This document shows, piece by piece, positions 1 through 64,000 of a stretch of 64,000 bases of DNA; positions within the stretch are counted from its first letter, which is position 1, and each line of letters begins with the position of its first letter. The DNA comes from Candidatus Methanoperedens sp. (lineage in GTDB: Archaea; Halobacteriota; Methanosarcinia; Methanosarcinales; Methanoperedenaceae). The notes under the pieces are model-generated. The model worked only from the letters and a program-made list of their open reading frames with translations. It made no database searches and was not told where the DNA came from. The position numbers were made by a program, and so were the translations under genes. The DNA lies in the NCBI GenBank assembly GCA_012026795.1, contig VEPM01000022.1:1-64000 (forward strand). Direction: 5' to 3'.

Positions 1-188
1 AATTTTAAAAAACGATAAGCATAGGACTAACCGTTTGTTAGGCTAACACACATATGGGCAATAGATAGCGGATTTTCGATCATCTTTGAAAGGTGAGTTT
101 GAAATTTAAAGCAAAATGACCATTAATATTGACTTTACATAACATATATAACATATGATATTTAAAAATTAATAAAGGAGAATTAAAA

Positions 189-389
189 ATGGATTGCTGT
201 GGACCAAGTAAACCGAAAGAAACAGACAAAGAAATAAAACAGGAACAAACAGGCACTGAAAAAAATTCTGTCGTAAAAGAACAACAACATAGTGGCGGTT
301 GCTGCGGCGGCGGAATGAAAGATATGTTAGTACACATTGTGTTGATGGTCATAATAGTTGTGGCAATATCCTATTTTACAAGAGGATGA
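189..389 (+). CDS. Small Cys-rich single-span membrane protein
   Basis: A 66-residue protein that opens with MDCCGPSKP, has a charged middle, then a second GGCCGGG cluster and one membrane span near the C-terminus (about residues 45-63). A good AAAGGAG ribosome binding site precedes the ATG. The two paired-cysteine clusters suggest metal or heme-related thiol chemistry at the membrane, but I do not recognise a named family. It is followed at once by a Met/Cys-rich secreted protein and probably shares its transcript. A TATA-like stretch lies at about 143-150, with a lone TTTACA half-site at 134-139. Confidence 0.7.
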   Translation: MDCCGPSKPKETDKEIKQEQTGTEKNSVVKEQQHSGGCCGGGMKDMLVHIVLMVIIVVAISYFTRG

Positions 390-391
390 AT

Positions 392-742
392 ATGAAAAGG
401 AATACTGTTCTGATTATTGGAATCATGGCTACAATTATGGTATTTGGCGCCGCTGTCGCGCTTGCTCAGAATTCAAGTGAGAATAAAAAAGATCCGGAAA
501 ATCTTGAATGCACTCCTGAAATAATGAAAGATATGCCACAGAACTGCCCTGAGCAGATGATGCAGTCCGGCGCCTGTGAAAATATGATGAAAGGCGCAAA
601 GGATTGTAATGAAATGATGGGTAATAAAAAGCCAACTGAGGAAAATAATAATACAGTCGGCGAGAGTCATTGTGGAGGTATGGAATCTGGCATGGGTTCA
701 ATGATGGGTTCAGGCCGCACAGATACGAAAGGAATGATGTGA
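392..742 (+). CDS. Secreted Met/Cys-rich protein, possible metal binder
   Basis: A 116-residue exported protein. The N-terminus (MKRNTVLIIG to VALAQ) is a clear signal peptide or anchor. The rest is rich in methionine and cysteine, with many EMM, QMM, GMGSMMG and C-x-n-C motifs and a SHCGGMESG segment. This composition is typical of extracytoplasmic copper or silver binders, which is inference here. An AGAGG motif 6 nt upstream supports the ATG at 392; an in-frame ATG at 386 overlaps the previous stop. It follows the Cys-rich gene at 189 with no gap. Confidence 0.65.
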   Translation: MKRNTVLIIGIMATIMVFGAAVALAQNSSENKKDPENLECTPEIMKDMPQNCPEQMMQSGACENMMKGAKDCNEMMGNKKPTEENNNTVGESHCGGMESGMGSMMGSGRTDTKGMM

Positions 743-873
743 TACTTTTTGTTTCCAATCATAAACTATGAAGACCAAAATCATAATCGATAATAATACA
801 ATTATTCCAGAATTTTCACTTACCTTATAGTGGGCAAAGTATAAGATAATCTACCTATCGTTTGTTTAATATT

Positions 874-2133
874 TCACAATGACCTTGCCACCTTATCCAT
901 GATAGTATGATCCTCGCCGAGCTTGCGGATAGAATCACAATGCGTGCAGAGTTCGGAAAATAAAATATATGCTATTTTAATCCCATTCTGTGTCATGAGA
1001 GCCGGTCTTTTTAATTGGGCGATTATTTCTTTTTCTCTTTGATCGGGTGCAACCAGATATAGTGATACCTTTTCGGATTTCGAAAGTGTAAGTGCTAAAT
1101 CGGTAAGGCGCAGAATGCCAGAATATATCGATGTGCTTTTCTCTACTTCGTAGGCGCTCACAAATTTATTTGTTCCTTTCTCAAACCAGATCACATCAAT
1201 TAGAGCTATAGTTTTCTTTATTTCATTTCCAATTTCTATTTCTGGAAGTTCGGGTAAAGAAATAAATGAAAAGCTTTCGTCGTTGTACGATTTCGCCCTA
1301 TCATTGGAGGCTACAACAACATCGTATCCAAGGGATTTTCCGATCTTCATCAATAAATATTGGATTTTTGTATGTGTATGCTCTTCTTCTACCTCAATCT
1401 GTACATCTTGATGTCTTTTCTGGATTAATTTTTCTCTCTTTTTATCCTCTTTTTCCAGGATTACCTGAACATTTTCTTCAATAACTATTTTCCCTATGCC
1501 AATATCAAAAAACAAACCCGTGATTGCTCCCAGGTCCTTTGATAGTAAATTCTTAAATTGATTATTGACCCTCAGGATTGTGTCCCTCATTTCCAAATAA
1601 TCATCCCATGAGCCCAAGTTTTTCTTATCTTTAAATAATAAGTTATATCCCTTCACTACCGCTGTGTTAAATGGCGGGATAATTGTTGGATGAATAAAGT
1701 AAAGTATGTTTGCTACTGAAGGACCCAGCCCTTTAATATTTTGATGGGATAATTTAATTATCTCTTTAATGATCTGTTCCTCATTTGTTTTAAGGCATGA
1801 TTCCAGGAATTGGCCAAAAAAAATTTTATTTGCATCGTTCTCATAAATATCAGGGATCCTGAGTTTTGGTTTCCAGTAGAATGGGTGTGCTGCTCCTTCA
1901 AAGACCTGCTTTTGTTCTGTTATGGCATTCAGGACTACTTCAAGGGAGGAACCCTTAAAATCGTTAGGGAAAATATCTTCTTTAATATCCTTTATGACCT
2001 GTTCAACGCCTCTACGTATTGCTCCAAAGGCTTTTAGCCGTGCTTCATTGTTAATGAACCAGGTGTTGTATACGCTTTCGGGATCATTTTTATATGCCTG
2101 TATGATGAATTGGATTTTTTCTGGATCAGTCAT
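874..2133 (-). CDS. Predicted PD-(D/E)XK nuclease with helix-hairpin-helix-like region
   Basis: A 419-residue solitary minus-strand gene. The middle holds [17 protein letters not shown] (about residues 133-150), resembling a helix-hairpin-helix DNA-binding turn. The C-terminal third holds IDVIWFEKG followed by [18 protein letters not shown], the D...ExE arrangement seen in restriction-endonuclease-like proteins of the EVExSTSIYSG type. A charged linker joins the halves. I infer a DNA-acting nuclease, perhaps in repair or defence. No methyltransferase partner is nearby, and it sits opposite in strand to its neighbours, so it may be an acquired gene. Confidence 0.6.
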
Positions 2134-2351
2134 TGCTCTAAAATCCCTCTTATTTTAGTGAGTTACTTATGATATTAAACTTATTAAGGATATGGCGCTA
2201 AAACCCATATAACCACTAACAAAGCTATCATCATAGAACTGCTGGAAAACAGAATAAGAAAATATATTTCGAACTTTTAAAGGAAAAACATACTTTTATT
2301 TGTATTTTTAAAGCACAACCCACATTAAAAAGCACATCCTTTTAGATAATA
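2134..2351. other. Non-coding stretch upstream of the ccm cluster
   Basis: AT-rich sequence between the start of the minus-strand nuclease gene and the ccmE regulatory region. The full gap to ccmE is 347 bp. I see no ORF or RNA gene in this part. The remainder of the gap holds the inverted repeat at 2352-2393 and the two palindromic operators described separately. Confidence 0.6.
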
Positions 2352-2393
2352 GTGACCGGAAAACTATCCTATACTTTTTCCACCCCCGGTCAC
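2352..2393. repeat. 8-bp inverted repeat upstream of ccmE
   Basis: GTGACCGG at 2352-2359 is matched by CCGGTCAC at 2386-2393, separated by a pyrimidine-rich 26-nt loop. It lies just upstream of the first ccmE operator. It could be a weak terminator for upstream transcription or a second protein-binding site. Confidence 0.45.
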
Positions 2394-2402
2394 AGCCACC
2401 TC

Positions 2403-2419
2403 TTTACACCCACCGTAAA
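2403..2419. promoter_or_regulatory. Operator 1 of ccmE (TTTACA-N5-CGTAAA)
   Basis: A 17-bp palindrome with one mismatch, TTTACA-CCCAC-CGTAAA. It ends one base before the ccmE TATA box, so it covers the region where TFB would contact DNA. Same motif as at 2432, 10134, 24682-24738, 28916 and 29702. Confidence 0.75.
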
Positions 2420-2420
2420 C

Positions 2421-2428
2421 TATAAATA
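2421..2428 (+). promoter_or_regulatory. TATA box of the ccmE-ccmF transcript
   Basis: TATAAATA lies 53 bp upstream of the ccmE ATG and is sandwiched between two copies of the TTTACA-N5-TGTAAA palindrome. With archaeal spacing, transcription would start at about 2450, just after operator 2. Confidence 0.7.
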
Positions 2429-2431
2429 TAC

Positions 2432-2448
2432 TTTACACCCATTGTAAA
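2432..2448. promoter_or_regulatory. Operator 2 of ccmE (perfect TTTACA-N5-TGTAAA)
   Basis: A perfect palindrome, TTTACA-CCCAT-TGTAAA; the arms extend to 9 bp each (TAC...GTA outside). It sits between the TATA box and the expected start of transcription, a position where a bound protein would block RNA polymerase. Confidence 0.8.
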
Positions 2449-2480
2449 GTAGATGATTATGAGTAAATGAGATGTGAAAC

Positions 2481-2891
2481 ATGAACCGGAAACAAAGAAA
2501 CATGCTTGGTGTCGGGATAGTAGTTATACTTATATTATTTCTTGGAGTGCAAAGTTTCAGTAACGCGCTCTCATTTTACTATGAAGTGGATGAGTTTGTT
2601 CAGAAAGCTGATACATTGGATGGTAAAATCGTAAATGTTAATGGCACCATACTGAAGGGATCGACGGTCTGGGTGCCGGAAAAAGCCTTACTGACATTTA
2701 AACTTGTGGATAAGAATTCTTCAATCACTGTCGTATCAAACCAGGGAATGCCGGGAAATTATAAAGAGGGGATCCCGGCAGTTGTAACAGGAATTTACGT
2801 AAATGGTACTTTCGAGGCAACCCAGGTCGTTACAAAATGTCCTTCCAAATATGGCGGTGATCTTGATCACGGAGATCATAACGAAACATAA
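2481..2891 (+). CDS. ccmE: Cytochrome c maturation heme chaperone CcmE (archaeal CxxxY type)
   Basis: A 136-residue membrane-anchored heme chaperone. An N-terminal span (about residues 8-28) is followed by an OB-fold domain with the family pattern DGKIVNVNGTIL and YVNGTFEATQVVTKCPSKY. Bacterial CcmE binds heme covalently through His in HxxxY. Here the motif is CPSKY, that is CxxxY, as known for archaeal and some bacterial CcmE. It takes heme for transfer to apocytochromes through CcmF. It heads the plus-strand ccm run, 14 nt before ccmF, and has two palindromic operators around its TATA box. Confidence 0.93.
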   Translation: MNRKQRNMLGVGIVVILILFLGVQSFSNALSFYYEVDEFVQKADTLDGKIVNVNGTILKGSTVWVPEKALLTFKLVDKNSSITVVSNQGMPGNYKEGIPAVVTGIYVNGTFEATQVVTKCPSKYGGDLDHGDHNET

Positions 2892-2905
2892 AAAGGAGAA
2901 AAAAA

Positions 2906-4912
2906 ATGGAATTAGGTGAAACAACATTAATTATCGCACTGTTATTGACCGTATACGCACTCGTTGCGCATATAATCGGGATATGGAAAAAGAAAAATGA
3001 GCTTATCGACAGCGGCAGGATCGCCATAATCGGCATCGGGGTGCTGACCACTATTGCTTCAATCTGGCTTTTTAATCTGTTTATTAACCGCAACTTCCAG
3101 TATGAGTATGTGGCATTGTACAGCAGTCTTGACCTTCCCATGTTATATACGATCTCAGCTTTCTGGGCAGGAGCTGACGGTTCATTACTGCTCTGGGCAT
3201 GGCTTATTTCGATCTATATTGCTATGATAGCAGTCCGGGGAAAATCCTACGATAATCTGATGAGACATGCTATGGTCATAATTCTTGCCACTCTTTCTTA
3301 TTTCTTCTATATGTTACTTACAGTCTCGCGTCCATTCAGGATGCTTGACTTCATGCCAGCGGATGGGAATGGCTTAAATCCCATACTCCAAGATCCCGGA
3401 ATGTTTTTCCATCCTCCTACGCTTTTCTGGGGTTATGCCGGGGTATTGATCCCATTCGCCCTGATGATCGCGGGGATATATCTTACAGATGATACATGGA
3501 CATATCGCGCGCGCCGCTGGGCGCTCTGGGCATGGCTTGGACTGGCTCTTGGCAACATGTTCGGGAGCTGGTGGGCATATACGGTGCTCAACTGGGGCGG
3601 GTTCTGGGGCTGGGATCCTGTTGAGAACGCTTCATTCCTTCCCTGGCTAACTATGACCGCATTCTACCACAGCACTATGATACAGGAACGTAAGGGCGGG
3701 ATGAAGTTCTGGAATATCCTTCTCATCCTTTTCACATGGGAGCTTACGGTTTATGGTACGCTCCTTACCCGGAGCGGTATAATCGCTTCTGTCCATACTT
3801 TCGGGCAGTCTGTGACCGCTCCTTATTATATCAACTACATGATCGTAGTACTTGCAGTCTCCCTGGCTCTTGTGGCATGGAAATACAATACGATAAAAAG
3901 CAAGAAAATCCTGGAATCTCTTGTATCCCGTGAAGCGAGTTTTCTATATAATAACTGGATATTCATGGCCTCTACAGTATCAGTGTTGTGGGGAACCTCA
4001 TATCCTCTCCTTTCTGAAGCATTCCGCGGCTATAAGGTGATGGTTGGGCCGAGTTTCTACAACCAGGTAAATGTACCTCTTGGTATAGCGCTTCTATTTC
4101 TAATGGGTATATGTCCTCTCATAGCATGGAGGAAGGCATCTGTTTCTCATCTTGAGCGAAACTTTACAAAGCCTCTTGCAGCAGCGGTTATTGCAATGAT
4201 AATCGCTTTTGCCATCGGAATACGGGATTTCTATGCGCAGGTCGCAGTGGTAGGCAGTTTACTTGTCATCTCAACCCATCTTCTGGATGTTTCCAGGATA
4301 GTGAACAAGCAGAAAAAGCTGGAAGATAAAGGAGTATTAAAGAATATTTACAGGGCATTCATGAACAACCGCCGTACCTTTGGAGGCTACCTGTGCCATA
4401 TTGGAATCCTTATGATAATCGTGTCAGCCGCAGGTGCTGTAGTGTATGCGCAGGATGGGACATTTAACATGAGGATCGGCGGCACATACAGCGTGGGCGA
4501 TTATGATTTCAAACTCACAAGTATCGACCAGTATCCACAAAACAATAGGGAGGTGCAGGCTGCATATTTTGATGTTTATAAGAACGGAGAGAGAATTTTG
4601 ACAAAAGCCACGGCGCTCATGTATTATTATTCAAAGCAGCAAAACACCAATGTCAAACCTATGGCTTATACAGTGGGCATTGATGACCTGTATTTCTCAG
4701 CCCAGGCCATAACGGCTGATAGTGCAACTATTAAACTCAAAGTGATGCCATTGATGTTCCTGATGTGGCTGGGTGGATTCCACGTGCTTATACTGGGAAT
4801 AGTGATATGCCTGTCAACTGTTGTACCGATAAGGAGAAAAATAGCATCTGATGATATAAATATAAATCAAAACATTCAAAAATTATCTACGGAGAGTATA
4901 CATGATATATAA
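2906..4912 (+). CDS. ccmF: Cytochrome c heme lyase subunit CcmF
   Basis: A 668-residue polytopic membrane protein with the usual CcmF length. The WWD heme-handling domain is visible as NWGGFWGWDPVENASFLPWL near residues 230-250, after GSWWAYTV. A large extracytoplasmic loop precedes the last span. It attaches heme delivered by CcmE to CXXCH apocytochromes. A strong AAAGGAG site precedes the ATG. Its end overlaps the first ccmH-like gene by 11 nt, indicating coupling. The ABC pair ccmA/ccmB is not in this window. Confidence 0.95.
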   Translation: MELGETTLIIALLLTVYALVAHIIGIWKKKNELIDSGRIAIIGIGVLTTIASIWLFNLFINRNFQYEYVALYSSLDLPMLYTISAFWAGADGSLLLWAWLISIYIAMIAVRGKSYDNLMRHAMVIILATLSYFFYMLLTVSRPFRMLDFMPADGNGLNPILQDPGMFFHPPTLFWGYAGVLIPFALMIAGIYLTDDTWTYRARRWALWAWLGLALGNMFGSWWAYTVLNWGGFWGWDPVENASFLPWLTMTAFYHSTMIQERKGGMKFWNILLILFTWELTVYGTLLTRSGIIASVHTFGQSVTAPYYINYMIVVLAVSLALVAWKYNTIKSKKILESLVSREASFLYNNWIFMASTVSVLWGTSYPLLSEAFRGYKVMVGPSFYNQVNVPLGIALLFLMGICPLIAWRKASVSHLERNFTKPLAAAVIAMIIAFAIGIRDFYAQVAVVGSLLVISTHLLDVSRIVNKQKKLEDKGVLKNIYRAFMNNRRTFGGYLCHIGILMIIVSAAGAVVYAQDGTFNMRIGGTYSVGDYDFKLTSIDQYPQNNREVQAAYFDVYKNGERILTKATALMYYYSKQQNTNVKPMAYTVGIDDLYFSAQAITADSATIKLKVMPLMFLMWLGGFHVLILGIVICLSTVVPIRRKIASDDININQNIQKLSTESIHDI

Positions 4913-5324
4913 AGTTGTTTCAATTTGGTTCCTTCTTCTTGTATTTGCAGTGCCGGTACTGGCAGTGACCGAGGAAGAGATATTTACAAACCTGAACTGC
5001 CCGGATAAAGAAGGCTGTACTATGATCGTTGTCGATTGCACGTGTCCGAGCTCGCTTGAAATAAAAGATAAGGTCAGGGCAATGCTTGGCCAGGGCCTTT
5101 CCGAGAAAAAGATATATGATAAATTGATGGCAGAATACGGAAAAGGTGTTCTTGCCACGCCCCCGAAAGAAGGGTTTGACTGGATAGTATGGCTCGCTCT
5201 TCCTGCTGGTGTGATCGTGGGAGGGGTTGTTGTTTATAAGATCAGCAAGAAGAGAATGGATGAGAACGAAGAATTTGAACTGGAATATGAAAAATTTTTG
5301 CAGGAGAAAGACAAAAATGAATAA
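4902..5324 (+). CDS. CcmH-like thiol protein, copy 1
   Basis: A 140-residue protein with a signal peptide (MIYKVVSIWF to VLAVT), a short extracytoplasmic helical domain, one C-terminal span (about residues 94-113) and a cytoplasmic charged tail. This is CcmH topology. The usual LRCxxC motif is changed to LNCPDKEGCTMIVVDCTCPS, which has four cysteines. CcmH keeps apocytochrome thiols reduced. It overlaps ccmF and the next gene, and a related copy lies at 7027, so the module appears to have been duplicated. Confidence 0.8.
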   Translation: MIYKVVSIWFLLLVFAVPVLAVTEEEIFTNLNCPDKEGCTMIVVDCTCPSSLEIKDKVRAMLGQGLSEKKIYDKLMAEYGKGVLATPPKEGFDWIVWLALPAGVIVGGVVVYKISKKRMDENEEFELEYEKFLQEKDKNE

Positions 5325-6963
5325 ACTATTATCAATTTTTATAATACTTGTTATTTTCACAGGCGCAGCATCCGCTGCTAATATAAACGGCAGTGTTGTA
5401 TCTTCCGGGAAAAAACTTCCTGACCAGAAAGTTGAACTGAGCAGGGTAAACACCACACAGAGCGCTGAAACAGGTGTAGTATATAACTTCATTCCGCTTT
5501 CGGATATAACAACTGATAAAGAAGGGAGTTATGCCTTTACTGACCTTAATAATGGCATGTACAGGATAAATGTGACATATAATGGAACAATATACGGAGA
5601 AAATATCGGATTGCAGGGCAATGCAATTGTGAATTTCAATCTATCAGAGAAAATAGAAGGATATGTCAGGAAAGCAAATACTACCCTTGAAGGAATTCCT
5701 GTAAGCCTCATGGATGTGATCGGGATCGAATTAATGAATACTACCACCGATAAGAACGGTAAATATTCCTTCAACAGTGTCAATGCGGGGCAGAGTTACC
5801 TGTTAGGGGTGAATTATACTGATGTACCATACACAAAACAGGTTAATGCATCAGAAAAAGCCAATATCACAGTTTACGAATCCACTAAAAACGGGGATGT
5901 CCTGACAGTGAGTATCGACCACATCGTACTTTCAAAAGCAGCGAACGGGATAAAAATTGATGAATTTGTCGAATTCCTGAATACGGGAGATAAAGTCTTT
6001 TTCAGTAAAGACAGGGCATATGTCGGCATTTCAACTCCTGAGGGTATAACGAGGTTCCAGACAGATGCAATGGAGTGCTGTTTGCAAAGGGAGAAAGATT
6101 CAGCATGGATAGATCCCATGAACCCTATAATGCCCGGTGAAACATATAGTGCGCAGATATCATATATTTTTAATCCGGAATCAACAAAAGACATATTTTT
6201 TAAGGGTATGATCTACAATACTTCATACATCACAATCCTTTCTGACAAAAATAACGGTTTTGGAATAGAAAACCAATTTGGTAATAAGGAAGTACTACCA
6301 AGGGAGGGAAAAGAATTCGAAGTCTTAACCTTCACGAATGTGCCAAGAGAGCAGGGACTGGAGATCCGGATAAACGGGTATGTTCCTTCAAAGACAGGAA
6401 GCGATGAGGATTTCAATTATATGATTCCTATCGCTGCTATTGTATTAATCGGGGCTGTCTCATATCCATTCCTTAAAAACAAAATTGGCAAAAAGCCAAA
6501 AAGACGCCTTATTAAAGTAGTACCGGCAATGAAAACGTCTATCGACGAGCCTCTGGAAGCAGTTGATGATATCTCGCAGCCGGATGTTGTATCAGAGCAT
6601 GTACCAGGAAAAGATATCACCGAAATGTCATTCGATGAATTGATTGTTGAAAAGAATGCATCATTTGAATCGATACTTGCTCTTGAAAATAAATTCAATA
6701 CAGGAGAAATTGCGGAAAAAGAATATAAGGAACTCAAGAAAGCCCATAAAGAAAATGCAACGCTTGTCCTGAAACAATTAAAAGAAACAGCGTTAAACCT
6801 TGATCTTGATCAGCCTGTAACAGCGCTTGAAAAAACGATAGCGCATATAGGTGACATAGATATCCTGGAAAATCTGCTTGACCGGGAAAAAGAAGGAGAA
6901 AACAGGGTAGAATTAAAGGAGATTATTGAACAGAGAATAGATGATATCGAACGCAATGAGTAA
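5317..6963 (+). CDS. Membrane-anchored AMECC protein with two carboxypeptidase-regulatory-like domains, copy 1
   Basis: 548 residues from the ATG at 5317, which overlaps the previous stop and has AGGAG upstream. Order: signal peptide; two prealbumin-like domains (about 20-110 and 115-190, with TTDKEGSYAFTDL and TTDKNGKYSFNSV); a beta-rich domain carrying the hallmark TDAMECCLQ near residue 250; a span at about 367-385; and a charged helical cytoplasmic tail with FNTGEIAEKEYKELKKAH, similar to tails of CcmI-like biogenesis proteins. The AMECC domain and tail recur in the gene at 7512. I infer an apocytochrome-handling role that would pair with the CcmH-like protein; the exact function is unknown. 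Confidence 0.7.
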   Translation: MNKLLSIFIILVIFTGAASAANINGSVVSSGKKLPDQKVELSRVNTTQSAETGVVYNFIPLSDITTDKEGSYAFTDLNNGMYRINVTYNGTIYGENIGLQGNAIVNFNLSEKIEGYVRKANTTLEGIPVSLMDVIGIELMNTTTDKNGKYSFNSVNAGQSYLLGVNYTDVPYTKQVNASEKANITVYESTKNGDVLTVSIDHIVLSKAANGIKIDEFVEFLNTGDKVFFSKDRAYVGISTPEGITRFQTDAMECCLQREKDSAWIDPMNPIMPGETYSAQISYIFNPESTKDIFFKGMIYNTSYITILSDKNNGFGIENQFGNKEVLPREGKEFEVLTFTNVPREQGLEIRINGYVPSKTGSDEDFNYMIPIAAIVLIGAVSYPFLKNKIGKKPKRRLIKVVPAMKTSIDEPLEAVDDISQPDVVSEHVPGKDITEMSFDELIVEKNASFESILALENKFNTGEIAEKEYKELKKAHKENATLVLKQLKETALNLDLDQPVTALEKTIAHIGDIDILENLLDREKEGENRVELKEIIEQRIDDIERNE

Positions 6964-6971
6964 ATATGTGT

Positions 6972-6997
6972 GAGATCGCGGGAAAAACCCGCATCTC
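6972..6997 (+). terminator. Intercistronic hairpin between the two CcmH modules
   Basis: GAGAT-(C)-GCGGG, loop AAAAA, CCCGC-ATCTC gives a 10-bp stem with one bulged base, starting 9 nt after the stop of the preceding gene. There is no long T-tract, so it may attenuate, process or stabilise the mRNA rather than end it. It also argues that the next gene starts at 7027 and not at an upstream GTG at 6970. Confidence 0.55.
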
Positions 6998-7026
6998 TGT
7001 TTAATATTGCCTGCACGGATACGGAG

Positions 7027-7518
7027 ATGAAAATAAAAATACAGGGTGCGATTATGCTGTCTATATTTCTGATATCGGCGATTGGTCCGGCACGGGCTGA
7101 TGAAGGAATGGCCTCAGACATTATTTGCCCCTGTGAATGCGCCATGGTTATTTCAACCTGTGACTGTTCGACTGCAATACAGGTTAAAAAAGAGATTGCT
7201 CAAATGAAGGATAAAGGTTTTTCAGAAAAGCAGATATTTTCAGCGCTTCAGGCAGAGTATGGCACAGAAATACTGGTGCATCCTGAGAAAACGATTTCAT
7301 CATCATTAGTGGTTGCCGGCGTATCGTTGGCAATTCTATTTGTGTTTCTTGGATACATTTTTTCCAAAAAAACAAGAATAGATATTATACCTGATATAAA
7401 GAAGTATGAACAACAGTTTGAAGAAGAATACAGGAATTTTGTTTCTGAAATTGAGGACTCAGATAAGAATGTAAACCATATTCCTGAGGATACACCAATT
7501 CAGGAGGATAAGTGGTAA
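7027..7518 (+). CDS. CcmH-like thiol protein, copy 2
   Basis: 163 residues from the ATG at 7027 (GGAG just upstream; MKIKIQGAIM to GPARA is a signal peptide). The cysteine motif is CPCECAMVISTCDCSTA, close to the archaeal CcmH pattern. Then come the helical segment KGFSEKQIFSALQAEYG, a span at about residues 95-113 and a cytoplasmic tail. It parallels the protein at 4902 in order and topology but differs in cysteine spacing, so the two copies may act on different thiol substrates. It overlaps the following gene by 7 nt. Confidence 0.8.
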   Translation: MKIKIQGAIMLSIFLISAIGPARADEGMASDIICPCECAMVISTCDCSTAIQVKKEIAQMKDKGFSEKQIFSALQAEYGTEILVHPEKTISSSLVVAGVSLAILFVFLGYIFSKKTRIDIIPDIKKYEQQFEEEYRNFVSEIEDSDKNVNHIPEDTPIQEDKW

Positions 7519-8426
7519 TCGTTGTAAGGGGATACATTTCCATATTCATGGCGTTATTATTTTTGATAAATATAGCTGCTGCCCGGGTTGATGATAAAAC
7601 CACAGATGGAAATAAAACTGAAACTATGGACAATATAAGTGTCGCTCTTGACCATATTTTCATATCCAGTAAAAATAATTCAATTGATATTTCCGAGATA
7701 GTCGTATTCAGGAATGAGGGTAAAGAGATATATTACAGCACGGAAAACCATACTTTCTTTGCCATTTCAACCCCGATGGATGCTAAAAATTTAAAAACCG
7801 AGGCAATGGAGTGCTGCCTTGTGCAGGATGAAGGAATAGTGTATATGGATCCGATGAAATCCATAAAGCCCGGTGAAAACTTCGAGATGAAGATATCATA
7901 TACACTTATTCCCCAGGATAAAGAATATGTGTTCAATAAAAGCGCCATATACAATACCTCTTCTATTTCGATGTTCATTGATAGAACAAGTGGAATGGAT
8001 ATCGAAGAAAAATCAGAGATTATGACACTTTCAGGAAAAGAATACAAAGTCGTCAATTTTAATAATCTCCTGGTCGGGGAGAATGTCAGCATTCCGGTAA
8101 AATTGGCACAGGAGCCTGATTATCGATATGCAGGGATCGGATTGTTCTTTCTGGTATCAACCGGCTTAATTTATTGTTTCAGGGATAAAATATCATGGAG
8201 AAGAAAAAAAGAGCCCACGCTTGAAGAACTTGAGATTGAGAAAAGAAAAATTTTCAATACAATTCACGGATTTGAAAAACATGCAGGAACCGAACATTCG
8301 GAAGAATACAGGAAATTAATGGAAGAGTACAGGCAGAAAGTCATCAGGATTTTTATTAATATCGATAACTTAAAAAACAAAAGTCAGTCCGGACCTGTTC
8401 AGACGGGGATGAAACAGATAAAATAG
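7512..8426 (+). CDS. Membrane-anchored AMECC protein, copy 2
   Basis: 304 residues from a GTG start with AGGAGG four nt upstream. It has a signal peptide, an extracytoplasmic domain with ISVALDHIFIS, TEAMECCLVQ (near residue 97) and SIKPGENFEMKISYT, a span at about 205-222, and a charged cytoplasmic tail. The extracytoplasmic part aligns with residues 190-360 of the protein at 5317 (SIDHIVLS, TDAMECCLQ, PGETYSAQISY), but the two N-terminal beta-sandwich domains are missing. It is the second half of a duplicated CcmH-plus-AMECC module. No named function. Confidence 0.7.
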   Translation: MVIVVRGYISIFMALLFLINIAAARVDDKTTDGNKTETMDNISVALDHIFISSKNNSIDISEIVVFRNEGKEIYYSTENHTFFAISTPMDAKNLKTEAMECCLVQDEGIVYMDPMKSIKPGENFEMKISYTLIPQDKEYVFNKSAIYNTSSISMFIDRTSGMDIEEKSEIMTLSGKEYKVVNFNNLLVGENVSIPVKLAQEPDYRYAGIGLFFLVSTGLIYCFRDKISWRRKKEPTLEELEIEKRKIFNTIHGFEKHAGTEHSEEYRKLMEEYRQKVIRIFINIDNLKNKSQSGPVQTGMKQIK

Positions 8427-8448
8427 AATGAAATAGGGAGGATTAGTA

Positions 8449-8919
8449 GTGTCAAAATTAAAGAAATATAAAGGAACGAAAGGAAAGCAAGAGAAAAAAC
8501 TTCCATACAAAAGCATTCTGTTCATGTTTATCGTTATTGCGATTTTTAGCAGCGCGATATATTTGATCATGAGCAAATCAGCAGCCTTGGAACCTGTTGA
8601 TAAAGATGCCATTAAAATGACCATCACAATGGCAGGTTTTGAACCCAATATAATCAGGGCAAAGGCAGGGCAGCCTGTCACCATAAACCTGATCAATCCT
8701 GATAATTCGATGCACACAGACGGCGGCGGCATCCACAACTTCATGCTTACCGGAGGTATGGAAAGTGTAAGGTCAAACCTGAATATCACGGTTTTACCAG
8801 AAAGCCAGAAGGTGTTCACATTCACTCCCACAAAACCCGGAGAATACCACTGGTACTGCGATTCATGTTGCGGAGGCAAAGAAAATCCGAGCATGCATGG
8901 GACGCTGATAGTTGCCTGA
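8449..8919 (+). CDS. Membrane-anchored cupredoxin with CDSCCGG motif
   Basis: 156 residues from a GTG with GGGAGGA upstream. A cytoplasmic basic tail and one span (about 22-43) anchor an extracytoplasmic cupredoxin domain. Visible copper-ligand candidates are GIHNFML, then YHWYCDSCCGGKENPSMHG. Compared with the CuA motif CxxxC...HxxM of oxidase subunit II, the loop has one extra cysteine (CDSCC) and the last ligands read SMHG. It may carry copper or electrons for cytochrome maturation. It sits between the ccm modules and ccdA, consistent with a redox or copper-delivery role, which is inference. Confidence 0.8.
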   Translation: MSKLKKYKGTKGKQEKKLPYKSILFMFIVIAIFSSAIYLIMSKSAALEPVDKDAIKMTITMAGFEPNIIRAKAGQPVTINLINPDNSMHTDGGGIHNFMLTGGMESVRSNLNITVLPESQKVFTFTPTKPGEYHWYCDSCCGGKENPSMHGTLIVA

Positions 8920-8932
8920 AGGTGAAGCTATA

Positions 8933-9628
8933 ATGGCGATAGACCCGCAAACATTAACACTTCCGCTTGTCCTTACGGCAGGCTTAATTGATGGTTTTAA
9001 TCCCTGTGCTTTTGCAGTCCTTCTGCTTTTTGTAACCTTTACAATGGGCATGCTCCAGATGCAGGCAAATTACAGGTATGCGTTAATGAAAGCGGGTTCG
9101 ATTTATATCAGCGGGATATTTGTAACCTATGTGTTAATCGGTATGGGAGCTTTGAGCGCCATATCCTTCTTTTCCACAACACATGCTGTGGGTAAGGCTG
9201 CGGCTCTTATTTCCATGGTACTTGGGGTGGTAATAATGAAGGACTACTTTATACCAGGTGGATTCAGCCTGGCAATACCTGGAAGTATGCATACCACAAT
9301 AAATAACTGGATCAGGAAAACGTCCGCGCCCGGCGTATTCGGAGCCGGGGTTCTTGTGGGCCTTTGTACAGTACCGTGCAGTGGCGGCATATATCTTGCA
9401 GTTATAGGATTGTTGTCACTGCAATCAACGTTAACCCAGGGCATATTGTATCTTTTGCTCTATAACCTGATGCTTATCGTGCCTCTTGTAGCAGTTCTGC
9501 TTGCTTCCTCTAACCGGACTGTTGTAGATAAAATGATAATATGGCAGTCAGGGAACAAAATGAGAGTAAAACTGTTGATGGGTTCATTCATGGTAGCTAT
9601 GGGATTTGTGATACTATTGATAATATAA
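8933..9628 (+). CDS. ccdA: CcdA/DsbD-type thiol-disulfide membrane transporter
   Basis: 231 residues from the ATG at 8933, preceded by AAGGTGA. About six membrane spans carry the two family cysteines in GFNPCAFAVLLL (span 1) and GLCTVPCSGGIYL (span 4). CcdA passes reducing equivalents from cytoplasmic thioredoxin across the membrane to keep apocytochrome cysteines reduced. It completes the thiol branch of the maturation system next to the CcmH-like proteins. The gap to the cupredoxin gene is only 13 nt. Confidence 0.9.
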   Translation: MAIDPQTLTLPLVLTAGLIDGFNPCAFAVLLLFVTFTMGMLQMQANYRYALMKAGSIYISGIFVTYVLIGMGALSAISFFSTTHAVGKAAALISMVLGVVIMKDYFIPGGFSLAIPGSMHTTINNWIRKTSAPGVFGAGVLVGLCTVPCSGGIYLAVIGLLSLQSTLTQGILYLLLYNLMLIVPLVAVLLASSNRTVVDKMIIWQSGNKMRVKLLMGSFMVAMGFVILLII

Positions 9629-9641
9629 TATGGAGATTAAA

Positions 9642-10124
9642 ATGAAATCAAAATACATCCTTTATGCGATTGTGATCTCTGCGGTCTTGATAATAATTTA
9701 CGCCCTGTCCGGCAGTTCACAAATATTATACAAAACAGTTATTGAAAAACCAGTATCCGGTGATACTAATAAACTCCTGGAACCTGAACTTCCTGATTTC
9801 GTCGAGAAAACAGGGCGTGTAGCAGAGGCATATATTTTTGCAGCCCAGAACCAGGATAAGGTCATGTATCTCGCCTGTTATTGCGGATGCGCAGGCATGC
9901 AGCATTCGGATAAGCTACTATCACATAAGAGCCTGAAGGATTGTTATATAAAGCCCGATGGCAGCTATGAGCCCCATGCTTCTGAATGCAAGCTGTGTAA
10001 CGACATAACACTTGAGGCAAGGGACATGTTGATGACGGGATATTCACTGAAAGATGTCAGGAAAATCATTGATGATAAGTATTCAGGCAGGGGTGTTGGA
10101 ACAAATACGTCGCTGCCAGTTTAA
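9642..10124 (+). CDS. PCYCGC-type exported protein
   Basis: 160 residues; the ATG at 9642 has GGAG seven nt upstream, better than the ATG at 9630. An N-terminal anchor is followed by an extracytoplasmic domain with ACYCGCAGMQHSDKLL, then LKDCYIKPDGS and ASECKLCNDI, and a C-terminal helical GYSLKDVRKIIDDKY. This matches the Pfam family of unknown function with a PCYCGC motif. The six clustered cysteines and histidines suggest metal or heme binding. Its position directly after ccdA links it to extracytoplasmic redox or metal handling. Confidence 0.75.
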   Translation: MKSKYILYAIVISAVLIIIYALSGSSQILYKTVIEKPVSGDTNKLLEPELPDFVEKTGRVAEAYIFAAQNQDKVMYLACYCGCAGMQHSDKLLSHKSLKDCYIKPDGSYEPHASECKLCNDITLEARDMLMTGYSLKDVRKIIDDKYSGRGVGTNTSLPV

Positions 10125-10133
10125 GATACTTAC

Positions 10134-10150
10134 TTTACAACAAACGTAAA
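10134..10150. promoter_or_regulatory. Operator of the YHS-protein gene (TTTACA-N5-CGTAAA)
   Basis: TTTACA-ACAAA-CGTAAA, one mismatch from a perfect palindrome, with outer TAC/GTA arms as at ccmE. A TATA-like AAATATAATA begins about 5 bp downstream (near 10156), and the next start codon is at 10202. Here the site sits upstream of the TATA box. Confidence 0.72.
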
Positions 10151-10201
10151 GTACAAATATAATAAGAATCTAATAAGAATCATAAAAGGAGAAATAAAAA
10201 T

Positions 10202-10393
10202 ATGCAGACAGACCCAATTTGTAAAATGCAGGTTGATGAAAATACAGCACAGTACAAATCAGAATATAATGGTAAGACCTATTATTTCTGTGCGCCCGGA
10301 TGTAAGAAAGCATTTGATTCCGAGCCTGAAAAATACAGTAAAAGCGGACCAGTGGGTATGGTTGAGAAAAAACCCTGGTGGAAGTTCTGGTAA
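10202..10393 (+). CDS. YHS-domain metal-binding protein
   Basis: A 63-residue cytoplasmic protein that is one YHS domain: DPICKMQVDE, then YNGKTYYFCAPGCKKAFDSEPEKY. YHS domains, related to TRASH, bind heavy metals through these cysteines and are common in copper chaperones and P-type ATPases. AAAGGAG precedes the ATG. It has its own palindromic operator at 10134 and starts a new transcript inside the ccm run, so metal-dependent expression is likely. Confidence 0.88.
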   Translation: MQTDPICKMQVDENTAQYKSEYNGKTYYFCAPGCKKAFDSEPEKYSKSGPVGMVEKKPWWKFW

Positions 10394-10433
10394 TCTGGTA
10401 ATCAATATTTTATAATAAATTCGAGGTGCATGA

Positions 10434-10697
10434 ATGGAAAATGATACAGGGAACCAAAAAGTGAATGGAAGTTTTTTCAGCAGACACCGACATACATTAA
10501 TTATGATGCTTGGCTGCATGATGCCGCTTTTGCTGCTGGGGATACTCTGGGTTGCAGGAGTTTCGCAGAATATTCTTTCTTTTGGGATACTGTTACTTTG
10601 CCCTATAATGCATCTAATCATGATGAAAAATATGAAACACGATACGCAGAATCCTGAAACCCGGATTGATGAAAACAAAAAAGAGGAACATACATGA
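10434..10697 (+). CDS. DUF2933-like small two-span membrane protein
   Basis: An 87-residue protein with two hydrophobic helices (about 23-42 and 46-62) and Met/His-rich edges: HRHTLIMMLGCMMP and CPIMHLIMMKNMKHD. This composition and length resemble DUF2933 proteins that travel with YHS and copper-resistance genes. GAGGTG precedes the ATG. It overlaps the following lipoprotein gene by 4 nt. Role unknown; membrane metal handling is a reasonable guess. Confidence 0.65.
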   Translation: MENDTGNQKVNGSFFSRHRHTLIMMLGCMMPLLLLGILWVAGVSQNILSFGILLLCPIMHLIMMKNMKHDTQNPETRIDENKKEEHT

Positions 10698-11125
10698 GAA
10701 TATCAGGAATAATAGCACTTTTGATCTTGATTACAGCAGTTAGCGGGTGTTTATCAGGCAATGGACCCCAGGCCGAAAAAACCGCGGGTTCCACTTCTAC
10801 TGTAGATAAAACCTCAACAGCAGATTCAGCAGATACGAAAGTAAATTCAGAAGCAGGAGTAACTGTCACTGCTGTATATCTTGGAAGCAATACCTTTGAT
10901 GTTAAACTTGACACACACTCAGGCTCGCTGGACTATGATATGGCAGAGCTGTCATATGTACGTGACAGTAAAGGGAATATCATCAAACCGGAATCATGGG
11001 ACGGAGGCATTGGAGGACATCATTTTGAAGGCACCCTGAAATTCCCGGAATTTGGTGATAGCACGGGTTTTGAACTCGTTATCCAGGATGTTGCAGGAGT
11101 GAAAGAAAGAGTCCTGAAATGGTAA
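10694..11125 (+). CDS. Predicted lipoprotein with small beta domain
   Basis: A 143-residue protein with a signal peptide ending in the lipobox-like AVSGCLSG, a Ser/Thr-rich linker, and a beta-rich domain starting VTVTAVYLGSNTFDVKLDTH. A conserved-looking GGIGGHHFEGTLKFP occurs near the C-terminal third; the His pair could bind metal. I cannot name the family. Translational overlap with the upstream gene and close spacing to the next place it in the YHS operon. Confidence 0.65.
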   Translation: MRISGIIALLILITAVSGCLSGNGPQAEKTAGSTSTVDKTSTADSADTKVNSEAGVTVTAVYLGSNTFDVKLDTHSGSLDYDMAELSYVRDSKGNIIKPESWDGGIGGHHFEGTLKFPEFGDSTGFELVIQDVAGVKERVLKW

Positions 11126-11134
11126 GGTAAGTAT

Positions 11135-11626
11135 ATGTCTCTAAAACAAAGAATCAAACTTCATTTAAGAAATCCCTTTGTTTTCGGGGCAGGTATCGGG
11201 ATACTCGTAGTACTTTTTAATATCTCGATTGCTTCCCTGGCCGAAGGTTCAATTGAGAAAGGATACGAGGTATTTCTTACCAACGGGATATTTGTGTACC
11301 TGATCCCTCTTGCAGTCGGCGTACAGATGGCACTTTTCAGATACCACCGGAATATTACAACCGGCAATGTAGCAGGAACCGAAAAAATGGGCATGGCAGG
11401 TTCAGCCACTTCATCTCTGACGATGGTCGCGTGCTGCCTGCACCATGTGAGTGATATTTTGCCCTCAATTGGTTTGATCCTTGCAGCATCATCTTTCCTG
11501 ATACAGTATAAAGACACCATAATAGTTATCGGGCTGCTTGCCAATGTAGCTGGAAGTATCTACATCGCAAGAGCCATAATAAAAGATAGAATAATTATTG
11601 CAAATTTAGAAAAATCAGTATCATGA
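11135..11626 (+). CDS. Four-span membrane protein with CCxHH motif
   Basis: A 163-residue integral membrane protein with about four spans. Its striking feature is TMVACCLHHVSDILPSIGL, a Cys-Cys...His-His motif within or next to a span, which would be a plausible intramembrane metal site as in small heavy-metal transporters such as MerT. The family is not named here. It shares the operon with a YHS protein and the tandem paralogues at 11635-13280, so metal transport or sensing is inferred. Confidence 0.65.
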   Translation: MSLKQRIKLHLRNPFVFGAGIGILVVLFNISIASLAEGSIEKGYEVFLTNGIFVYLIPLAVGVQMALFRYHRNITTGNVAGTEKMGMAGSATSSLTMVACCLHHVSDILPSIGLILAASSFLIQYKDTIIVIGLLANVAGSIYIARAIIKDRIIIANLEKSVS

Positions 11627-11634
11627 GGGAATAT

Positions 11635-12225
11635 ATGAAGAAAAACGCTTATATTATCGTTATCGTGGCTTTCGCGCTGATGATGTACTTGCTATATCAG
11701 CCAGCCATGAAAAGTATTTTTGCAGAGAAATTAGGGGATATGACATTAACAGGATTCGATACTGGCGATGTTGTAGCAAAACAGGTATCGAATATGTCAG
11801 GGATAAAGGAAATACCACTGGCGAAAGCTTATTCAGCAGTGTACAGCAGCAACCGGGGAACAATGAGAATATGGGCAGTCGAAGCCCCTGACCATAATAT
11901 TGCAAACGATGCCTACAGTTCCATGAACTCGATGCTTGGAGGTTCAACTGGTCATGAAGAGCATGAAGGAGACGTGGGTTCCAGCGCCCATAATGAGCAC
12001 AATGATCCGGGAATGATGAATGATAACTTCACGAAACCTGAAAAACTGGAATTCATGGAGTTTACCAAGCCTGATGTTTACATGATAAGAGAGAATAATG
12101 TAATGAATTATTATTATTTTAAAATGAATTACAACATGGGGAGAGTTTACTGGATAATTTTCGACTCCCCTGATATGGACTATCAGGTAGCGATGGTAAA
12201 AGAGGCTGTAATTAATATCAAATAG
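11635..12225 (+). CDS. Membrane-anchored KLGDM protein, paralogue 1 of 3
   Basis: 196 residues from the ATG at 11635, which has GAGGGA upstream; an in-frame ATG at 11623 overlaps the previous stop. One N-terminal span leads to an extracytoplasmic domain with AEKLGDMTLTGF, a central His/Asp-rich insertion (GHEEHEGDVGSS, HNEHNDPGMMND) absent from the other two copies, and a C-terminal VYWIIFDSPDMDYQVAMVKEA. It is the first of three tandem paralogues. The layout recalls EpsI-type proteins that accompany exosortases, and an archaeosortase lies downstream; this link is tentative. Confidence 0.65.
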   Translation: MKKNAYIIVIVAFALMMYLLYQPAMKSIFAEKLGDMTLTGFDTGDVVAKQVSNMSGIKEIPLAKAYSAVYSSNRGTMRIWAVEAPDHNIANDAYSSMNSMLGGSTGHEEHEGDVGSSAHNEHNDPGMMNDNFTKPEKLEFMEFTKPDVYMIRENNVMNYYYFKMNYNMGRVYWIIFDSPDMDYQVAMVKEAVINIK

Positions 12226-12232
12226 GTGAGCA

Positions 12233-12760
12233 ATGAGAAAAAAGAAATCCGAAATATACCTTGCAGTATTCATAATCGCCGTAATAGCTATTACCTCGTT
12301 ACTGTATGTCCAGACGCAATTGAAAAATCCATATGGTATTTTCCCTGAAAAACTGGGAGATATGAGCATTTCTCTTTTCAGGGATGGGGATGAAGCCATG
12401 ACGGAGGTCCTGAATCTTCATCGCGGAGCAAATGTGAAGATAGAGAATGCCTATATAGCGAATTACAGGAGCGCATCTTCCAGTAAAGCTAAATTCTGGG
12501 TATCGGAATCCAAAAACAAAGAAGAAGCAGCCTCGCTTCTTGAGGCTATGAACAGCAGGGTGGGAAAAACAGGGATGTTCAGCGAATCCACGCCTTTGAC
12601 TTTAGAAGATATGAAGGTTTACTTTGTGACAGGACAGCCTGAACTTGGCCTGTATCATTACTTCTATGCCAAAGATAAGGAAGTTATCTGGATACAGGTA
12701 GATAATCCGGACGAATCTTACAGACTCAACTTCGTGAAAGAGGCAATAAAACGGATTTAA
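12233..12760 (+). CDS. Membrane-anchored KLGDM protein, paralogue 2 of 3
   Basis: 175 residues. One N-terminal span, then PEKLGDMSISLFRDGDEA, NAYIANYRS and a C-terminal EVIWIQVDNPDESYRLNFVKE. It shares with its neighbours the KLGDM opening, an A(Y/H)IAxYRS strand and the closing (V)xWIxxxNPxxxYR motif. GGTGAG precedes the ATG. Seven nt separate it from paralogue 1 and four nt from paralogue 3, so the three products are made together and may form a hetero-oligomer. Function unknown. Confidence 0.65.
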   Translation: MRKKKSEIYLAVFIIAVIAITSLLYVQTQLKNPYGIFPEKLGDMSISLFRDGDEAMTEVLNLHRGANVKIENAYIANYRSASSSKAKFWVSESKNKEEAASLLEAMNSRVGKTGMFSESTPLTLEDMKVYFVTGQPELGLYHYFYAKDKEVIWIQVDNPDESYRLNFVKEAIKRI

Positions 12761-12764
12761 TGCA

Positions 12765-13280
12765 ATGAAGAGACGAAAAAATGGTATTTTTTTAATAGCT
12801 GCTCTTATAGCAATTATAATTGCATCTGCAATACTCTTATCCTTATATGAGAGGCCATTTTTTCCGGATAAACTCGGCGACATGGAACTCAAACTTCACA
12901 GGGAAGGTGAGGTAGCAGTTCGTGAGATACAGAATTCCCACTCTGCAAAGGATAATGTCAGCCCGGGTCAGGCCCACATAGCACGATACAGGAGCAGCGC
13001 AGGTAACAGGGCGACAATATCCATAACTTCAGCAGGTACGCAAAAGAGGGCAGCCGAAAAAGTAGAGAATATGACAAAAGGGATGGGGGGAATGTTTGGA
13101 ATTCCGGAAATACTGGAACTAAATGGTTTGAAAATCTATTATACCGAGGGCGGCGGCGAGTATCACTATTATTACTCGAAAAACGATCTGGTGGTCTGGA
13201 TAGCTCTTAGCAACCCGGAAAGAGCATATCGTTCAACGCTCATTGATGAAGCTGTAAAAAACATAGGTGGACCATCATGA
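12765..13280 (+). CDS. Membrane-anchored KLGDM protein, paralogue 3 of 3
   Basis: 171 residues with an N-terminal span, PDKLGDMELKLHREGE, GQAHIARYRSSAG and the closing LVVWIALSNPERAYRSTL. It is closest to paralogue 2; it lacks the His/Asp insertion of paralogue 1. Its stop overlaps the start of the ICMT-like methyltransferase gene, which ties the three paralogues to the methyltransferase and archaeosortase. No function can be assigned from sequence alone. Confidence 0.65.
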   Translation: MKRRKNGIFLIAALIAIIIASAILLSLYERPFFPDKLGDMELKLHREGEVAVREIQNSHSAKDNVSPGQAHIARYRSSAGNRATISITSAGTQKRAAEKVENMTKGMGGMFGIPEILELNGLKIYYTEGGGEYHYYYSKNDLVVWIALSNPERAYRSTLIDEAVKNIGGPS

Positions 13281-14056
13281 AGAAATTCTTCAGTAACCTG
13301 ATTTCATTTGGATTTCTTGCGCTCATGGCTTTAGCCCTATTTAAAGGCATATCAGTGCTGCTTGGCTATGAAAACCCCGCGAATATCGAAGGCTCCGGGC
13401 ATCATACATTTACGGAGTATGCTTACGGCAACTGGGAATCAACACTTTTTAGCATTGGGATTTTCTCGGTCTTTGTGCTCAGTTTCCTTACCCCGCTGAA
13501 GAAGCAGAACTGGCGCACCCTGGGGATATACGAGGCATTCATAATAGCGCTGTTCTCGGAAATGTACGGCTTCCCGCTTACGATATACGTTCTCTCTTCA
13601 CTTTTCGGACTGAATCTTTCTTTCGGACATGCACAGGGACATCTCCTTGGAGTTCTTATTTCCATGGCAGGTTTTATGAGTATGGACGCTGCATGGGCAC
13701 TGGTAATGGTGTCAAGCAGCGCAATTATATTCCTGGGATTATTTTTGATGTCAAAAGGCTGGGGCATGATCCACGCCTCATCCGGAGAACTTGTGACCGG
13801 AGGCATTTACAGGTATGTCCGGCATCCGCAGTATCTTGGCCTGATAGTATTAACTGTGGGCCTTCTTATCCAGTGGCCGACCATAATCACGCTTTTAATG
13901 TGGCCTGTTCTTGTTTTAATGTATCACAGGCTGGCAAAAAAAGAAGAAAAAGAAGCAATGGAGGCTTTCGGTGAAAGATATGAAGAATACAGGCGGCGGG
14001 TGCCAATGTTCTTGCCATTCCTGACAAGAAATACAGAAAGTCAGGTGATGTTATAA
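13277..14056 (+). CDS. Isoprenylcysteine carboxyl methyltransferase-like membrane protein
   Basis: A 259-residue polytopic protein. The C-terminal part has the ICMT/NnrU-like signature TGGIYRYVRHPQYLGLIVL followed by two spans and FGERYEEYRRRVPMFLPF, where SAM-dependent methyltransferases of this family bind substrate and cofactor. The N-terminal part adds about four spans. It overlaps the third KLGDM gene by 4 nt. A different frame, open from 13984 through its end, runs into the archaeosortase, so a frameshifted fusion or an error at this junction is possible. Confidence 0.8.
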   Translation: MKKFFSNLISFGFLALMALALFKGISVLLGYENPANIEGSGHHTFTEYAYGNWESTLFSIGIFSVFVLSFLTPLKKQNWRTLGIYEAFIIALFSEMYGFPLTIYVLSSLFGLNLSFGHAQGHLLGVLISMAGFMSMDAAWALVMVSSSAIIFLGLFLMSKGWGMIHASSGELVTGGIYRYVRHPQYLGLIVLTVGLLIQWPTIITLLMWPVLVLMYHRLAKKEEKEAMEAFGERYEEYRRRVPMFLPFLTRNTESQVML

Positions 14057-14265
14057 CTTTAGTTCTCTGGATCTCCCTGGGGCTTCTCATTATTGCATCG
14101 TTCATTCCGAAGTCCTTTAATTCAAGATTCATTTTCGGGGGTGCTGGCTGGATATTCCTTTCAATCTACTGGTCAGGGCAGCTCGGAGGTTATATTGATC
14201 TTAAAGATTATGTCAATATCATCCTGGTAATTGCCGCGACCGCAACCTCACTCTTTATAGCACAT

Positions 14266-14865
14266 ATGACTTTCCAGGCGAAAGATAATATCGATAAAAG
14301 CGGCTATGAAGTGTTTATTTCATTATCAAGAGCTGCATCTGTTGGCGGTTTGATATATTTCATGTTCGCAGAAGTCGGGTTTTTGAATACCTGGATAATT
14401 TCAACGGTCACAGTGCAGGGTGTATGGCTTGTGGGGAAAATCGGGTTTCCTGTTGCACAGACCGCATGGAATGAGATTGCGGTCAATGGCCTTAATGTTG
14501 AAATAATACTTGCCTGTACAGCTATTGAAAGTATCGCCCTGTTCTCAGGTATAATTTCTTCTGCTGCCGGTGCGACTACCCAAAGAAAATTCCAGGCCTT
14601 TCTGATCTCAGTGCCCATCATCTACACATTGAATATTATAAGAATCTCATTTACTGCCTCAGCCTATGGATTAAGCTGGTTTGGCACACCTGATGAGAGC
14701 TTCCATATTTCAGAGCATTTTATAACAAAGGCAGGCTCATTGCTTGCCTTAATGCTGATTTCTTATACAGTTCTGAAAATGCTGCCTGAGGTTGCTGATA
14801 TGCTGGATGGCATTCTGAAAATGATGAGAATGGAATTTCGCAGATTGACCCTGGGGCAACCTTGA
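14266..14865 (+). CDS. Archaeosortase (exosortase-family transpeptidase), 5' end unresolved
   Basis: The reading frame from the first ATG at 14266 gives 199 residues. The archaeosortase signature ILACTAIESIALFSG (catalytic Cys) and the later NIIRISFT (conserved Arg) are clear, with several spans and a SEHFI segment near the end. These enzymes cut a C-terminal PGF-type sorting tail and attach the protein to a lipid. The same frame is open back to 13984 and encodes further membrane spans (LWISLGLLIIASF, GGYIDLKDY) that would give the usual length of about 270 residues, but no ATG, GTG or TTG lies there. A rare start, a frameshift or a sequence error must explain this. Confidence 0.8.
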   Translation: MTFQAKDNIDKSGYEVFISLSRAASVGGLIYFMFAEVGFLNTWIISTVTVQGVWLVGKIGFPVAQTAWNEIAVNGLNVEIILACTAIESIALFSGIISSAAGATTQRKFQAFLISVPIIYTLNIIRISFTASAYGLSWFGTPDESFHISEHFITKAGSLLALMLISYTVLKMLPEVADMLDGILKMMRMEFRRLTLGQP

Positions 14866-15155
14866 GAATAAAAGTGAATTATGATTTTACCCAGAAAGAA
14901 TTGGTCGGGAATTCAGATGTTTTTGAAGTCCCGGATGCAGTTAAACTTGGGGATTTGCTGCGGTTAATAGATATCAGGATCACTGAAGCTGGAAAAAAGA
15001 AGGGGATAGAGACTGCTTACAGAACAACCCTGGCTGGCGATCAGTTAAATGCCTGCATGGTTTTTATTAACACCTGCGCACCGGAAAATATTATGGATCA
15101 TGAATTACATGATGGGGATATTGTTGAATTTGTCTATGGATTCTGCGGAGGATAA
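14862..15155 (+). CDS. Ubiquitin-like beta-grasp protein (MoaD/ThiS/SAMP type) ending GFCGG
   Basis: 97 residues from a TTG that overlaps the archaeosortase stop. The fold pattern (RIKVNYDF, then KLGDLLRLID, HELHDGDIVEFVYGFCGG) and the terminal GG are those of MoaD/ThiS/SAMP proteins, which are adenylated at the C-terminus and carry sulfur or are conjugated. The usual hydrophobic residue before GG is replaced by a cysteine (FCGG). No activating E1-like enzyme is nearby. Its place behind an archaeosortase is unusual. Confidence 0.75.
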   Translation: MRIKVNYDFTQKELVGNSDVFEVPDAVKLGDLLRLIDIRITEAGKKKGIETAYRTTLAGDQLNACMVFINTCAPENIMDHELHDGDIVEFVYGFCGG

Positions 15156-15157
15156 TT

Positions 15158-15994
15158 ATGAGCCTGGTCGATTTCATAAACCGGAATTTTATTGAAGGGA
15201 TAGTAAACGATACCAGCTATAATCACTTTGACATGATCACTTATGTCATTATTTTATTCGCGGGTGTATTTGTTATTACGAAACTGCTGAATAAACTGAA
15301 AATAAAGATCGATGAAGACTTTGTCATAGCCACGATCCCTTTTATTTTTATGGGTTCGGTATTCCGTGTGATCGAGGATGCGGATATTTTAAAGCCGCCG
15401 GTGAAATATTTTTTCATCACGCCGCTTATTTTCTTTGTGATTTTTGCAGTATGTTTCGGGACTCTTCTCGTTGCGAGGTATCTTGAAAAGCAGAAAAAAA
15501 TAGAGAATTACATTCATGCTTATGCGACTACCGGCCTTATATTATCATTAGCAGGAGTTATGATCTTAATATACCATATCTCTTCAAGCTGGAATCTGAA
15601 CATACTGGTCTATGCTCTTGTGCCAGCCGTAGCTCTGACAGAAATTGTTAAAAGAATATCACCTGTGATCGGCATGACCTATCTTAGAAGCCGGATCTAT
15701 TCATTTGCGATCTTTTCATTCCTGCTTGATTCTTTTACAACATACATCGGTGTAGACCTGATGGGTTATACGAATAAGCATCCATTCAGTTCATTCCTGA
15801 CCTCATTTGTTGGTACAGGGGCTGTATTGATCCCCCTGTCCCTGGTCCTGTCCATTTTGATAATCCTGATGCTTGAAAAAGATTCCCCCAAAGAAAAGAA
15901 CACCGATGAAAAGTATATGCTGGCGCTGACATTGATAGTTCTTGGTTTTTCAATGGGGGCAAGGAATCTGCTGGCAATGGTATTTGGAGTTTAG
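15158..15994 (+). CDS. DUF63 family membrane protein
   Basis: A 278-residue archaeal integral membrane protein with about eight spans. The DUF63 hallmark is visible as FMGSVFRVIEDADILKPPVKYFFITPL, here split across residues 66-92. GGAGGATAATT precedes the ATG. Members are conserved in Euryarchaeota with unknown function. It closes the plus-strand run that starts with ccmE; the transcript may end in the 120-bp gap before the iron operon. Confidence 0.85.
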   Translation: MSLVDFINRNFIEGIVNDTSYNHFDMITYVIILFAGVFVITKLLNKLKIKIDEDFVIATIPFIFMGSVFRVIEDADILKPPVKYFFITPLIFFVIFAVCFGTLLVARYLEKQKKIENYIHAYATTGLILSLAGVMILIYHISSSWNLNILVYALVPAVALTEIVKRISPVIGMTYLRSRIYSFAIFSFLLDSFTTYIGVDLMGYTNKHPFSSFLTSFVGTGAVLIPLSLVLSILIILMLEKDSPKEKNTDEKYMLALTLIVLGFSMGARNLLAMVFGV

Positions 15995-16044
15995 CGGTCG
16001 CCCTGATTTTGCCTTTGGTCATTAAGGTTATTAAAAATATAATA

Positions 16045-16058
16045 TTCGGATAACCGAA
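16045..16058. promoter_or_regulatory. DtxR-like palindrome 1 before the iron permease gene
   Basis: TTCGG-ATAA-CCGAA, a 5-4-5 palindrome. It lies directly after the TATA-like AAATATAATA at about 16035-16044, where a bound repressor would block transcription. It is a variant of the TTAGG-N4-CCTAA box found 32 bp downstream. Confidence 0.55.
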
Positions 16059-16090
16059 ATGCTTAATATCTACTATTGCATCATAAGATA

Positions 16091-16104
16091 TTAGGTGACC
16101 CTAA
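16091..16104. promoter_or_regulatory. DtxR-type iron box before the FTR1 gene
   Basis: TTAGG-TGAC-CCTAA (arms extend to ATTAGG/CCTAAT) matches the core of the DtxR/IdeR consensus TTAGGTTAGCCTAA. It ends 13 bp before the FTR1 start codon. The DtxR-family regulator at 22313 is the obvious candidate to bind it with iron or manganese. Confidence 0.68.
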
Positions 16105-16117
16105 TAAAGGTGAAATC

Positions 16118-17410
16118 ATGTTTGAAACACTGACAATTACTTTAAGAGAAGGAATAGAAGCAGCGCTTGTAATTGGTATAATACTTGCATACCTTGGCAA
16201 GACCAATAAACAGGCGCTGAAAAAATATGTGTATGGTGGAATCATTGCGGCCGTAGCAGGAAGCATCGCAACTGCAATAGCAATCCAGATGCTTCTGGCA
16301 GAATGGAGTGAATTCATGGAAGGACTCATGTTTTTCATAGCAGCATTCTTCCTGGGAACGATGCTGATATGGATGCACCGCACCTCCAGGCATATTAAAC
16401 AGGATATCGAGCAGGGTGTCGAAAGTGCCCTTAATAAATCGCAGGCGCTTGGTGTGCTGGCACTTACTTTTTTTATGATATACAGGGAAGGCGCAGAAAT
16501 AGTATTGTTCCTCTCTGCAACGGCAAAAGAGGCAAATATAGGCTCGGCACTGGAAGGTGTCGCTGGTCTGGCACTGGCAGTCATGTTCGGCTACCTGTTC
16601 ATTAAAGGCAGCCTGAGAATGGATCTCGGAAGATTTTTCAAGATAACAGGCGTGATGCTTGCCGTAATAATCTTCCAGTTGATAATCGGCGGTATCCATG
16701 AATGGTCGGAAGTGGGAATTATAAACCTGAACCAGACCGGAATGAGTATAATAGGTCCCCTGGTGAAGGAGTCTGCATCCATTCTATTCACAGGAATAAT
16801 GCTTGGTTTCCTTGTGCTGTTGTTTGTGATGGTACCATGGAAGCAGATCAGCACCGAGGGCATTGAAGGAATTGAAAAAAGAAAAGCGCTCGGTGCCATG
16901 CGTAAAGAGAGAAACAGGAAAGCCACAGTGGGTATAGTAGCAGCATTTTTGATATTTGCTTTCGTGAGCGCCCAGATATCTGCGCTACCGTCCGGGGTAG
17001 ATCCAAAGCCTGAAAAAGTGAGCACATCAGGAAGCATGGTGAAGATCCCCGCAGCAAGCGCATCTGACGGGAATCTGCATAAATACGTTTGCGATATGCA
17101 GCATGCACCAGGCGAAGCCTGCCCGATGCATGGCAGTTCAGGCGAAGCAAATGTGAGGATCCTGGCTATGACAAAGAGCGATGGGAGCGTTGCCGTAGCT
17201 TATGATGCCTGCGCCCTGTGCGGCGCTGCAGGGTATGTACAGGAAGGAGACGAATTGATATGCAAGCGATGCGGCGCGCCCATTAATCGCGATAGCCTGG
17301 AAATGGGTGGAGGATGCAATCCCATCCCTCTTAATTCCACACTTGAGGGTGAACAGATTGTTATAAAAACCGGGGATATCAAAGAAAAAGCTGACCTTTT
17401 CAGGAATTAA
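16118..17410 (+). CDS. FTR1-family iron permease fused to a DUF2318 cysteine domain
   Basis: 430 residues from the ATG at 16118 (AAAGGTGA upstream). The N-terminal seven-span FTR1 part has both REGxE iron motifs, LREGIEAALV near the start and YREGAEIVLF in span 4. The C-terminal extracytoplasmic part is DUF2318: YVCDMQHAPGEACPMHG, then DACALCGAAGYVQEGDEL, CKRCGAPIN and GGGCNPIPL. The fused domain probably binds or oxidises iron before transport. The gene leads an operon with a PhnDCE-like transporter and is preceded by two DtxR-type palindromes, so iron repression is expected. Confidence 0.9.
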   Translation: MFETLTITLREGIEAALVIGIILAYLGKTNKQALKKYVYGGIIAAVAGSIATAIAIQMLLAEWSEFMEGLMFFIAAFFLGTMLIWMHRTSRHIKQDIEQGVESALNKSQALGVLALTFFMIYREGAEIVLFLSATAKEANIGSALEGVAGLALAVMFGYLFIKGSLRMDLGRFFKITGVMLAVIIFQLIIGGIHEWSEVGIINLNQTGMSIIGPLVKESASILFTGIMLGFLVLLFVMVPWKQISTEGIEGIEKRKALGAMRKERNRKATVGIVAAFLIFAFVSAQISALPSGVDPKPEKVSTSGSMVKIPAASASDGNLHKYVCDMQHAPGEACPMHGSSGEANVRILAMTKSDGSVAVAYDACALCGAAGYVQEGDELICKRCGAPINRDSLEMGGGCNPIPLNSTLEGEQIVIKTGDIKEKADLFRN

Positions 17411-17421
17411 AGGAGTTAAAA

Positions 17422-18396
17422 ATGAAAAAAACGATAATAATTGCTGCATTAATCATAGCAGCGGTCTTCTTATCTGGCTGCGTTACGCCAGAAGAAAAGC
17501 AAGTTGAACAAAAACAGCCCGGGACAACAACCCAGGAAACCAGACCAAAAATAACCATAGCTATCCTGCCCACGCAGCAAGCTGAAGAAATAATGCCCAA
17601 AGCAAAGGAACTTGAAAATTTCCTGGAATCAAGGGTAAATGCCGATATTGATGTGTATGTACCCATGAGCTACTCTGCTGTTGTCGAATCTCTCAGGTTC
17701 GGACATGCCCAGGTCGGCCTGATGAGCGCCTGGCCAATGGCTGCATCAGCAAAGCTGGCAGGAACCGATGTCGTGCTCTCTGAAATAAGAGAGGTCATAA
17801 TAGACGGTGAAAAGACAAACCAGACCTATTATTATTCATACTATGTTGTCATGAAAAATTCCAGCTATACAAAACTGGAAGATTTGAGAGGAAAAAGAGC
17901 CGTATATGCAAGCCTGACCTCCACTTCAGGCTACCTGTTCCCGGTTGCAAAACTGGTTGAGAAAGGATTAATATCAACACCGGCCCCGGGAAAAGAAGCC
18001 GATCCGAAGGAATTCTTTGGCACGGTTGCTACGCCTGGCGGCTATGGTCCCGCATGGGATACGCTGAAGCGGGGCCAGGCTGATGTAGGCGTGATAGCCG
18101 GGGATGTCTCAGGGACGCTCTTTAAGGAGATAATGGATAATACCCGCATAATAGAGACGCAGGGTCCCATTCCTTCGCATGGCGTGGTTTTTGGCAAAAA
18201 CCTCGAAGAACCTCTGAGGTCAGAACTGATAAATGCCTTCATGGAATTGAATGAACCTGAAAACAATGATCTTATGAGAAAATTGGTTTCGGCGATTTTC
18301 GTCGGATTCAAAAAAACAAGCAATGAGGAGCATCTTGCAGGTTTAAACACCGCCCTGAATGCTACGGGCTACAAACTCACGGAAAAACTGGGATAA
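17422..18396 (+). CDS. PhnD-family ABC transporter substrate-binding lipoprotein
   Basis: A 324-residue lipoprotein; the signal peptide ends in LSGCVTPEE. The mature part has the PhnD fold marks YSAVVESLRFGHAQVGLMSAW and GVIAGDVSGTLFKE. PhnD proteins bind phosphonate, phosphite or other oxyanions. Twelve nt separate it from the FTR1 gene and a single base from the ATPase gene. Its place in an iron-box operon suggests that the ligand is linked to iron, for instance a phosphonate or an iron-bound anion; this is inference. Confidence 0.85.
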   Translation: MKKTIIIAALIIAAVFLSGCVTPEEKQVEQKQPGTTTQETRPKITIAILPTQQAEEIMPKAKELENFLESRVNADIDVYVPMSYSAVVESLRFGHAQVGLMSAWPMAASAKLAGTDVVLSEIREVIIDGEKTNQTYYYSYYVVMKNSSYTKLEDLRGKRAVYASLTSTSGYLFPVAKLVEKGLISTPAPGKEADPKEFFGTVATPGGYGPAWDTLKRGQADVGVIAGDVSGTLFKEIMDNTRIIETQGPIPSHGVVFGKNLEEPLRSELINAFMELNEPENNDLMRKLVSAIFVGFKKTSNEEHLAGLNTALNATGYKLTEKLG

Positions 18397-18397
18397 C

Positions 18398-19114
18398 ATG
18401 GAAGAATATGCGGTAGAGCTTCGCAATGTGTGGTATGCACCTGACAGGGGCAACCACACCCTTAAGAATATTGACTTAAAGATAAAGCGCGGCGCGAGCA
18501 TTGCTCTAATCGGGCCAAGCGGTTCCGGAAAGACCACGCTTTTCAAGATAATCACCCGTCTCCTGGAACCGTGCAGCGGGTCAGTACGTATCAAAGGGAG
18601 CACCGGGGAGCTTGAAAAACATAAAGTCGGTTATATCCCGCAGCAGCTCGGCCTGGTTCGAAGCCGTACAGCTCTTGAGAATGTCCTTATAGGCGCCCAC
18701 TCCAGAATAGGATTTACAGGTACCTTGTTTGGAGTGTTCCCGAAAAAAGAAGTGGAACTTGCTTTGAAATACTTGGACATGGTGGGCATTGCACCCAAAG
18801 CTGGCATGAAAGTCTATACCTTAAGCGGTGGGGAGAGGCAAAGAGTAGCTATCGCCAGGGCATTGATGCAGGAACCGGAGATTATTCTTGCAGATGAATT
18901 TGTTTCTAACCTTGATATTGTAACTGGCAGGGAGATAATGGACATGATGATAAAAATAAAAGGAAAGGATACTACATTAATAATTGCAACGCATGATATT
19001 AATCTGGCCCGTGATTATAGTGAAACCACTGTGATCATGAAAAATGGGACCAGGATTGGAGAGATAAGTTCAGGGGAGCTTGACCAGGATAAGGTAAAGG
19101 ATGTATTCACCTAA
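18398..19114 (+). CDS. PhnC-family ABC transporter ATPase
   Basis: 238 residues from the ATG at 18398. Walker A is GPSGSGKTT, the Q-loop region is GYIPQQLGLV, the signature LSGGERQRVAIARAL and Walker B IILADEF. It energises uptake of the substrate bound by the PhnD-like lipoprotein. It overlaps the permease gene by 14 nt. An upstream frame extension would run into the end of the lipoprotein gene and is not needed. Confidence 0.9.
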   Translation: MEEYAVELRNVWYAPDRGNHTLKNIDLKIKRGASIALIGPSGSGKTTLFKIITRLLEPCSGSVRIKGSTGELEKHKVGYIPQQLGLVRSRTALENVLIGAHSRIGFTGTLFGVFPKKEVELALKYLDMVGIAPKAGMKVYTLSGGERQRVAIARALMQEPEIILADEFVSNLDIVTGREIMDMMIKIKGKDTTLIIATHDINLARDYSETTVIMKNGTRIGEISSGELDQDKVKDVFT

Positions 19115-19868
19115 TATAGTTAGTAAAGTACTTTTTTCAGGAATTGTATTATATCTGGCTTATTCTATAGGATTTTTCGACACCGAGAAAATTTACTCGG
19201 GAAGTAAGAATCTCATCGTTTTTTCAGGCGACCTCTATCCGCCCGATTTCAGAGTTGCCGGAACTTTATTGTACTCATTATTCGAAACCATCCGGATGGC
19301 TCTTATGGGCACTATATTGGGATTTATTGCAGCTTTTCCTCTTGGACTTCTTGGAGCCCGCAACATATCGGGAAGAAGCATAAGCGCGTTTGTCAGGCTG
19401 GTCCTCGGAGCTATAAGGACCATACCTGCGCTGCTGTGGGCGATAATATTTGTCGTAGCTTTCGGCCTTGGGCCTCTTCCCGGAACATTAGGTCTTGCGA
19501 TATATTCCGTTGGCTACCTGAGCAAGCTCTACTACGAAGCGTTTGAGGCAGTTGACCAGGAAGTCATCGGGGCTGTCAGGGCAACGGGAATATCCCGTCT
19601 GAAGGAGATACGCTTCGTAATTATTCCTGAATCAATGAATCATATCCTGAGCCAGCTTTTCTTCATGTTCGAATACAATGTCAGGTCTTCTGCCATACTT
19701 GGCTTTGTAGGCGCCGGAGGCATAGGGTTCTACATGATGAACTACATCCAGCTTTTCCAGTACCAGCGACTTACAACTGCAATTCTGCTAACACTGGCAG
19801 TGGTATTGATCATCGACTTTGTAAGTGCCAGGATCAGGGACAAGTTCCTAACACAAATGCCTTATTAG
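19101..19868 (+). CDS. PhnE-family ABC transporter permease
   Basis: A 255-residue permease with about six spans and the EAA-like coupling loop RATGISRLKEIRFVIIPE. The C-terminal half carries FVGAGGIGFYMMNY, typical of PhnE. It completes the PhnDCE-like transporter of the iron-box operon. A second pair of DtxR-like palindromes starts at its stop codon, which may serve the next transcript. Confidence 0.88.
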   Translation: MYSPNIVSKVLFSGIVLYLAYSIGFFDTEKIYSGSKNLIVFSGDLYPPDFRVAGTLLYSLFETIRMALMGTILGFIAAFPLGLLGARNISGRSISAFVRLVLGAIRTIPALLWAIIFVVAFGLGPLPGTLGLAIYSVGYLSKLYYEAFEAVDQEVIGAVRATGISRLKEIRFVIIPESMNHILSQLFFMFEYNVRSSAILGFVGAGGIGFYMMNYIQLFQYQRLTTAILLTLAVVLIIDFVSARIRDKFLTQMPY

Positions 19869-19878
19869 GTTATCCTAA
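19865..19878. promoter_or_regulatory. DtxR-type iron box at the end of the iron operon
   Basis: TTAGG-TTAT-CCTAA, perfect 5-4-5, overlapping the last codons of the permease gene. This is as close to the DtxR consensus as the copy before FTR1. It would control whatever starts downstream, now a 56-residue ORF and a decayed ABC ATPase. Confidence 0.62.
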
Positions 19879-19886
19879 ATAATAAA

Positions 19887-19900
19887 TTCGTAAAACCGAA
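19887..19900. promoter_or_regulatory. Degenerate DtxR-like palindrome
   Basis: TTCGTAAAACCGAA matches the FTR1 upstream site TTCGGATAACCGAA at 12 of 14 positions. The pairing of a TTAGG box with a TTCGG box, seen upstream of FTR1, is thus repeated here in reverse order. Confidence 0.45.
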
Positions 19901-20017
19901 TGATTTATATGTTAACAAAACAATTACTGGCTGATATGTCTAACCCGGACCAACTCCTATCCTATCTGTTAAGACTGTTTTTAGGGTTAGGTATATCCCC
20001 TGCTATGGGGTGATGGC

Positions 20018-20188
20018 ATGATAGAAGCATTAAGAATAAATCTCAAAAATGAAAAAGATGCAGAATTCATCATCGGTAAAATTCTCGCTCTCGTAAACTG
20101 CAATAATAAAACCAAAAATGTAGAGGTCCAGAATGAGTTCTACAAGTACGACCCAAAAACTCCGATAATCCGGATTTTCGTGGACTGA
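20018..20188 (+). CDS. Short ORF, 56 residues, unknown function
   Basis: ATG at 20018 preceded by GGGGTGATG, encoding MIEALRINLKNEKDAE through IIRIFVD. It is hydrophilic, has no membrane span and one cysteine (LVNCNN). I do not recognise it. It lies between the DtxR-like boxes and a decayed ABC ATPase and may itself be a remnant of a lost operon. Confidence 0.45.
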   Translation: MIEALRINLKNEKDAEFIIGKILALVNCNNKTKNVEVQNEFYKYDPKTPIIRIFVD

Positions 20189-20195
20189 TAGTTAT

Positions 20196-20612
20196 TTGAA
20201 CCTGATAGGATGCCTCGATTCACCAACAAGCGGCTCTTTGCTGGTGAATGGAATTGAGACAACGAAGCCTGGCCAGAAGGAAAGAACGCGTTTTCGGCGC
20301 GAGAACATCGGTCTTGTTTTCCAGCAATTCCACATTGGGATGGAACACAGGCTGAATCACCTGTCCTCCCAGCTTTCCGGCGGGGAACAGCAGCGCGTGT
20401 GCATAGCGAGGGCGCTTATCAACCAGCCTCAGATTATATTAGCGGATGAGCCCACAGGAAATCTTGATAAAAATAATGAGGAAGCAGTTCTTGATATATT
20501 CAGGAAACTCCACAGCGAAGGAAGAACGATTGTGATCGTGACCCATAATCCTGAAATAGGAGAAATGGGGGACAAAATAATACGAATATCCCACGGTGAA
20601 GTAAAGTATTAA
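20196..20612 (+). pseudogene. Decayed LolD/MacB-type ABC ATPase
   Basis: The remaining frame starts NLIGCLDSPTSGSLLVNG, the sequence normally right after Walker A, so Walker A is gone. After the Q-loop LVFQQFH it jumps to GMEHRLNHLSSQLSGGEQQR, so about 40 residues of the helical domain are also missing. Signature (LSGGEQQRVCIARAL), Walker B (IILADEPTGN) and H-loop (VIVTHN) are intact. Without a P-loop it cannot hydrolyse ATP. No partner permease follows. I read it as a pseudogene with a 5' truncation and an internal deletion. Confidence 0.8.
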
Positions 20613-20701
20613 TTGTATTGGGTCCTTATGATTAATTCGGAGTTCAAACGCTGCTGTCAAATGTCAATTTCAAAGCTGAAAGCCAGGAGGTAATCCGCTT
20701 T

Positions 20702-21205
20702 CTATTTGATTTTGACAATAATCTTCTTCCTCGTTACGGGAATTAATTTTTTCCATTCGATTGTGCAGTCTTTTTCTATCTTAAAATCCTCGGTTGTTGA
20801 ATTTGGTGAGTTCCCGTTAACTTCATAGAGGTAAAGCCCATCTTCTCCATCGATAGCCATAACAAACTCTTTGCCCCCAACCGTTTTTAATTCTACCCCG
20901 GATACTCTTCTCAGGGCTTCCAGAATACTTGAACCTTTTTGCAGATCAATCGTGTGTGAGTCGGCAAGTTCATCAAGCATTCCGTATATGTTTTTTATTT
21001 TACTGCCAAGCACATGTGTTTTGCCAAACTTCCTTATTTCAATTAGATTTGCCCTCTCCAGAAGCTTAGCATGTTTAGCCACTACCGGAACAGAGAGATT
21101 TAATTCTTTTGCAATACCTGTGATATGCATTTCTTTCTTAGCCAATATTCTCAGCATTTTCGACCGCGTAGTACTGCTGAGTGCTTTAAAAATATCGTTA
21201 GCCAT
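20702..21205 (-). CDS. ArsR-like winged-helix regulator
   Basis: 167 residues starting MANDIFKALSSTTRS at 21205, the normal ArsR opening; longer upstream extensions look non-native. The HTH follows (HITGIAKELNLSVPVVAKHAKLLERANLIEIRK, split here into helix and wing). The C-terminal half is a separate domain of unknown type ending TRKKIIVKIK. An AT-rich AAATATTTAAC box about 25 bp upstream and no ribosome site suggest a leaderless mRNA. It is divergent from cbtBA, so it may control cobalt uptake. Confidence 0.78.
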   Translation of the reverse strand: MANDIFKALSSTTRSKMLRILAKKEMHITGIAKELNLSVPVVAKHAKLLERANLIEIRKFGKTHVLGSKIKNIYGMLDELADSHTIDLQKGSSILEALRRVSGVELKTVGGKEFVMAIDGEDGLYLYEVNGNSPNSTTEDFKIEKDCTIEWKKLIPVTRKKIIVKIK

Positions 21206-21280
21206 ATGGGTAACAAGTATTGCTTGAATTGTTAAATATTTTACTCCTTCATGATCATCTAAGTTAATTGAGGTATAATA

Positions 21281-21484
21281 ATGACAGAAATGATTAGTGA
21301 ATACAGGCATGGATATAAGTATCGATATGAATTGGACTATGTAATGCTCGCAAAGCTTGCTATAATTTTTCTTACCATCGCCATTGCGATTTATATAATA
21401 GGATTTTCAAACTTTGAAAGCTTTCCAGCATTCCACGAGGGATTTCATGACCTACGCCACGCAGCAGGCTTCCCCTGCCATTAA
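21281..21484 (+). CDS. cbtB: Cobalt transporter subunit CbtB
   Basis: A 67-residue protein with one span (about 22-42) and the CbtB C-terminal metal motif FHEGFHDLRHAAGFPCH, rich in His with a terminal Cys. CbtB works with CbtA in predicted cobalt uptake. It overlaps cbtA by 38 nt. Divergent from the ArsR-like regulator across a 75-bp gap. Confidence 0.87.
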   Translation: MTEMISEYRHGYKYRYELDYVMLAKLAIIFLTIAIAIYIIGFSNFESFPAFHEGFHDLRHAAGFPCH

Positions 21485-22199
21485 AGGCTCACTGGATTTC
21501 TTATCAATTCTGAAAGCAGGAATTGTAACAGGTATGGTTGCAGGCACAGCTCTCGGAGGACTTCTCCTTTTATTCCTGACGCCAATCATATTGGAAGCAG
21601 AAACTTACGAAATCCAGATACCTGATTCCCATCCATTAATTCCACGAAATATTGTTCACTTCTGGACATTCGCCGGAGCAATAATGCTTGGAATCCTCTA
21701 TTCTATAATATTCACTTTCGTGTATACTATGGTTCAACACAGGATTCCTGTAAAAAACGCTGAGTTTAAAAGTCTGATTATGGCTTTAAACGGTTTTTTA
21801 GTAGCGGTGCTTGTCCCTTCTCTCTATTTGCCGCCTGACCCGCCTGGCATGGAAACCTCGCTATCTGTGATGACAAGGCAAAGCATCTTTATCGCTATGA
21901 TCATTGCTGGTATTCTTGCTTCAATAGCCTTCTGGATTATTTATTCACATTTATCCCGGAAATATAATCCCATGTCCGGGCTTTCAACAGGAGCAATTGC
22001 CTTTGTCGTCATAATTATCACTGCCTTCTTATTGTTTCCTCCTAATTCCAGCATACCTTCAATTCCTTCAGATTTACTATGGAAATACAGGGTCGAGAGC
22101 CTTGGAGTTATGTTTACTTTCTGGGTAACTATGGGAGTAATGGTTAATACCATGCTGGAATATTTTAGACCACACATTAGGATTTCAGAAACAGGATAA
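21447..22199 (+). CDS. cbtA: Cobalt transporter subunit CbtA
   Basis: 250 residues from the ATG at 21447, which has GAGGGAT upstream. Five to six spans and the CbtA start LKAGIVTGMVAGTALGG are visible, with an acidic/His loop (ITLEAETYEI-like, DSHPLIPR) after span 1. Partner of CbtB. Methanogen-type metabolism needs cobalt for corrinoids. I see no cobalamin riboswitch in the short upstream gap; the ArsR-like protein next door is the likely regulator. Confidence 0.85.
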   Translation: MTYATQQASPAIKGSLDFLSILKAGIVTGMVAGTALGGLLLLFLTPIILEAETYEIQIPDSHPLIPRNIVHFWTFAGAIMLGILYSIIFTFVYTMVQHRIPVKNAEFKSLIMALNGFLVAVLVPSLYLPPDPPGMETSLSVMTRQSIFIAMIIAGILASIAFWIIYSHLSRKYNPMSGLSTGAIAFVVIIITAFLLFPPNSSIPSIPSDLLWKYRVESLGVMFTFWVTMGVMVNTMLEYFRPHIRISETG

Positions 22200-22206
22200 T
22201 ACATAT

Positions 22207-22276
22207 CCCACTGTGAAGTACCCACTGTGAAGTACCCACTGTGAAGTACCCACTGTGAAATACCCACCGTGAAGTA
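22207..22276. repeat. Five tandem 14-bp repeats (CCCACTGTGAAGTA)
   Basis: Units at 22207, 22221, 22235, 22249 and 22263; units 1-3 are identical, unit 4 has one change (AAATA) and unit 5 one change (ACCGT). They lie between cbtA and the DtxR-family gene, ending 36 bp before its ATG. Each unit resembles the right part of the TTTACA-N5-TGTAAA operator (CCCATTGTAAAGTA), matching 12 of 14 bases, so the array may be a string of half-sites. Confidence 0.85.
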
Positions 22277-22312
22277 AACTATTAGTCATCAAGAAGCCTA
22301 CTGAAATCATAT

Positions 22313-22978
22313 ATGACAAAAGAATCCCCAAGGATAGAAGAATATCTGGAGTATATATATAAACTGCAGGAGATACATGAATCCGCCACCACTTCGAAAT
22401 TAGCAGAACGCCTGGAGTTAAGCCCTTCATCCGTCTCAGAGATGCTAAAGCAGCTCGAACAGAAGGGACTTGTGAAGTACGCTGAGAAAGGAGTAGTGTT
22501 GACAGGAGAAGGTGAACTAAAAGCCAGGAAAGTGATACGAAAACATCGCCTTTCTGAGCGTCTGCTTACGGATATTCTGGGTTTTAAATGGGATAAAGTG
22601 CATGAAGAAGCATGCAGGCTTGAACACGATATAAGTCCTGAAATGGAGGAAAAAATCGAAGAGAAACTGGGTAATCCCAAAACATGCCCTCATGGTTATC
22701 CGATACCTGATAAAGAAGGGTTGATAATTCAAGATAACACTGTAAAACTTTCAGAACTCAAAGCAAATGAAAAAGGAGTCATTATAAGCGTTTTTGAGGA
22801 GAACTCCGAGATGCTGCAGTATCTGGGAAGCCTTGGATTATATCCCCAGGTTGAGGTTGAGATAAAGAGCATTTCTCCGTTTGGGGGACCGATTCTGATC
22901 ATGGTGTCAGGGGAAGAGAAATCGCTTGGAAAGGAACTTACCGAAAAGATATTAGTACAAAAATCAGGAATGATTTGA
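22313..22978 (+). CDS. DtxR/MntR-family metal-dependent repressor
   Basis: A 221-residue three-domain regulator. The winged helix is at about residues 6-70 (SATTSKLAERLELSPSSVSEML). The dimer and metal domain at about 70-140 has RKHRLSERLL, HEEACRLEHDIS and CPHGYPIP. The C-terminal SH3/FeoA-like domain starts LSELKANEKGVI. Such proteins repress uptake genes when bound to Fe(II) or Mn(II). The TTAGG-N4-CCTAA boxes at 16091 and 19865 are its probable targets. Its own upstream region holds the 14-bp tandem array. Confidence 0.9.
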   Translation: MTKESPRIEEYLEYIYKLQEIHESATTSKLAERLELSPSSVSEMLKQLEQKGLVKYAEKGVVLTGEGELKARKVIRKHRLSERLLTDILGFKWDKVHEEACRLEHDISPEMEEKIEEKLGNPKTCPHGYPIPDKEGLIIQDNTVKLSELKANEKGVIISVFEENSEMLQYLGSLGLYPQVEVEIKSISPFGGPILIMVSGEEKSLGKELTEKILVQKSGMI

Positions 22979-22988
22979 ATGAAAAAGA

Positions 22989-23007
22989 TGTCCTCAAAAA
23001 GAGGACA
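22989..23007 (-). terminator. Hairpin terminator for the polyferredoxin gene
   Basis: TGTCCTC, loop AAAAA, GAGGACA: a 7-bp perfect stem between convergent genes. Read on the minus strand it is followed by a T-rich tract (TCTTTTTC), as expected for termination of the gene ending at 23010; it could also serve the DtxR gene. Confidence 0.65.
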
Positions 23008-23009
23008 AT

Positions 23010-24662
23010 TTAATGGCCGCGTGCTGCCATAGGTACGGTGTACATCCACAGGGCTATCAATCCGAACATCAGCATCAGCACTATATAAGGCAAAACCGAT
23101 GATTTCGAATTGGGATTATTCTGCGATATTTTGTATGCTGTGTAAATACTTCCCAGAACTCCCAGTACCGAAAGGATATACTGGATTATCTGAATCGTGG
23201 GCATATTCAGGATCGATGGATCACCTGTAATATTCCATCCCACAAGCGAAGCTGAGGTATATATTACAGACAAGCCTTCACCCAGGAAATGCTTTGCATT
23301 GTGGGCAAGGTGTATTCCAAGTCCCAGGGGGATAAGAGCATATCCATAGCGAACGAAGTTGGAAAGTGTTGTTTCCGCAGGAACGTCCATATCAATGTTC
23401 AATTGCGCAGATGAGTCAGAGATTACATTTGTATTCTGTGTTTTTGTCGGCAATATACCCGAAATGAAACTTGCACCCAGCATTAACAGGAGAGCTATTA
23501 CCATTGCTGCTGCAAACATTATTGTCCATGCAATTGTGAAATTGGCGATGCCAGTGGTGCTTTCAAACCATTCCATGAACGGCCCCCATACTTCAAGCAT
23601 GACTACGGTCTGGACTACCACGATCCCGATAAGGGCTGTTGCAAGGAAAGATTCTTCAAACCGCGGTTTCTTTATGAACCAGAGTTCACTTGTAGGAGGT
23701 CGCGGCGTTATTCTTATGGCATCAGAATGGCATGTCTTTATGCAGTTTGAGCAGAAATTGCAGAACCTGTTTGAATCCATTGTTCTCGGATACTCGAACA
23801 TTGAGCATCCTGCAACCTTCCCGTCTCCTTTAAAGCATGTCGGAGTCTTGCAGGCTTTGCATTTTTCGCTGTCAGCCCGCAGTTCCAGCGCCGAACTCAT
23901 GGAATAATTGCTTGACAGGCCGCCCAGGAAACACAGATAGCGGCACCAGGCTCTCCGTTCATATACTGCGCCCATAAGGACTACGCCGATGAACACGAAA
24001 AGCAGGAGATAGCCAGTGTTCCTTGGATTTTCCACAAGCCCGAGTACTGAATCAACCCAGGTTATTACCAGGAAAGCAAATATTATGATCCAGACACCAT
24101 AAGTCTGGAGGAATTTTGGAACTTTCCTATGCATCCCCACATTTCTTTGCACTTCATCACTGATTCGTGACATGGGACAAACTGAGCACCATAATCTTCC
24201 GAAAACAAGGAACAGGACCGGCAAGATTGGCCACAGGAATATCCATACCATTACAGAGCCGAAATTAAGAGCTGTTTCCTCAGGTCCAAAAAACAGCTGG
24301 ATGACAAGGATGCCAAATATTAACATTGTTGGCAAAACAAATATCAATGGGTACCATTTGCTTTTTAAAAGGGATTTAATCTGAGGATTATTAAGGAAAT
24401 TTATTTTACTGAGCTTCCCGGTGTTGAATGCAACAAATCCTAAAGCCACTATGGCAAGGAGGAACAAAGCTATGACTGACCAGTTGACCTGTCCTTCCAT
24501 GGAGTGACCGCCTTCACTTGTTGTGGCTGCATGATCTGATGCAGGCATGTCGCCCATATCCATATTTCCCATGTCCATACCCTGTTCATTTGCAACAGCT
24601 GGCAAAACGAAAGCAGCCAGCAGCAAAATCGTATATATAATTAACAATTTTTGAGGTTTCAT
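23010..24662 (-). CDS. NapH/CcoG-like polyferredoxin membrane protein with Met-rich exported N-terminus
   Basis: 550 residues. A signal peptide is followed by a Met/Asp/His-rich segment (GMDMGNMDMGDMPASDH) facing outside, several spans, and NapH-type motifs: GRLWCSVCPMSRI, WCRYLCFLGG, then ferredoxin-like CKACKTPTCFKGDGKVAGC and CNFCSNCIKTC. Four C-terminal spans follow. Related CcoG proteins reduce Cu(II) during oxidase assembly; the Met-rich tail fits copper handling, but NapH-type quinol oxidation is also possible. Three palindromic operators spaced 20 bp lie upstream. A shorter paralogue lies at 24868. Confidence 0.85.
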   Translation of the reverse strand: MKPQKLLIIYTILLLAAFVLPAVANEQGMDMGNMDMGDMPASDHAATTSEGGHSMEGQVNWSVIALFLLAIVALGFVAFNTGKLSKINFLNNPQIKSLLKSKWYPLIFVLPTMLIFGILVIQLFFGPEETALNFGSVMVWIFLWPILPVLFLVFGRLWCSVCPMSRISDEVQRNVGMHRKVPKFLQTYGVWIIIFAFLVITWVDSVLGLVENPRNTGYLLLFVFIGVVLMGAVYERRAWCRYLCFLGGLSSNYSMSSALELRADSEKCKACKTPTCFKGDGKVAGCSMFEYPRTMDSNRFCNFCSNCIKTCHSDAIRITPRPPTSELWFIKKPRFEESFLATALIGIVVVQTVVMLEVWGPFMEWFESTTGIANFTIAWTIMFAAAMVIALLLMLGASFISGILPTKTQNTNVISDSSAQLNIDMDVPAETTLSNFVRYGYALIPLGLGIHLAHNAKHFLGEGLSVIYTSASLVGWNITGDPSILNMPTIQIIQYILSVLGVLGSIYTAYKISQNNPNSKSSVLPYIVLMLMFGLIALWMYTVPMAARGH

Positions 24663-24681
24663 ATATATCTCATAATCCCGG

Positions 24682-24698
24682 TTTACATCTATTGTGTA
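24682..24698. promoter_or_regulatory. Operator a of the Met-rich polyferredoxin gene
   Basis: TTTACA-TCTAT-TGTGTA, left arm perfect and right arm with two changes. First of three copies at exact 20-bp steps (about two helical turns), so all lie on the same DNA face. It falls in the 5' leader of the gene starting at 24662. Confidence 0.6.
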
Positions 24699-24701
24699 TG
24701 T

Positions 24702-24718
24702 TTTACACTCATTGTGTG
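24702..24718. promoter_or_regulatory. Operator b of the Met-rich polyferredoxin gene
   Basis: TTTACA-CTCAT-TGTGTG. Middle copy of the three-site array, 20 bp from each neighbour. The right arm is degenerate while TTTACA and the CAT spacer edge are kept. Confidence 0.6.
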
Positions 24719-24721
24719 TGT

Positions 24722-24738
24722 TTTACACCCATCGTAAA
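24722..24738. promoter_or_regulatory. Operator c of the Met-rich polyferredoxin gene
   Basis: TTTACA-CCCAT-CGTAAA, one mismatch, the best of the three copies. A minus-strand TATA-like box (TTTATATA, 24762-24769) would put the transcription start at or near this site. Confidence 0.7.
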
Positions 24739-24867
24739 CAAGTCTTATTGATCACTCCCTGTATATAAAGGAATATCATTTAAAACTTAATTATAATGTT
24801 TTTGCAGGAAACAAGCCACAGCTTTGCCCTGCAAATCGTGATATCAATGGGCTGCTAAGGCAAATGA

Positions 24868-26265
24868 TCAGTGTTTATGCATTATCGGCTGCCCGAGTAT
24901 CCAGAGATTCAAAATGAAAAGTATGAGAACGAAGACCAGTACTGGGAAATATGCCATATCTGTGCGAGACATCCTCCTTGAAATATTTTTGCCGATTGAA
25001 ATGGAGAAACCCAACCCGATAAACATAAGCAGCCACTGGGTCAGGAGAATATAATTATTATCGAGAAGCGGGGCGGGCATATATCCTGAAGTCCCGAATA
25101 TATCCCATCCAAAACCAAAAGGATCCGAAAGTACAGGAACGATCCCGGTTCCTTCTTCCAGTAAATGGCGGAGATTATGGGACAGGTGCATCAGCAATCC
25201 CAGGGGAATGATTGAGTAAGCATAGCCTGTGAAGGTTTCTTTAAATGATGTTTTTGGATTGAGCAATTTTGAAACAGCGATGATTATCGAATAGATAAGA
25301 ATGGGAATTACAGATGAAGCAATAAATAAAACGAATCGAACTGTATCATAACCGGCGCCTGTATAGATCATTAAACCCTGTGTAAAAACAGCCCACGGCC
25401 GTATCATTATTAGTGTCTGGAATATAGTCACTCCGAGGAGCAACAGGATAAAAAGGGCTTCATCCATCCTGGTCTTTGTCAAATTCAAAAAATCTCCTGC
25501 AAAAGAACGAAGATTTAAGGAAATATTATCCCTGCGGCAGGTTTTAACACATTCCATACAGAGGATACAATGTGTATTTTTCTCCATGGTCCCCGGATAT
25601 TCGAATACCGGACATGGATATCCATTTTCGCTGCCTGATATACAGTATTTTTCCTTACAGGCTTTACATGTTTCTTTCTCCTTTACTCTCAATTCAACAG
25701 GTGCGAACATCGAGTATAAACCTATTAATCCGGTTATAGGGCATACATACCTGCAAAAGGATCGGCGTTCAAAGATTATCGATATTACTACAATAAGACC
25801 CAGCAAAGCAACAATAAAATATGCTGTCAAAAGCGGGCTGTTCACAAGATTGAACTGGAAATCAGCCCATGTGATCGCAAGGAAAAGCGCCGCTGCAATA
25901 GACAGGTTTCTGAATCCTGCGGGGAATTTCCTGAAACCGGAAGCGTCATCAACTTTTTTCAAAGTGTGATGCTGTACCCATTCCCCGATAGCACCAAAAG
26001 GACATATAAAACACCATACCCTTCCTGCAAGAGCCAGGCTTATTATCAGAAGCGACCACCAGATAACCCAGATTGAAATGGTTGTAAGGCTCTTGTTGCT
26101 GTTCTGGATTCCGAAAAAGCCTGCAATCACCACTATTGCAAATAGCAGGACTGCTGGCAGATGGAATAGGAACCGGGTTTTGTGGTTCTTGAGAAGCGAT
26201 ACTACAGCCTTCTGTTGAAGCACATCGTATTTTCTTTTTTCCGGGTTATTTTTATCGTTTTCCAT
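24868..26265 (-). CDS. NapH-like polyferredoxin membrane protein, shorter paralogue
   Basis: 465 residues, paralogous to the protein at 23010 but without the exported Met-rich region. The motifs are GRVWCFICPFGAI, FCRYVCPITGLIG, CKACKEKYCISGSENGYPC and CILCMECVKTCRRD, followed by four spans with a HLSHNLRHLLEEG segment (compare HLAHNAKHFLGEG in the paralogue). Probably moves electrons across the membrane through Fe-S clusters. Its start overlaps the end of the beta-propeller gene by 14 nt, so those two products are made together. Confidence 0.83.
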   Translation of the reverse strand: MENDKNNPEKRKYDVLQQKAVVSLLKNHKTRFLFHLPAVLLFAIVVIAGFFGIQNSNKSLTTISIWVIWWSLLIISLALAGRVWCFICPFGAIGEWVQHHTLKKVDDASGFRKFPAGFRNLSIAAALFLAITWADFQFNLVNSPLLTAYFIVALLGLIVVISIIFERRSFCRYVCPITGLIGLYSMFAPVELRVKEKETCKACKEKYCISGSENGYPCPVFEYPGTMEKNTHCILCMECVKTCRRDNISLNLRSFAGDFLNLTKTRMDEALFILLLLGVTIFQTLIMIRPWAVFTQGLMIYTGAGYDTVRFVLFIASSVIPILIYSIIIAVSKLLNPKTSFKETFTGYAYSIIPLGLLMHLSHNLRHLLEEGTGIVPVLSDPFGFGWDIFGTSGYMPAPLLDNNYILLTQWLLMFIGLGFSISIGKNISRRMSRTDMAYFPVLVFVLILFILNLWILGQPIMHKH

Positions 26266-27643
26266 GTTTTCTTAAGAATCCCATAATTATGACCGATACT
26301 ATAACCGGAACAAGAACCAGTCCCAGGAATAGTGGCTCCGGTTCTGTAAAAGAATCTGTCAGGTCATCGTTTATTTTGATACTCCTGCCAAATGTCCATA
26401 TCCTGCCATCGTATTTCCCGGCTGAAAAAAATATATCTCCGCCGTCCCCCGTATTTAAGTATGTATCCGGGATATTTTCCGCCTGCCATGCAACATACAC
26501 ATTGCTTCCTTCGACCCCTATTTGAGGGTCGTAATGCTTACCTTTGATATCATTTACTTTTACATTTTTTATGAATTCAATGCTTCCATTCTTCTTCTCA
26601 CCTTTTGAGAAATAAATGTCAGGCCCGCCGTTTCGATCATCTTCCCATACAATGAAGATTTCACTGCCTCTCACAACAATTTGAGGATGCATCTGATCGC
26701 CTATCCCATCGTCATTTACCCGGATGTCGCTGTCAAATTTCCAGCTTTCATTTTCGAACCTGCCTGTTGAGAAGTATATATCAAAATCTTTATTCCTGTC
26801 ATCATACCATGCAACATACACACTTGAGTTTTCAAATACAATTGAAGGAGTATAATGGGATACATTTGCAGACTCATCATTCACCCTCACATTCGTCCTG
26901 AATCTCCATGTCCCGTTTTCTTTGGTCCCGTGTGAAAAATAAATATCATAATTGCCATTTCTCGCATCCAGCCAGGCAATACACACATTTTTTTCATCAT
27001 CCATAGAAAGTGATGGTGCATAGTGCCAGTTACCTGCGGGATCATCATTGACCCGTACCGGTTTATCGAACCTGTAAACACTGTTTATAGAACGTCCCTG
27101 TGCGAATTCAATATCCCAGGTTTTCTTGTTCATCTTTGCCACATATACGGTTTCATTCAGGATTGCAATGGAGGGCAGCACATGGCTTCCTGTATCTTCA
27201 GCAACCGGTATATCTTTTTTAAACCTTATATCGTTTTTTTCAGAGTATGAAAAATAAAGCTCTTCAAATCCATATCTGTCATCTTCCCAGACTGCATAGA
27301 TATTACGGTCATCAACGGCTATAGAGGGTGAACCGTGCCCTGTAGTTCCTTTAATTTCATTTATCCTTATATTTCTATCAAAAACCCAGGTATTTTTGAA
27401 TCTTCCTTTTGAAAGATATATGTCCCCGGATTTATGAGGTATATTGTTCATTATCCGTGAATAATTGCCATTTCGCTCATCGGCCCAGACAATGTAAACA
27501 GTGCCATTATCAGCAGCTAAGGATGGAAACCACTGGAGGGAAGGAGCAGGCTCTTCAGAAGAGGTGGCATTTCCAGGAAAATTCATATTCAAGGCTATAA
27601 TTGCAATTATAAGAATAAGGAATACGCGTTTTTGTTTTATCAT
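26252..27643 (-). CDS. Exported beta-propeller (sialidase-like repeat) protein with C-terminal anchor
   Basis: 463 residues: signal peptide (ALNMNFPGNATSS), seven or so repeats of about 55-60 residues of the type VYVAWYDDRNKDFDIYFS, and a C-terminal span (FLGLVLVPVIVSVIIMGFL) with a basic tail. Repeats of VxWxDxRNGxxDIYFSxG are the Asp-box style seen in BNR-like propellers. It is displayed outside the membrane. Its coupling with a polyferredoxin gene is unusual and suggests a surface scaffold or docking role, which is inference. Twelve nt separate it from the methyltransferase gene. Confidence 0.75.
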   Translation of the reverse strand: MIKQKRVFLILIIAIIALNMNFPGNATSSEEPAPSLQWFPSLAADNGTVYIVWADERNGNYSRIMNNIPHKSGDIYLSKGRFKNTWVFDRNIRINEIKGTTGHGSPSIAVDDRNIYAVWEDDRYGFEELYFSYSEKNDIRFKKDIPVAEDTGSHVLPSIAILNETVYVAKMNKKTWDIEFAQGRSINSVYRFDKPVRVNDDPAGNWHYAPSLSMDDEKNVCIAWLDARNGNYDIYFSHGTKENGTWRFRTNVRVNDESANVSHYTPSIVFENSSVYVAWYDDRNKDFDIYFSTGRFENESWKFDSDIRVNDDGIGDQMHPQIVVRGSEIFIVWEDDRNGGPDIYFSKGEKKNGSIEFIKNVKVNDIKGKHYDPQIGVEGSNVYVAWQAENIPDTYLNTGDGGDIFFSAGKYDGRIWTFGRSIKINDDLTDSFTEPEPLFLGLVLVPVIVSVIIMGFLRKHGKR

Positions 27644-27654
27644 TTTATTGCCAT

Positions 27655-28305
27655 TTATCGGGATTTTATTGCCCTGTACAGGGAAAGCGTGCCAAAAAGC
27701 ATCATAAATCTTGCAGTCTCTTCCACCTGTTCAAATCCCGCTTTCCGGAACATATCGGGCAGCAGCCCATCTATGTTCTCTTTTGTTTCTTCAAGATGCC
27801 TGAACACCAGTGATATCAAATACATTAGAGCATTATGTGGTTTCCCGAAATCTGCAACATGCAGTTCTCCCCCGGGTTTCAGAACCCTGAATATTTCTTT
27901 AAATGTCCGGTGTTTGTTTTCCCGGCTCAGATGGTGAAAAACCAGGCTTGAAACTACACGGTCGAAAGTACTGTCCGGATATGGCAGTTCAAACGACATC
28001 CCCTGGTCAAATTTGATGTTAATGCCTGCATTTATTACTTTTTTCCTGGCCATCTTGAGGATTTCAGGATCTGCGTCAAGACCTGTCACTTCAGCATCCG
28101 GATGAACTTTCTTTATGAGAATGGTGAGTGTGGCTGTACCGCAGCCGATGTCAAGTACATTATAACCCTTTTCTATTTTAGCCTGCTCAATAAGGCTGCG
28201 CTTGAATGTGGATTCACGCATGAGCAACTGCATTATCGGATCATAAAAAGGTGTAAACCATTTATAGCTGAGTGCAGGGATATATTTATTGTAATTTGTG
28301 TCCAT
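27655..28305 (-). CDS. UbiE-like SAM-dependent methyltransferase
   Basis: 216 residues with motif I YNVLDIGCGTATLTILI, then TGLDADPEILKMARKK and LVFHHLSRENKHRTFKEIFRVLKPGGELHVADFGKP, the class I methyltransferase pattern closest to UbiE/MenG. The substrate may be a quinone (methanophenazine or menaquinone) or a small metabolite. It follows the TRASH regulator gene by 3 nt and precedes the propeller gene by 11 nt, in one apparent operon. Confidence 0.82.
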   Translation of the reverse strand: MDTNYNKYIPALSYKWFTPFYDPIMQLLMRESTFKRSLIEQAKIEKGYNVLDIGCGTATLTILIKKVHPDAEVTGLDADPEILKMARKKVINAGINIKFDQGMSFELPYPDSTFDRVVSSLVFHHLSRENKHRTFKEIFRVLKPGGELHVADFGKPHNALMYLISLVFRHLEETKENIDGLLPDMFRKAGFEQVEETARFMMLFGTLSLYRAIKSR

Positions 28306-28308
28306 ACT

Positions 28309-28908
28309 TTAAATCTTTGCTATCATTTTACTGTATTTCTTTTCAAACTCTCCCTGACAGGTGGTGCAGCAAAAGAAATAGTCTTTATCATCGAATTTCT
28401 TTCTTACTGCATCTCCTGCCATTCTCTTTTCGCAATAAGAACAGGTCAGTGTTATGCTGGAGGACGCAAGAGGAATCGTTGACTCCTTTGCGAATGCGTT
28501 TTTTACTGATAATATACGGATGTTATTCACATCAGTGAGGTCTATACTCTCCTGTATTGCAAGAATCCGCTGCATGTCCCCCGCTACTCTTGAAACGATG
28601 GCTGTATCAGAATCAGAGGTTACATACAGCTCCTTAACCTCTTCAATCCCCCGGAGCTCTTCAGTTATCCTGCTGACAGCGCCGGGTTTTGCGTTTACAA
28701 GGAGTATCGCTTCGGTTATCCCCAGCTTGCTGTTATCGATATCTATTGTGAACTTATTGATAATTCCGAGTTCAAGCATCCTGTCAACACGGCTCTTGAC
28801 CGTGGGAACGCTTGTAAGACAGCGCTTTGCGATCTCCTGGAATGATTCCCTGCTATTGCTCTGCAAATGTGCCAGTATCTTTACATCGAGATTGTCCAGT
28901 TCTATCAT
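28309..28908 (-). CDS. Lrp/AsnC-family regulator with C-terminal TRASH metal-sensing domain
   Basis: 199 residues from the ATG at 28908 (MIELDNLDVKILAHLQ, the usual Lrp opening). An upstream ATG at 28968 overlaps the ccmC stop and would add 20 residues, including the operator region, so I prefer 28908. HTH at about 4-50; RAM ligand domain at about 60-140; TRASH at the end, CSYCEKRM then YFFCCTTCQGEFEKKY. Lrp-TRASH proteins such as the Halobacterium copper regulator sense Cu. A perfect operator lies 8 bp before its ATG, so it probably controls itself and the other five-promoter sites. Confidence 0.88.
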   Translation of the reverse strand: MIELDNLDVKILAHLQSNSRESFQEIAKRCLTSVPTVKSRVDRMLELGIINKFTIDIDNSKLGITEAILLVNAKPGAVSRITEELRGIEEVKELYVTSDSDTAIVSRVAGDMQRILAIQESIDLTDVNNIRILSVKNAFAKESTIPLASSSITLTCSYCEKRMAGDAVRKKFDDKDYFFCCTTCQGEFEKKYSKMIAKI

Positions 28909-28915
28909 ATATATA

Positions 28916-28932
28916 TTTACAAGGAGTGTAAA
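28916..28932. promoter_or_regulatory. Operator of the TRASH regulator gene (perfect TTTACA-N5-TGTAAA)
   Basis: TTTACA-AGGAG-TGTAAA, perfect 6-5-6 palindrome, 7 bp upstream of the preferred regulator start at 28908. A minus-strand AT-rich box at about 28950-28962 could be its TATA element, placing the site over the transcription start. This suggests autoregulation. Confidence 0.78.
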
Positions 28933-28964
28933 CTTAAGTACTTTACGGCTTATTTTTGTATTTT

Positions 28965-29702
28965 TCACAGGTTCTTCGCACGTTTCATAGAAGCAATCTT
29001 TTCAGCCAGTTTCTCATTGTCCATGCGTAAAATGATCAGAGATGCCAGGAGAAGGAAAAATGCAATGACGTTCATAAGAACCGTACCAATCACAGTATCC
29101 CCGCTGATACCTCCTCCTCCCGGTCCTATCACAACCGGATGAACGGTAGCCCTGTTCCATAACCTGATGGACAGGAAACTTAATGGTACACTTATAAAGC
29201 CGAAAATGCCAAAAACTGCGCAGAGCCTTGCGCGTTTCTCAGGTTCATCTATTGATTTTCTCACCATGAGATAGGATAAGTAGACCAAAAAAAGAACAAG
29301 AGAAGTGTTTAACCTGACATCCCAGGATACCCAGTACTCGCCCCATGCTGATCTTGCCCATATTGAACCGGTAATAAGAGTAAGGAATGCGAATATAATT
29401 CCGATTTCCGATGCCGAAACTGCTATTATATCCCATTTTTCCAGCTTTGTCCGCAGATACATAAAACCGGATGCAAATACAATTGCAAAAGCCAGATAAG
29501 CGGTTGCTGCTATGGGAACATGAAAGTAGAATATTTTGAAGTTTACCGGATCTCCTGCAGCTTCCATAGGATCAATGGGAACAGGCGCAAGAAAGAATAT
29601 CATATAAATCGAAACAACCAGTGCTGTTGCCGTCAATAAAAAAAGTATTTTTTTCGACATATCAAGGATATTGATAAATTCCATAACTATATTGGTTTCC
29701 AT
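28965..29702 (-). CDS. ccmC: Heme exporter/handling protein CcmC
   Basis: 245 residues, six spans, with the WWD tryptophan-rich segment SAWGEYWVSWDVRLNTSL and HVPIAATAYLAF. CcmC loads heme on CcmE at the outer face. The first ATG (29702) directly abuts an operator and lacks a ribosome site; with an AT-rich TATAAAAA-type box at about 29730-29739, a leaderless mRNA is likely. A later ATG at 29660 (MSKKILFLL) is the alternative start. It lies 24 kb from ccmE-ccmF but shares their operator. Confidence 0.93.
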   Translation of the reverse strand: METNIVMEFINILDMSKKILFLLTATALVVSIYMIFFLAPVPIDPMEAAGDPVNFKIFYFHVPIAATAYLAFAIVFASGFMYLRTKLEKWDIIAVSASEIGIIFAFLTLITGSIWARSAWGEYWVSWDVRLNTSLVLFLVYLSYLMVRKSIDEPEKRARLCAVFGIFGFISVPLSFLSIRLWNRATVHPVVIGPGGGGISGDTVIGTVLMNVIAFFLLLASLIILRMDNEKLAEKIASMKRAKNL

Positions 29703-29718
29703 TTACAAAATGAGTAAA
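29702..29718. promoter_or_regulatory. Operator of ccmC (TTTACA-N5-AGTAAA)
   Basis: TTTACA-AAATG-AGTAAA, one mismatch. It overlaps the first base of the ccmC ATG and lies between the minus-strand TATA-like box and the start, so a bound protein would block initiation. Confidence 0.65.
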
Positions 29719-29813
29719 TATTCTCATATTTTTTATATTTTTTAAGCACAAACCATATAAATGATTAATTTAAAGTTATCCATATCGTTTTCCATCGATA
29801 ATAGCGAGGATAA

Positions 29814-30473
29814 ATGATACTTAGTTCAGATTCTTTAATACAATCTCTTGCCCCTTTACTTACCACACTGATAAGCCTGTGTTTTACAATTTCGGTGTTT
29901 TACCAGTATTCACAAAGGAGGAAAATATACCAGTTTATCTGGGGGATTGGGCTTCTTATTTTTTCAATTACCACCTTATTTGAGTTTATTTCCGAGATAT
30001 ATGGCTGGGATATGCCCATGTACCGGGCTTATTACGTACTAATAGCCTCTCTTGTTGCGATATTGGGGCTTGGGACAGTTTATCTATTCAACAGGCGCGC
30101 TGGAAAATATTTAACCATTTATTTTGCGGTGGTTATAGCTGCTCTTATTATTTTAACCCTGAATGCCGATGTTGCTTCTGAAAAACTGAAAGGGAGAATC
30201 GTCGGAGGCAGTGCCATGCCTGCCAATGTTAGAATGATATCCCCGTTTCTTACAATCCCGGGCTCAATCGCATTAATCGGCGGCGCCTTATATTCCTTGT
30301 ACATCACACGAAGAAGTTATAACTTATTCATCGCGATAGGTGCGCTCCTGGTGGCATCCGGGGGCGGTCTATCCAGATTTGGCATGGAATGGGCGCTCTA
30401 TGTACTCGAACTGCTTGGTGTTGCTGTGATGTATATCGGGTTTATAAAAAGCGAAGAAAAGATCAAAAAATAA
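29814..30473 (+). CDS. Seven-span membrane protein of unknown function
   Basis: A 219-residue integral membrane protein with about seven spans, beginning MILSSDSLIQSLAPLLTTLI and ending FIKSEEKIKK. Positive residues cluster in short loops (QYSQRRKIY, NRRAGKY, ITRRSYN). No catalytic or metal motif stands out. It is divergent from ccmC, sharing a 111-bp promoter region with two AT-rich boxes. Function unknown. Confidence 0.65.
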   Translation: MILSSDSLIQSLAPLLTTLISLCFTISVFYQYSQRRKIYQFIWGIGLLIFSITTLFEFISEIYGWDMPMYRAYYVLIASLVAILGLGTVYLFNRRAGKYLTIYFAVVIAALIILTLNADVASEKLKGRIVGGSAMPANVRMISPFLTIPGSIALIGGALYSLYITRRSYNLFIAIGALLVASGGGLSRFGMEWALYVLELLGVAVMYIGFIKSEEKIKK

Positions 30474-30498
30474 AGGAATCATTGGAAGAGGCACACAG

Positions 30499-30516
30499 AA
30501 TTGTTAACTAACAATT
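30499..30516. terminator. Hairpin between convergent genes
   Basis: AATTGTT-AACT-AACAATT, 7-bp arms and a 4-nt loop, centred between the convergent genes ending at 30473 and 30520. AT-rich and weak, but well placed as a bidirectional terminator. Confidence 0.5.
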
Positions 30517-30519
30517 AAA

Positions 30520-31377
30520 TCAGATATAGAGTCCTCCATTTATGTCAATAACCTGTCCTGTAATATAATCCCCTTCCTGCGATGCAAGAAAAGCAACAGT
30601 CCCTGCGACCTCGGAAGCTTTACCAAGCCTGCCAAGAGGAATTTTCGCAAGAATCTTATCCATTACATCGCCAGGGACACCTTTTACCATATCGGTTTCA
30701 ATAAATCCGGGTGCAATTGCGTTCACGGTGATTCCCTTCCCTGCAAATTCTTTCGCAAGCGCCTTTGTGAGTCCAATCACTCCTGCTTTTGATGCAGTAT
30801 AATTTGCCTGCCCGAAATTGCCCATTCTTCCGATGACTGAAGAAATATTGATTATCCTGCCGTACTTTCTCTCAAGCATTCCTTCTATGAACGCCTTGGT
30901 GCAATAGAAGGACCCGTCCAGATTCACATGCATAACATCATTCCACATGTCAGAAGTCATTTTTACAAAAGATTTATCCCTTACTATTCCGGCATTATTG
31001 ATCAGGATGTCCAGTTTCCCGAATTGTTTTATGACTTCCTCCTGCATCTTTTTTACCTGCTCAAAATCACTGACATTTGCCTGGCATATATAAGAGTGCT
31101 TTTCAATAGCGTCCAGTTGTCTTAAAAACTCCTTTGCATGTTCTTTATTATTCATCCTGTGTATCTGCGAGGCAATTTTTTCAAGCCTGTCTGCCATGCC
31201 CATCATGTCGATGAGCTTTGAAACCGTCTCAGCATGCTCTTTCGTATTCTGGTAATTAATTATCACGTCCGCCCCTTCTTCTGCGAGGCGTAAAGAGATA
31301 GCTTTCCCGATACCTCTTGAGCCTCCGGTGACCAGGGCAACCTTACCATCCAGTCTGCCTTTCTTCCTGCAACCCAT
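30520..31377 (-). CDS. SDR-family 3-ketoacyl reductase with helical insertion (PHA locus)
   Basis: 285 residues. Rossmann motif TGGSRGIG, NNAGIV, ISSVIG and YTASKAG show a FabG/PhaB-type reductase. Between the second strand (DVIINYQN) and the SYICQANVSD strand there is an extra helical stretch of about 40 residues (MADRLEKIASQIHRMNN...), not usual for FabG. It lies last in the PHA gene group, 4 nt after the thiolase gene, so it probably reduces a 3-ketoacyl-CoA for PHA synthesis. Confidence 0.82.
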   Translation of the reverse strand: MGCRKKGRLDGKVALVTGGSRGIGKAISLRLAEEGADVIINYQNTKEHAETVSKLIDMMGMADRLEKIASQIHRMNNKEHAKEFLRQLDAIEKHSYICQANVSDFEQVKKMQEEVIKQFGKLDILINNAGIVRDKSFVKMTSDMWNDVMHVNLDGSFYCTKAFIEGMLERKYGRIINISSVIGRMGNFGQANYTASKAGVIGLTKALAKEFAGKGITVNAIAPGFIETDMVKGVPGDVMDKILAKIPLGRLGKASEVAGTVAFLASQEGDYITGQVIDINGGLYI

Positions 31378-31381
31378 AAAT

Positions 31382-32560
31382 TCACCTCTTTACAACAACG
31401 GCTATACCCTGCCCTCCTCCGATACAGAGGGTTGCAAGGCCGTATGCGCCATTCCTTCTCTTTAATTCATGGAGAAGTGTAACAAGTACCCTTGCGCCGC
31501 TTGCCCCTATGGGATGTCCCAGGGCTATGGCGCCGCCGTTAACGTTAACCTTTTGGGGATCAAGACCAAGTTCCCTGTTGACCGCAATACTTTGCGCCGC
31601 AAATGCCTCATTTGCCTCAATAAGGTCAAGCTGGCTTACGGAAAGATTTGCCCGCTGCAAAGCTTTTTTACTTGCATTGATCGGCCCTGTGCCCATAATA
31701 TCAGGAGCTACCCCTGATAAACCATAGCTTTTGATAGTTGCAAGGGGAACAATCCCTTTTTCTTTCGCTTTCTCTTCAGACATTAAAAGCAAAGCAGCTG
31801 CACCATCATTAATCCCCGAAGAATTGCCTGCTGTCACAGTACCGTCTTTTTTAAATGCGCTTTTCAGTTTAGCAAGCGATTCTTTTGTTGTCCCGAACCT
31901 CGGGAATTCATCAGTATCAAAAAGAACAGGCTCGCCTTTTGGAACAGGGATCGGCAAAGGAATGATCTCGTCCCTGAATTTCCCGGCTTTAATGGCAGCC
32001 TCCGCTTTATTCTGGCTCTTTGCTGACAGATCGTCCTGTTCATCCCTGGAAATCCCGAACTTTGCAGCTACATTCTCTGCTGTAATGCCCATATGATAAT
32101 TATTGAAAATATCCCACAGACCGTCATGAACCATCAGGTCCACAAGTTCATCATTGCCCATTTTGGCTCCCCAGCGGGCCTTTCTTAAGGCGTAAGGGGT
32201 ATTTGACATTGACTCCATGCCGCCTGCCAGTACAACATCAGCATCGCCAAGCATTATAGCCTGTGCCCCAAGGACAACTGATTTTAAACCTGAGCCGCAC
32301 ACTTTATTTACGCTGAATGAGGATACTTCTACCGGGATACCTGCGCTAATCGCCGCCTGGCGTGCAACATTCTGGCCATGCCCTGCAGAAAGTACATTTC
32401 CCATTATGACTTCATTAACTTCGGTTCCTGCTATATTTCCCCGCTTTAATGCTTCCTTCAATACCACAGAACCAAGTTGCGCCGGATTAAAATCTTTAAG
32501 ACTTCCACCAAATTTTCCTATTGCGGTACGGGTCGCAGAAGCGATTACTACATTCTTCAT
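31382..32560 (-). CDS. Acetyl-CoA C-acetyltransferase (thiolase, PhaA-like)
   Basis: 392 residues from the ATG at 32560 ([15 protein letters not shown]), with GGGTGG upstream; a GTG three codons earlier is possible. Full thiolase length with the nucleophile Cys in [27 protein letters not shown] and the second Cys in TLCIGGGQG. It condenses two acetyl-CoA to acetoacetyl-CoA. In the PHA context it supplies the first step, although archaeal mevalonate synthesis also needs the reaction. Confidence 0.9.
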
Positions 32561-32574
32561 AGTTGCCACCCGGA

Positions 32575-33315
32575 TTACAGGAGGAGTCCGCCATCAACAG
32601 AAAGGACTGCCCCATTAACGAAATTCGCCTCATCCGAAGCAAGATATAACAGTGCATATGCGATATCATCAGGCTGGCCAAGTCTTTTTATCGGTGTTTT
32701 TTCCTTCATCATCTCAAGTATTTTTTCAGGTACAGTTGCAGTCATCGGGGTATATATAAATCCCGGAGCCACCGCATTGACCCTTATTCCCTTTCTTCCC
32801 AGTTCCTTGGCAAGGGTTTTTGTCAATCCGATCAGTCCTGCTTTTGCTGCTGAATAATTTGACTGGCCGATATTACCGTACAATCCCACAATTGAAGACA
32901 CATTGATGATTTCGCCTGTCCCATGGGTTGTCATTGCTTCTACAACTGCCTGGATGCAGTTAAAAGGTCCCTTGAGGTCTATGGTAATGACTTTGTCCCA
33001 CTGGTCTTCAGTCATTTTGGAAATCAATGCATCCTGGATAATTCCTGCATTATTGATCAGGATATCGATCTTTCCATATCTTTCCAGTGTATCTTTTACA
33101 ACTTCTTTTGATTGCTCCCTGTCAGATACATCAAGCTTTGCAAAGAATGCATCACTTCCGTTATTCCTTATCATTTCCGCTGTTTCCTGGCCTCCTTTTT
33201 CATTCATATCCGCCACTACGACTTTAGCGCCCTCTTTTCCAAACAGTATTGCAGTCTCCCGGCCAATGCCGCTTCCTGATCCTGTTATTATTACGACCTT
33301 GTTTTCAACTCTCAT
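32575..33315 (-). CDS. Acetoacetyl-CoA/3-ketoacyl reductase (PhaB/FabG-like SDR)
   Basis: 246 residues of standard SDR length: TGSGSGIG cofactor loop, [16 protein letters not shown] and the catalytic YSAAKAG. Reduces acetoacetyl-CoA to 3-hydroxybutyryl-CoA, the PHA monomer. It overlaps phaC by 4 nt and precedes the thiolase gene by 14 nt. The other SDR in the locus (30520) carries an insertion, so the two may use different chain lengths or cofactors. Confidence 0.87.
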
Positions 33316-34481
33316 TTCATGATCTCCTTCGATTTACGATTACTTTTCTTATTTTTGCTTTTCTTTACACCGGTTTTATTTTGATCGCTACCCGCATCTG
33401 TGCTTCCGGGAGTTTCATCTTGGCTGGCAATGGACCTTGGTTTTAACCATTGTGCGATTTTCGGGCAAACTTCATTCTGGGATTTTGAGCCAACGAACAT
33501 ACCAATATGACCGGTCGGGAAGACCATAGATTCTTTATCAGTACTCGATACAGCCTCTGTCAGGGGTTTACTTGACTCATTCGGAACAAGATGATCAAAT
33601 TGTGCCATAATATTAAGCAAGGGCATGGAAATTTTCTTCAAATCGATCCTTTTTCCTCCGATTTCCATTTTGTTTTTGATCAGGAGGTTCTTCTGGTAAC
33701 AGTCTTTCATGAACTGCCTGTAAGCTTCACCTGCCTGGCCCGGGCTGTCAAATATCCATTTTTCCATGCGCAGGAAATTTTCTACGGTTTTCTTATCATC
33801 GATCCGTTCTAAAAATCCCACATATTTATCGATCATAAGCCTGAAAGGATCAAGAAGAAGGAATCCCATGTTCAGGAAATCCCCGGGAACTATACCGTAG
33901 TAGTCCACTATTTTGTCCACGTCCATTTCTTTTGCCCAGATATTGAGCAGGGATTTATCGGTATCAAAGTTGATAGGTGCAACGAAACTTATCAGGTTTT
34001 TTACCTTTTCAGGGTGAAGTGCTGCATACATCGCGGATAGAGTTCCGCCCACGCATACGCCTAATAAGGAAATTTTATCTTCTCCCGATTCTTTCCTTAC
34101 ATAATCCACAGCGTTATTCAGATAGCCATTTACATAATCATCTATCGTGAGATATTTGTCCATTCCCGATGGGTATCCCCAGTCAATTGCATAAACGTCA
34201 AAGCCTTTATCCAGCAGGTTCTTTATTACACTTTTATCTGGCGAAAGATCCAGGATATAATACCGGTTTACAAGAGCGTATATCATAAGAACAGGAACCG
34301 GGAAGGGATTTTTCACTGTTGGTTTATAGTGATAAAGTTTCATTTTATCTTCACTATATACTATCTTATGAGGGGTTGTTCCCACGGAAATTTCGGTCAA
34401 TTCTGAAATTATTTCACAACCCTTTGTAAATTTTGTAAAATTTTCTTCAATTAAATTAAGTCCGTTCGTCATTTGAATCAT
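33312..34481 (-). CDS. phaC: Class III PHA synthase subunit PhaC
   Basis: 389 residues, an alpha/beta hydrolase. The lipase-like box is LLGVCVGGTLSAMYAAL with the catalytic Cys; Asp and His are in AQFDHLVPNESS and GHIGMFVGS. Early DLSPDKSVIKNLLDKGFDVYAIDWGYP is typical of PhaC. The length and the neighbouring PhaE mark it as class III. A Lys/Ser-rich C-terminal tail (TGVKKSKNKKSNRKSKE) is an addition. It polymerises hydroxyacyl-CoA into storage granules. Confidence 0.93.
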   Translation of the reverse strand: MIQMTNGLNLIEENFTKFTKGCEIISELTEISVGTTPHKIVYSEDKMKLYHYKPTVKNPFPVPVLMIYALVNRYYILDLSPDKSVIKNLLDKGFDVYAIDWGYPSGMDKYLTIDDYVNGYLNNAVDYVRKESGEDKISLLGVCVGGTLSAMYAALHPEKVKNLISFVAPINFDTDKSLLNIWAKEMDVDKIVDYYGIVPGDFLNMGFLLLDPFRLMIDKYVGFLERIDDKKTVENFLRMEKWIFDSPGQAGEAYRQFMKDCYQKNLLIKNKMEIGGKRIDLKKISMPLLNIMAQFDHLVPNESSKPLTEAVSSTDKESMVFPTGHIGMFVGSKSQNEVCPKIAQWLKPRSIASQDETPGSTDAGSDQNKTGVKKSKNKKSNRKSKEIMK

Positions 34482-34488
34482 AAAATAA

Positions 34489-34962
34489 TCATTTTCCCTG
34501 CGATAGTTCGTTGATTTTCCGGTTCAATTCTCGTACTGTTTTTTTAAGAGAATATAACTCCCTGTTCAGTTCATCAATATCTGTACTTGTGGGCAGATTC
34601 ATGGGTTTTAGTAAATTTTCTTCAAGCATTTCCCGGTTGTATTTTTGAGCGTCGATCAAAAGTGAGGTGATTTTACCCATATCCCTGGCAAAATGACCTG
34701 ATCCCAGGAATTCCTTAAAGGTATCGCTGTAGGTCTCAATCCAGATATTGTATATTTCTTTATTTTTCTCAGGACTTATCTCACACCCCATATTTGCGGT
34801 TTTGTCATGCATCCTGTTCATTGCCTCAAGGGAGAGATTCGAAAAGTCAGAAATAGAGTCCATCCATACATTATAAAAGTCCATAAAGAGAGGAAAAACT
34901 TTCATCATTTTTTCTGTTTTCTCTCTTGACGGGCCAATAGCAGGTATTTCACCAGGGTTCAT
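34489..34962 (-). CDS. phaE: PHA synthase subunit PhaE
   Basis: 157 residues from the ATG at 34962, two nt after the upstream stop. Mostly helical: YNVWMDSISDFSNLSLEAM, NKEIYNIWIETYSDTFKEFL, and a C-terminal coiled coil (IDELNRELYSLKKTVRELN). PhaE partners PhaC in class III synthases. It is short compared with common PhaE proteins. The middle W-motif is shared with the repeat protein at 34965. Confidence 0.83.
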   Translation of the reverse strand: MNPGEIPAIGPSREKTEKMMKVFPLFMDFYNVWMDSISDFSNLSLEAMNRMHDKTANMGCEISPEKNKEIYNIWIETYSDTFKEFLGSGHFARDMGKITSLLIDAQKYNREMLEENLLKPMNLPTSTDIDELNRELYSLKKTVRELNRKINELSQGK

Positions 34963-34964
34963 AT

Positions 34965-36050
34965 TCAAACCCTGGAGCGTGCAGCGCGTGTATATGAATC
35001 CATCCACGTTTTTGACATTTTTATGGATGCGTTGGCATAGAGTTTACATGCATCCCTTATAGGCTCTATCATCTCTTTGACCGGAGACACCATTGGCATC
35101 TTATCAAAGACATCTTCAATAGCCTTTTCATGCATCTTCACCCAGAGATTAAAGAATTCTTTACAAGCTTCGGGGTCATTCATGATCCTAGAATGATCCT
35201 TGAATTTTTCGTGCATTCCTTCCATAGCCGAAATCCATGATTTATATAGATTCAGGCTGATATTGCTGCTCTCTATGAAATTCTCGAACGCTTCGTTAGA
35301 TGATATCGCAGACTGCGGGTCAATCATTTTTTTATAGTTTTCTTTATATGTATTTACCCACAGGTCAAAAAATTCTTTATAAGCCTCAGGGCCTGCAGTG
35401 CCTTTTGAGATCTTCTCTATATTCCGGGAGAGCTTTTGCATGGTTTCCATCCACGGGTTATACAGTTTATTAAAAGAATCTCTCCACATTGCTGACATTT
35501 TCAACAGGGTTTCAGAATAGAAATCGGGTATGCCTGTATAATTTCCAAATATCTCTTTCTGGTATTTAATTGCGGGTTGTTCTATAAAGTCATTCGACAT
35601 TTTGTCATAGGACTTCATCCACATTTCAAAACACTCTTTGAATTTTGCAGGGTCAGCCCCATTTTTAAGTAATTCAGCTGTCTTTCTTGTATTTTCTTCT
35701 GATTCTTCTATCCATGCCCTGTAAAGTTTATTTGATTCACCTGATATTTTTATGAAGTTTTCAAGTGTTTCTTTAGGCGCAGGGATCGAAACAGGATAGA
35801 ACTTTCCAAACGAATTTTCGTATGTTTTCATCCATTCGTCATAAAATTCCTTATAATTATCCGGCGCCGAGTTTAAGGAGATTTCTTTTGTCTTATCAGA
35901 CATTTCTCCCATCAGTTCAACCCATGGTTTCAAAATTTTTGTATGGGATTCATCCCACATTTTCGAGACATCGCCACAGGTATCAGACCATATCTTATAG
36001 GCATCTTTATTTATTTCAAATTCTGTGCTGGTATCATGTTTCTTGACCAT
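34965..36050 (-). CDS. PhaE-like helical repeat protein, possible granule-associated (phasin-like)
   Basis: 361 residues, soluble and all helical, built of about four copies of an 80-90 residue unit marked by YKEFYDEWMKTYENSFGKFY, FKECFEMWMKSYDKMSNDF, YKEFFDLWVNTYKENYKKM and CKEFFNLWVKMHEKAIEDVF. Each unit also has an upstream (L/N)YxxWxxxM segment. The same W-motif occurs once in PhaE, so this protein looks like a multimerised PhaE/phasin domain. It heads the PHA operon. I infer a role in coating granules or in organising the synthase. Confidence 0.75.
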   Translation of the reverse strand: MVKKHDTSTEFEINKDAYKIWSDTCGDVSKMWDESHTKILKPWVELMGEMSDKTKEISLNSAPDNYKEFYDEWMKTYENSFGKFYPVSIPAPKETLENFIKISGESNKLYRAWIEESEENTRKTAELLKNGADPAKFKECFEMWMKSYDKMSNDFIEQPAIKYQKEIFGNYTGIPDFYSETLLKMSAMWRDSFNKLYNPWMETMQKLSRNIEKISKGTAGPEAYKEFFDLWVNTYKENYKKMIDPQSAISSNEAFENFIESSNISLNLYKSWISAMEGMHEKFKDHSRIMNDPEACKEFFNLWVKMHEKAIEDVFDKMPMVSPVKEMIEPIRDACKLYANASIKMSKTWMDSYTRAARSRV

Positions 36051-36277
36051 AACTGCTCACATCTTATTGTTCTGTTCATAATTTCGCGATCTGTGACCGC
36101 CACATTGATGCAATTTAATTCAAACCTGCAACCATCCCGTTTTTATATCACAGGCCGATAACTGCATCATACTTATGATGGTGATCATATAAAAAGTTTT
36201 CGCAGTTTATGCATTTTATCTTTACCCAAGGAAAAACTATATATTCGGAAAAAATAAATCATTGATCGGTGAGAAAA

Positions 36278-36460
36278 ATGGGCGTTAATGATAATACCAT
36301 GGACGAGATATTCAATGAGAGGGCATACTATCTATTCGATATGGATAAACTGTTTCTTGAAAGATTAGACGAACAGATTCCAGGAAACAGGATAAGTATC
36401 CCCCAGGATTTCTTTATATCCACGCAGGACCGCTTAGAGGCTTTAGCTGTAAGTGAATAA
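36278..36460 (+). CDS. Small unknown protein, 60 residues
   Basis: ATG at 36278 with GGTGA six nt upstream. The product (MGVNDNTMDEIFNER...) is acidic and soluble, with SIPQDFFISTQDRLEAL near its end and no cysteines. A TATA-like AACTATATATTC lies about 40 bp upstream of the ATG, so it seems to be a real monocistronic gene divergent from the PHA operon. I do not recognise it. Confidence 0.5.
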   Translation: MGVNDNTMDEIFNERAYYLFDMDKLFLERLDEQIPGNRISIPQDFFISTQDRLEALAVSE

Positions 36461-36549
36461 AATAATAATGCAACCGCAATAATCTGTTTAAATAACGGGA
36501 ATAGAGGAAGGGCCTGATGCCCAACCTTTAAAATTGGATTATATTGTTA

Positions 36550-36569
36550 TATTCTCTTGTGAGAGAATA
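36550..36569. other. Perfect 8-bp hairpin in a non-coding stretch
   Basis: TATTCTCT, loop TGTG, AGAGAATA. Just upstream is GGGC-CTGAT-GCCC (about 36512-36524), and just downstream GGCG-CAGC-CGCC (about 36576-36587). Three neighbouring hairpins in 75 bp between the ORFs at 36278 and 36674 could belong to a structured RNA or a terminator. Confidence 0.45.
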
Positions 36570-36673
36570 CCCGGAGGCGCAGCCGCCAAAAATTTAATAA
36601 ACGGAAAGTGTAATGTCTAAAAGTGAAGTTATCCCAATATTTAAATATGTTTAGGCATTACATTGTATTCTAT

Positions 36674-37171
36674 ATGACGGCTTCGACTCATAGCATAACA
36701 ATCACAGGAAATGTTCAGGACATTGGTTTCAGGAACACCATAGAGCATATTGGAAGGGCGTTTGGTCTGCCGGGGATGGTTTTTAATGCAAAAGACGGTA
36801 GTGTTAAAATCCTTTGTTCAGGTGAGGATACCGAGATAAATAATTTCACTCAAGAAATAAGGATACGGGGAACAGAAAAAGGCGCTGAAATTGCTGGTAT
36901 CAAAGAACAGAAATTATCTGTATATATTGAACTTCCAGATAATTTCACAAAAGTATCGTCTGATGATGAAATCGATATCGGAAGATAGCTGGATGCGGGG
37001 GTCGAAGTATTGAAAAACATAAAGGGGGATACCTCAGAAATAAAGGGGGATATCTCAGCAATAAAAGGGGATACCTCGGCACTTGTTATAGAAATGCGAG
37101 AGCATAACAAAGAGCGGAGAGCACATAACACCCGCCTCGAAGCGATCCTTGAAAAATTGGCGGAGAAATAA
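36674..37171 (+). pseudogene. Acylphosphatase-like protein interrupted by an in-frame TAG
   Basis: From the ATG at 36674 the frame encodes an acylphosphatase domain (ITGNVQDIGFRNTIEHIGR; the GxVQxxGFR loop is intact) to a TAG at 36986-36988. The same frame then continues for 60 codons to a TAA at 37169-37171 as a heptad-like tail (NIKGDTSEIKGDISAIKGDT, then MREHNKERRAHNTRLEAIL). Such tails occur on archaeal acylphosphatase-like proteins, so the TAG lies inside one original gene. It may be a nonsense mutation, a pyrrolysine codon, readthrough, or a real stop with a decayed tail. Confidence 0.65.
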
Positions 37172-37293
37172 TGTTTGAGCGCATCAAAAAAATCAATGGT
37201 CAGGAGTATCGCTATCTTGTCAAATCGGTAAGGGTAGATGGAAAAATAAAGCAGAAGGTTATTAAATATCTCGGAAAAGTCGAGGAGAGATAA
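37171..37293 (+). CDS. 40-residue ORF resembling a transposase N-terminus
   Basis: ATG at 37171 overlaps the preceding TAA (TAATG). The product contains GQEYRYLVKSVRVDGKIKQK followed by VIKYLGKVEER, which resembles the N-terminal strand pair of IS1634/IS4-type transposases (YLVxSxRxxGKxxQxxIKYLG). No catalytic part follows. It could be a relic or a small stand-alone gene that often accompanies the acylphosphatase tail. Confidence 0.5.
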   Translation: MFERIKKINGQEYRYLVKSVRVDGKIKQKVIKYLGKVEER

Positions 37294-37682
37294 AATATCG
37301 ACGCTCAAAGTTGCGATAAGAGCGGTGATCCAGGAGCGTAGATAGCTGAGAGTCTTGCGTCAGCAAAGTTCGCATCACTGGTAGGTAGATCACTGGAACT
37401 GGATCACCCTGATAGATCACTATATTTTTATTTTTGCGCTTTTGGATTAATTGAATCGACAAGCTGCGGCGATATAAGAAAATCAGCAAAATAAAATGAA
37501 ATCACTAAGCAGCGACAAAAAAAACGGTATATAAGCTGGACTATATGCAGTTTTAAGCACCTGCATAAAATCTCCAAGGTATGAAGACCTGTAATGATGA
37601 CCACTCTTCACATGATTTGCACAATTCGGTTTATGTACGACATATTCTTTATTAATATCTAAAATGATAGAAGGGAAAAATC
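37294..37682. other. Non-coding stretch before the TPR operon
   Basis: About 390 bp with no convincing ORF. A cluster of TAGATCACT/GGATCACC words occurs at about 37385-37420 (three close copies). The rest is AT-rich and unremarkable. A TATA-like stretch occurs near 37530 (GGTATATAAGC). Confidence 0.5.
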
Positions 37683-37751
37683 ATGAGACATAAAGTTTAT
37701 ATGATAGTCATTGAGGATAAACAATGGAATCTAAAGAGTTTAATTTTTTAA
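37683..37751 (+). CDS. Possible 22-residue leader peptide overlapping the TPR gene
   Basis: ATG at 37683 with AGAAGGGA upstream encodes MRHKVYMIVIEDKQWNLKSL and ends inside the next gene. The overlap of 28 nt could couple translation. It may equally be chance; the only support is its good ribosome site. Confidence 0.3.
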   Translation: MRHKVYMIVIEDKQWNLKSLIF

Positions 37752-40231
37752 TGTATTCTATAGCACTTGGAAATTGGGATTACGCTTTAATCATGACCGA
37801 TAGGCTAAAAAAAGAGGCAGATTCTAACCAAATTGCTGTTTTAGCTGATATTAGGAAAACAATTATTGCTATAAAAAAAAAGGATTTTAAAACCGCAAAG
37901 AAACTATGGAAAAAAATACAAATAAAAGGAGTAAAATTAAATGACAAAACAGTTAATTTTGCCAAGGCTAGTTATTATGATTTACTCGCTGATTCAAATA
38001 AAAATGATATAAAAATAAAAAAATATCATTTAAAAGTTAAAGATTATTATGAGAAAATTGAAGACCCGATCTTGCTATCATTAGTAGATGCATGGATATC
38101 CGAGAAACCTAATGAAACTGCTGAATTATATAAAAAAGTAGCGGATGAACTTACGAAAGCAGAGGACACAGAGAATGCCCATATGGTTATTGCATTGTCT
38201 CATATCTTACTGGCAAATTCATCTGATAAACCTGATGAAAAAGCAGAGCTCTTTAAAAAAGCAGCAGATGAATTTACAAAAGCAGGGGACATAAAGGGCG
38301 CCCATATATACACTGCACAATATTATGTCTCACTGGTAGATGCATCTGATAAACCTGATGAAAAAGCAGAGCTCTTTAAAAAAACAGCTGATGAATATAC
38401 AAAAGCAGGGGACATAAAGGTCGCCCAAATTTACACTGCGATGTATTATATGTCACTGGCAATTGCATCTGATAAACCTGATAAGGAGGCAGGACTCATT
38501 AAAAAATCTGCAAAATTCTATAAAAAAGCAGCCGATGAATATACAAAATTAGGCGACATAAAGAACGCCCAAATATACACTGCACAATATTATGTCTCAC
38601 TGGCAAATGTATCTGATGAACCTGATGAGAAAGCAGAGCTCTTTAAAAAAGCAGCAGATGAATTTACAAAAGCAGAGGATATAAAGGAAGCTCAAATATA
38701 CACTGCGCGGTATTATGTCTCACTGGCAAATGCATCTGATAAACCTGATGAAAAAGCAGAGCTCTATAAAAAAGCAGCAGATGAATTTATAAAAGTAGGG
38801 GACATAGCGGGCGCCCAAATATACACTGCACATTATTATGTCTCACTGGCAAATGCATCTGATAAACCTGATGAAGAAGCAGAGCTCTATAAGAAAGCAG
38901 CAGAATTTTTCAAGAAAGCAGCAGATGAATTCATAAAAGCAAGTGATTCAAAGAACACTAATATTTTCACTGCACAATATTATCTCTCACTGGCAAATTC
39001 ATCTGATAAACCTGAAACAGCAGAGCTCTTAAATAAAGCAGCAGAATTTTTCAAGAAAGCAGCGGATGAATATACAAAAGCAGGGGACATAAAGGGCGCC
39101 CATATATACACTGCACAATATTATGTCTCACTGGCAAATGTATCTGATAAACCTGATGAAAAAGCAGAGCTCTTTAAAAAAACAGCTGATGAATTTACAA
39201 AAGTAGGGAAATTAAAGGACGCCTATATTTACACTGCACGGTATTATGAGTCTCTAGCAGATTCAAAAGGCAAACTTGATGAGGCGGTAGGACTCTATAA
39301 AAAATCTGCAAAATTTTATAAAAAAGTGGCAGATGAATTTACAAAAGCAGGGGATATAAAGGAAGCTCAAATATACACTGCGCGGTATTATGTCTCACTG
39401 GCAAACGCATCTGAAAAATCCGATGAAAAAGCAGACTTCTATAAAAAAGCAGCTGATAAACGAAAAGAAGCAAAAGATAAAGAAACAAATGTCCATAAAT
39501 TATTAGCTAAGTATTACTTTTTCCTCTCTCTAAATGAAAAAAATGAAGTTGAATCTGAAAAGTTTCAACAATTAGCCGCTGAACAAACTGATTTAGGATG
39601 GCTTTATTTAACGCAAATTGCTTTTAACGAATCCAAAAAATCAAAGCTCAGTAATGAAATCGTATTAGAACTAATAATAAAATTTTATACAAAGTATTTA
39701 CACTCTAAAAATGAAAGTTTTCCTGTGTCCAGTATTTATTTATGCGGAGATGTAACCGGCAACTCAGCATATCGATTTAAAGAAAGAATGTTGGATTATT
39801 TCATATTTAATATAACATCTTTTCCACGTAATAAATTTAAAAATAGTCCACAGTTTAAAGAGGAAGTAAAGAAAAATGATTTTGTTCTTATGATTCTCGA
39901 CAGAGATATTGATGACGAACTTTTTTACCAATTAGGTTTAATAACGGGTATGGGAAAACCGACGATGGTTCTTATCTCAGAGAAAATTAAAAAATCATTG
40001 AATAAATTTATTACAAAAGTTGCGTCTATTACATCTAATGAGGAGCTTGCTTTCACAGCACTTAAATTATTCTCGGTTATCAAAAGTGGAGAATCGTTAG
40101 AAATTGAAGATAAAACGGAGAAATCAACATTCGATGAATTAATGCGAGGATTTAAAGAAAAACCACTTTTTATTCCAGAATCAGCACTCGAAATAACGAA
40201 ATTGCAGAGACATCATGGTGGTAGACCATGA
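37724..40231 (+). CDS. TPR-like repeat protein with C-terminal TIR/nucleoside-deoxyribosyltransferase-like domain
   Basis: 835 residues. Residues about 1-120 are helical and divergent. About 11 repeats of 41-48 residues follow (consensus KAELFKKAADEFTKAGDIK, then AQIYTAQYYVSLANASDKPDE), near-identical even in DNA. The C-terminal 200 residues are a different domain: SSIYLCGDVTGNSAYRFKE, KKNDFVLMILDRDIDDELFYQ, then LGLITGMGKPTMVLIS, which looks like an NDT/TIR-like fold, with Gln where NDT-type enzymes often have the Glu of ElG. It overlaps the next gene by 4 nt. Lys/AAA-rich codon use differs from neighbours. A sensor-effector defence protein is a reasonable but unproven reading. Confidence 0.7.
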   Translation: MESKEFNFLMYSIALGNWDYALIMTDRLKKEADSNQIAVLADIRKTIIAIKKKDFKTAKKLWKKIQIKGVKLNDKTVNFAKASYYDLLADSNKNDIKIKKYHLKVKDYYEKIEDPILLSLVDAWISEKPNETAELYKKVADELTKAEDTENAHMVIALSHILLANSSDKPDEKAELFKKAADEFTKAGDIKGAHIYTAQYYVSLVDASDKPDEKAELFKKTADEYTKAGDIKVAQIYTAMYYMSLAIASDKPDKEAGLIKKSAKFYKKAADEYTKLGDIKNAQIYTAQYYVSLANVSDEPDEKAELFKKAADEFTKAEDIKEAQIYTARYYVSLANASDKPDEKAELYKKAADEFIKVGDIAGAQIYTAHYYVSLANASDKPDEEAELYKKAAEFFKKAADEFIKASDSKNTNIFTAQYYLSLANSSDKPETAELLNKAAEFFKKAADEYTKAGDIKGAHIYTAQYYVSLANVSDKPDEKAELFKKTADEFTKVGKLKDAYIYTARYYESLADSKGKLDEAVGLYKKSAKFYKKVADEFTKAGDIKEAQIYTARYYVSLANASEKSDEKADFYKKAADKRKEAKDKETNVHKLLAKYYFFLSLNEKNEVESEKFQQLAAEQTDLGWLYLTQIAFNESKKSKLSNEIVLELIIKFYTKYLHSKNESFPVSSIYLCGDVTGNSAYRFKERMLDYFIFNITSFPRNKFKNSPQFKEEVKKNDFVLMILDRDIDDELFYQLGLITGMGKPTMVLISEKIKKSLNKFITKVASITSNEELAFTALKLFSVIKSGESLEIEDKTEKSTFDELMRGFKEKPLFIPESALEITKLQRHHGGRP
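38110..39470 (+). repeat. Tandem DNA repeats encoding TPR-like units
   Basis: About 11 direct repeats of 123-144 bp with long identical blocks, for example TCTGATAAACCTGATGA followed by AAGCAGAGCTCT. The low divergence between units implies recent expansion or gene conversion; longer units carry an extra AAEFFKK-type helix. Confidence 0.75.
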
Positions 40232-40569
40232 CAGATGATATGATGGGACTTGACCTTGACCTACAGATTGATCAACTTGGAGAAGAAGCGAAATTAATAG
40301 CAAAGAAAAAGAAAGAGTTATTAGAAAAAAGAAATAAACAATTCTGTGATTTAATAAAAAATGAAGTTATAAATGAATTAGAGAAGAAATACGATTTTAA
40401 AGGTTACAGAAAAAATATGGGTGAATTTTGTAATAAATTTGATGAATTTTTGGTTGATTTTGAAAAAAATATTGATACTAATACAAAAGAAACAAAAAAA
40501 GCATTAAAAGAAAAAATTCCTCCATTGAGAGAATTTACTGAATTCATTAAAAAGTTCAATGAGGGTTAA
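40228..40569 (+). CDS. Coiled-coil protein of the TPR operon
   Basis: 113 residues, very Lys/Glu-rich and predicted helical throughout (EEAKLIAKKKKELLEKRNKQ; FCDLIKNEVINELEKKYDF; FEKNIDTNTKETKKALKEKI). Starts in the ATGA overlap with the TPR gene and ends 2 nt before the next gene, so the three are one operon. No known family. It may bridge the TPR-effector and the membrane protein. Confidence 0.6.
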   Translation: MTDDMMGLDLDLQIDQLGEEAKLIAKKKKELLEKRNKQFCDLIKNEVINELEKKYDFKGYRKNMGEFCNKFDEFLVDFEKNIDTNTKETKKALKEKIPPLREFTEFIKKFNEG

Positions 40570-40571
40570 TT

Positions 40572-40907
40572 TTGAACGACCGAATGAAACCATTAATTGA
40601 TTCAACTTATCCCGCGCTTATGGCAGGTTTATGCCTGACCTTCTTTGCGATTTCGCCTGTTACAGCAAGCAAGTTTGCAGTTAGTTTGGTTTCAACGGCT
40701 TCACTATTCTTTATGATAAGTTCGATTTGTATTTTTATACAATCTGTAAATAATGAATGGAAGACAACTCCTGATGAATCTCAAGAATATAATAAACAAA
40801 GTTTTTGGAAATTAGGAAAATGGACTTTTTTTCTTGGAATAGTTATACTTGTTTTTGCTACGTTTTTGATTGTTTATAATCTTTGGTTGCATCAATGGAT
40901 ATTCTAA
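40572..40907 (+). CDS. Two-to-three-span membrane protein of the TPR operon
   Basis: 111 residues from a TTG start with GAGGGT about 6 nt upstream. Hydrophobic helices lie at about residues 12-30, 33-54 and 80-102; the middle loop is polar (NNEWKTTPDESQEYNKQS). No motif is recognised. As the last gene of the operon it could be the membrane anchor or a membrane-damaging effector. Confidence 0.6.
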   Translation: MNDRMKPLIDSTYPALMAGLCLTFFAISPVTASKFAVSLVSTASLFFMISSICIFIQSVNNEWKTTPDESQEYNKQSFWKLGKWTFFLGIVILVFATFLIVYNLWLHQWIF

Positions 40908-41459
40908 TTTATTTGGACATTTCAATCCCACAAATTTTACAGAAAACTCCAAATAAAATACAAATATAAAATGTTAATTATTTATATATTTTAAATATGT
41001 AACTCATTTTCATAAACGAATTATTTGAAAATCCTCTCTACCTCAGAATGCCTTCATTGCAAGTGCTAAAAAATCACTGTTGGTAAGCCATTCTTCAAAT
41101 GACAGCACGTTATTTGCAGATGACAGTATGTTATTATTAACTATCAGTATGATTATGGCAAAAAAGCTAATTTATTCAGCAATTACTTAGTATAACATTG
41201 ATATATCCAGAGATGACCTGAATGACCACCAGAATAGATTGTAGGGCATTCCATAATGATATAATACGTCCACCCTCTGAACAGTGGTCACTTCAAAGCT
41301 ATGATTTCTAACAAAACATCCTTACGAAATATGAGTATAAAAAAATTTTAGATGCTCCGATCGGGAATGTAAAAATATCCAATGTATATTGATCACGGAG
41401 GGAATCTCTTTTGACCTATATACATATGGATTATTGCGTTAGTATTCTATACCTTCATA
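40908..41459. other. Non-coding 552-bp stretch
   Basis: AT-rich, no ORF that I can support. Contains a direct repeat (ATGACAGCACGTTATT at about 41098 and ATGACAGTATGTTATT at about 41123) and an inverted pair TGACCAC (41223) / GTGGTCA (41284) with a 54-nt loop. Probably the edge of the inserted TPR operon. Confidence 0.5.
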
Positions 41460-42641
41460 CTAAAAGTCTGTCATTATCCTGTACTGGTCTATCTCAGGCT
41501 GCTTCATTTCTTCGATGAACTGCTCTGTCATGGATCTCACATCTTTTGCTTTTGTGATGGCTCGTCCAACAACGATTATATCTGCGCCTGATCTCAGAGC
41601 TTCCTTAACAGTATCCACACGGATGCCGCCGGCAACCGCCACAAGCATCCTCTCGGATAACTTCTTCATTGCTGAAATGTCGCCCCATGCATGTTCTGCC
41701 TTTCCTTCAGTATCAATCGCTCTGTGCAGTTCCACAACATGCGGTTTGACAGAAAGGGCTTTTATTACCGATAACGGCTTATCAACGTTCAGCATATCGA
41801 TGACTGCATAAATACCGGTCTTTCTGGCTTCTATTATTGCTTTTTCGATAGTGGAGACCGGCGCAAGTCCTGAGATTACAACTGCATCAGCAGTTGCATC
41901 TGCGACCATGCGCGCTTCAAGATTGCCTGTATCAAGTGTCTTCAGGTCGGCTACTATAAATGAATTCGGACGTGCCTCCCTGATAGATTGCACTACATTA
42001 ACACCATATCTCTTGATAAGAGGAGTTCCTGCCTCTATGATAAGGTGGTCGCTCTGGGGTACCTGTTTTAAGATGTTCTTGACAGCTTCAATATCCGGCA
42101 TATCAAATGCAACCTGCAGATAAGGCGGGTTCCATAACCTGACTACCTTGAATCCCATGATCGGATGCATGGTCCTGTCTTTCTCGTACATGAGGGTCTT
42201 GACATCCGGGAATCCCTGCATTGCGCGCTCTATTGCAAGCTTTGTAGCGCCATAATTGTAACGGTATATTTTATTGTAATCCTTTGCTTCAGGATGGATA
42301 AAAACGCTTACAACGATACTCAGGTCTTCAGCCTGGTCTTGTGGTATTACGCCTTCCTCAACCGAATCTGCCACGGCTCTTGCCACAGCGGTTTGTGCAG
42401 GTCCGAATATCTGGGCGGCCTGGGCCATGTTCTTGACGGTGACCTTTGGAACAATAAGTGTTGCCGGTTTTGCAAGAAGGTTTGGCCTTACTACTGAAAG
42501 AAGAGGAGTATGTCCCATGGAAAGCTGTGTAAAACCGTTCGCAAATGCCTGTCCTACAGGGCCTGATTTTTCTCCGATCATCAAATCAATATGAGCAAGT
42601 TCCGGTGCTTCTCCGATTAAAGCTTCACCTATTAAAAACAT
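41460..42641 (-). CDS. fae-hps: Bifunctional formaldehyde-activating enzyme / hexulose-6-phosphate synthase
   Basis: 393 residues, a known archaeal fusion. The N-terminal Fae domain (about 1-162) has [21 protein letters not shown] with the conserved His, and [17 protein letters not shown]. The C-terminal Hps domain (about 165-393) has [26 protein letters not shown] and [12 protein letters not shown]. Fae joins formaldehyde to tetrahydromethanopterin; Hps links it to ribulose-5-phosphate, mainly for pentose supply in methanogen relatives. Monocistronic, divergent from a small gene. Confidence 0.95.
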
Positions 42642-42752
42642 TTTTGTACCTCTGGCCTTAGATTGATTGTTTGGTATTTATGTATTTCTAAATATTATAC
42701 AAAATGAAAAACATTAATATCTTTGCATGCTTACTTGCATGCGGTGAATAAA

Positions 42753-42911
42753 ATGAAAGTTTATATATGCGAAAAAAGCTGCTGTCCGGCCGTTGAGACG
42801 ATCGGTGATGAAGTATTGATCGGTGAAGATACGAATATAGTAAGACTGAAAAAGAATGAATGGAACAAACTGGTTGAGAAAATCCAATCAGGTGAACTTC
42901 ATTCGCTCTGA
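42753..42911 (+). CDS. Small Cys-containing archaeal protein, 52 residues
   Basis: ATG at 42753 with GGTGA about 7 nt upstream (MKVYICEKSCCPAVETIGDE...). The CEKSCCP cluster and the closing VRLKKNEWNKLVEKIQSGEL look like a compact conserved protein, maybe with a metal site. A GCATGC-TTACTT-GCATGC repeat (42725-42742) lies just upstream, over the likely transcription start. Unknown function. Confidence 0.6.
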   Translation: MKVYICEKSCCPAVETIGDEVLIGEDTNIVRLKKNEWNKLVEKIQSGELHSL

Positions 42912-42919
42912 TTCCAATC

Positions 42920-43549
42920 CTAAAATCCTCTTTTCCCGACAAGGGGTACAAATACTACGTCCCCTTTCACTTCTTTTTTCAAACCATCGGTCTTTGTAAC
43001 AAGATATAATTCCTGATAATTTTTTCCTACAGGTATGATCAGTTTTCCCCCGGTTTTAAGCTGGTCGGTCAGGGTATCAAGTATTTCAGGAGATGCGGCA
43101 GCAACACTTATCCGATCATACGGTGCAAATCCGGGAAGACCAAGCGATCCATCCCCGACAATTACAGTCACATTTTCGACCCCTGCTTTTTTTAAGTTCT
43201 GGCGGGCAAGTAATGCCAGGGGTTCGATCCTCTCAACAGTATAGACATGCCCGCGGCCCGCGAGTACTGCCATGACAGCAGCATGATATCCCGATCCTGC
43301 CCCGATCTCAAGAACTTTCATTCCATCCCTGATATCGAGAAGATCGCACATTATAGCAACCATGTGAGGGGCTGATATCGTTTGATTGAAACCTATCATT
43401 AATGGGTAATCGCCATATGCATTATCCTGTTCTCTTTCCGGAACAAAAAGATGCCTGGGAATGCTTTTCATCGCCTCAAGCACACGTTTGCTTATCCCGT
43501 GCCGCCTCAATTCTTCTATCAGCTGGTTGCTTTTGACCTCAAACTCCAT
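42920..43549 (-). CDS. pcm: Protein-L-isoaspartate O-methyltransferase
   Basis: 209 residues: SAM motif [16 protein letters not shown], the PCMT hallmark early segment [21 protein letters not shown] and [19 protein letters not shown]. Repairs isoaspartyl damage in proteins. It overlaps the upstream zinc-finger gene by 31 nt on the same strand, so the two are cotranslated. Confidence 0.93.
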
Positions 43550-44190
43550 AATGACTCCCTCTTTTTGATCACAACACGCTCTCCTTTTGCCCTTGAAAAT
43601 CGTTTAGGTTCCTTGATACCGGAATCAGCATATATCCGCTTTATATATTTTGCTTTGATGGCTACACCTTTCCTACTTTTAAATCCGCCATCCCTTATTT
43701 TTATCCGCACGATCTTTAAATTCCGGTTGTTTACTTCTACTTTATCCCCGATCACAAATTCCCTGTCACCAGGTACGCGCATAGATACGGATTCTGTGGT
43801 TTCCCGGTGACTTATTGCAAATTTCACAATGGCTTCATCGATTGCTCTTGCCCATATTGTTTTAATAGCGTCTGCATTAGCTTCATCCAGTCTTTTATCC
43901 TTACCTTCTATAGAAGTTATCTTTACAAGATATGCTTCACCCGTTGTTTCATCATCTATCAGGATCTCATCATCTTTTCGTATGATACCGGAAAGCATTG
44001 CTCTTGTATGGACTGATTCTTTCCCCTTGCTTACAATCACCCTTACCAGTAAATTTTTTGGTTTTTTCTCTTTATGGACTGACTTACATTCCTGGCACTG
44101 CAATAATTCTTCTTTTCCCCCTTTAAGAATAATATGGTTAACCGGTGTATCAGGTGAGCATGAAGGGCATATTGTTTCGATATATTCCAT
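43519..44190 (-). CDS. HVO_0476-type zinc-finger archaeal protein (COG1326)
   Basis: 223 residues. N-terminal Zn ribbon CPSCSPDTP... and [14 protein letters not shown] (two Cys pairs), then a beta-rich region with [18 protein letters not shown] and [20 protein letters not shown]. Archaea-specific conserved family of unknown function, perhaps RNA binding. Coupled with pcm by a 31-nt overlap. Confidence 0.8.
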
Positions 44191-44332
44191 ATGATCATAT
44201 AAGGGGCTTGATTGATATAAATATCCTTTTAAAACATGAAATATTTTATTATTGTCCGGAAAAAATTAAATAGTAAGCGATATGCTTATATACTACATAT
44301 TTGAATATATAACTCTTTCGCTGAGGTAAAAA

Positions 44333-44578
44333 TTGAAAAGATTAGGAACTGTTCTTCACTCTATCGATAATATACTGATAGTACGCGCCGATAAAACGCT
44401 TGAATCAAGTGGCCTGTACCCGAATTCAATGGTTATTACAAAAACGATGAAAAAGATAGGCAGGGTAAAAGAACTATTTGGCCCGGAGAAGAATCCCTAC
44501 ATATCTATCAAGTTATTCAATGAAATCAAAGACTCTGAAATAACGAAATTAAAAAAAGAAAGGGTCTATTTGGCATAA
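44333..44578 (+). CDS. gar1: H/ACA RNA-protein complex subunit Gar1
   Basis: 81 residues from a TTG start with GAGGTAAAA upstream. Gar1 pattern: [20 protein letters not shown], then [20 protein letters not shown]. Part of the archaeal box H/ACA pseudouridylation complex. It precedes tfb by 14 nt, a pairing common in Euryarchaeota. A TATA-like GCTTATATAC lies at about 44284-44293. Confidence 0.92.
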
Positions 44579-44592
44579 AGGAAAGGTGTGAA

Positions 44593-45606
44593 ATGGCAGA
44601 AATTGAAAAAGTAAAGGAAATTGAGAAGACCGAACGAGAGAAAATAAAAGAAGGCATCAGGCAGAAGAAAGAAAAAGAAAAGGTCGGTCAGTTCGAGAAA
44701 GCAACAGTAGAGTGCCCCGAATGTAAGAGCCACGCCCTTGTTCATGACTATGAAAGGGCTGAACTTATCTGCAATGAATGCGGCCTTGTAGTTGATGCGG
44801 ACTTTATTGACCAGGGTCCGGAATGGAGAGCTTTTGACCATGACCAGAGAATGAAACGGTCCCGTGTCGGTGCGCCAATGACCTATACCATTCATGATAA
44901 AGGATTATCCACTATGATAGACTGGAGAAACAGGGATTCATACGGGAAATCCATATCCAGTAAGAGCAGGGCGCAGTTATACCGTCTCAGGAAATGGCAG
45001 CGCCGCATACGTGTAAGCAATGCGACCGAGAGAAACCTTGCATTTGCATTATCAGAACTTGACAGGATGGCATCAGCCCTGGGTTTATCACAGAACGTGA
45101 GAGAGACAGCAGCCGTCGTATACAGGAAAGCCGTTGATAAGAACCTTATCAGGGGAAGAAGCATTGAAGGCGTTGCAGCAGCAGCTTTGTATTCAGCATG
45201 CAGGCAGTGCAATGTACCCAGGACCCTTGATGAAATAGGAGAAGTTTCAAGAGTAAGCAGGAAAGAGATCGGAAGAACATACAGGTTCATCTCAAGAGAG
45301 CTTGGCCTGAAGCTTGTCCCGACATCGCCCATTGATTATGTGCCGCGTTTCTGCTCAGGACTCACCCTTCGCGGAGAAGTCCAGTCAAAGGCCGTAGAGA
45401 TCCTCAGGCAGGCATCCGAAAAAGAACTTACAAGCGGAAGAGGCCCGACAGGTGTTGCTGCCGCTGCAATTTATATTTCCTCGATCCTGTGCGGTGACAG
45501 GAGAACACAGCGCGAAGTCGCCGAAGTCGCAGGAATAACCGAAGTGACGATAAGGAACCGCTATAAAGAATTAGCCGAGGAACTGGATATTGAAATTATC
45601 CTCTGA
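44593..45606 (+). CDS. tfb: Transcription initiation factor TFB
   Basis: 337 residues. Zn ribbon [18 protein letters not shown]...CNECG near residues 37-60, the B-finger region around [12 protein letters not shown], then two cyclin repeats ([39 protein letters not shown]). It bridges TBP-bound promoter and RNA polymerase. The N-terminal 30 residues are an unusual Lys/Glu-rich extension ([20 protein letters not shown]). Confidence 0.95.
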
Positions 45607-45660
45607 GGATGGGAAACTGATCTGATACATAAAAACCAGGAAAACCGCAGACAAACACAG

Positions 45661-45697
45661 ATGAACGCAGATAACCGGTTAACAGATTTGCGTTCAT
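45661..45697 (+). terminator. Hairpin plus T-rich tract after tfb
   Basis: ATGAACGCA (45661-45669) pairs with TGCGTTCAT (45689-45697) around a loop with the palindrome TAACCGGTTA, followed by T-rich sequence. The preceding CCGCAGACAAACACAGATGA text resembles dispersed CGCAGAT-type repeats of many genomes, so it may be such an element used as a terminator. Confidence 0.6.
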
Positions 45698-45733
45698 TTG
45701 CTTTTTACTATAATTATTTTTTATTGTTTTAAT

Positions 45734-46384
45734 ATGAAATTTGAGGAATGGGAACCGATATATAAACTGATCCTTGAAGACATGAATTTTGACAGGATAT
45801 ATGATGAAAATTCTGCCCGCCTGCTCTCAAAAATGCTTGAAACGAAGGCAAGGAAAAAACCACCTGATGTTATTGAGATCGAATTGCTGCAAAAGGCCAT
45901 CAATGGAAAGGATATTCTTGTATGCGGCAAAGCGCCCTGCCTTGAAGATGATATTAAAAAAAAAATTGATTTCAAAAAATACGTGGTCATTGCTGCTGAC
46001 GGCGCGACCAGTGTTCTGATGAACAACGGAATTACCCCGGATATAATCGTTACAGACCTTGATGGCAATATAGACGATGAAGCAAAAGCCAACGAACTTG
46101 GCGCCATAATGGTAGTGCATGCCCATGGTGATAACATTGATACGCTGGGTGAAGAATTGCCGCGCCTGAAAAGAGTGATAGGAACCACGCAATCAAAGCC
46201 CTTTAACAATGTCTATAACTTTGGTGGATTTACTGATGGTGACAGAAGCGTTTTTATTGCAAAAGAAATGGGAGCAAAGTCAATCACATTGATCGGATTT
46301 GATTTTAAAGATACGAATGTAACTCCTCTTAAGAAGAAAAAACTCATATGGGCAGAAAGATTAATAGATTTAATGCTTTGTTGA
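45734..46384 (+). CDS. mptE: 6-hydroxymethylpterin diphosphokinase MptE-like
   Basis: 216 residues from the ATG at 45734 (MKFEEWEPIYKLILEDMNFD). Core motif VIAADGATSVLMNNGITPDI followed by IVTDLDGNID, and later VVHAHGDNID, as in COG1634/MptE. Transfers diphosphate to hydroxymethylpterin in tetrahydromethanopterin synthesis. An upstream in-frame ATG at 45698 lies in the tfb terminator and is unlikely. Confidence 0.88.
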   Translation: MKFEEWEPIYKLILEDMNFDRIYDENSARLLSKMLETKARKKPPDVIEIELLQKAINGKDILVCGKAPCLEDDIKKKIDFKKYVVIAADGATSVLMNNGITPDIIVTDLDGNIDDEAKANELGAIMVVHAHGDNIDTLGEELPRLKRVIGTTQSKPFNNVYNFGGFTDGDRSVFIAKEMGAKSITLIGFDFKDTNVTPLKKKKLIWAERLIDLMLC

Positions 46385-46530
46385 TATTTTCAATCCATTA
46401 ATTATTTCTTCTTTAAAGTATCTATCTATAATTGTATGGCTTTCCATGATAATTCCAATAAATATTATAATGGTAGCCACATAATAAAAGTTTAACAGGC
46501 TTAACTAAATAACTTATAATACGGGGTAAC

Positions 46531-48798
46531 ATGGAAAAATCAATTAGGTTGAAGGTAGTTGAGGCAGACCAGCGTGATGTAGGAAAAGGGATCGTCCGGA
46601 TTGATGAAAAGTATCGGAACATGATCGGCATCAATATTTTTGATGTAGTTGAGATAAAAGGAGAGCAGCATTCTACATCTGCCGTGGTTGGAAGGGCATA
46701 TCCGCAGGATGAAGGACTTGATGTCATAAGAATGGACGGCCTTATACGCACAAATGCCAGGACAGGCCTCGGGGAATATGTGGATGTTTCAATAGCACAG
46801 TGGAAAGAAGCAAAAAAAGTCACACTTGCCCCGGTGACAAAGAATATTCATATTTATGCGCCAGCTGAAAGCCTGCGTGCGATTTTTCATAACAGGACGG
46901 TCTCAAAAGGAGACATCATATCGACAACAAGCGTCAGGCGGCCGAGGGAATCAATGGGCACGGATGTCATGTTCGAGCAGGTGTTCCCGGAATTCTTTGG
47001 CGGCTCATTTGGGCTTGGCGAGATAAAACTGCATGTTTTTTCAACAACCCCTGCCGGGATAGTCAAGATAACCGATGTCACTGAAGTGGAGCTTTTGCCT
47101 GAAGCTGTTGAGCTTCCTGCGGAACTGCCTGAGGTAATGTACGAAGACCTTGGTGGTATAAAACCTGCCCTGAGTAAGATCCGGGAGATAATTGAACTGC
47201 CCCTTAAGCATCCTGAGCTTTTCAACAGGCTGGGTATTGATGCGCCAAAAGGAGTGCTTCTTCACGGGCCGCCCGGGACAGGAAAAACCATGCTTGCAAA
47301 AGCCGTGGCAAATGAAAGTGAGGCATATTTTATCACAATCAATGGCCCTGAGATAATGTCAAAATATTACGGGGAAAGCGAACACAAGCTTCGTGAAGCT
47401 TTTGACCTGGCCGAAAAAAATGCCCCTGCCATAATCTTCATTGACGAGATCGACAGCATTGCACCGAAACGAGCTGAAGTAACAGGCGAGGTGGAGCGCC
47501 GGGTCGTGGCTCAGCTTCTTTCTCTTATGGACGGCCTGAAATCAAGGAAGAATGTGATCGTCATCGGGGCCACGAACCGTCCTGAAGCTCTTGACATGGC
47601 GCTTCGCCGCCCGGGCAGGTTTGACAGGGAGATCGAGCTTCGGGCACCTGACCGGGAAGGGCGGCATGAAATATTCCAGATACACACGCGCGGTATGCCT
47701 CTTGCTGAAGATGTCAGTCTAGATAAACTTGCGGACCGGACGTATGGCTTTGTGGGCGCAGATATAGCAGCATTATGCCGTGAGGCTGCAATGACATCTC
47801 TTCGAAGAGTTCTTCCTGAAATTGACCTTGAACTGAAGGTCATACCCAAGGAGACGCTTGATAAACTAATTATTAAATCTTCGGATTTTGAAGACGTAAT
47901 GAAGGAAATACAGCCATCGGCCCTTCGCGAGATATTGTTTGAAGTGCCAAATGTCTCCTGGGATGACATAGGCGGGCTTACGAGTGTTAAAGATTTGCTT
48001 TCCGAGGCTGTGGAATGGCCGCTGCGGTATGCTGAATCATTCAAGCGGATAGGGGTTGAAGCACCGAAAGGCGTTCTTCTGTATGGTCCCCCTGGCACTG
48101 GAAAGACACTTCTGGCTAAAGCTATTGCCTATGAAAGCGCGGCAAACTTTATGACCGTAAAGGGAAGCGATATTTTATCAAAATGGTATGGAGAATCTGA
48201 AAAGCATATAGCTGAGATATTTAAAAAAGCGCGCCAGGTCGCACCTGCTATAATATTCCTTGATGAGCTTGATGCTCTTGCGCCTGTAAGGGGAACTGCC
48301 GAGGGTGAACCCCTTGCAACAGAGCGAATAGTGAACCAATTACTCTCAGAACTTGATGGTCTTGAAGAACTAAGGGGAGTTGTGATCATAGGAGCGACAA
48401 ACCGGCCGGATATAATCGATCCTGCACTTTTGCGGCCTGGAAGGTTTGATGAGATGATACTTGTTCCTGTTCCTGACCCCAGGACAAGATTAGAGATTTT
48501 TAAAGTCCATACGAAAAAAATGGCACTCTCCGAAGATGTTAATTTAGGGGAATTTGTGAGAATAACCCAGGACTTTACAGGTGCGGATATTGCCGCTGTA
48601 TGCAAGAAAGCAGGACGCATTGCGATGAGAGAGGACATTAACACGCAAAAAGTGAGCCACAGGCATTTCCTTTCTGCAATTGAAGAGACAGGACCGTCTG
48701 TTACCCCTGATATAATGAACTATTATGAACAGATCAAGGATGACCTGAGAAAGAAACGCTCAAAGCAGATAGAAACCAGTCCGGGAATATATGTATGA
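46531..48798 (+). CDS. Cdc48/VAT-type AAA+ ATPase
   Basis: 755 residues. An N-terminal double-psi barrel ([20 protein letters not shown]) is followed by two AAA modules, with Walker [18 protein letters not shown] and [17 protein letters not shown], Walker [15 protein letters not shown] and [12 protein letters not shown]. Unfolds proteins for the proteasome. It overlaps the AmrS gene by 4 nt. A TAATAC-like box and GGGGTAAC ribosome site lie upstream. Confidence 0.95.
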
Positions 48799-49802
48799 TC
48801 AGGGAAGGGATATTATTTGATGAGCTTCCGGACAAAAAAGTAAAATGTAATGTTTGTTCCCACAGGTGTACTATTGCAGAAGGTAAAGTGGGGATATGCA
48901 GGACAAGACAGAATAAGAACGGGAAAATCTATACGCTGATATATAATACGGTATCAAGTGAAAATGTTGACCCTATCGAGAAAAAGCCGCTTTATCATTT
49001 CCTGCCAGGTACACTTTCATATTCCTTGGGGTCAATAGGGTGTAATTTCAGATGCCAGCACTGCCAGAACTGGAATATTTCCCAGGTTAATCCGGAAGAG
49101 TCTTATACGATGGAAATAACGCCTGAAACCGCAATCCAGCGGGCGCTGGAATCAGGATCAAAATCGATCTCCTGGACATATAATGAGCCTGCCATCTGGC
49201 ATGAATATACTTTTGACAGCGCGGTGCTTGCAAAAAAAGCAGGGCTAAAGACAGTATATGTGACAAACGGCTACATAACCCCGGAGGCGCTTCGAAGAAT
49301 TGCTCCACATCTTGATGCCTACCGCGTGGATATCAAATCATTTTCCGGGGACTTTTACAGGAAAATCTGCGGTGCAAGGCTGGCTCCGGTCCTTGAATCA
49401 ACAAAACTGGCCAGGGAACTGGGAATGCATGTGGAAACGGTAACACTTATCATACCCGGAAAGAACGATTCACCCGGGGAGATCACACAAATCGTGCAAT
49501 GGGTGCATGATAACGTGGGTATTGACACGCCAATGCATTTTACGAGATTCCATCCAATGTATAAGATGGATGGCCTTCATCCCACGCCCCTTGGTACTCT
49601 TGAGATGGCATATGATATTGCAAAAAAAGTTGGGATGAGGTTTGTATATCTGGGGAATGTTGGAGGACACAGGTATGAGAATACATATTGCCCGAAGTGC
49701 AATGCCCTGCTTATTGACCGCCTGGGATTCAGGGTAGGCGCTGTTAAGATCAGGGATGGGAAATGCCCGGAATGCGGGGAAACAATACCGATCGTTGCAT
49801 AG
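48795..49802 (+). CDS. amrS: AmmeMemoRadiSam system radical SAM enzyme AmrS
   Basis: 335 residues. N-terminal Cys-rich CNVCSHRCTIAEGKVGICR, the radical SAM triad GCNFRCQHCQNW (CxxxCxxC), and a C-terminal Zn-like CPKCNALLIDR...CPECGET. It matches AmrS; the Memo and AMMECR1 partners are not in this window. Chemistry unknown. It starts in the ATGA overlap with the Cdc48 gene. Confidence 0.9.
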   Translation: MIREGILFDELPDKKVKCNVCSHRCTIAEGKVGICRTRQNKNGKIYTLIYNTVSSENVDPIEKKPLYHFLPGTLSYSLGSIGCNFRCQHCQNWNISQVNPEESYTMEITPETAIQRALESGSKSISWTYNEPAIWHEYTFDSAVLAKKAGLKTVYVTNGYITPEALRRIAPHLDAYRVDIKSFSGDFYRKICGARLAPVLESTKLARELGMHVETVTLIIPGKNDSPGEITQIVQWVHDNVGIDTPMHFTRFHPMYKMDGLHPTPLGTLEMAYDIAKKVGMRFVYLGNVGGHRYENTYCPKCNALLIDRLGFRVGAVKIRDGKCPECGETIPIVA

Positions 49803-49803
49803 A

Positions 49804-50406
49804 TCATGGATAAAGCTTGATATATCTGTCTATTCCGAAAGTGTATGGTGCGGTAAGTTCAAGTTGTACAGATGCTCCACGTTCCTGGTTAATATATACT
49901 GAGATAGTTTGTCTTGGAACAAGAATCGGATCTGTATAATTGAGATTATGAACGTTAATATCTACTAAATCTCCACTGTTAAGAACCGGATAATTCGGAG
50001 TAAAAGATCCATCAATATCGCGTATGATGATTGCGTTAAATGTATTTGCAACATCACTTCTATTTGAATAATTCAAAAACTGATGTTCGTTTAAGATTAT
50101 CATTATTAGCCTTAGATCCATAGATTCAGTCCCCACCTCCGGTTTGATCCGGATATATAAATTTTGAATACCAGGTTGAAGGCCTGTCACATTAGGATTT
50201 ACCCTGTCTCCAACCACAGTTTCGATCTGGAAATTTGTTGCAACTGTCGCAGTAGCATCTTTAGATGTAATTATTGCTTTCTGCCGGAGGTCTCCTGTTG
50301 AATAGATCAGCATGATTGCCGCGACAGCTGCAACTAATACCATTGCAATGAAAACTATCAGTGTGCCTACACCAACATCTGCTGTTTCATTTGTAAGGTT
50401 TTTCAT
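49804..50406 (-). CDS. Archaellin-like protein (orphan)
   Basis: 200 residues. Class III signal peptide: charged MKNLTNETAD followed by VGVGTLIVFIAMVLVAAVAA, the conserved archaellin core, cut before VGVG by the prepilin peptidase FlaK/ArlK. The rest is beta-rich with N-glycosylation sequons (NVT, NRS, NYT). No other archaellum genes are nearby. Convergent with amrS, 1 nt apart. Confidence 0.85.
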   Translation of the reverse strand: MKNLTNETADVGVGTLIVFIAMVLVAAVAAIMLIYSTGDLRQKAIITSKDATATVATNFQIETVVGDRVNPNVTGLQPGIQNLYIRIKPEVGTESMDLRLIMIILNEHQFLNYSNRSDVANTFNAIIIRDIDGSFTPNYPVLNSGDLVDINVHNLNYTDPILVPRQTISVYINQERGASVQLELTAPYTFGIDRYIKLYP

Positions 50407-50491
50407 TCACTCATGCAGCTTCCGGAACAGTATATAATTGTATATTCTTTTAAATAGCGTTGTGTGTTGCAAATAAACTGAGGTGTGAAAA

Positions 50492-51451
50492 ATGTGTGAT
50501 CGCGGCAATCCTTATATTTATATATCGCATCATGGGGGTCGGAGAATTTTACTGACCACTACATGCACAGCCCCGGGGAAAATATACCTGTTTGGTGAGC
50601 ATGCCGTGGTATATGGCGAACCTGCCATTGCCTGCGCTGTGGAGCTTCGGACCTGTGTTGCAGTAAAAAGATCAAGCGGTATTTCGATATCATCAGATAT
50701 CGGGACAACAGGGCTTGATTTCCAGATGCATCCTTATGTTTCATCAGCTATACAGAAACTGGGTTCTCCTGAAGTTTCAATAAAAATAACCTCCCGGATA
50801 CCTGTTGGCTCCGGTCTTGGCTCATCTGCCGCTGTAACAGTTGCGACACTTGAGGCCATTAATATCGAATGCGGGCTCGGATATGATAAAACCGGTATTG
50901 CAAGAATGGCGCATGAGATAGAAAAGGAAGTGCAGGGAGCTGCAAGCCCTACCGATACATTTGTCTCGACTTTTGGCGGGGTAGTTGAAATACCCTCCAG
51001 GAAAAAGCTTGATATCCTTGATTGCGGTATCGTTATCGGTAATACCAATAAAGGCGCTTCGCCCAAAAAAACCGCAAAACTTGTAATGCAGGTAGCCGGG
51101 CTTAAGAAAGAGTACCCTGATTCAATAGATCCCATAATCAAAATAATCGGTTCATTTGCAGGATACGGGGAGATCCTGGTAATGCAAAAAAATTATATAG
51201 AGCTCGGAAAACTTATGAATATCAATCACGGATTGCTGGATGCGCTTGGCGTGTGTACGATGGAATTATCCGCTCTCGTCTATGCTGCACGTAATGCAGG
51301 CGCATATGGCGCAAAACTGACAGGTGCCGGGGGCGGCGGCTGCATGGTTGCACTTACTGATTCGCCTGAGGAAGTAGCTACAGCGATTGAGAAAGCCGGA
51401 GGTAGCGCGATTATTTCAAGTTTTACTCCTGACGGGGTGTTGCAGGTTTGA
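50492..51451 (+). CDS. mvk: Mevalonate kinase
   Basis: 319 residues from an ATG with GAGGTG upstream. After an 18-residue extra N-terminus comes TAPGKIYLFGEHAVVYGEPA, the GHMP ATP loop PVGSGLGSSAAVTVAT and TGAGGGGCMVAL. Makes mevalonate-5-phosphate. It overlaps the IPK gene by 4 nt and leads an isoprenoid cluster reaching 55734. Confidence 0.94.
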   Translation: MCDRGNPYIYISHHGGRRILLTTTCTAPGKIYLFGEHAVVYGEPAIACAVELRTCVAVKRSSGISISSDIGTTGLDFQMHPYVSSAIQKLGSPEVSIKITSRIPVGSGLGSSAAVTVATLEAINIECGLGYDKTGIARMAHEIEKEVQGAASPTDTFVSTFGGVVEIPSRKKLDILDCGIVIGNTNKGASPKKTAKLVMQVAGLKKEYPDSIDPIIKIIGSFAGYGEILVMQKNYIELGKLMNINHGLLDALGVCTMELSALVYAARNAGAYGAKLTGAGGGGCMVALTDSPEEVATAIEKAGGSAIISSFTPDGVLQV

Positions 51452-52215
51452 ACCTTATCATATTGAAGATCGGTGGAAGTGTAATTACTGATAAAGGTTC
51501 CTTATCAAAAGCAAGGGAAGCTGAGATTAACAGGATATCAAATGAGATTGCATCATTTAAAAAAGATTCGGATTCACAGCTGATCCTTGTTCATGGGGCA
51601 GGTTCATTCGGTCATCCGCAGGCCATGAAATACCGGTTGAGCGAAGGATTTGATGCAAAAGGCGCATATCTTATCCATGCTTCTGTTAAAGTGTTGAATT
51701 CAAAAGTCCTGGAGTCTTTGAATAATGCAGGTGCAAATGCCCTGCCGGTTCATCCTTTAAGTTCATGTCTTCTTGAGAACGGGAAGATAATTGATTTCCA
51801 GGTCGGGCAGATAAAAGTGATGCTTGAAAAAGGCATTATTCCTGTACTTCATGGAGATATGGTTATGGACAGGGTCAAAGGCGCTTCGGTCCTTTCAGGT
51901 GACAGGATAATCCCGCATCTTGCGATCGCCCTGAATGCTTCGCAAATCGGTGCGGGAAGCGATGTTGATGGGGTTCTTGATGATAAGGATGCAGTCATTA
52001 AAAAAATAACGCATTTCAGTTTTGTTGATATGAAAAAAAATATCAAGGGTTCAAGTTCAACAGATGTGACAGGCGGAATGCTCGGAAAAGTATCGGAGCT
52101 GCTGGAACTTGCCGATAAAGGAATAAGCTCCCGCATATTCAATGCTTCCAGGAAAGGTATGGTATCAGGTTTTCTATATGGAGAAGATGTTGGAACTTTG
52201 ATATCAGACAAATGA
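51448..52215 (+). CDS. ipk: Isopentenyl phosphate kinase
   Basis: 255 residues from a TTG overlapping the mvk stop. Amino acid kinase fold: ILKIGGSVITDKGS, LVHGAGSFGHPQAMKY with the catalytic His, and AGSDVDGVLDDKDA. Phosphorylates isopentenyl phosphate to IPP in the archaeal mevalonate route. Confidence 0.93.
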   Translation: MNLIILKIGGSVITDKGSLSKAREAEINRISNEIASFKKDSDSQLILVHGAGSFGHPQAMKYRLSEGFDAKGAYLIHASVKVLNSKVLESLNNAGANALPVHPLSSCLLENGKIIDFQVGQIKVMLEKGIIPVLHGDMVMDRVKGASVLSGDRIIPHLAIALNASQIGAGSDVDGVLDDKDAVIKKITHFSFVDMKKNIKGSSSTDVTGGMLGKVSELLELADKGISSRIFNASRKGMVSGFLYGEDVGTLISDK

Positions 52216-52248
52216 GTTATATATAGTGAATTTAATAAGGGATATGAA

Positions 52249-53355
52249 ATGAGTACGTCGGAAAGGAAGATAGAACATTTATTATTATGCGTTGAAAAAG
52301 ATGTTGAAGCGCATAAGAGTAATACGGGTCTTCGGGCGTCTGGTTTTGATGATATAGATCTTGTTCATGATTGTCTTCCGGAAATAAATAAAAATAATCT
52401 TTCTCTTGAAACTGAATTCATGGGTAAGAAATTACGTGCGCCCATATTGATAGCATCAATGACAGGAGGTCATCCCGACACTAAAGCTGTGAATACAGCG
52501 CTTGCCAGCGCAGCAGAAGAGCTTGGTATAGGTATTGGTGTAGGCAGCCAGAGGGCAGCGATCGAGGACCCCAGCATGGAGGATTCATTCAGGGTAGTAA
52601 GGGATAAAGCTCCCAATGCGTTCATTTACGGAAATGTGGGCGCAGCACAGCTAAACGAATTCGGGATCGATGGACTTGAAAGGGCAGTCGAGATGATAGG
52701 TGCGGATGCCATGGCCATTCACCTGAATTTTCTCCAGGAAGCCATACAACCTGAAGGAAATGTTGACGCCACAGGATGCCTTACAGCCATAAAGAAAGTC
52801 TGTGAGGAGTTATCTGTTCCGGTAATTGTAAAAGAAACAGGCGCGGGTATCGCTCATAACCAGGCCCTTGCAATATCCGAAGCAGGAGCATCTGCCATTG
52901 ATGTAGGGGGCCGTGGCGGAACGAGCTGGGCAGGTGTTGAAACATATCGTGCACAAAAACGCGGAGATCTTTTATCCGAACATCTTGGCAAAGAATTCTG
53001 GAATTGGGGAATACCCACAGCAGCAAGTATTGTGGAATCCAGTATTTCAATACCTGTAATTGCAACAGGAGGCATACGTTCAGGTATAGATGTGGCAAAA
53101 TCCATCGCACTGGGTGCATCCCTTTGCGGAATTGCATTGCCCCTTGTAGCTCCTGCTTTAAAGGGGCATAAGGACGTAGTAGACAGATTGAATCTTATTA
53201 TTGAAGAATTGCGAGTAGCTATGTTCTTATGCGGGTGCAGCACAATTGAAGAACTGGGCAATGTCGCTTTAGTGATACATGGAAGCACGAAAGAGTTCCT
53301 TGAGCAGAGAGGATTTGAGACAGGTAAATTTGCAACAAAAAGATATAAGATATAA
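52249..53355 (+). CDS. fni: Type 2 isopentenyl-diphosphate isomerase
   Basis: 368 residues. FMN-type IDI-2 motifs: ASMTGGHPDT, GVGSQRAAIEDP, VKETGAGI, DVGGRGGTSWAGVE and ATGGIRSGIDVAKS. Interconverts IPP and DMAPP with FMN and Mg. Third gene of the isoprenoid cluster, 33 nt after ipk. Confidence 0.95.
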   Translation: MSTSERKIEHLLLCVEKDVEAHKSNTGLRASGFDDIDLVHDCLPEINKNNLSLETEFMGKKLRAPILIASMTGGHPDTKAVNTALASAAEELGIGIGVGSQRAAIEDPSMEDSFRVVRDKAPNAFIYGNVGAAQLNEFGIDGLERAVEMIGADAMAIHLNFLQEAIQPEGNVDATGCLTAIKKVCEELSVPVIVKETGAGIAHNQALAISEAGASAIDVGGRGGTSWAGVETYRAQKRGDLLSEHLGKEFWNWGIPTAASIVESSISIPVIATGGIRSGIDVAKSIALGASLCGIALPLVAPALKGHKDVVDRLNLIIEELRVAMFLCGCSTIEELGNVALVIHGSTKEFLEQRGFETGKFATKRYKI

Positions 53356-53395
53356 TATAAAAATTGTATTGTATAATAATTATGGAGTAATTTAA

Positions 53396-54733
53396 ATGAC
53401 AGAAATAGGAATTATTGCGGTCGGCGGCTATAATGAAATGGGCCGGAATATGACCGGTGTAAGAGTAGATAATGATATTATTGTCCTTGATATGGGACTA
53501 CAGCTGGACAGGGTCCAGATACATGAAGATGTCGAAGTAGACAAAATGCATTCAATGGACCTTATAAAAATGGGGGCAATCCCGGATGACACCATTATGA
53601 AGGATGCAGGCGGAAGCGTAAAAGCTATAGTCTGCACACACGGTCATCTTGATCATATCGGAGCCATCCCGAAGCTCGCCCACAGGTATAAAGCACCCAT
53701 AATTGCCACACCATATACCGCAGAGCTTGTTAAGCATGAAATATCAGATGAAAAGAAATTCAGGGTAAATAATGAAGTTATTCCCTTAAGGATCGGTGGA
53801 AGATATAATCTTACACCTGATATCCAGATAGAATTCATACGTATCCAGCACAGCATAGTGGATTCAGCTTTTGCAGCGATACATACTCCGGAAGGAGTTG
53901 TACTGTATGCAAGTGATTTCAAACTGGACAGGACGCCGACAATCGGCGAACCTCCGGATTTCGCACGACTAAAAAAAATTGGTAAAGATGGCGTCAGGGC
54001 TATGATAACCGAAAGCACAAATTCGGGACTATCCGGGAAAACACCATCAGAACAAATAGCAAAAGACCTTGTGCGTGATGTACTTCTCGGAACGGAAGAA
54101 ACAGAATCAGGCGTAATTATTACTACATTCTCATCACATGTTGCGCGTATCAATGCAATTATCCAGGCAGCAGAAGAGATGGACAGGATCCCTGTATTGC
54201 TGGGAAGATCAATGGAACGCTATCTTTCAATAGCCCAGAAGATGGGTTATATAGAATTCCCTAAAAATCTTGAAATATACGGTAACAGGAACTCAGTTGA
54301 TAAGTTCCTGAGACGCATATCACAGGAAGGAAAGAAAAAATACCTGCCTATAGTTACAGGTCATCAGGGAGAGCCCGATGCCATCCTGACAAGGATCGCA
54401 AATGGAGAAACACAATTCAGGATTGAACCGGGAGATAAAGTAATATTCTCTGCAAATACCATTCCCAGCCCTATGACTATGGCGAACAGGCATGCCCTTG
54501 AAATAAAACTGAAAATGGCGGGAGCTCGCCTTTATGAAAATGTCCACGTATCGGGTCATGCTTCAAGGGAAGATCACTGGGAACTACTGCGTATGGTGAA
54601 TCCTGAGCAGGTTATCCCATCGCATGGGAATATGGTAATGCATTCCCATTATGTTGAGCTGGCTGAGGATGCTGGATACCATTTCGGTGACACAGTCCAT
54701 ATCATGAGAAACGGGGAGGAACTGGTAGTATGA
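53396..54733 (+). CDS. rnj: Ribonuclease J, archaeal type
   Basis: 445 residues. Metallo-beta-lactamase motif CTHGHLDHIGAIPKLAH, then the beta-CASP marks TESTNSG and VTGHQGEPDAIL, and HVSGHASREDHWELL. 5'-to-3' exonuclease for RNA decay and maturation. It lies between fni and the prenyltransferase gene, as in related euryarchaea. Confidence 0.94.
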   Translation: MTEIGIIAVGGYNEMGRNMTGVRVDNDIIVLDMGLQLDRVQIHEDVEVDKMHSMDLIKMGAIPDDTIMKDAGGSVKAIVCTHGHLDHIGAIPKLAHRYKAPIIATPYTAELVKHEISDEKKFRVNNEVIPLRIGGRYNLTPDIQIEFIRIQHSIVDSAFAAIHTPEGVVLYASDFKLDRTPTIGEPPDFARLKKIGKDGVRAMITESTNSGLSGKTPSEQIAKDLVRDVLLGTEETESGVIITTFSSHVARINAIIQAAEEMDRIPVLLGRSMERYLSIAQKMGYIEFPKNLEIYGNRNSVDKFLRRISQEGKKKYLPIVTGHQGEPDAILTRIANGETQFRIEPGDKVIFSANTIPSPMTMANRHALEIKLKMAGARLYENVHVSGHASREDHWELLRMVNPEQVIPSHGNMVMHSHYVELAEDAGYHFGDTVHIMRNGEELVV

Positions 54734-54771
54734 AAATACTTATATATGCTAAAAAACGGAGATAAAAACAT

Positions 54772-55734
54772 ATGATCGAAGAGATCCTTCAGAAAAAAGC
54801 TAAATTGGTTGATGAAGCTATCCCGAAATTCCTTCCAATTACTCCGCCGGATGAATTGTATAAAGCCATGCGCCATCTTCTTGATGCCGGAGGAAAAAGA
54901 CTTCGGCCATCTGCGTTGTTGCTTGCATCCGAAGCTGTGGGCGGAAAGCCCGAGGATGTTCTTCCTGCTGCAGTTGCTGTTGAACTTGTCCATAATTTTA
55001 CCCTGATACATGATGATATCATGGATGAAGCGGACTTGAGGAGAGGACTTACAACTGTTCATAAGAAATGGGGTGTTCCAAGAGCGATCATTGCCGGGGA
55101 TGCCCTTTACTCAAAGGCTTTTGAGATCCTTTCATGTACAAAAAGCGAGCCACAGAGACTTGTTGAAAGTCTTGAGCTCCTGTCAAAAACATGCACCGAT
55201 ATATGTGAAGGCCAGTGGATGGATATGAATTTCCAGACACGCAGGGATGTATCTGAAGAAGAGTATATGCGAATGGTCGAGAAAAAAACGGCTGTACTTT
55301 TTGCAACAGCACTAAAATTAGGAGCAGTGTTATCCGGTGCAAACCGCGAGCATGTCAGGGCTTTATGGGATTTTGGCAGGCTGACGGGTGTTGGATTCCA
55401 GATATATGATGATGTGATAGATTTGATCACTCCTGAGGAAATACTGGGAAAAGCGCAGGGTGGAGACATAATTGAAGGAAAACGTACTCTTATTATTATT
55501 CATGCACTTTCAAAAGGAATAAGTATTGATGCTCTTGGGAAATGTAATGCAACCAGAAGCGAAATCTCCGCAGCGCTCACGACTCTTAAGGAATCAGGTT
55601 CAATTGATTACGCCATGAACAAGGCGCTCGGGTTTGTTGATGAAGGTAAAGCCGCACTCGCTGTGCTCCCTGAATCAGATGCAAAGAAGATACTTATCGG
55701 ACTTGCTGATTATATGATCGAGCGGAAGTATTAA
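54772..55734 (+). CDS. idsA: Geranylgeranyl (or farnesyl) diphosphate synthase
   Basis: 320 residues. First aspartate-rich motif LIHDDIMDEADLRRG and second GFQIYDDVIDLITPEEILGK, with GGKRLRPSALLLA. Builds the prenyl chain for archaeal ether lipids. The residues before the first DDxxD (NFTLI) suggest chain length around C15-C20; not resolved further. GGAG-like site upstream. Confidence 0.93.
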   Translation: MIEEILQKKAKLVDEAIPKFLPITPPDELYKAMRHLLDAGGKRLRPSALLLASEAVGGKPEDVLPAAVAVELVHNFTLIHDDIMDEADLRRGLTTVHKKWGVPRAIIAGDALYSKAFEILSCTKSEPQRLVESLELLSKTCTDICEGQWMDMNFQTRRDVSEEEYMRMVEKKTAVLFATALKLGAVLSGANREHVRALWDFGRLTGVGFQIYDDVIDLITPEEILGKAQGGDIIEGKRTLIIIHALSKGISIDALGKCNATRSEISAALTTLKESGSIDYAMNKALGFVDEGKAALAVLPESDAKKILIGLADYMIERKY

Positions 55735-55810
55735 GACAATTATATTAATAAAAAAGTTAAAAATATTAAGATTAGCGCCGGGATAATATCCACAACGCTA
55801 TATTCGAAGA

Positions 55811-56242
55811 TTACTTTCTCGCCTTTGGTCTTTCCTTTTCCTTCTTTGCTTCTTCGCCTTCTTTCTTAACAAAGATTTCGTTCAAAGGTTTTTGGCCATA
55901 TTCCATAATGACAGTATTGATCTGTGAAATGTCTGATGAAATCTCATTTCCCCTCATGGATTTTCTCTTCTTTACCCCATCTGCCTTTGGAATATAACCA
56001 ACGCCGCCTGCTACTAATATTTTTCGTCTTGCAGGGCCTGGTAAATCCCCTCTCATAGCGAACCCATCCTTATCGGTTCCGCCAGTTACCTTAAGTGTAT
56101 ATCCTGCCATATTTGCAATATCGCCGCTTACAACATCCCCGATTTTTTTTCCGATCATTTTATTGGCTGCGGGGCCTGTTACAGCTACCTGGTAAGCCAG
56201 TTTACTTTTACTGTCCGAAATAGTTACTCTGAAATCTACCAT
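55811..56242 (-). CDS. rps6e: Ribosomal protein S6e
   Basis: 143 residues: MVDFRVTISDSKSKLAYQV, MIGKKIGDVVSGD, GTDKDGFAMRGDLPGPARRK match S6e; the Lys/Glu-rich tail EGEEAKKEKERPKARK is longer than the common core. Small-subunit protein. Convergent with the prenyltransferase gene; no associated translation factor gene follows here. Confidence 0.95.
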   Translation of the reverse strand: MVDFRVTISDSKSKLAYQVAVTGPAANKMIGKKIGDVVSGDIANMAGYTLKVTGGTDKDGFAMRGDLPGPARRKILVAGGVGYIPKADGVKKRKSMRGNEISSDISQINTVIMEYGQKPLNEIFVKKEGEEAKKEKERPKARK

Positions 56243-56348
56243 TATTTTAATTCTCCTGTATCAATAATAATAATTTATCCCTTTAATAGGATTGTTATAA
56301 TTCTTGACCTAACTGGCATTTAATCTACTTAAACATATTGATTGCATA

Positions 56349-58946
56349 TCAATCTAAGGCTTTCCTGAACACGAGTTCATTGCCCTTTGCATCCACTTCT
56401 ATCGAATCCCCCTCGTCGAATTCCTTATCAAGTATCTTCACTGCCAGGGGGTCAAGTATCTTGTGCTGGATTGTCCTCTTTAAAGGCCTTGCGCCGTATG
56501 ATGGGTCATAACCTGCTCTTGCAATGAGGTCTCTTGCTGATTCAGTAAGATTTATTTCGATCTTCCTTTCACTGAGGCGTTTTTTCAGGATATTGAACTG
56601 GATATCCACTATTTTCATGATTTCCGGAAGTCTCAGAGGATGGAAGATAATGATCTCATCAAGCCGGTTCAGGAATTCAGGCTTGAACGCGTTTCGAACG
56701 ACTTCCATCACTTTTCTCCTCATTTCATCTTCCCTGTCAAACAGTTCAAAAATCCACTGGCTCCCGATATTGGAAGTCATTATTATGACCGTATTCTTGA
56801 AATCTACGGTGCGGCCGTGGCCGTCTGTGAGCCTCCCGTCGTCGAGTATCTGGAGCAGGACATTAAAGACATCGGGATGTGCCTTTTCTATCTCATCTAA
56901 TAAAACGACTGCATACGGGCGTCGCCTGATGGCTTCTGTGAGCTGTCCCCCTTCTTCGTAACCCACATATCCGGGTGGTGCGCCTATGAGCCTTGCTACT
57001 GTATGCTTTTCCATATATTCGCTCATATCAAGCCTGATCATTGCAGCCTCATCGTCAAACATGAACTCGGCAAGCGCCCTTCCCAGTTCTGTTTTTCCCA
57101 CGCCCGTCGGACCAAGGAACATAAACGATCCGATTGGACGCTTCGGATCTGAAATTCCGGCACGGCCGCGTCTCACGGCATTTGCAACCGCAACAATTGC
57201 CTCCTCCTGGCCAATGACTCGCTGTCTGATGCGCTCTTCCATATGCACGAGTTTTTGCATCTCGCCTTCGAGCATTTTGCTGACAGGAATGTGCGTCCAT
57301 TTTGATACTACTTCTGCGATATCTTCTTCATCAACCTCTTCTTTGAGCATTTTCTGGTCTTTCTGGAGTTTGACAAGTTTCTTATTTTCTTCATCCAGCT
57401 GCTTCTGAAGACCTATCAGGACCCCGTAACGAAGTTCTGACGCACGTTCAAGATTCCCTTCAACTTCAGCTTTTTCAGAATCCATGCGGGTTTTTTCGAT
57501 ATCTTCCTTGATCTTTCGTATCTTCTGGATTGCATTTTTTTCAAGCTGCCAGTGGGCCTTCATCTGGCTGCTTTTTTCTCTCAGGTCTGAAAGTTCTTTA
57601 TCGATTATCACAAGGCGATCCTTTGAATATTCATCTTTTTCTTTTCTGACCGCCTGTTTTTCGATCTCAAGCTGCCTTATCTTCCTCTCGATGTCATCAA
57701 GCTCGGAAGGCATGCTATCGATCTCTATCCTGAGTTTTGAGGCCGCTTCATCGATAAGGTCAATAGCTTTGTCCGGAAGGAACCTGTCTGTTATGTACCT
57801 GTGTGATAGAATAGCGGCTGCCACAAGCGCAGCATCCTGTATCCTGACACCGTGATGCACTTCATATTTCTCCTTAAGACCGCGCAATATGGAAATGGTT
57901 TCATCAACCGTGGGTTCATCCACAAGCACAGGCTGGAAACGGCGCTCAAGCGCAGCATCCTTTTCGATGTGTTTCCGGTATTCATCAAGTGTTGTGGCGC
58001 CGATCACATGAAGTTCCCCGCGGGCAAGCGCTGGTTTTAGCAGATTTGAAGCATCCATTGCCCCTTCGGCTGCACCTGCTCCTACGAGAGTATGAAGTTC
58101 GTCTATGAAAAGTATGACCTCTCCCTGTGAATCCTGCACTTCTTTTATCACAGCCTTCAGGCGCTCCTCGAATTCGCCCCTGAACTTAGCTCCTGCCACA
58201 AGCGCGCCCATATCAAGCGCCACTACTTTCTTATCCTTAATATTCTCAGGAACATCACCCGCAAATATCCGGAGCGCCAGACCTTCGGCAATAGCTGTTT
58301 TTCCCACGCCGGGCTCCCCGATAAGAACCGGATTGTTCTTTGTGCGCCGCGATAGAACCTGTAGCACACGCCTGATCTCATTATCACGGCCTATCACAGG
58401 GTCAAGCTTCCCGCGCTGGGCAAGTTCTGTCAGGTCGCGGCCGTATTTCTTGAGCGCATCGTATTTTGCTTCAGGATTCTGGTCTGTAACGGTTGATGAT
58501 CCGCGTACTTCCTTGAGAGCTTTCATGAGGGCGTCCTTTGACACTCCGTTCTCTTTCAGAATGCGCGCAGAGATGCCATTTTTTTCATCAGCGATGGCAA
58601 GCAGGAGATGTTCTGTGCTCAGGTATTCATCGCGAAGTTTCTTCATTTCGGAAAATGCAGCCTCAGCGACATTATTCAATCGTGTGGACATGTAAACCTG
58701 GCCTGCTCCTGCCCCTTCCACGCGCGGAAGCTTGCTGATCTCGTCTTCAAGCCTTGAGATTATTCCTGATGTGTTTGCGCCGAGTTTTTGAAGGAGCTGA
58801 AGTGTCAGCCCTTCATTCTGGTTAATGAGTGCAAGCAAAAGATGCTCGACTTCGAGCTGCTGCTGGTTCCTGTCAAGTGCTATAGCCTGTGCGTCCTGGA
58901 AAGCTTCCTGGGCTTTTATGGTGAATCGGTCGAATCTGATGGGCAT
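56349..58946 (-). CDS. clpB: ClpB-type AAA+ disaggregase
   Basis: 865 residues, full bacterial ClpB length. N domain ([19 protein letters not shown]), NBD1 with [15 protein letters not shown], coiled-coil M domain (about 400-530), NBD2 with [16 protein letters not shown], and the C-terminal [12 protein letters not shown]. Resolves protein aggregates with DnaK. ClpB is patchy in archaea and usually considered acquired from bacteria. No dnaK in this window. Confidence 0.96.
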
Positions 58947-59003
58947 GAGTAGTTTCTCCCTATGAGTTTATTGGTGCGGGAAGGATTAAAGGTTGCTTTT
59001 CGA

Positions 59004-62000
59004 TTACCATGAATCTATTTTGTGAAGTGACAAAACCTCTTTTTTTGTTGAAAATAATTTTTCATCAAGTGATATTATACAATTCAATGTTTCATTATTA
59101 TGAATTTCATTATTGGCAAATTTCCTGGCTATTTCCTTTAAATCTTCTTCATTAGCAAATTTTTCTAACACCGATACCGCTGTGCGTCTCATGTCAGAAT
59201 TATCATCCTTGAGCATGTTCTTGACAATTTCAAGGTCTTCATGAGTAACTAATTTTTCATATGCTGATACCGCTGCGCGTCTCACGTCAGAATTATCATC
59301 TTTGAGCATGTTCTTGACAATTTCAAGGTCTTCATGAGTTCCTAATTTTTCATATGCCGATACTGCTACGCGTCTCACATAAGAATCATCATCCTTGAGC
59401 ATGTTCTTGACAATTTCAAGATCGTCATGAGTTCCTAATTTTCTAATTGCCGATACTGCTGCGTATCTCACATCAGAATTATCATCCTTGAGCATGTTCT
59501 TGACAATTTCAAAATTGTCATGAGTAGTTAATTTTTCAAATGCCGATACTGCTGCGTGACGCACCTCATAATCATCATCCTTGAGCATGTTCTTGATAAT
59601 ATCAAGGTCGTCATGAGTCCCGAATTTTCCAATTGCCGATACTGCTACATATCTCGCATCAGAATCATTATCTTTGAGCATATTCTTGATAATTTCAAGA
59701 TCTTCATTAGTAACTAATTTTATAAATGTCGATCTCGCCGCCTCCTTTGAATCAGGATCATCATCTGAGTTCCTAAATATGTCTATGATAATTTCAAGAT
59801 CATCATGAGTTCCTAATTTTCCAATTGCCGAAATAGCCCTGCTTCTTACTTCAAAATTATCATCCTTGAGCATATTTTTTATGATTGTAACGTCGTCATG
59901 AGTTCCTAATATTTCAAATATCAAAACACCCATTTCTCTTACTTCAGAATTATCATCCTTAAGCATGTTTTTTATGATTGCAAGGTCGTCTTGAGTTCCA
60001 AATTTTTTAAACACTGAAATAGCCCTACTTTTTACAATCCAATAATTATCCATGAGCATGTTCTTAATAATTTTAAGGTCGTCATGAGTCCCTAATATTT
60101 CAAACACTGAAACTGCTGCAGATCTAACATTAGAATCATTATCTTTGAGCATGTTCTTGACAATTTCAAGGTCGTCATGAGTCCCGAATTTTCCAATTGC
60201 CGATACTGCCGCAGATCTAACATTAGAATCATTATCCATGAGCATGTTCTTGATAATTTCAAGATCATCCTGAGTTCCTAATTTTTCAAATAATACCACA
60301 GAGGCACTTCTCACCTTACCTGACCGATTTGAAAGTCCTTTTTTGATAAAAGTTCGCAAAACATCCTTATCTTCTCTGAACCACCACCATGCAGGCCCAT
60401 TTCTGGCAAGATAACTATACATGAGTAACTCCTTTTCCTGATTCGAAGGGTGGATCGATTCTTTCAATGAATACAATGAAACAAGTTCATTGACATCAAG
60501 AAGTGAGTGAATATGCTGGTAACTTAGCGTCTTTGTCCGAAGAGTTGAAATTACGCTTCTTAAAGGTTTTTCATCATCCTTTATCATCTCTTCAACACCG
60601 GAGGCAAGATAATCATGGATAATTTCGTAATTATCATTCCCAAGATGCCTTATCAATCTCTTTTTCACCATTAGATCAAGCAATTCTTGGAGTTCATTTT
60701 CGGGAAGCATCAAATATCGCAAAAGCTCATCCTTTCCTTTCTGTTCTTTTGTCCTGTCCCTGACAAGCTGTTTCAAGATTTCTTCAGCAAATTTTGCTTT
60801 TGGAGGAGATAATGTATCAAAATATGTTAATTGGGAAATAAGATAAGAGCCGATAATATCCTCAACTTTTCCTTTATTGCAATAAATTTCTTCGGTAACT
60901 ACACCATCTTTTGACTTTGCAGATTCTATCAAGCTCTTTGCGATGATTTGGATAAAAGGAGGGTATATCCCTCCAATTTCAGATTTCTTATCAATTTCAT
61001 TAAGGATATTGACCAGCAAAGCATCATCTATCCCGATATTATTATCACGAAATAATTCCCGCAAAACATCTGATGCAATCTGCCGGTCAAATCCGCGAAG
61101 AGAGTATTTTTCAGGACGGATTATGCTGGCACTTTCAAGGAACGAGAAAATATCTGGTTCATAATCGCCCCTATATGAAAGTAAAACATGAACATTCCTG
61201 AAAGATTTACTGTATATCCGGCGCAGGATTTTTCCTATCTCTTCCCTTTCATGCGGCTGTGAGCGTAAAATATCCTCAAACTGATCAAATGAAATTAATA
61301 CTCCAGTCCCTGCGGAGTTATCAGACAGGTTCTTTATGCATGAAAAAATATCACCAGAACTGGAATTATCCATCATACAGGCATTATTGATATCTTCAAA
61401 AATGCGTTTTAGTGGGTCAGGATTCAGTGGTCTTGTCCAGATGCATTTCCAGCCCATATTAATGAGTGTCGGAAAAAGACCTGCCATTATAAGTGAGGTT
61501 TTTCCAACCCCTGAATTTCCAATTAGGAGAGTAGTATAATTCCCGGATACCTTCGACATGAACACTTTATCCAGAAGTTCCTGTGATTCAATCTTGCGTC
61601 CTCTGAAGATCGAAGCTTCCTTTTCAGTATAATAATCCATTTCAAGAAGATCGTGTCTGGTTCTTTCTTCTGCTTTTCGTTTTAATTTTCGATTGTCATA
61701 ATGAATTGAAATCTTATATGGATATCCCGCATCCTGCAGAACAGATGCAATGCATTCGATTTCCTTCTGCATCATAGAAACCCCATTTTGAATTATGTTG
61801 GGGTCATTATAGTTTTCAGGAACAGCGGTCAGTTCGATCTGGGAATTTTTATCAAAGCCCCATCCTGGTATAAGTTTTCGGAATCGTGTCTTTTCATCTT
61901 CTTTTTTAGCGTCTCCCACCTGGGTATGTGGAATCCTTGAATTATCCGAATGCAGAATATCGGCAAGCCTGAGAAGTGAGGACAGAAGCCTTACCCTTAC

Positions 62001-62456
62001 ATCTTCATTTGCGACATGATATATTTCAGGAACTTCATTGAAAACCTCTTCAGAATCATGAGCTCCGACAATATAGCTCAAAACAAGACCTTCAGGATCG
62101 GTAAGGCCGTAGTTTTTAGCTCTGTCAAGCATCTCATCCATGGCAATTTCGCCATGCTTTTTTTTGGATACTATGGATTTCCCAATATCATGATAACATG
62201 CCGCCGAAGAAAACAGAAAAAGTTCAAGAGGTGTGAAGAAATTGGATTTCTGATCGTCCGGGATTAGCTTACCAAGATTATCCTCCACCATACCGCAATG
62301 AAGGGGGCCTTGTTGATGGCCTTCTTTTGATTGCTGACGCTCCTGGATTTCGCGAGCTATAGCAACCCAGATATTTTCCAGGCGGTGATAAAGTTCCTCA
62401 TCCCCTTTTTGTAGAGCTGTTCTGATACTGATTTTTCCTTTTTCGCAGCCGCTCAT
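59004..62456 (-). CDS. HD-STAND-HEAT repeat protein, possible defence or signalling NTPase
   Basis: 1150 residues. N-terminal HD phosphohydrolase-like domain (about 50-190): GPLHCGMVEDNLG, SAACYHDIGKS, HGEIAMDEML, LLRLADILHSD. STAND/NACHT-type NTPase (about 285-560): Walker A LLIGNSGVGKTSLIMAGLFP, Walker B GVLISFDQFEDIL. Winged-helix region to about 700, then about 12 HEAT repeats of 31 residues (LEIVKNMLKDDNSDVRRAAV, then SAYEKLGTHED). This is the layout of signal-sensing STAND proteins such as Avs, with an HD effector in place of a nuclease. No partner gene is evident. Confidence 0.8.
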   Translation of the reverse strand: MSGCEKGKISIRTALQKGDEELYHRLENIWVAIAREIQERQQSKEGHQQGPLHCGMVEDNLGKLIPDDQKSNFFTPLELFLFSSAACYHDIGKSIVSKKKHGEIAMDEMLDRAKNYGLTDPEGLVLSYIVGAHDSEEVFNEVPEIYHVANEDVRVRLLSSLLRLADILHSDNSRIPHTQVGDAKKEDEKTRFRKLIPGWGFDKNSQIELTAVPENYNDPNIIQNGVSMMQKEIECIASVLQDAGYPYKISIHYDNRKLKRKAEERTRHDLLEMDYYTEKEASIFRGRKIESQELLDKVFMSKVSGNYTTLLIGNSGVGKTSLIMAGLFPTLINMGWKCIWTRPLNPDPLKRIFEDINNACMMDNSSSGDIFSCIKNLSDNSAGTGVLISFDQFEDILRSQPHEREEIGKILRRIYSKSFRNVHVLLSYRGDYEPDIFSFLESASIIRPEKYSLRGFDRQIASDVLRELFRDNNIGIDDALLVNILNEIDKKSEIGGIYPPFIQIIAKSLIESAKSKDGVVTEEIYCNKGKVEDIIGSYLISQLTYFDTLSPPKAKFAEEILKQLVRDRTKEQKGKDELLRYLMLPENELQELLDLMVKKRLIRHLGNDNYEIIHDYLASGVEEMIKDDEKPLRSVISTLRTKTLSYQHIHSLLDVNELVSLYSLKESIHPSNQEKELLMYSYLARNGPAWWWFREDKDVLRTFIKKGLSNRSGKVRSASVVLFEKLGTQDDLEIIKNMLMDNDSNVRSAAVSAIGKFGTHDDLEIVKNMLKDNDSNVRSAAVSVFEILGTHDDLKIIKNMLMDNYWIVKSRAISVFKKFGTQDDLAIIKNMLKDDNSEVREMGVLIFEILGTHDDVTIIKNMLKDDNFEVRSRAISAIGKLGTHDDLEIIIDIFRNSDDDPDSKEAARSTFIKLVTNEDLEIIKNMLKDNDSDARYVAVSAIGKFGTHDDLDIIKNMLKDDDYEVRHAAVSAFEKLTTHDNFEIVKNMLKDDNSDVRYAAVSAIRKLGTHDDLEIVKNMLKDDDSYVRRVAVSAYEKLGTHEDLEIVKNMLKDDNSDVRRAAVSAYEKLVTHEDLEIVKNMLKDDNSDMRRTAVSVLEKFANEEDLKEIARKFANNEIHNNETLNCIISLDEKLFSTKKEVLSLHKIDSW
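59140..60330 (-). repeat. Tandem 93-bp repeats encoding HEAT units
   Basis: About 12 direct repeats of 93 bp (one unit is longer), with blocks such as CTTGAGCATGTTCTTGACAA shared nearly unchanged. The high DNA identity suggests recent expansion and possible unit-number variation between strains. Confidence 0.75.
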
Positions 62457-62859
62457 GAGGTTTAATTCTTTATATAGTGTAATAAATGTTGTTACTTATT
62501 TTCGCGCTTTAGCCCAAACGCTTCCCTGCGCCCTCCCTCCTTTCGTATAACCTGCGATTTGCCTGAGTGAAAATATACCTTCTTTTGGAGTTATTTGCTG
62601 TTTTTTATTCAGTTCACATTTAAAATCAGGTTTGCATTATGCGCTTGAGGTTGTGTGGGATTATATCATCGTTTAAATTAAATTTCAATAAGCATAGCAA
62701 TTAATCTGCGTTTCCATATTGGCGCCCTTGAAATAGAGCTTAACATTATGCGTAGAGTGCATGGTGCAATTATGGAAAAAAAAGACCCGAAAGCATGGGA
62801 TAGATTATTCGTAAAGAAATAACCACAGGGCTGAAAAGTAAAACCAAGCTGGCAGCTAA
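62457..62859. other. Non-coding stretch with a possible gene remnant
   Basis: Upstream of the STAND gene. A short open stretch on the plus strand (ATG at 62750 to a TAA at about 62819; MRRVHGAIMEKKDPKAWDRL) has no ribosome site and is probably a fragment. Otherwise I see nothing. Confidence 0.4.
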
Positions 62860-63112
62860 TCATCCTTCAATTAATCTTGCCCCGTGCGTGATGGTAACTA
62901 TTTCTACAGTATCTGATTTAATCATGTAAACTATCCGATAGTTGTGAAAATTTCTTTAACTGCGCTATGCTCTATCCCCTTATTTTCATCAAGCGCCCTT
63001 AAACCAGAATCTACTTTCTGCCTGAAATACAGTTCTGCCATAAATCCTGCACTGAAGCAGTATCTGGCATTTTGTGTATCATTTGAATTACTGAGTCCTT
63101 TACTATGTCCAT
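62860..63112 (-). pseudogene. Decayed type II toxin-antitoxin locus (antitoxin frameshift, ParE-like toxin truncated)
   Basis: From an ATG at 63112 the minus strand encodes MDIVKDSVIQMIHKMPDTAS, then loses frame by one missing base in VQDL-(M)AELYFRQKVDSG, and continues in the new frame to HSAVKEIF. It then runs without a break into a third part, NYRIVYMIKSDTVEIVTITH followed by GARLIEG and a stop at 62860, which is the C-terminus of a ParE/RelE toxin. The N-terminal two thirds of the toxin are gone. Both genes are therefore dead. Confidence 0.75.
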
Positions 63113-63246
63113 GATTATCTCTTTAAAAAATTAATGCTTTGATTAGTAATAAGTGTATCCTTGCTTATTTTTTTCAATTCAGCATGGGTTTCATACCAAT
63201 CTTGAGTGCAAGTATTATATGCTCGACTTTAACCCTTACTACATCC

Positions 63247-63278
63247 CGTTACGGTATGTATGAATAAATCCCGTAACG
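63247..63278. repeat. CGTTACGG / CCGTAACG inverted repeat before dut
   Basis: CGTTACGG (63247-63254) is matched by CCGTAACG (63271-63278), 16-nt spacer, and a further GCGTAACG lies at 63298-63305. Three copies of the CGTAACG word within 60 bp upstream of the dut start suggest an operator. Confidence 0.5.
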
Positions 63279-63364
63279 CGAAACAGATCAAAAAATTGCG
63301 TAACGTATTTCTTATTTGCGGTTTTTTCAAAATGTTTATCTGTTCCCGCTGTAATTTTGCACCT

Positions 63365-63871
63365 ATGTTATCCCATGACGAATTGATCACCCTCATCAAT
63401 GAAAAGCCTCCACTTGTCGAAAAAATGATCGACCCGGATATCCAGGTGCAGCCCAACGGTATCGAATTGACCCTGCAGCGCGTGGAATTTCATGATGGTC
63501 CAGGTTCAATCGCTTTTGATAACTCAGAAAGGAAACTCCCGCAGACAAAAAACCTTGATTTCGATGAGGAAGGATGGCTGCATTTACCAAAAGGAAGCTA
63601 TAAGATCGTATTCAACGAGATCGTGAACATCCCTAAAAACATCGCAGCGATCGCAAAACCGCGCTCAAGCTTACTTCGCTGCGGCGTGACTGTGGAAACC
63701 GCTGTATGGGATGCGGGTTACAGCGGAAGATCCGAGAGCCTCCTTGTTGTATATAATGAGAAGGGGTTCAGGGTAAAAAAAGATGCGCGTGTACTTCAAC
63801 TTTTGTTTTTCAGGCTTGGGGAGGAAGTCAGGAAAGGATATTGCGGTGTATACCAGAATGAGAATATCTGA
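63365..63871 (+). CDS. dut: Archaeal dUTPase / dCTP deaminase-family protein
   Basis: 168 residues from the ATG at 63365 (MLSHDELITLINEKP); the longer frame upstream covers the CGTAACG repeats and is not likely coding. Family motifs: IQVQPNGIELTLQRVE, AKPRSSLLRCGVTVETAVWD and AGYSGRSESLLVV. These fit the archaeal dUTP diphosphatase branch of the dCTP deaminase family, giving dUMP and keeping uracil out of DNA. No ribosome site, so possibly leaderless. Confidence 0.9.
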   Translation: MLSHDELITLINEKPPLVEKMIDPDIQVQPNGIELTLQRVEFHDGPGSIAFDNSERKLPQTKNLDFDEEGWLHLPKGSYKIVFNEIVNIPKNIAAIAKPRSSLLRCGVTVETAVWDAGYSGRSESLLVVYNEKGFRVKKDARVLQLLFFRLGEEVRKGYCGVYQNENI

Positions 63872-63913
63872 AAAAAATTAGTTTAATTTATATTAGTGAA
63901 TGTCATAAGAGTA

Positions 63914-64000
63914 ATGGCGAGACTTATGAATATCCTTGATATTACAGAAGATAAGATCTTCAAAACTTTGGGTAAAGGTAAAGCTCCTGAACATAAACCA
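63914..64000 (+). CDS. Partial ORF running off the window
   Basis: ATG at 63914 (or 63926) opens MARLMNILDITEDKIFKTLG and remains open to the last base. Too short to identify. It would be the next gene after dut. Confidence 0.4.
   Translation, partial: MARLMNILDITEDKIFKTLGKGKAPEHKP

Follow-up and report, generated by a model that had tools for sequence, protein, structure and literature searches.

A probable multi-site operator for an Lrp/TRASH regulator before a Methanoperedens polyferredoxin gene, and a predicted Methanoperedenaceae regulon centred on cytochrome c maturation

Archaeal regulators of the Lrp family are the closest described systems for the repeats analysed here. They often act at groups of imperfect sites spaced two or three helical turns apart, to which they bind as interacting dimers (PMC2995911), and in cooperative operators of the Ss-LrpB type three imperfect palindromes lie in one control region. 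Pyrococcus furiosus LrpA, an Lrp protein without a TRASH domain and with no large regulon described in the literature that we compared, represses its own gene from a site bordering the TATA box on the downstream side, by excluding polymerase while TBP/TFB are not displaced (PMC2995911). Archaeal CopR, as in P. furiosus, carries Lrp helix-turn-helix, RAM and TRASH domains in that order, is linked to copA in many genomes, and has an operator in its own promoter with half-sites of the form TTnnCA/TGnnAA. The P. furiosus operator, TTNNCAWWWTGNNAA, has a 3-bp spacer, and Pyrococcus CopR acts as an activator of copA when bound immediately ahead of the BRE (PMC7830388).

Our analysis concerns a 64,000-nucleotide stretch of DNA from Candidatus Methanoperedens sp. 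(the window). Copies of TTTACA begin at 24682, 24702 and 24722, as a sequence-only reading had noticed and as we confirmed by rereading the sequence. Tandem Repeats Finder, run on the window, reports an array over 24682-24732 with a period of 20 and 2.5 copies, and equally spaced TTTACA triples with a step of at most 40 bp were absent from 400 dinucleotide shuffles of the window scanned on both strands (0/800). The earlier description of an invariant left arm beside decaying right arms requires some amendment. The invariant TTTACA is indeed followed, after a 5-bp spacer, by TGTGTA, TGTGTG and CGTAAA, but "left" holds only for the plus strand; since the polyferredoxin gene lies on the minus strand, this arm is the downstream one, TGTAAA, in gene orientation, in which the whole repeat region is TTTACGATGGGTGTAAA-aca-CACACAATGAGTGTAAA-aca-TACACAATAGATGTAAA.

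Measured against the consensus TTTACA-N5-TGTAAA, operator A (24722-24738, minus strand like the others), nearest the promoter, has one mismatch and is the only near-perfect palindrome of the three. Operator B (24702-24718) has three mismatches, with a perfect downstream arm, a degenerate upstream arm and the inner ACA kept. Operator C (24682-24698) has two, and its distance from the ATG is that of the ATG-nearest operator in the relatives METP1 and nzgw24. A TATA box at 24769-24762 on the minus strand (TTTATATA), conserved in BLZ2, LFW24 and METP1, puts the predicted transcription start near 24740 by archaeal promoter geometry, at the first base of operator A. All three copies therefore fall in the predicted leader, which agrees with the proposal that the array sits between the start, here deduced from the TATA box, and the ATG at 24662. 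A metal-sensing gene switch of the Lrp/TRASH type probably binds at the three repeats.

The gene behind the array (23010-24662, minus strand) encodes a membrane polyferredoxin of the Fer4_5 family with a Met/His-rich N-terminal segment. It resembles NapH/CcoG-type membrane polyferredoxins in this architecture and in its conserved cysteine clusters, and differs from them in the Met/His-rich segment and in its NapH-model scores of 36-38 bits, far below cut-offs of 213-234 (37.8 against 213 for TIGR02163). Because the structure model is unusable (pLDDT 37), we do not argue from the fold, and a cupric reductase activity is only a guess.

The true unit of the array is the 17-bp palindrome. With a 5-bp spacer and up to two mismatches, the window contains 19 matches against 4.8 expected; a palindrome with a 6-bp spacer was rejected, having 5 matches in the window against 4.5 expected. 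Exact sites are ninefold enriched in 34 Methanoperedenaceae genomes, some of them drafts (193 against 21 for a reversed-pattern control), and the window's own genome (assembly contamination 2.35%) has 10 against none. Its single-mismatch sites beyond those 10 number 39, compared with 32 in the control. Sites of this kind are thus mostly due to chance genome-wide, and we kept the analysis to exact sites or to sites at orthologous promoters. No Rfam family was detected in the window at the gathering threshold.

Exact sites recur before ccmE, before a macB-type ABC operon, before a thioredoxin-like lipoprotein gene that is the first gene of a ccdA/polyferredoxin cluster, and before ccdA, with a multihaem cytochrome (L131) and a CcmF-like gene (L161) added in single genomes. 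A site with at most one mismatch precedes all 14 polyferredoxin orthologues, the window gene included. In the window, ccmE and ccmF (2481-4912, plus strand), which head the cytochrome c maturation operon, lie behind a single-mismatch operator upstream of the ccmE TATA box (2403-2419) and an exact one downstream of it (2432-2448), both on the plus strand and 29 bp apart with the TATA sequence ctataaatata between them. This genus-wide distribution of matching sites probably places the cytochrome c-making machinery, and in some species also a copper pump, under one control, and it supports the prediction that the repeats are operators.

Several further features deserve mention. A second, partly rearranged ccm/regulator cluster in the same genome (G000:C16:54000-87964), mostly 80-90% identical to that of the window, has the same operators and lacks a close copy of the Met-rich polyferredoxin; we take it to be a paralogue, since two regulator copies occur in other genomes too. 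In the window, the cytochrome c maturation cluster also includes a cupredoxin-like gene (8449-8916) and a PCYCGC-motif gene (9630-10124), which again hint at copper, and a polyhydroxyalkanoate synthesis cluster (PhaC-like, PhaE-like, thiolase and reductases; 30520-36050) adjoins the regulator cluster. An exact TTTACA-N5-TGTAAA with similar flanks is found in four Methanoperedens genomes (L142:2207, L162:3503, L164:3508 and L085:1501), in L162 and L164 between carA and a divergent mcrD-like gene; the carA/mcrD site was left out of the count of regulon members.

The proposed binder is encoded 4 kb from the polyferredoxin array (28309-28908, minus strand; 199 aa from the ATG at 28908). Its N-terminus is an AsnC/Lrp winged helix-turn-helix (PF13404, 47.5 bits against a cut-off of 27; Lrp relatives in the PDB at E 2.4e-12), and PF24273 and PF08394 both exceed their cut-offs in its C-terminal TRASH metal-binding domain, where Cys156, Cys159, Cys180, Cys181 and Cys184 are invariant among 29 sequences. 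The central domain scores below the RAM cut-off (PF01037, 20.8 against 25) and was assigned to the RAM type on its beta-alpha-beta-beta-alpha-beta order and on Foldseek matches to Lrp structures, using a structure model of moderate quality (pLDDT 69). The gene has an exact operator of its own, TTTACACTCCTTGTAAA, at 28916-28932 on the minus strand, 7 bp before the ATG. Of the 28 copies whose start is intact and whose upstream DNA is available, 27 carry the palindrome 5-9 bp ahead of the ATG (26 exact, one with a single mismatch), L104 alone being without it. The arms at these promoters are invariant and the spacers variable, which points to recognition by a protein rather than simple inheritance of the sequence. 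The simplest reading is autoregulation, and since the same palindrome stands directly before the regulator's own start codon, the proposal of the TRASH regulator as likely binder is strengthened.

The palindrome could instead be the operator of a genuine regulon whose binder is a DtxR-family protein (22313-22978), an ArsR-like protein (20702-21310) or a different Lrp, with the TRASH gene merely one of its targets. The DtxR-family and ArsR-like genes are indeed in the neighbourhood, and some genomes, G008 and G029 among them, have regulon-type or exact sites where the regulator was not detected, perhaps reflecting assembly gaps. We nevertheless regard another binder as improbable: in 27 of 28 copies an operator stands directly before the TRASH start codon, and it persists where a genome has duplicated the gene, a pattern that normally indicates autoregulation; the half-site is similar to the one used by Pyrococcus CopR, itself an Lrp/TRASH protein (PMC7830388); and the DtxR gene is preceded by a different repeat array. 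This array consists of five tandem 14-bp copies of CCCACTGTGAAGTA at 22207-22276, ending 36 bp before the DtxR-family ATG at 22313, and is operator-like with a different motif.

Other observations concern the surroundings and history of the regulator. A CcmC-like cytochrome c assembly gene (28965-29702, minus strand) lies directly upstream of it, and a single-mismatch operator at window 29702-29718 overlaps the start of that gene, a degree of match that the C16 copy does not share. Two regulator copies about 85% identical (L198:2411-2878 and L199:2352-2819) lose homology where the TRASH domain begins, and may be TRASH-less variants or pseudogenes. The copy of this kind in G012 retains an exact operator upstream and adjoins ccdA and copA. 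G013 still has the copA array and the ccdA sites, but its regulator gene is disrupted beyond about residue 55 (L205:4967-5131). Viral contigs yielded no relative of the regulator, and an origin from a mobile element is thus unsupported.

In its domain order, its operator before its own gene and its half-site form, the regulator described here is similar to CopR. Its 17-bp operator has a 5-bp spacer in place of the 3-bp spacer of Pyrococcus and is found mostly on the downstream side of the TATA box instead of just upstream of the BRE, and its regulon is centred on cytochrome c maturation. This difference in spacing leads us to call the regulator CopR-like, with a distinct operator, rather than a proven CopR. 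No palindrome of this kind was found upstream of related regulators (45% identical) in another family of the same order, so on present evidence the regulon as defined is restricted to Methanoperedenaceae. A search of titles and abstracts in the open-access literature returned no comparable regulon in the genus Methanoperedens. The best reading is that a CopR-like regulator, using an operator variant without counterpart in the literature compared, controls cytochrome c maturation in this family.

Comparison of close relatives shows how the array arose. On the protein tree, nzgw24, with one operator at -33, branches outside a clade made up of (LFW24, METP1) and (window, BLZ2). METP1 has two operators at a 20-bp step, LFW24 one and a degenerate second, and BLZ2 and the window have three at 20-bp steps, so that the states one, two and three nest on the tree. 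Throughout, the ATG-nearest copy stays at -33 to -36 and the TATA box lies about 23-25 bp from the first operator, from which we conclude that the array grew inside the leader. The exact 20-bp step is, on this comparison, young. The expectation that the spacing would be conserved in relatives thus holds for BLZ2 with its three copies and for the two of METP1/LFW24, but not for more distant polyferredoxin orthologues, which have one site or a 54-bp pair.

The proposal that two helical turns place all copies on one face of the DNA can be retained only in part. At 10.5 bp per turn, 20 bp is 1.9 turns and the 29-bp step seen at other promoters is 2.8, roughly two and three turns, but steps of 24-25 bp (2.3-2.4 turns) fall outside this pattern. 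Operator pairs elsewhere are spaced by 29 (11 distinct), 25 (5), 24 (5), 53-54 (4) and 19 (1) bp, against no control pairs, and the steps of 24, 25, 29 and 54 bp show that one-face phasing is not a general rule. What recurs in the regulon, judged from these site positions, is the regular multi-site array and not the exact two-turn phase. Such regularly spaced sites are, as had been supposed, a known Lrp arrangement (PMC2995911). Like Ss-LrpB operators, the sites include regularly spaced imperfect palindromes, three at 20 bp here and three at 24-bp steps at the copA promoters of G007 and G013. They are unlike them in a spacing that depends on the promoter (20, 24, 25, 29 or 54 bp), in the TRASH domain of the proposed binder, and in having the window array in front of a target gene, within its predicted leader, and not in that of the regulator.

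A young array also raises the question of whether operator A alone is functional, with B and C decaying by-products of slippage duplication that have no regulatory role. B departs from the consensus at three positions and C at two, and many relatives manage on one operator. On the other side, BLZ2 has retained these degenerate arms, and its differences from the window are concentrated in the spacers (6/15, compared with 4/36 in the arms; Fisher p=0.047, marginal) and point weakly to selection on B and C. The regular triples at copA in two genomes and the known use of imperfect-site clusters by Lrp proteins (PMC2995911) also argue for a role of the extra copies, and we hold the by-product explanation to be possible but somewhat doubtful. 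We consider it likely that all three repeats form a multi-site operator for the Lrp/TRASH regulator, within a Methanoperedenaceae regulon defined by TTTACA-N5-TGTAAA.

The position of the operators bears on how they may act. The promoters of the regulator gene, macB, the thioredoxin lipoprotein and ccdA have an operator that begins directly after the TATA box, as in P. furiosus LrpA autorepression, and most ccmE promoters have two operators 29 bp apart, one on each side of the TATA box. Operators usually border the TATA box, in a match to the LrpA geometry, or cover a predicted start, and both placements fit repression, which we favour by analogy. It may be that the regulator instead activates, recruiting TBP/TFB when bound upstream of the BRE/TATA, with metal switching the complex, as Pyrococcus CopR does at copA from just upstream of the BRE. 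A site ahead of the probable TATA box occurs at some ccmE and polyferredoxin promoters, and at some polyferredoxin promoters it is the only one, so that a dual role is possible. As the general mode, however, activation appears unlikely to us, since most promoters (regulator, macB, thioredoxin lipoprotein, ccdA and the window polyferredoxin) have a site downstream of the TATA box that should hinder polymerase.

To our knowledge TRASH domains have not been proven copper-specific. In 14 genomes a CopA (TIGR01511) is encoded no more than about 6.5 kb away from the regulator or one of its copies, the C16 copy here among them, a linkage far from chance by a rough binomial estimate; none of the genes scanned around the window regulator copy is copA. 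In G013 the first frame after the copA array, upstream of copA, is a small CopZ-like HMA protein, as judged from sequence. Most regulator-adjacent copA genes, including the C16 one in this genome, are without an operator of their own, which distinguishes the system from CopR and makes the copper link good but indirect. Copper is reported to damage bacterial cytochrome c assembly, in the part of PMC6247083 that cites Durand et al. 2015, and joint control of copper and cytochrome c maturation would then make sense. The effector could instead be a thiophilic metal other than copper, the supply of iron or haem, or the redox state of thiols, with the regulon mainly tuning cytochrome c output; genes for cytochrome c maturation predominate among its targets, which also include one multihaem cytochrome. 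Given CopA beside the regulator in 14 genomes, and operator arrays at copA promoters in two genomes, one with the CopZ-like frame first, we see a non-copper effector as conceivable without expecting it.

With copper as the most likely signal, we infer a scheme in which regulator dimers would bind the palindrome and block recruitment or escape of RNA polymerase, limiting the regulator's own synthesis as well. Binding of a thiophilic metal, most likely copper, at the TRASH cysteines would alter the complex and release ccmE/F/H, ccdA, the thioredoxin-like lipoprotein, the polyferredoxins and the MacB-type exporter, as well as a copper ATPase operon in a subset of genomes. In front of the polyferredoxin gene, the operator at the predicted +1 was supplemented by leader copies through 20-bp duplications, and cooperative binding to these would be expected to tighten control.

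Methanoperedens relies on c-type cytochromes for electron transfer from methane to nitrate or metals. The defined operator, the regulator candidate and the predicted regulon make control of its cytochrome c machinery testable, and the progression from one to two to three copies in close relatives provides a natural series on the effect of extra Lrp operators. At somewhat short of even confidence, we propose that family-wide Lrp/TRASH control of cytochrome c maturation may couple copper stress to the assembly of haem proteins, and that tandem duplication, with a step particular to each promoter (20, 24, 25 or 29 bp), would multiply its operators, the length of the array setting the strength of control.
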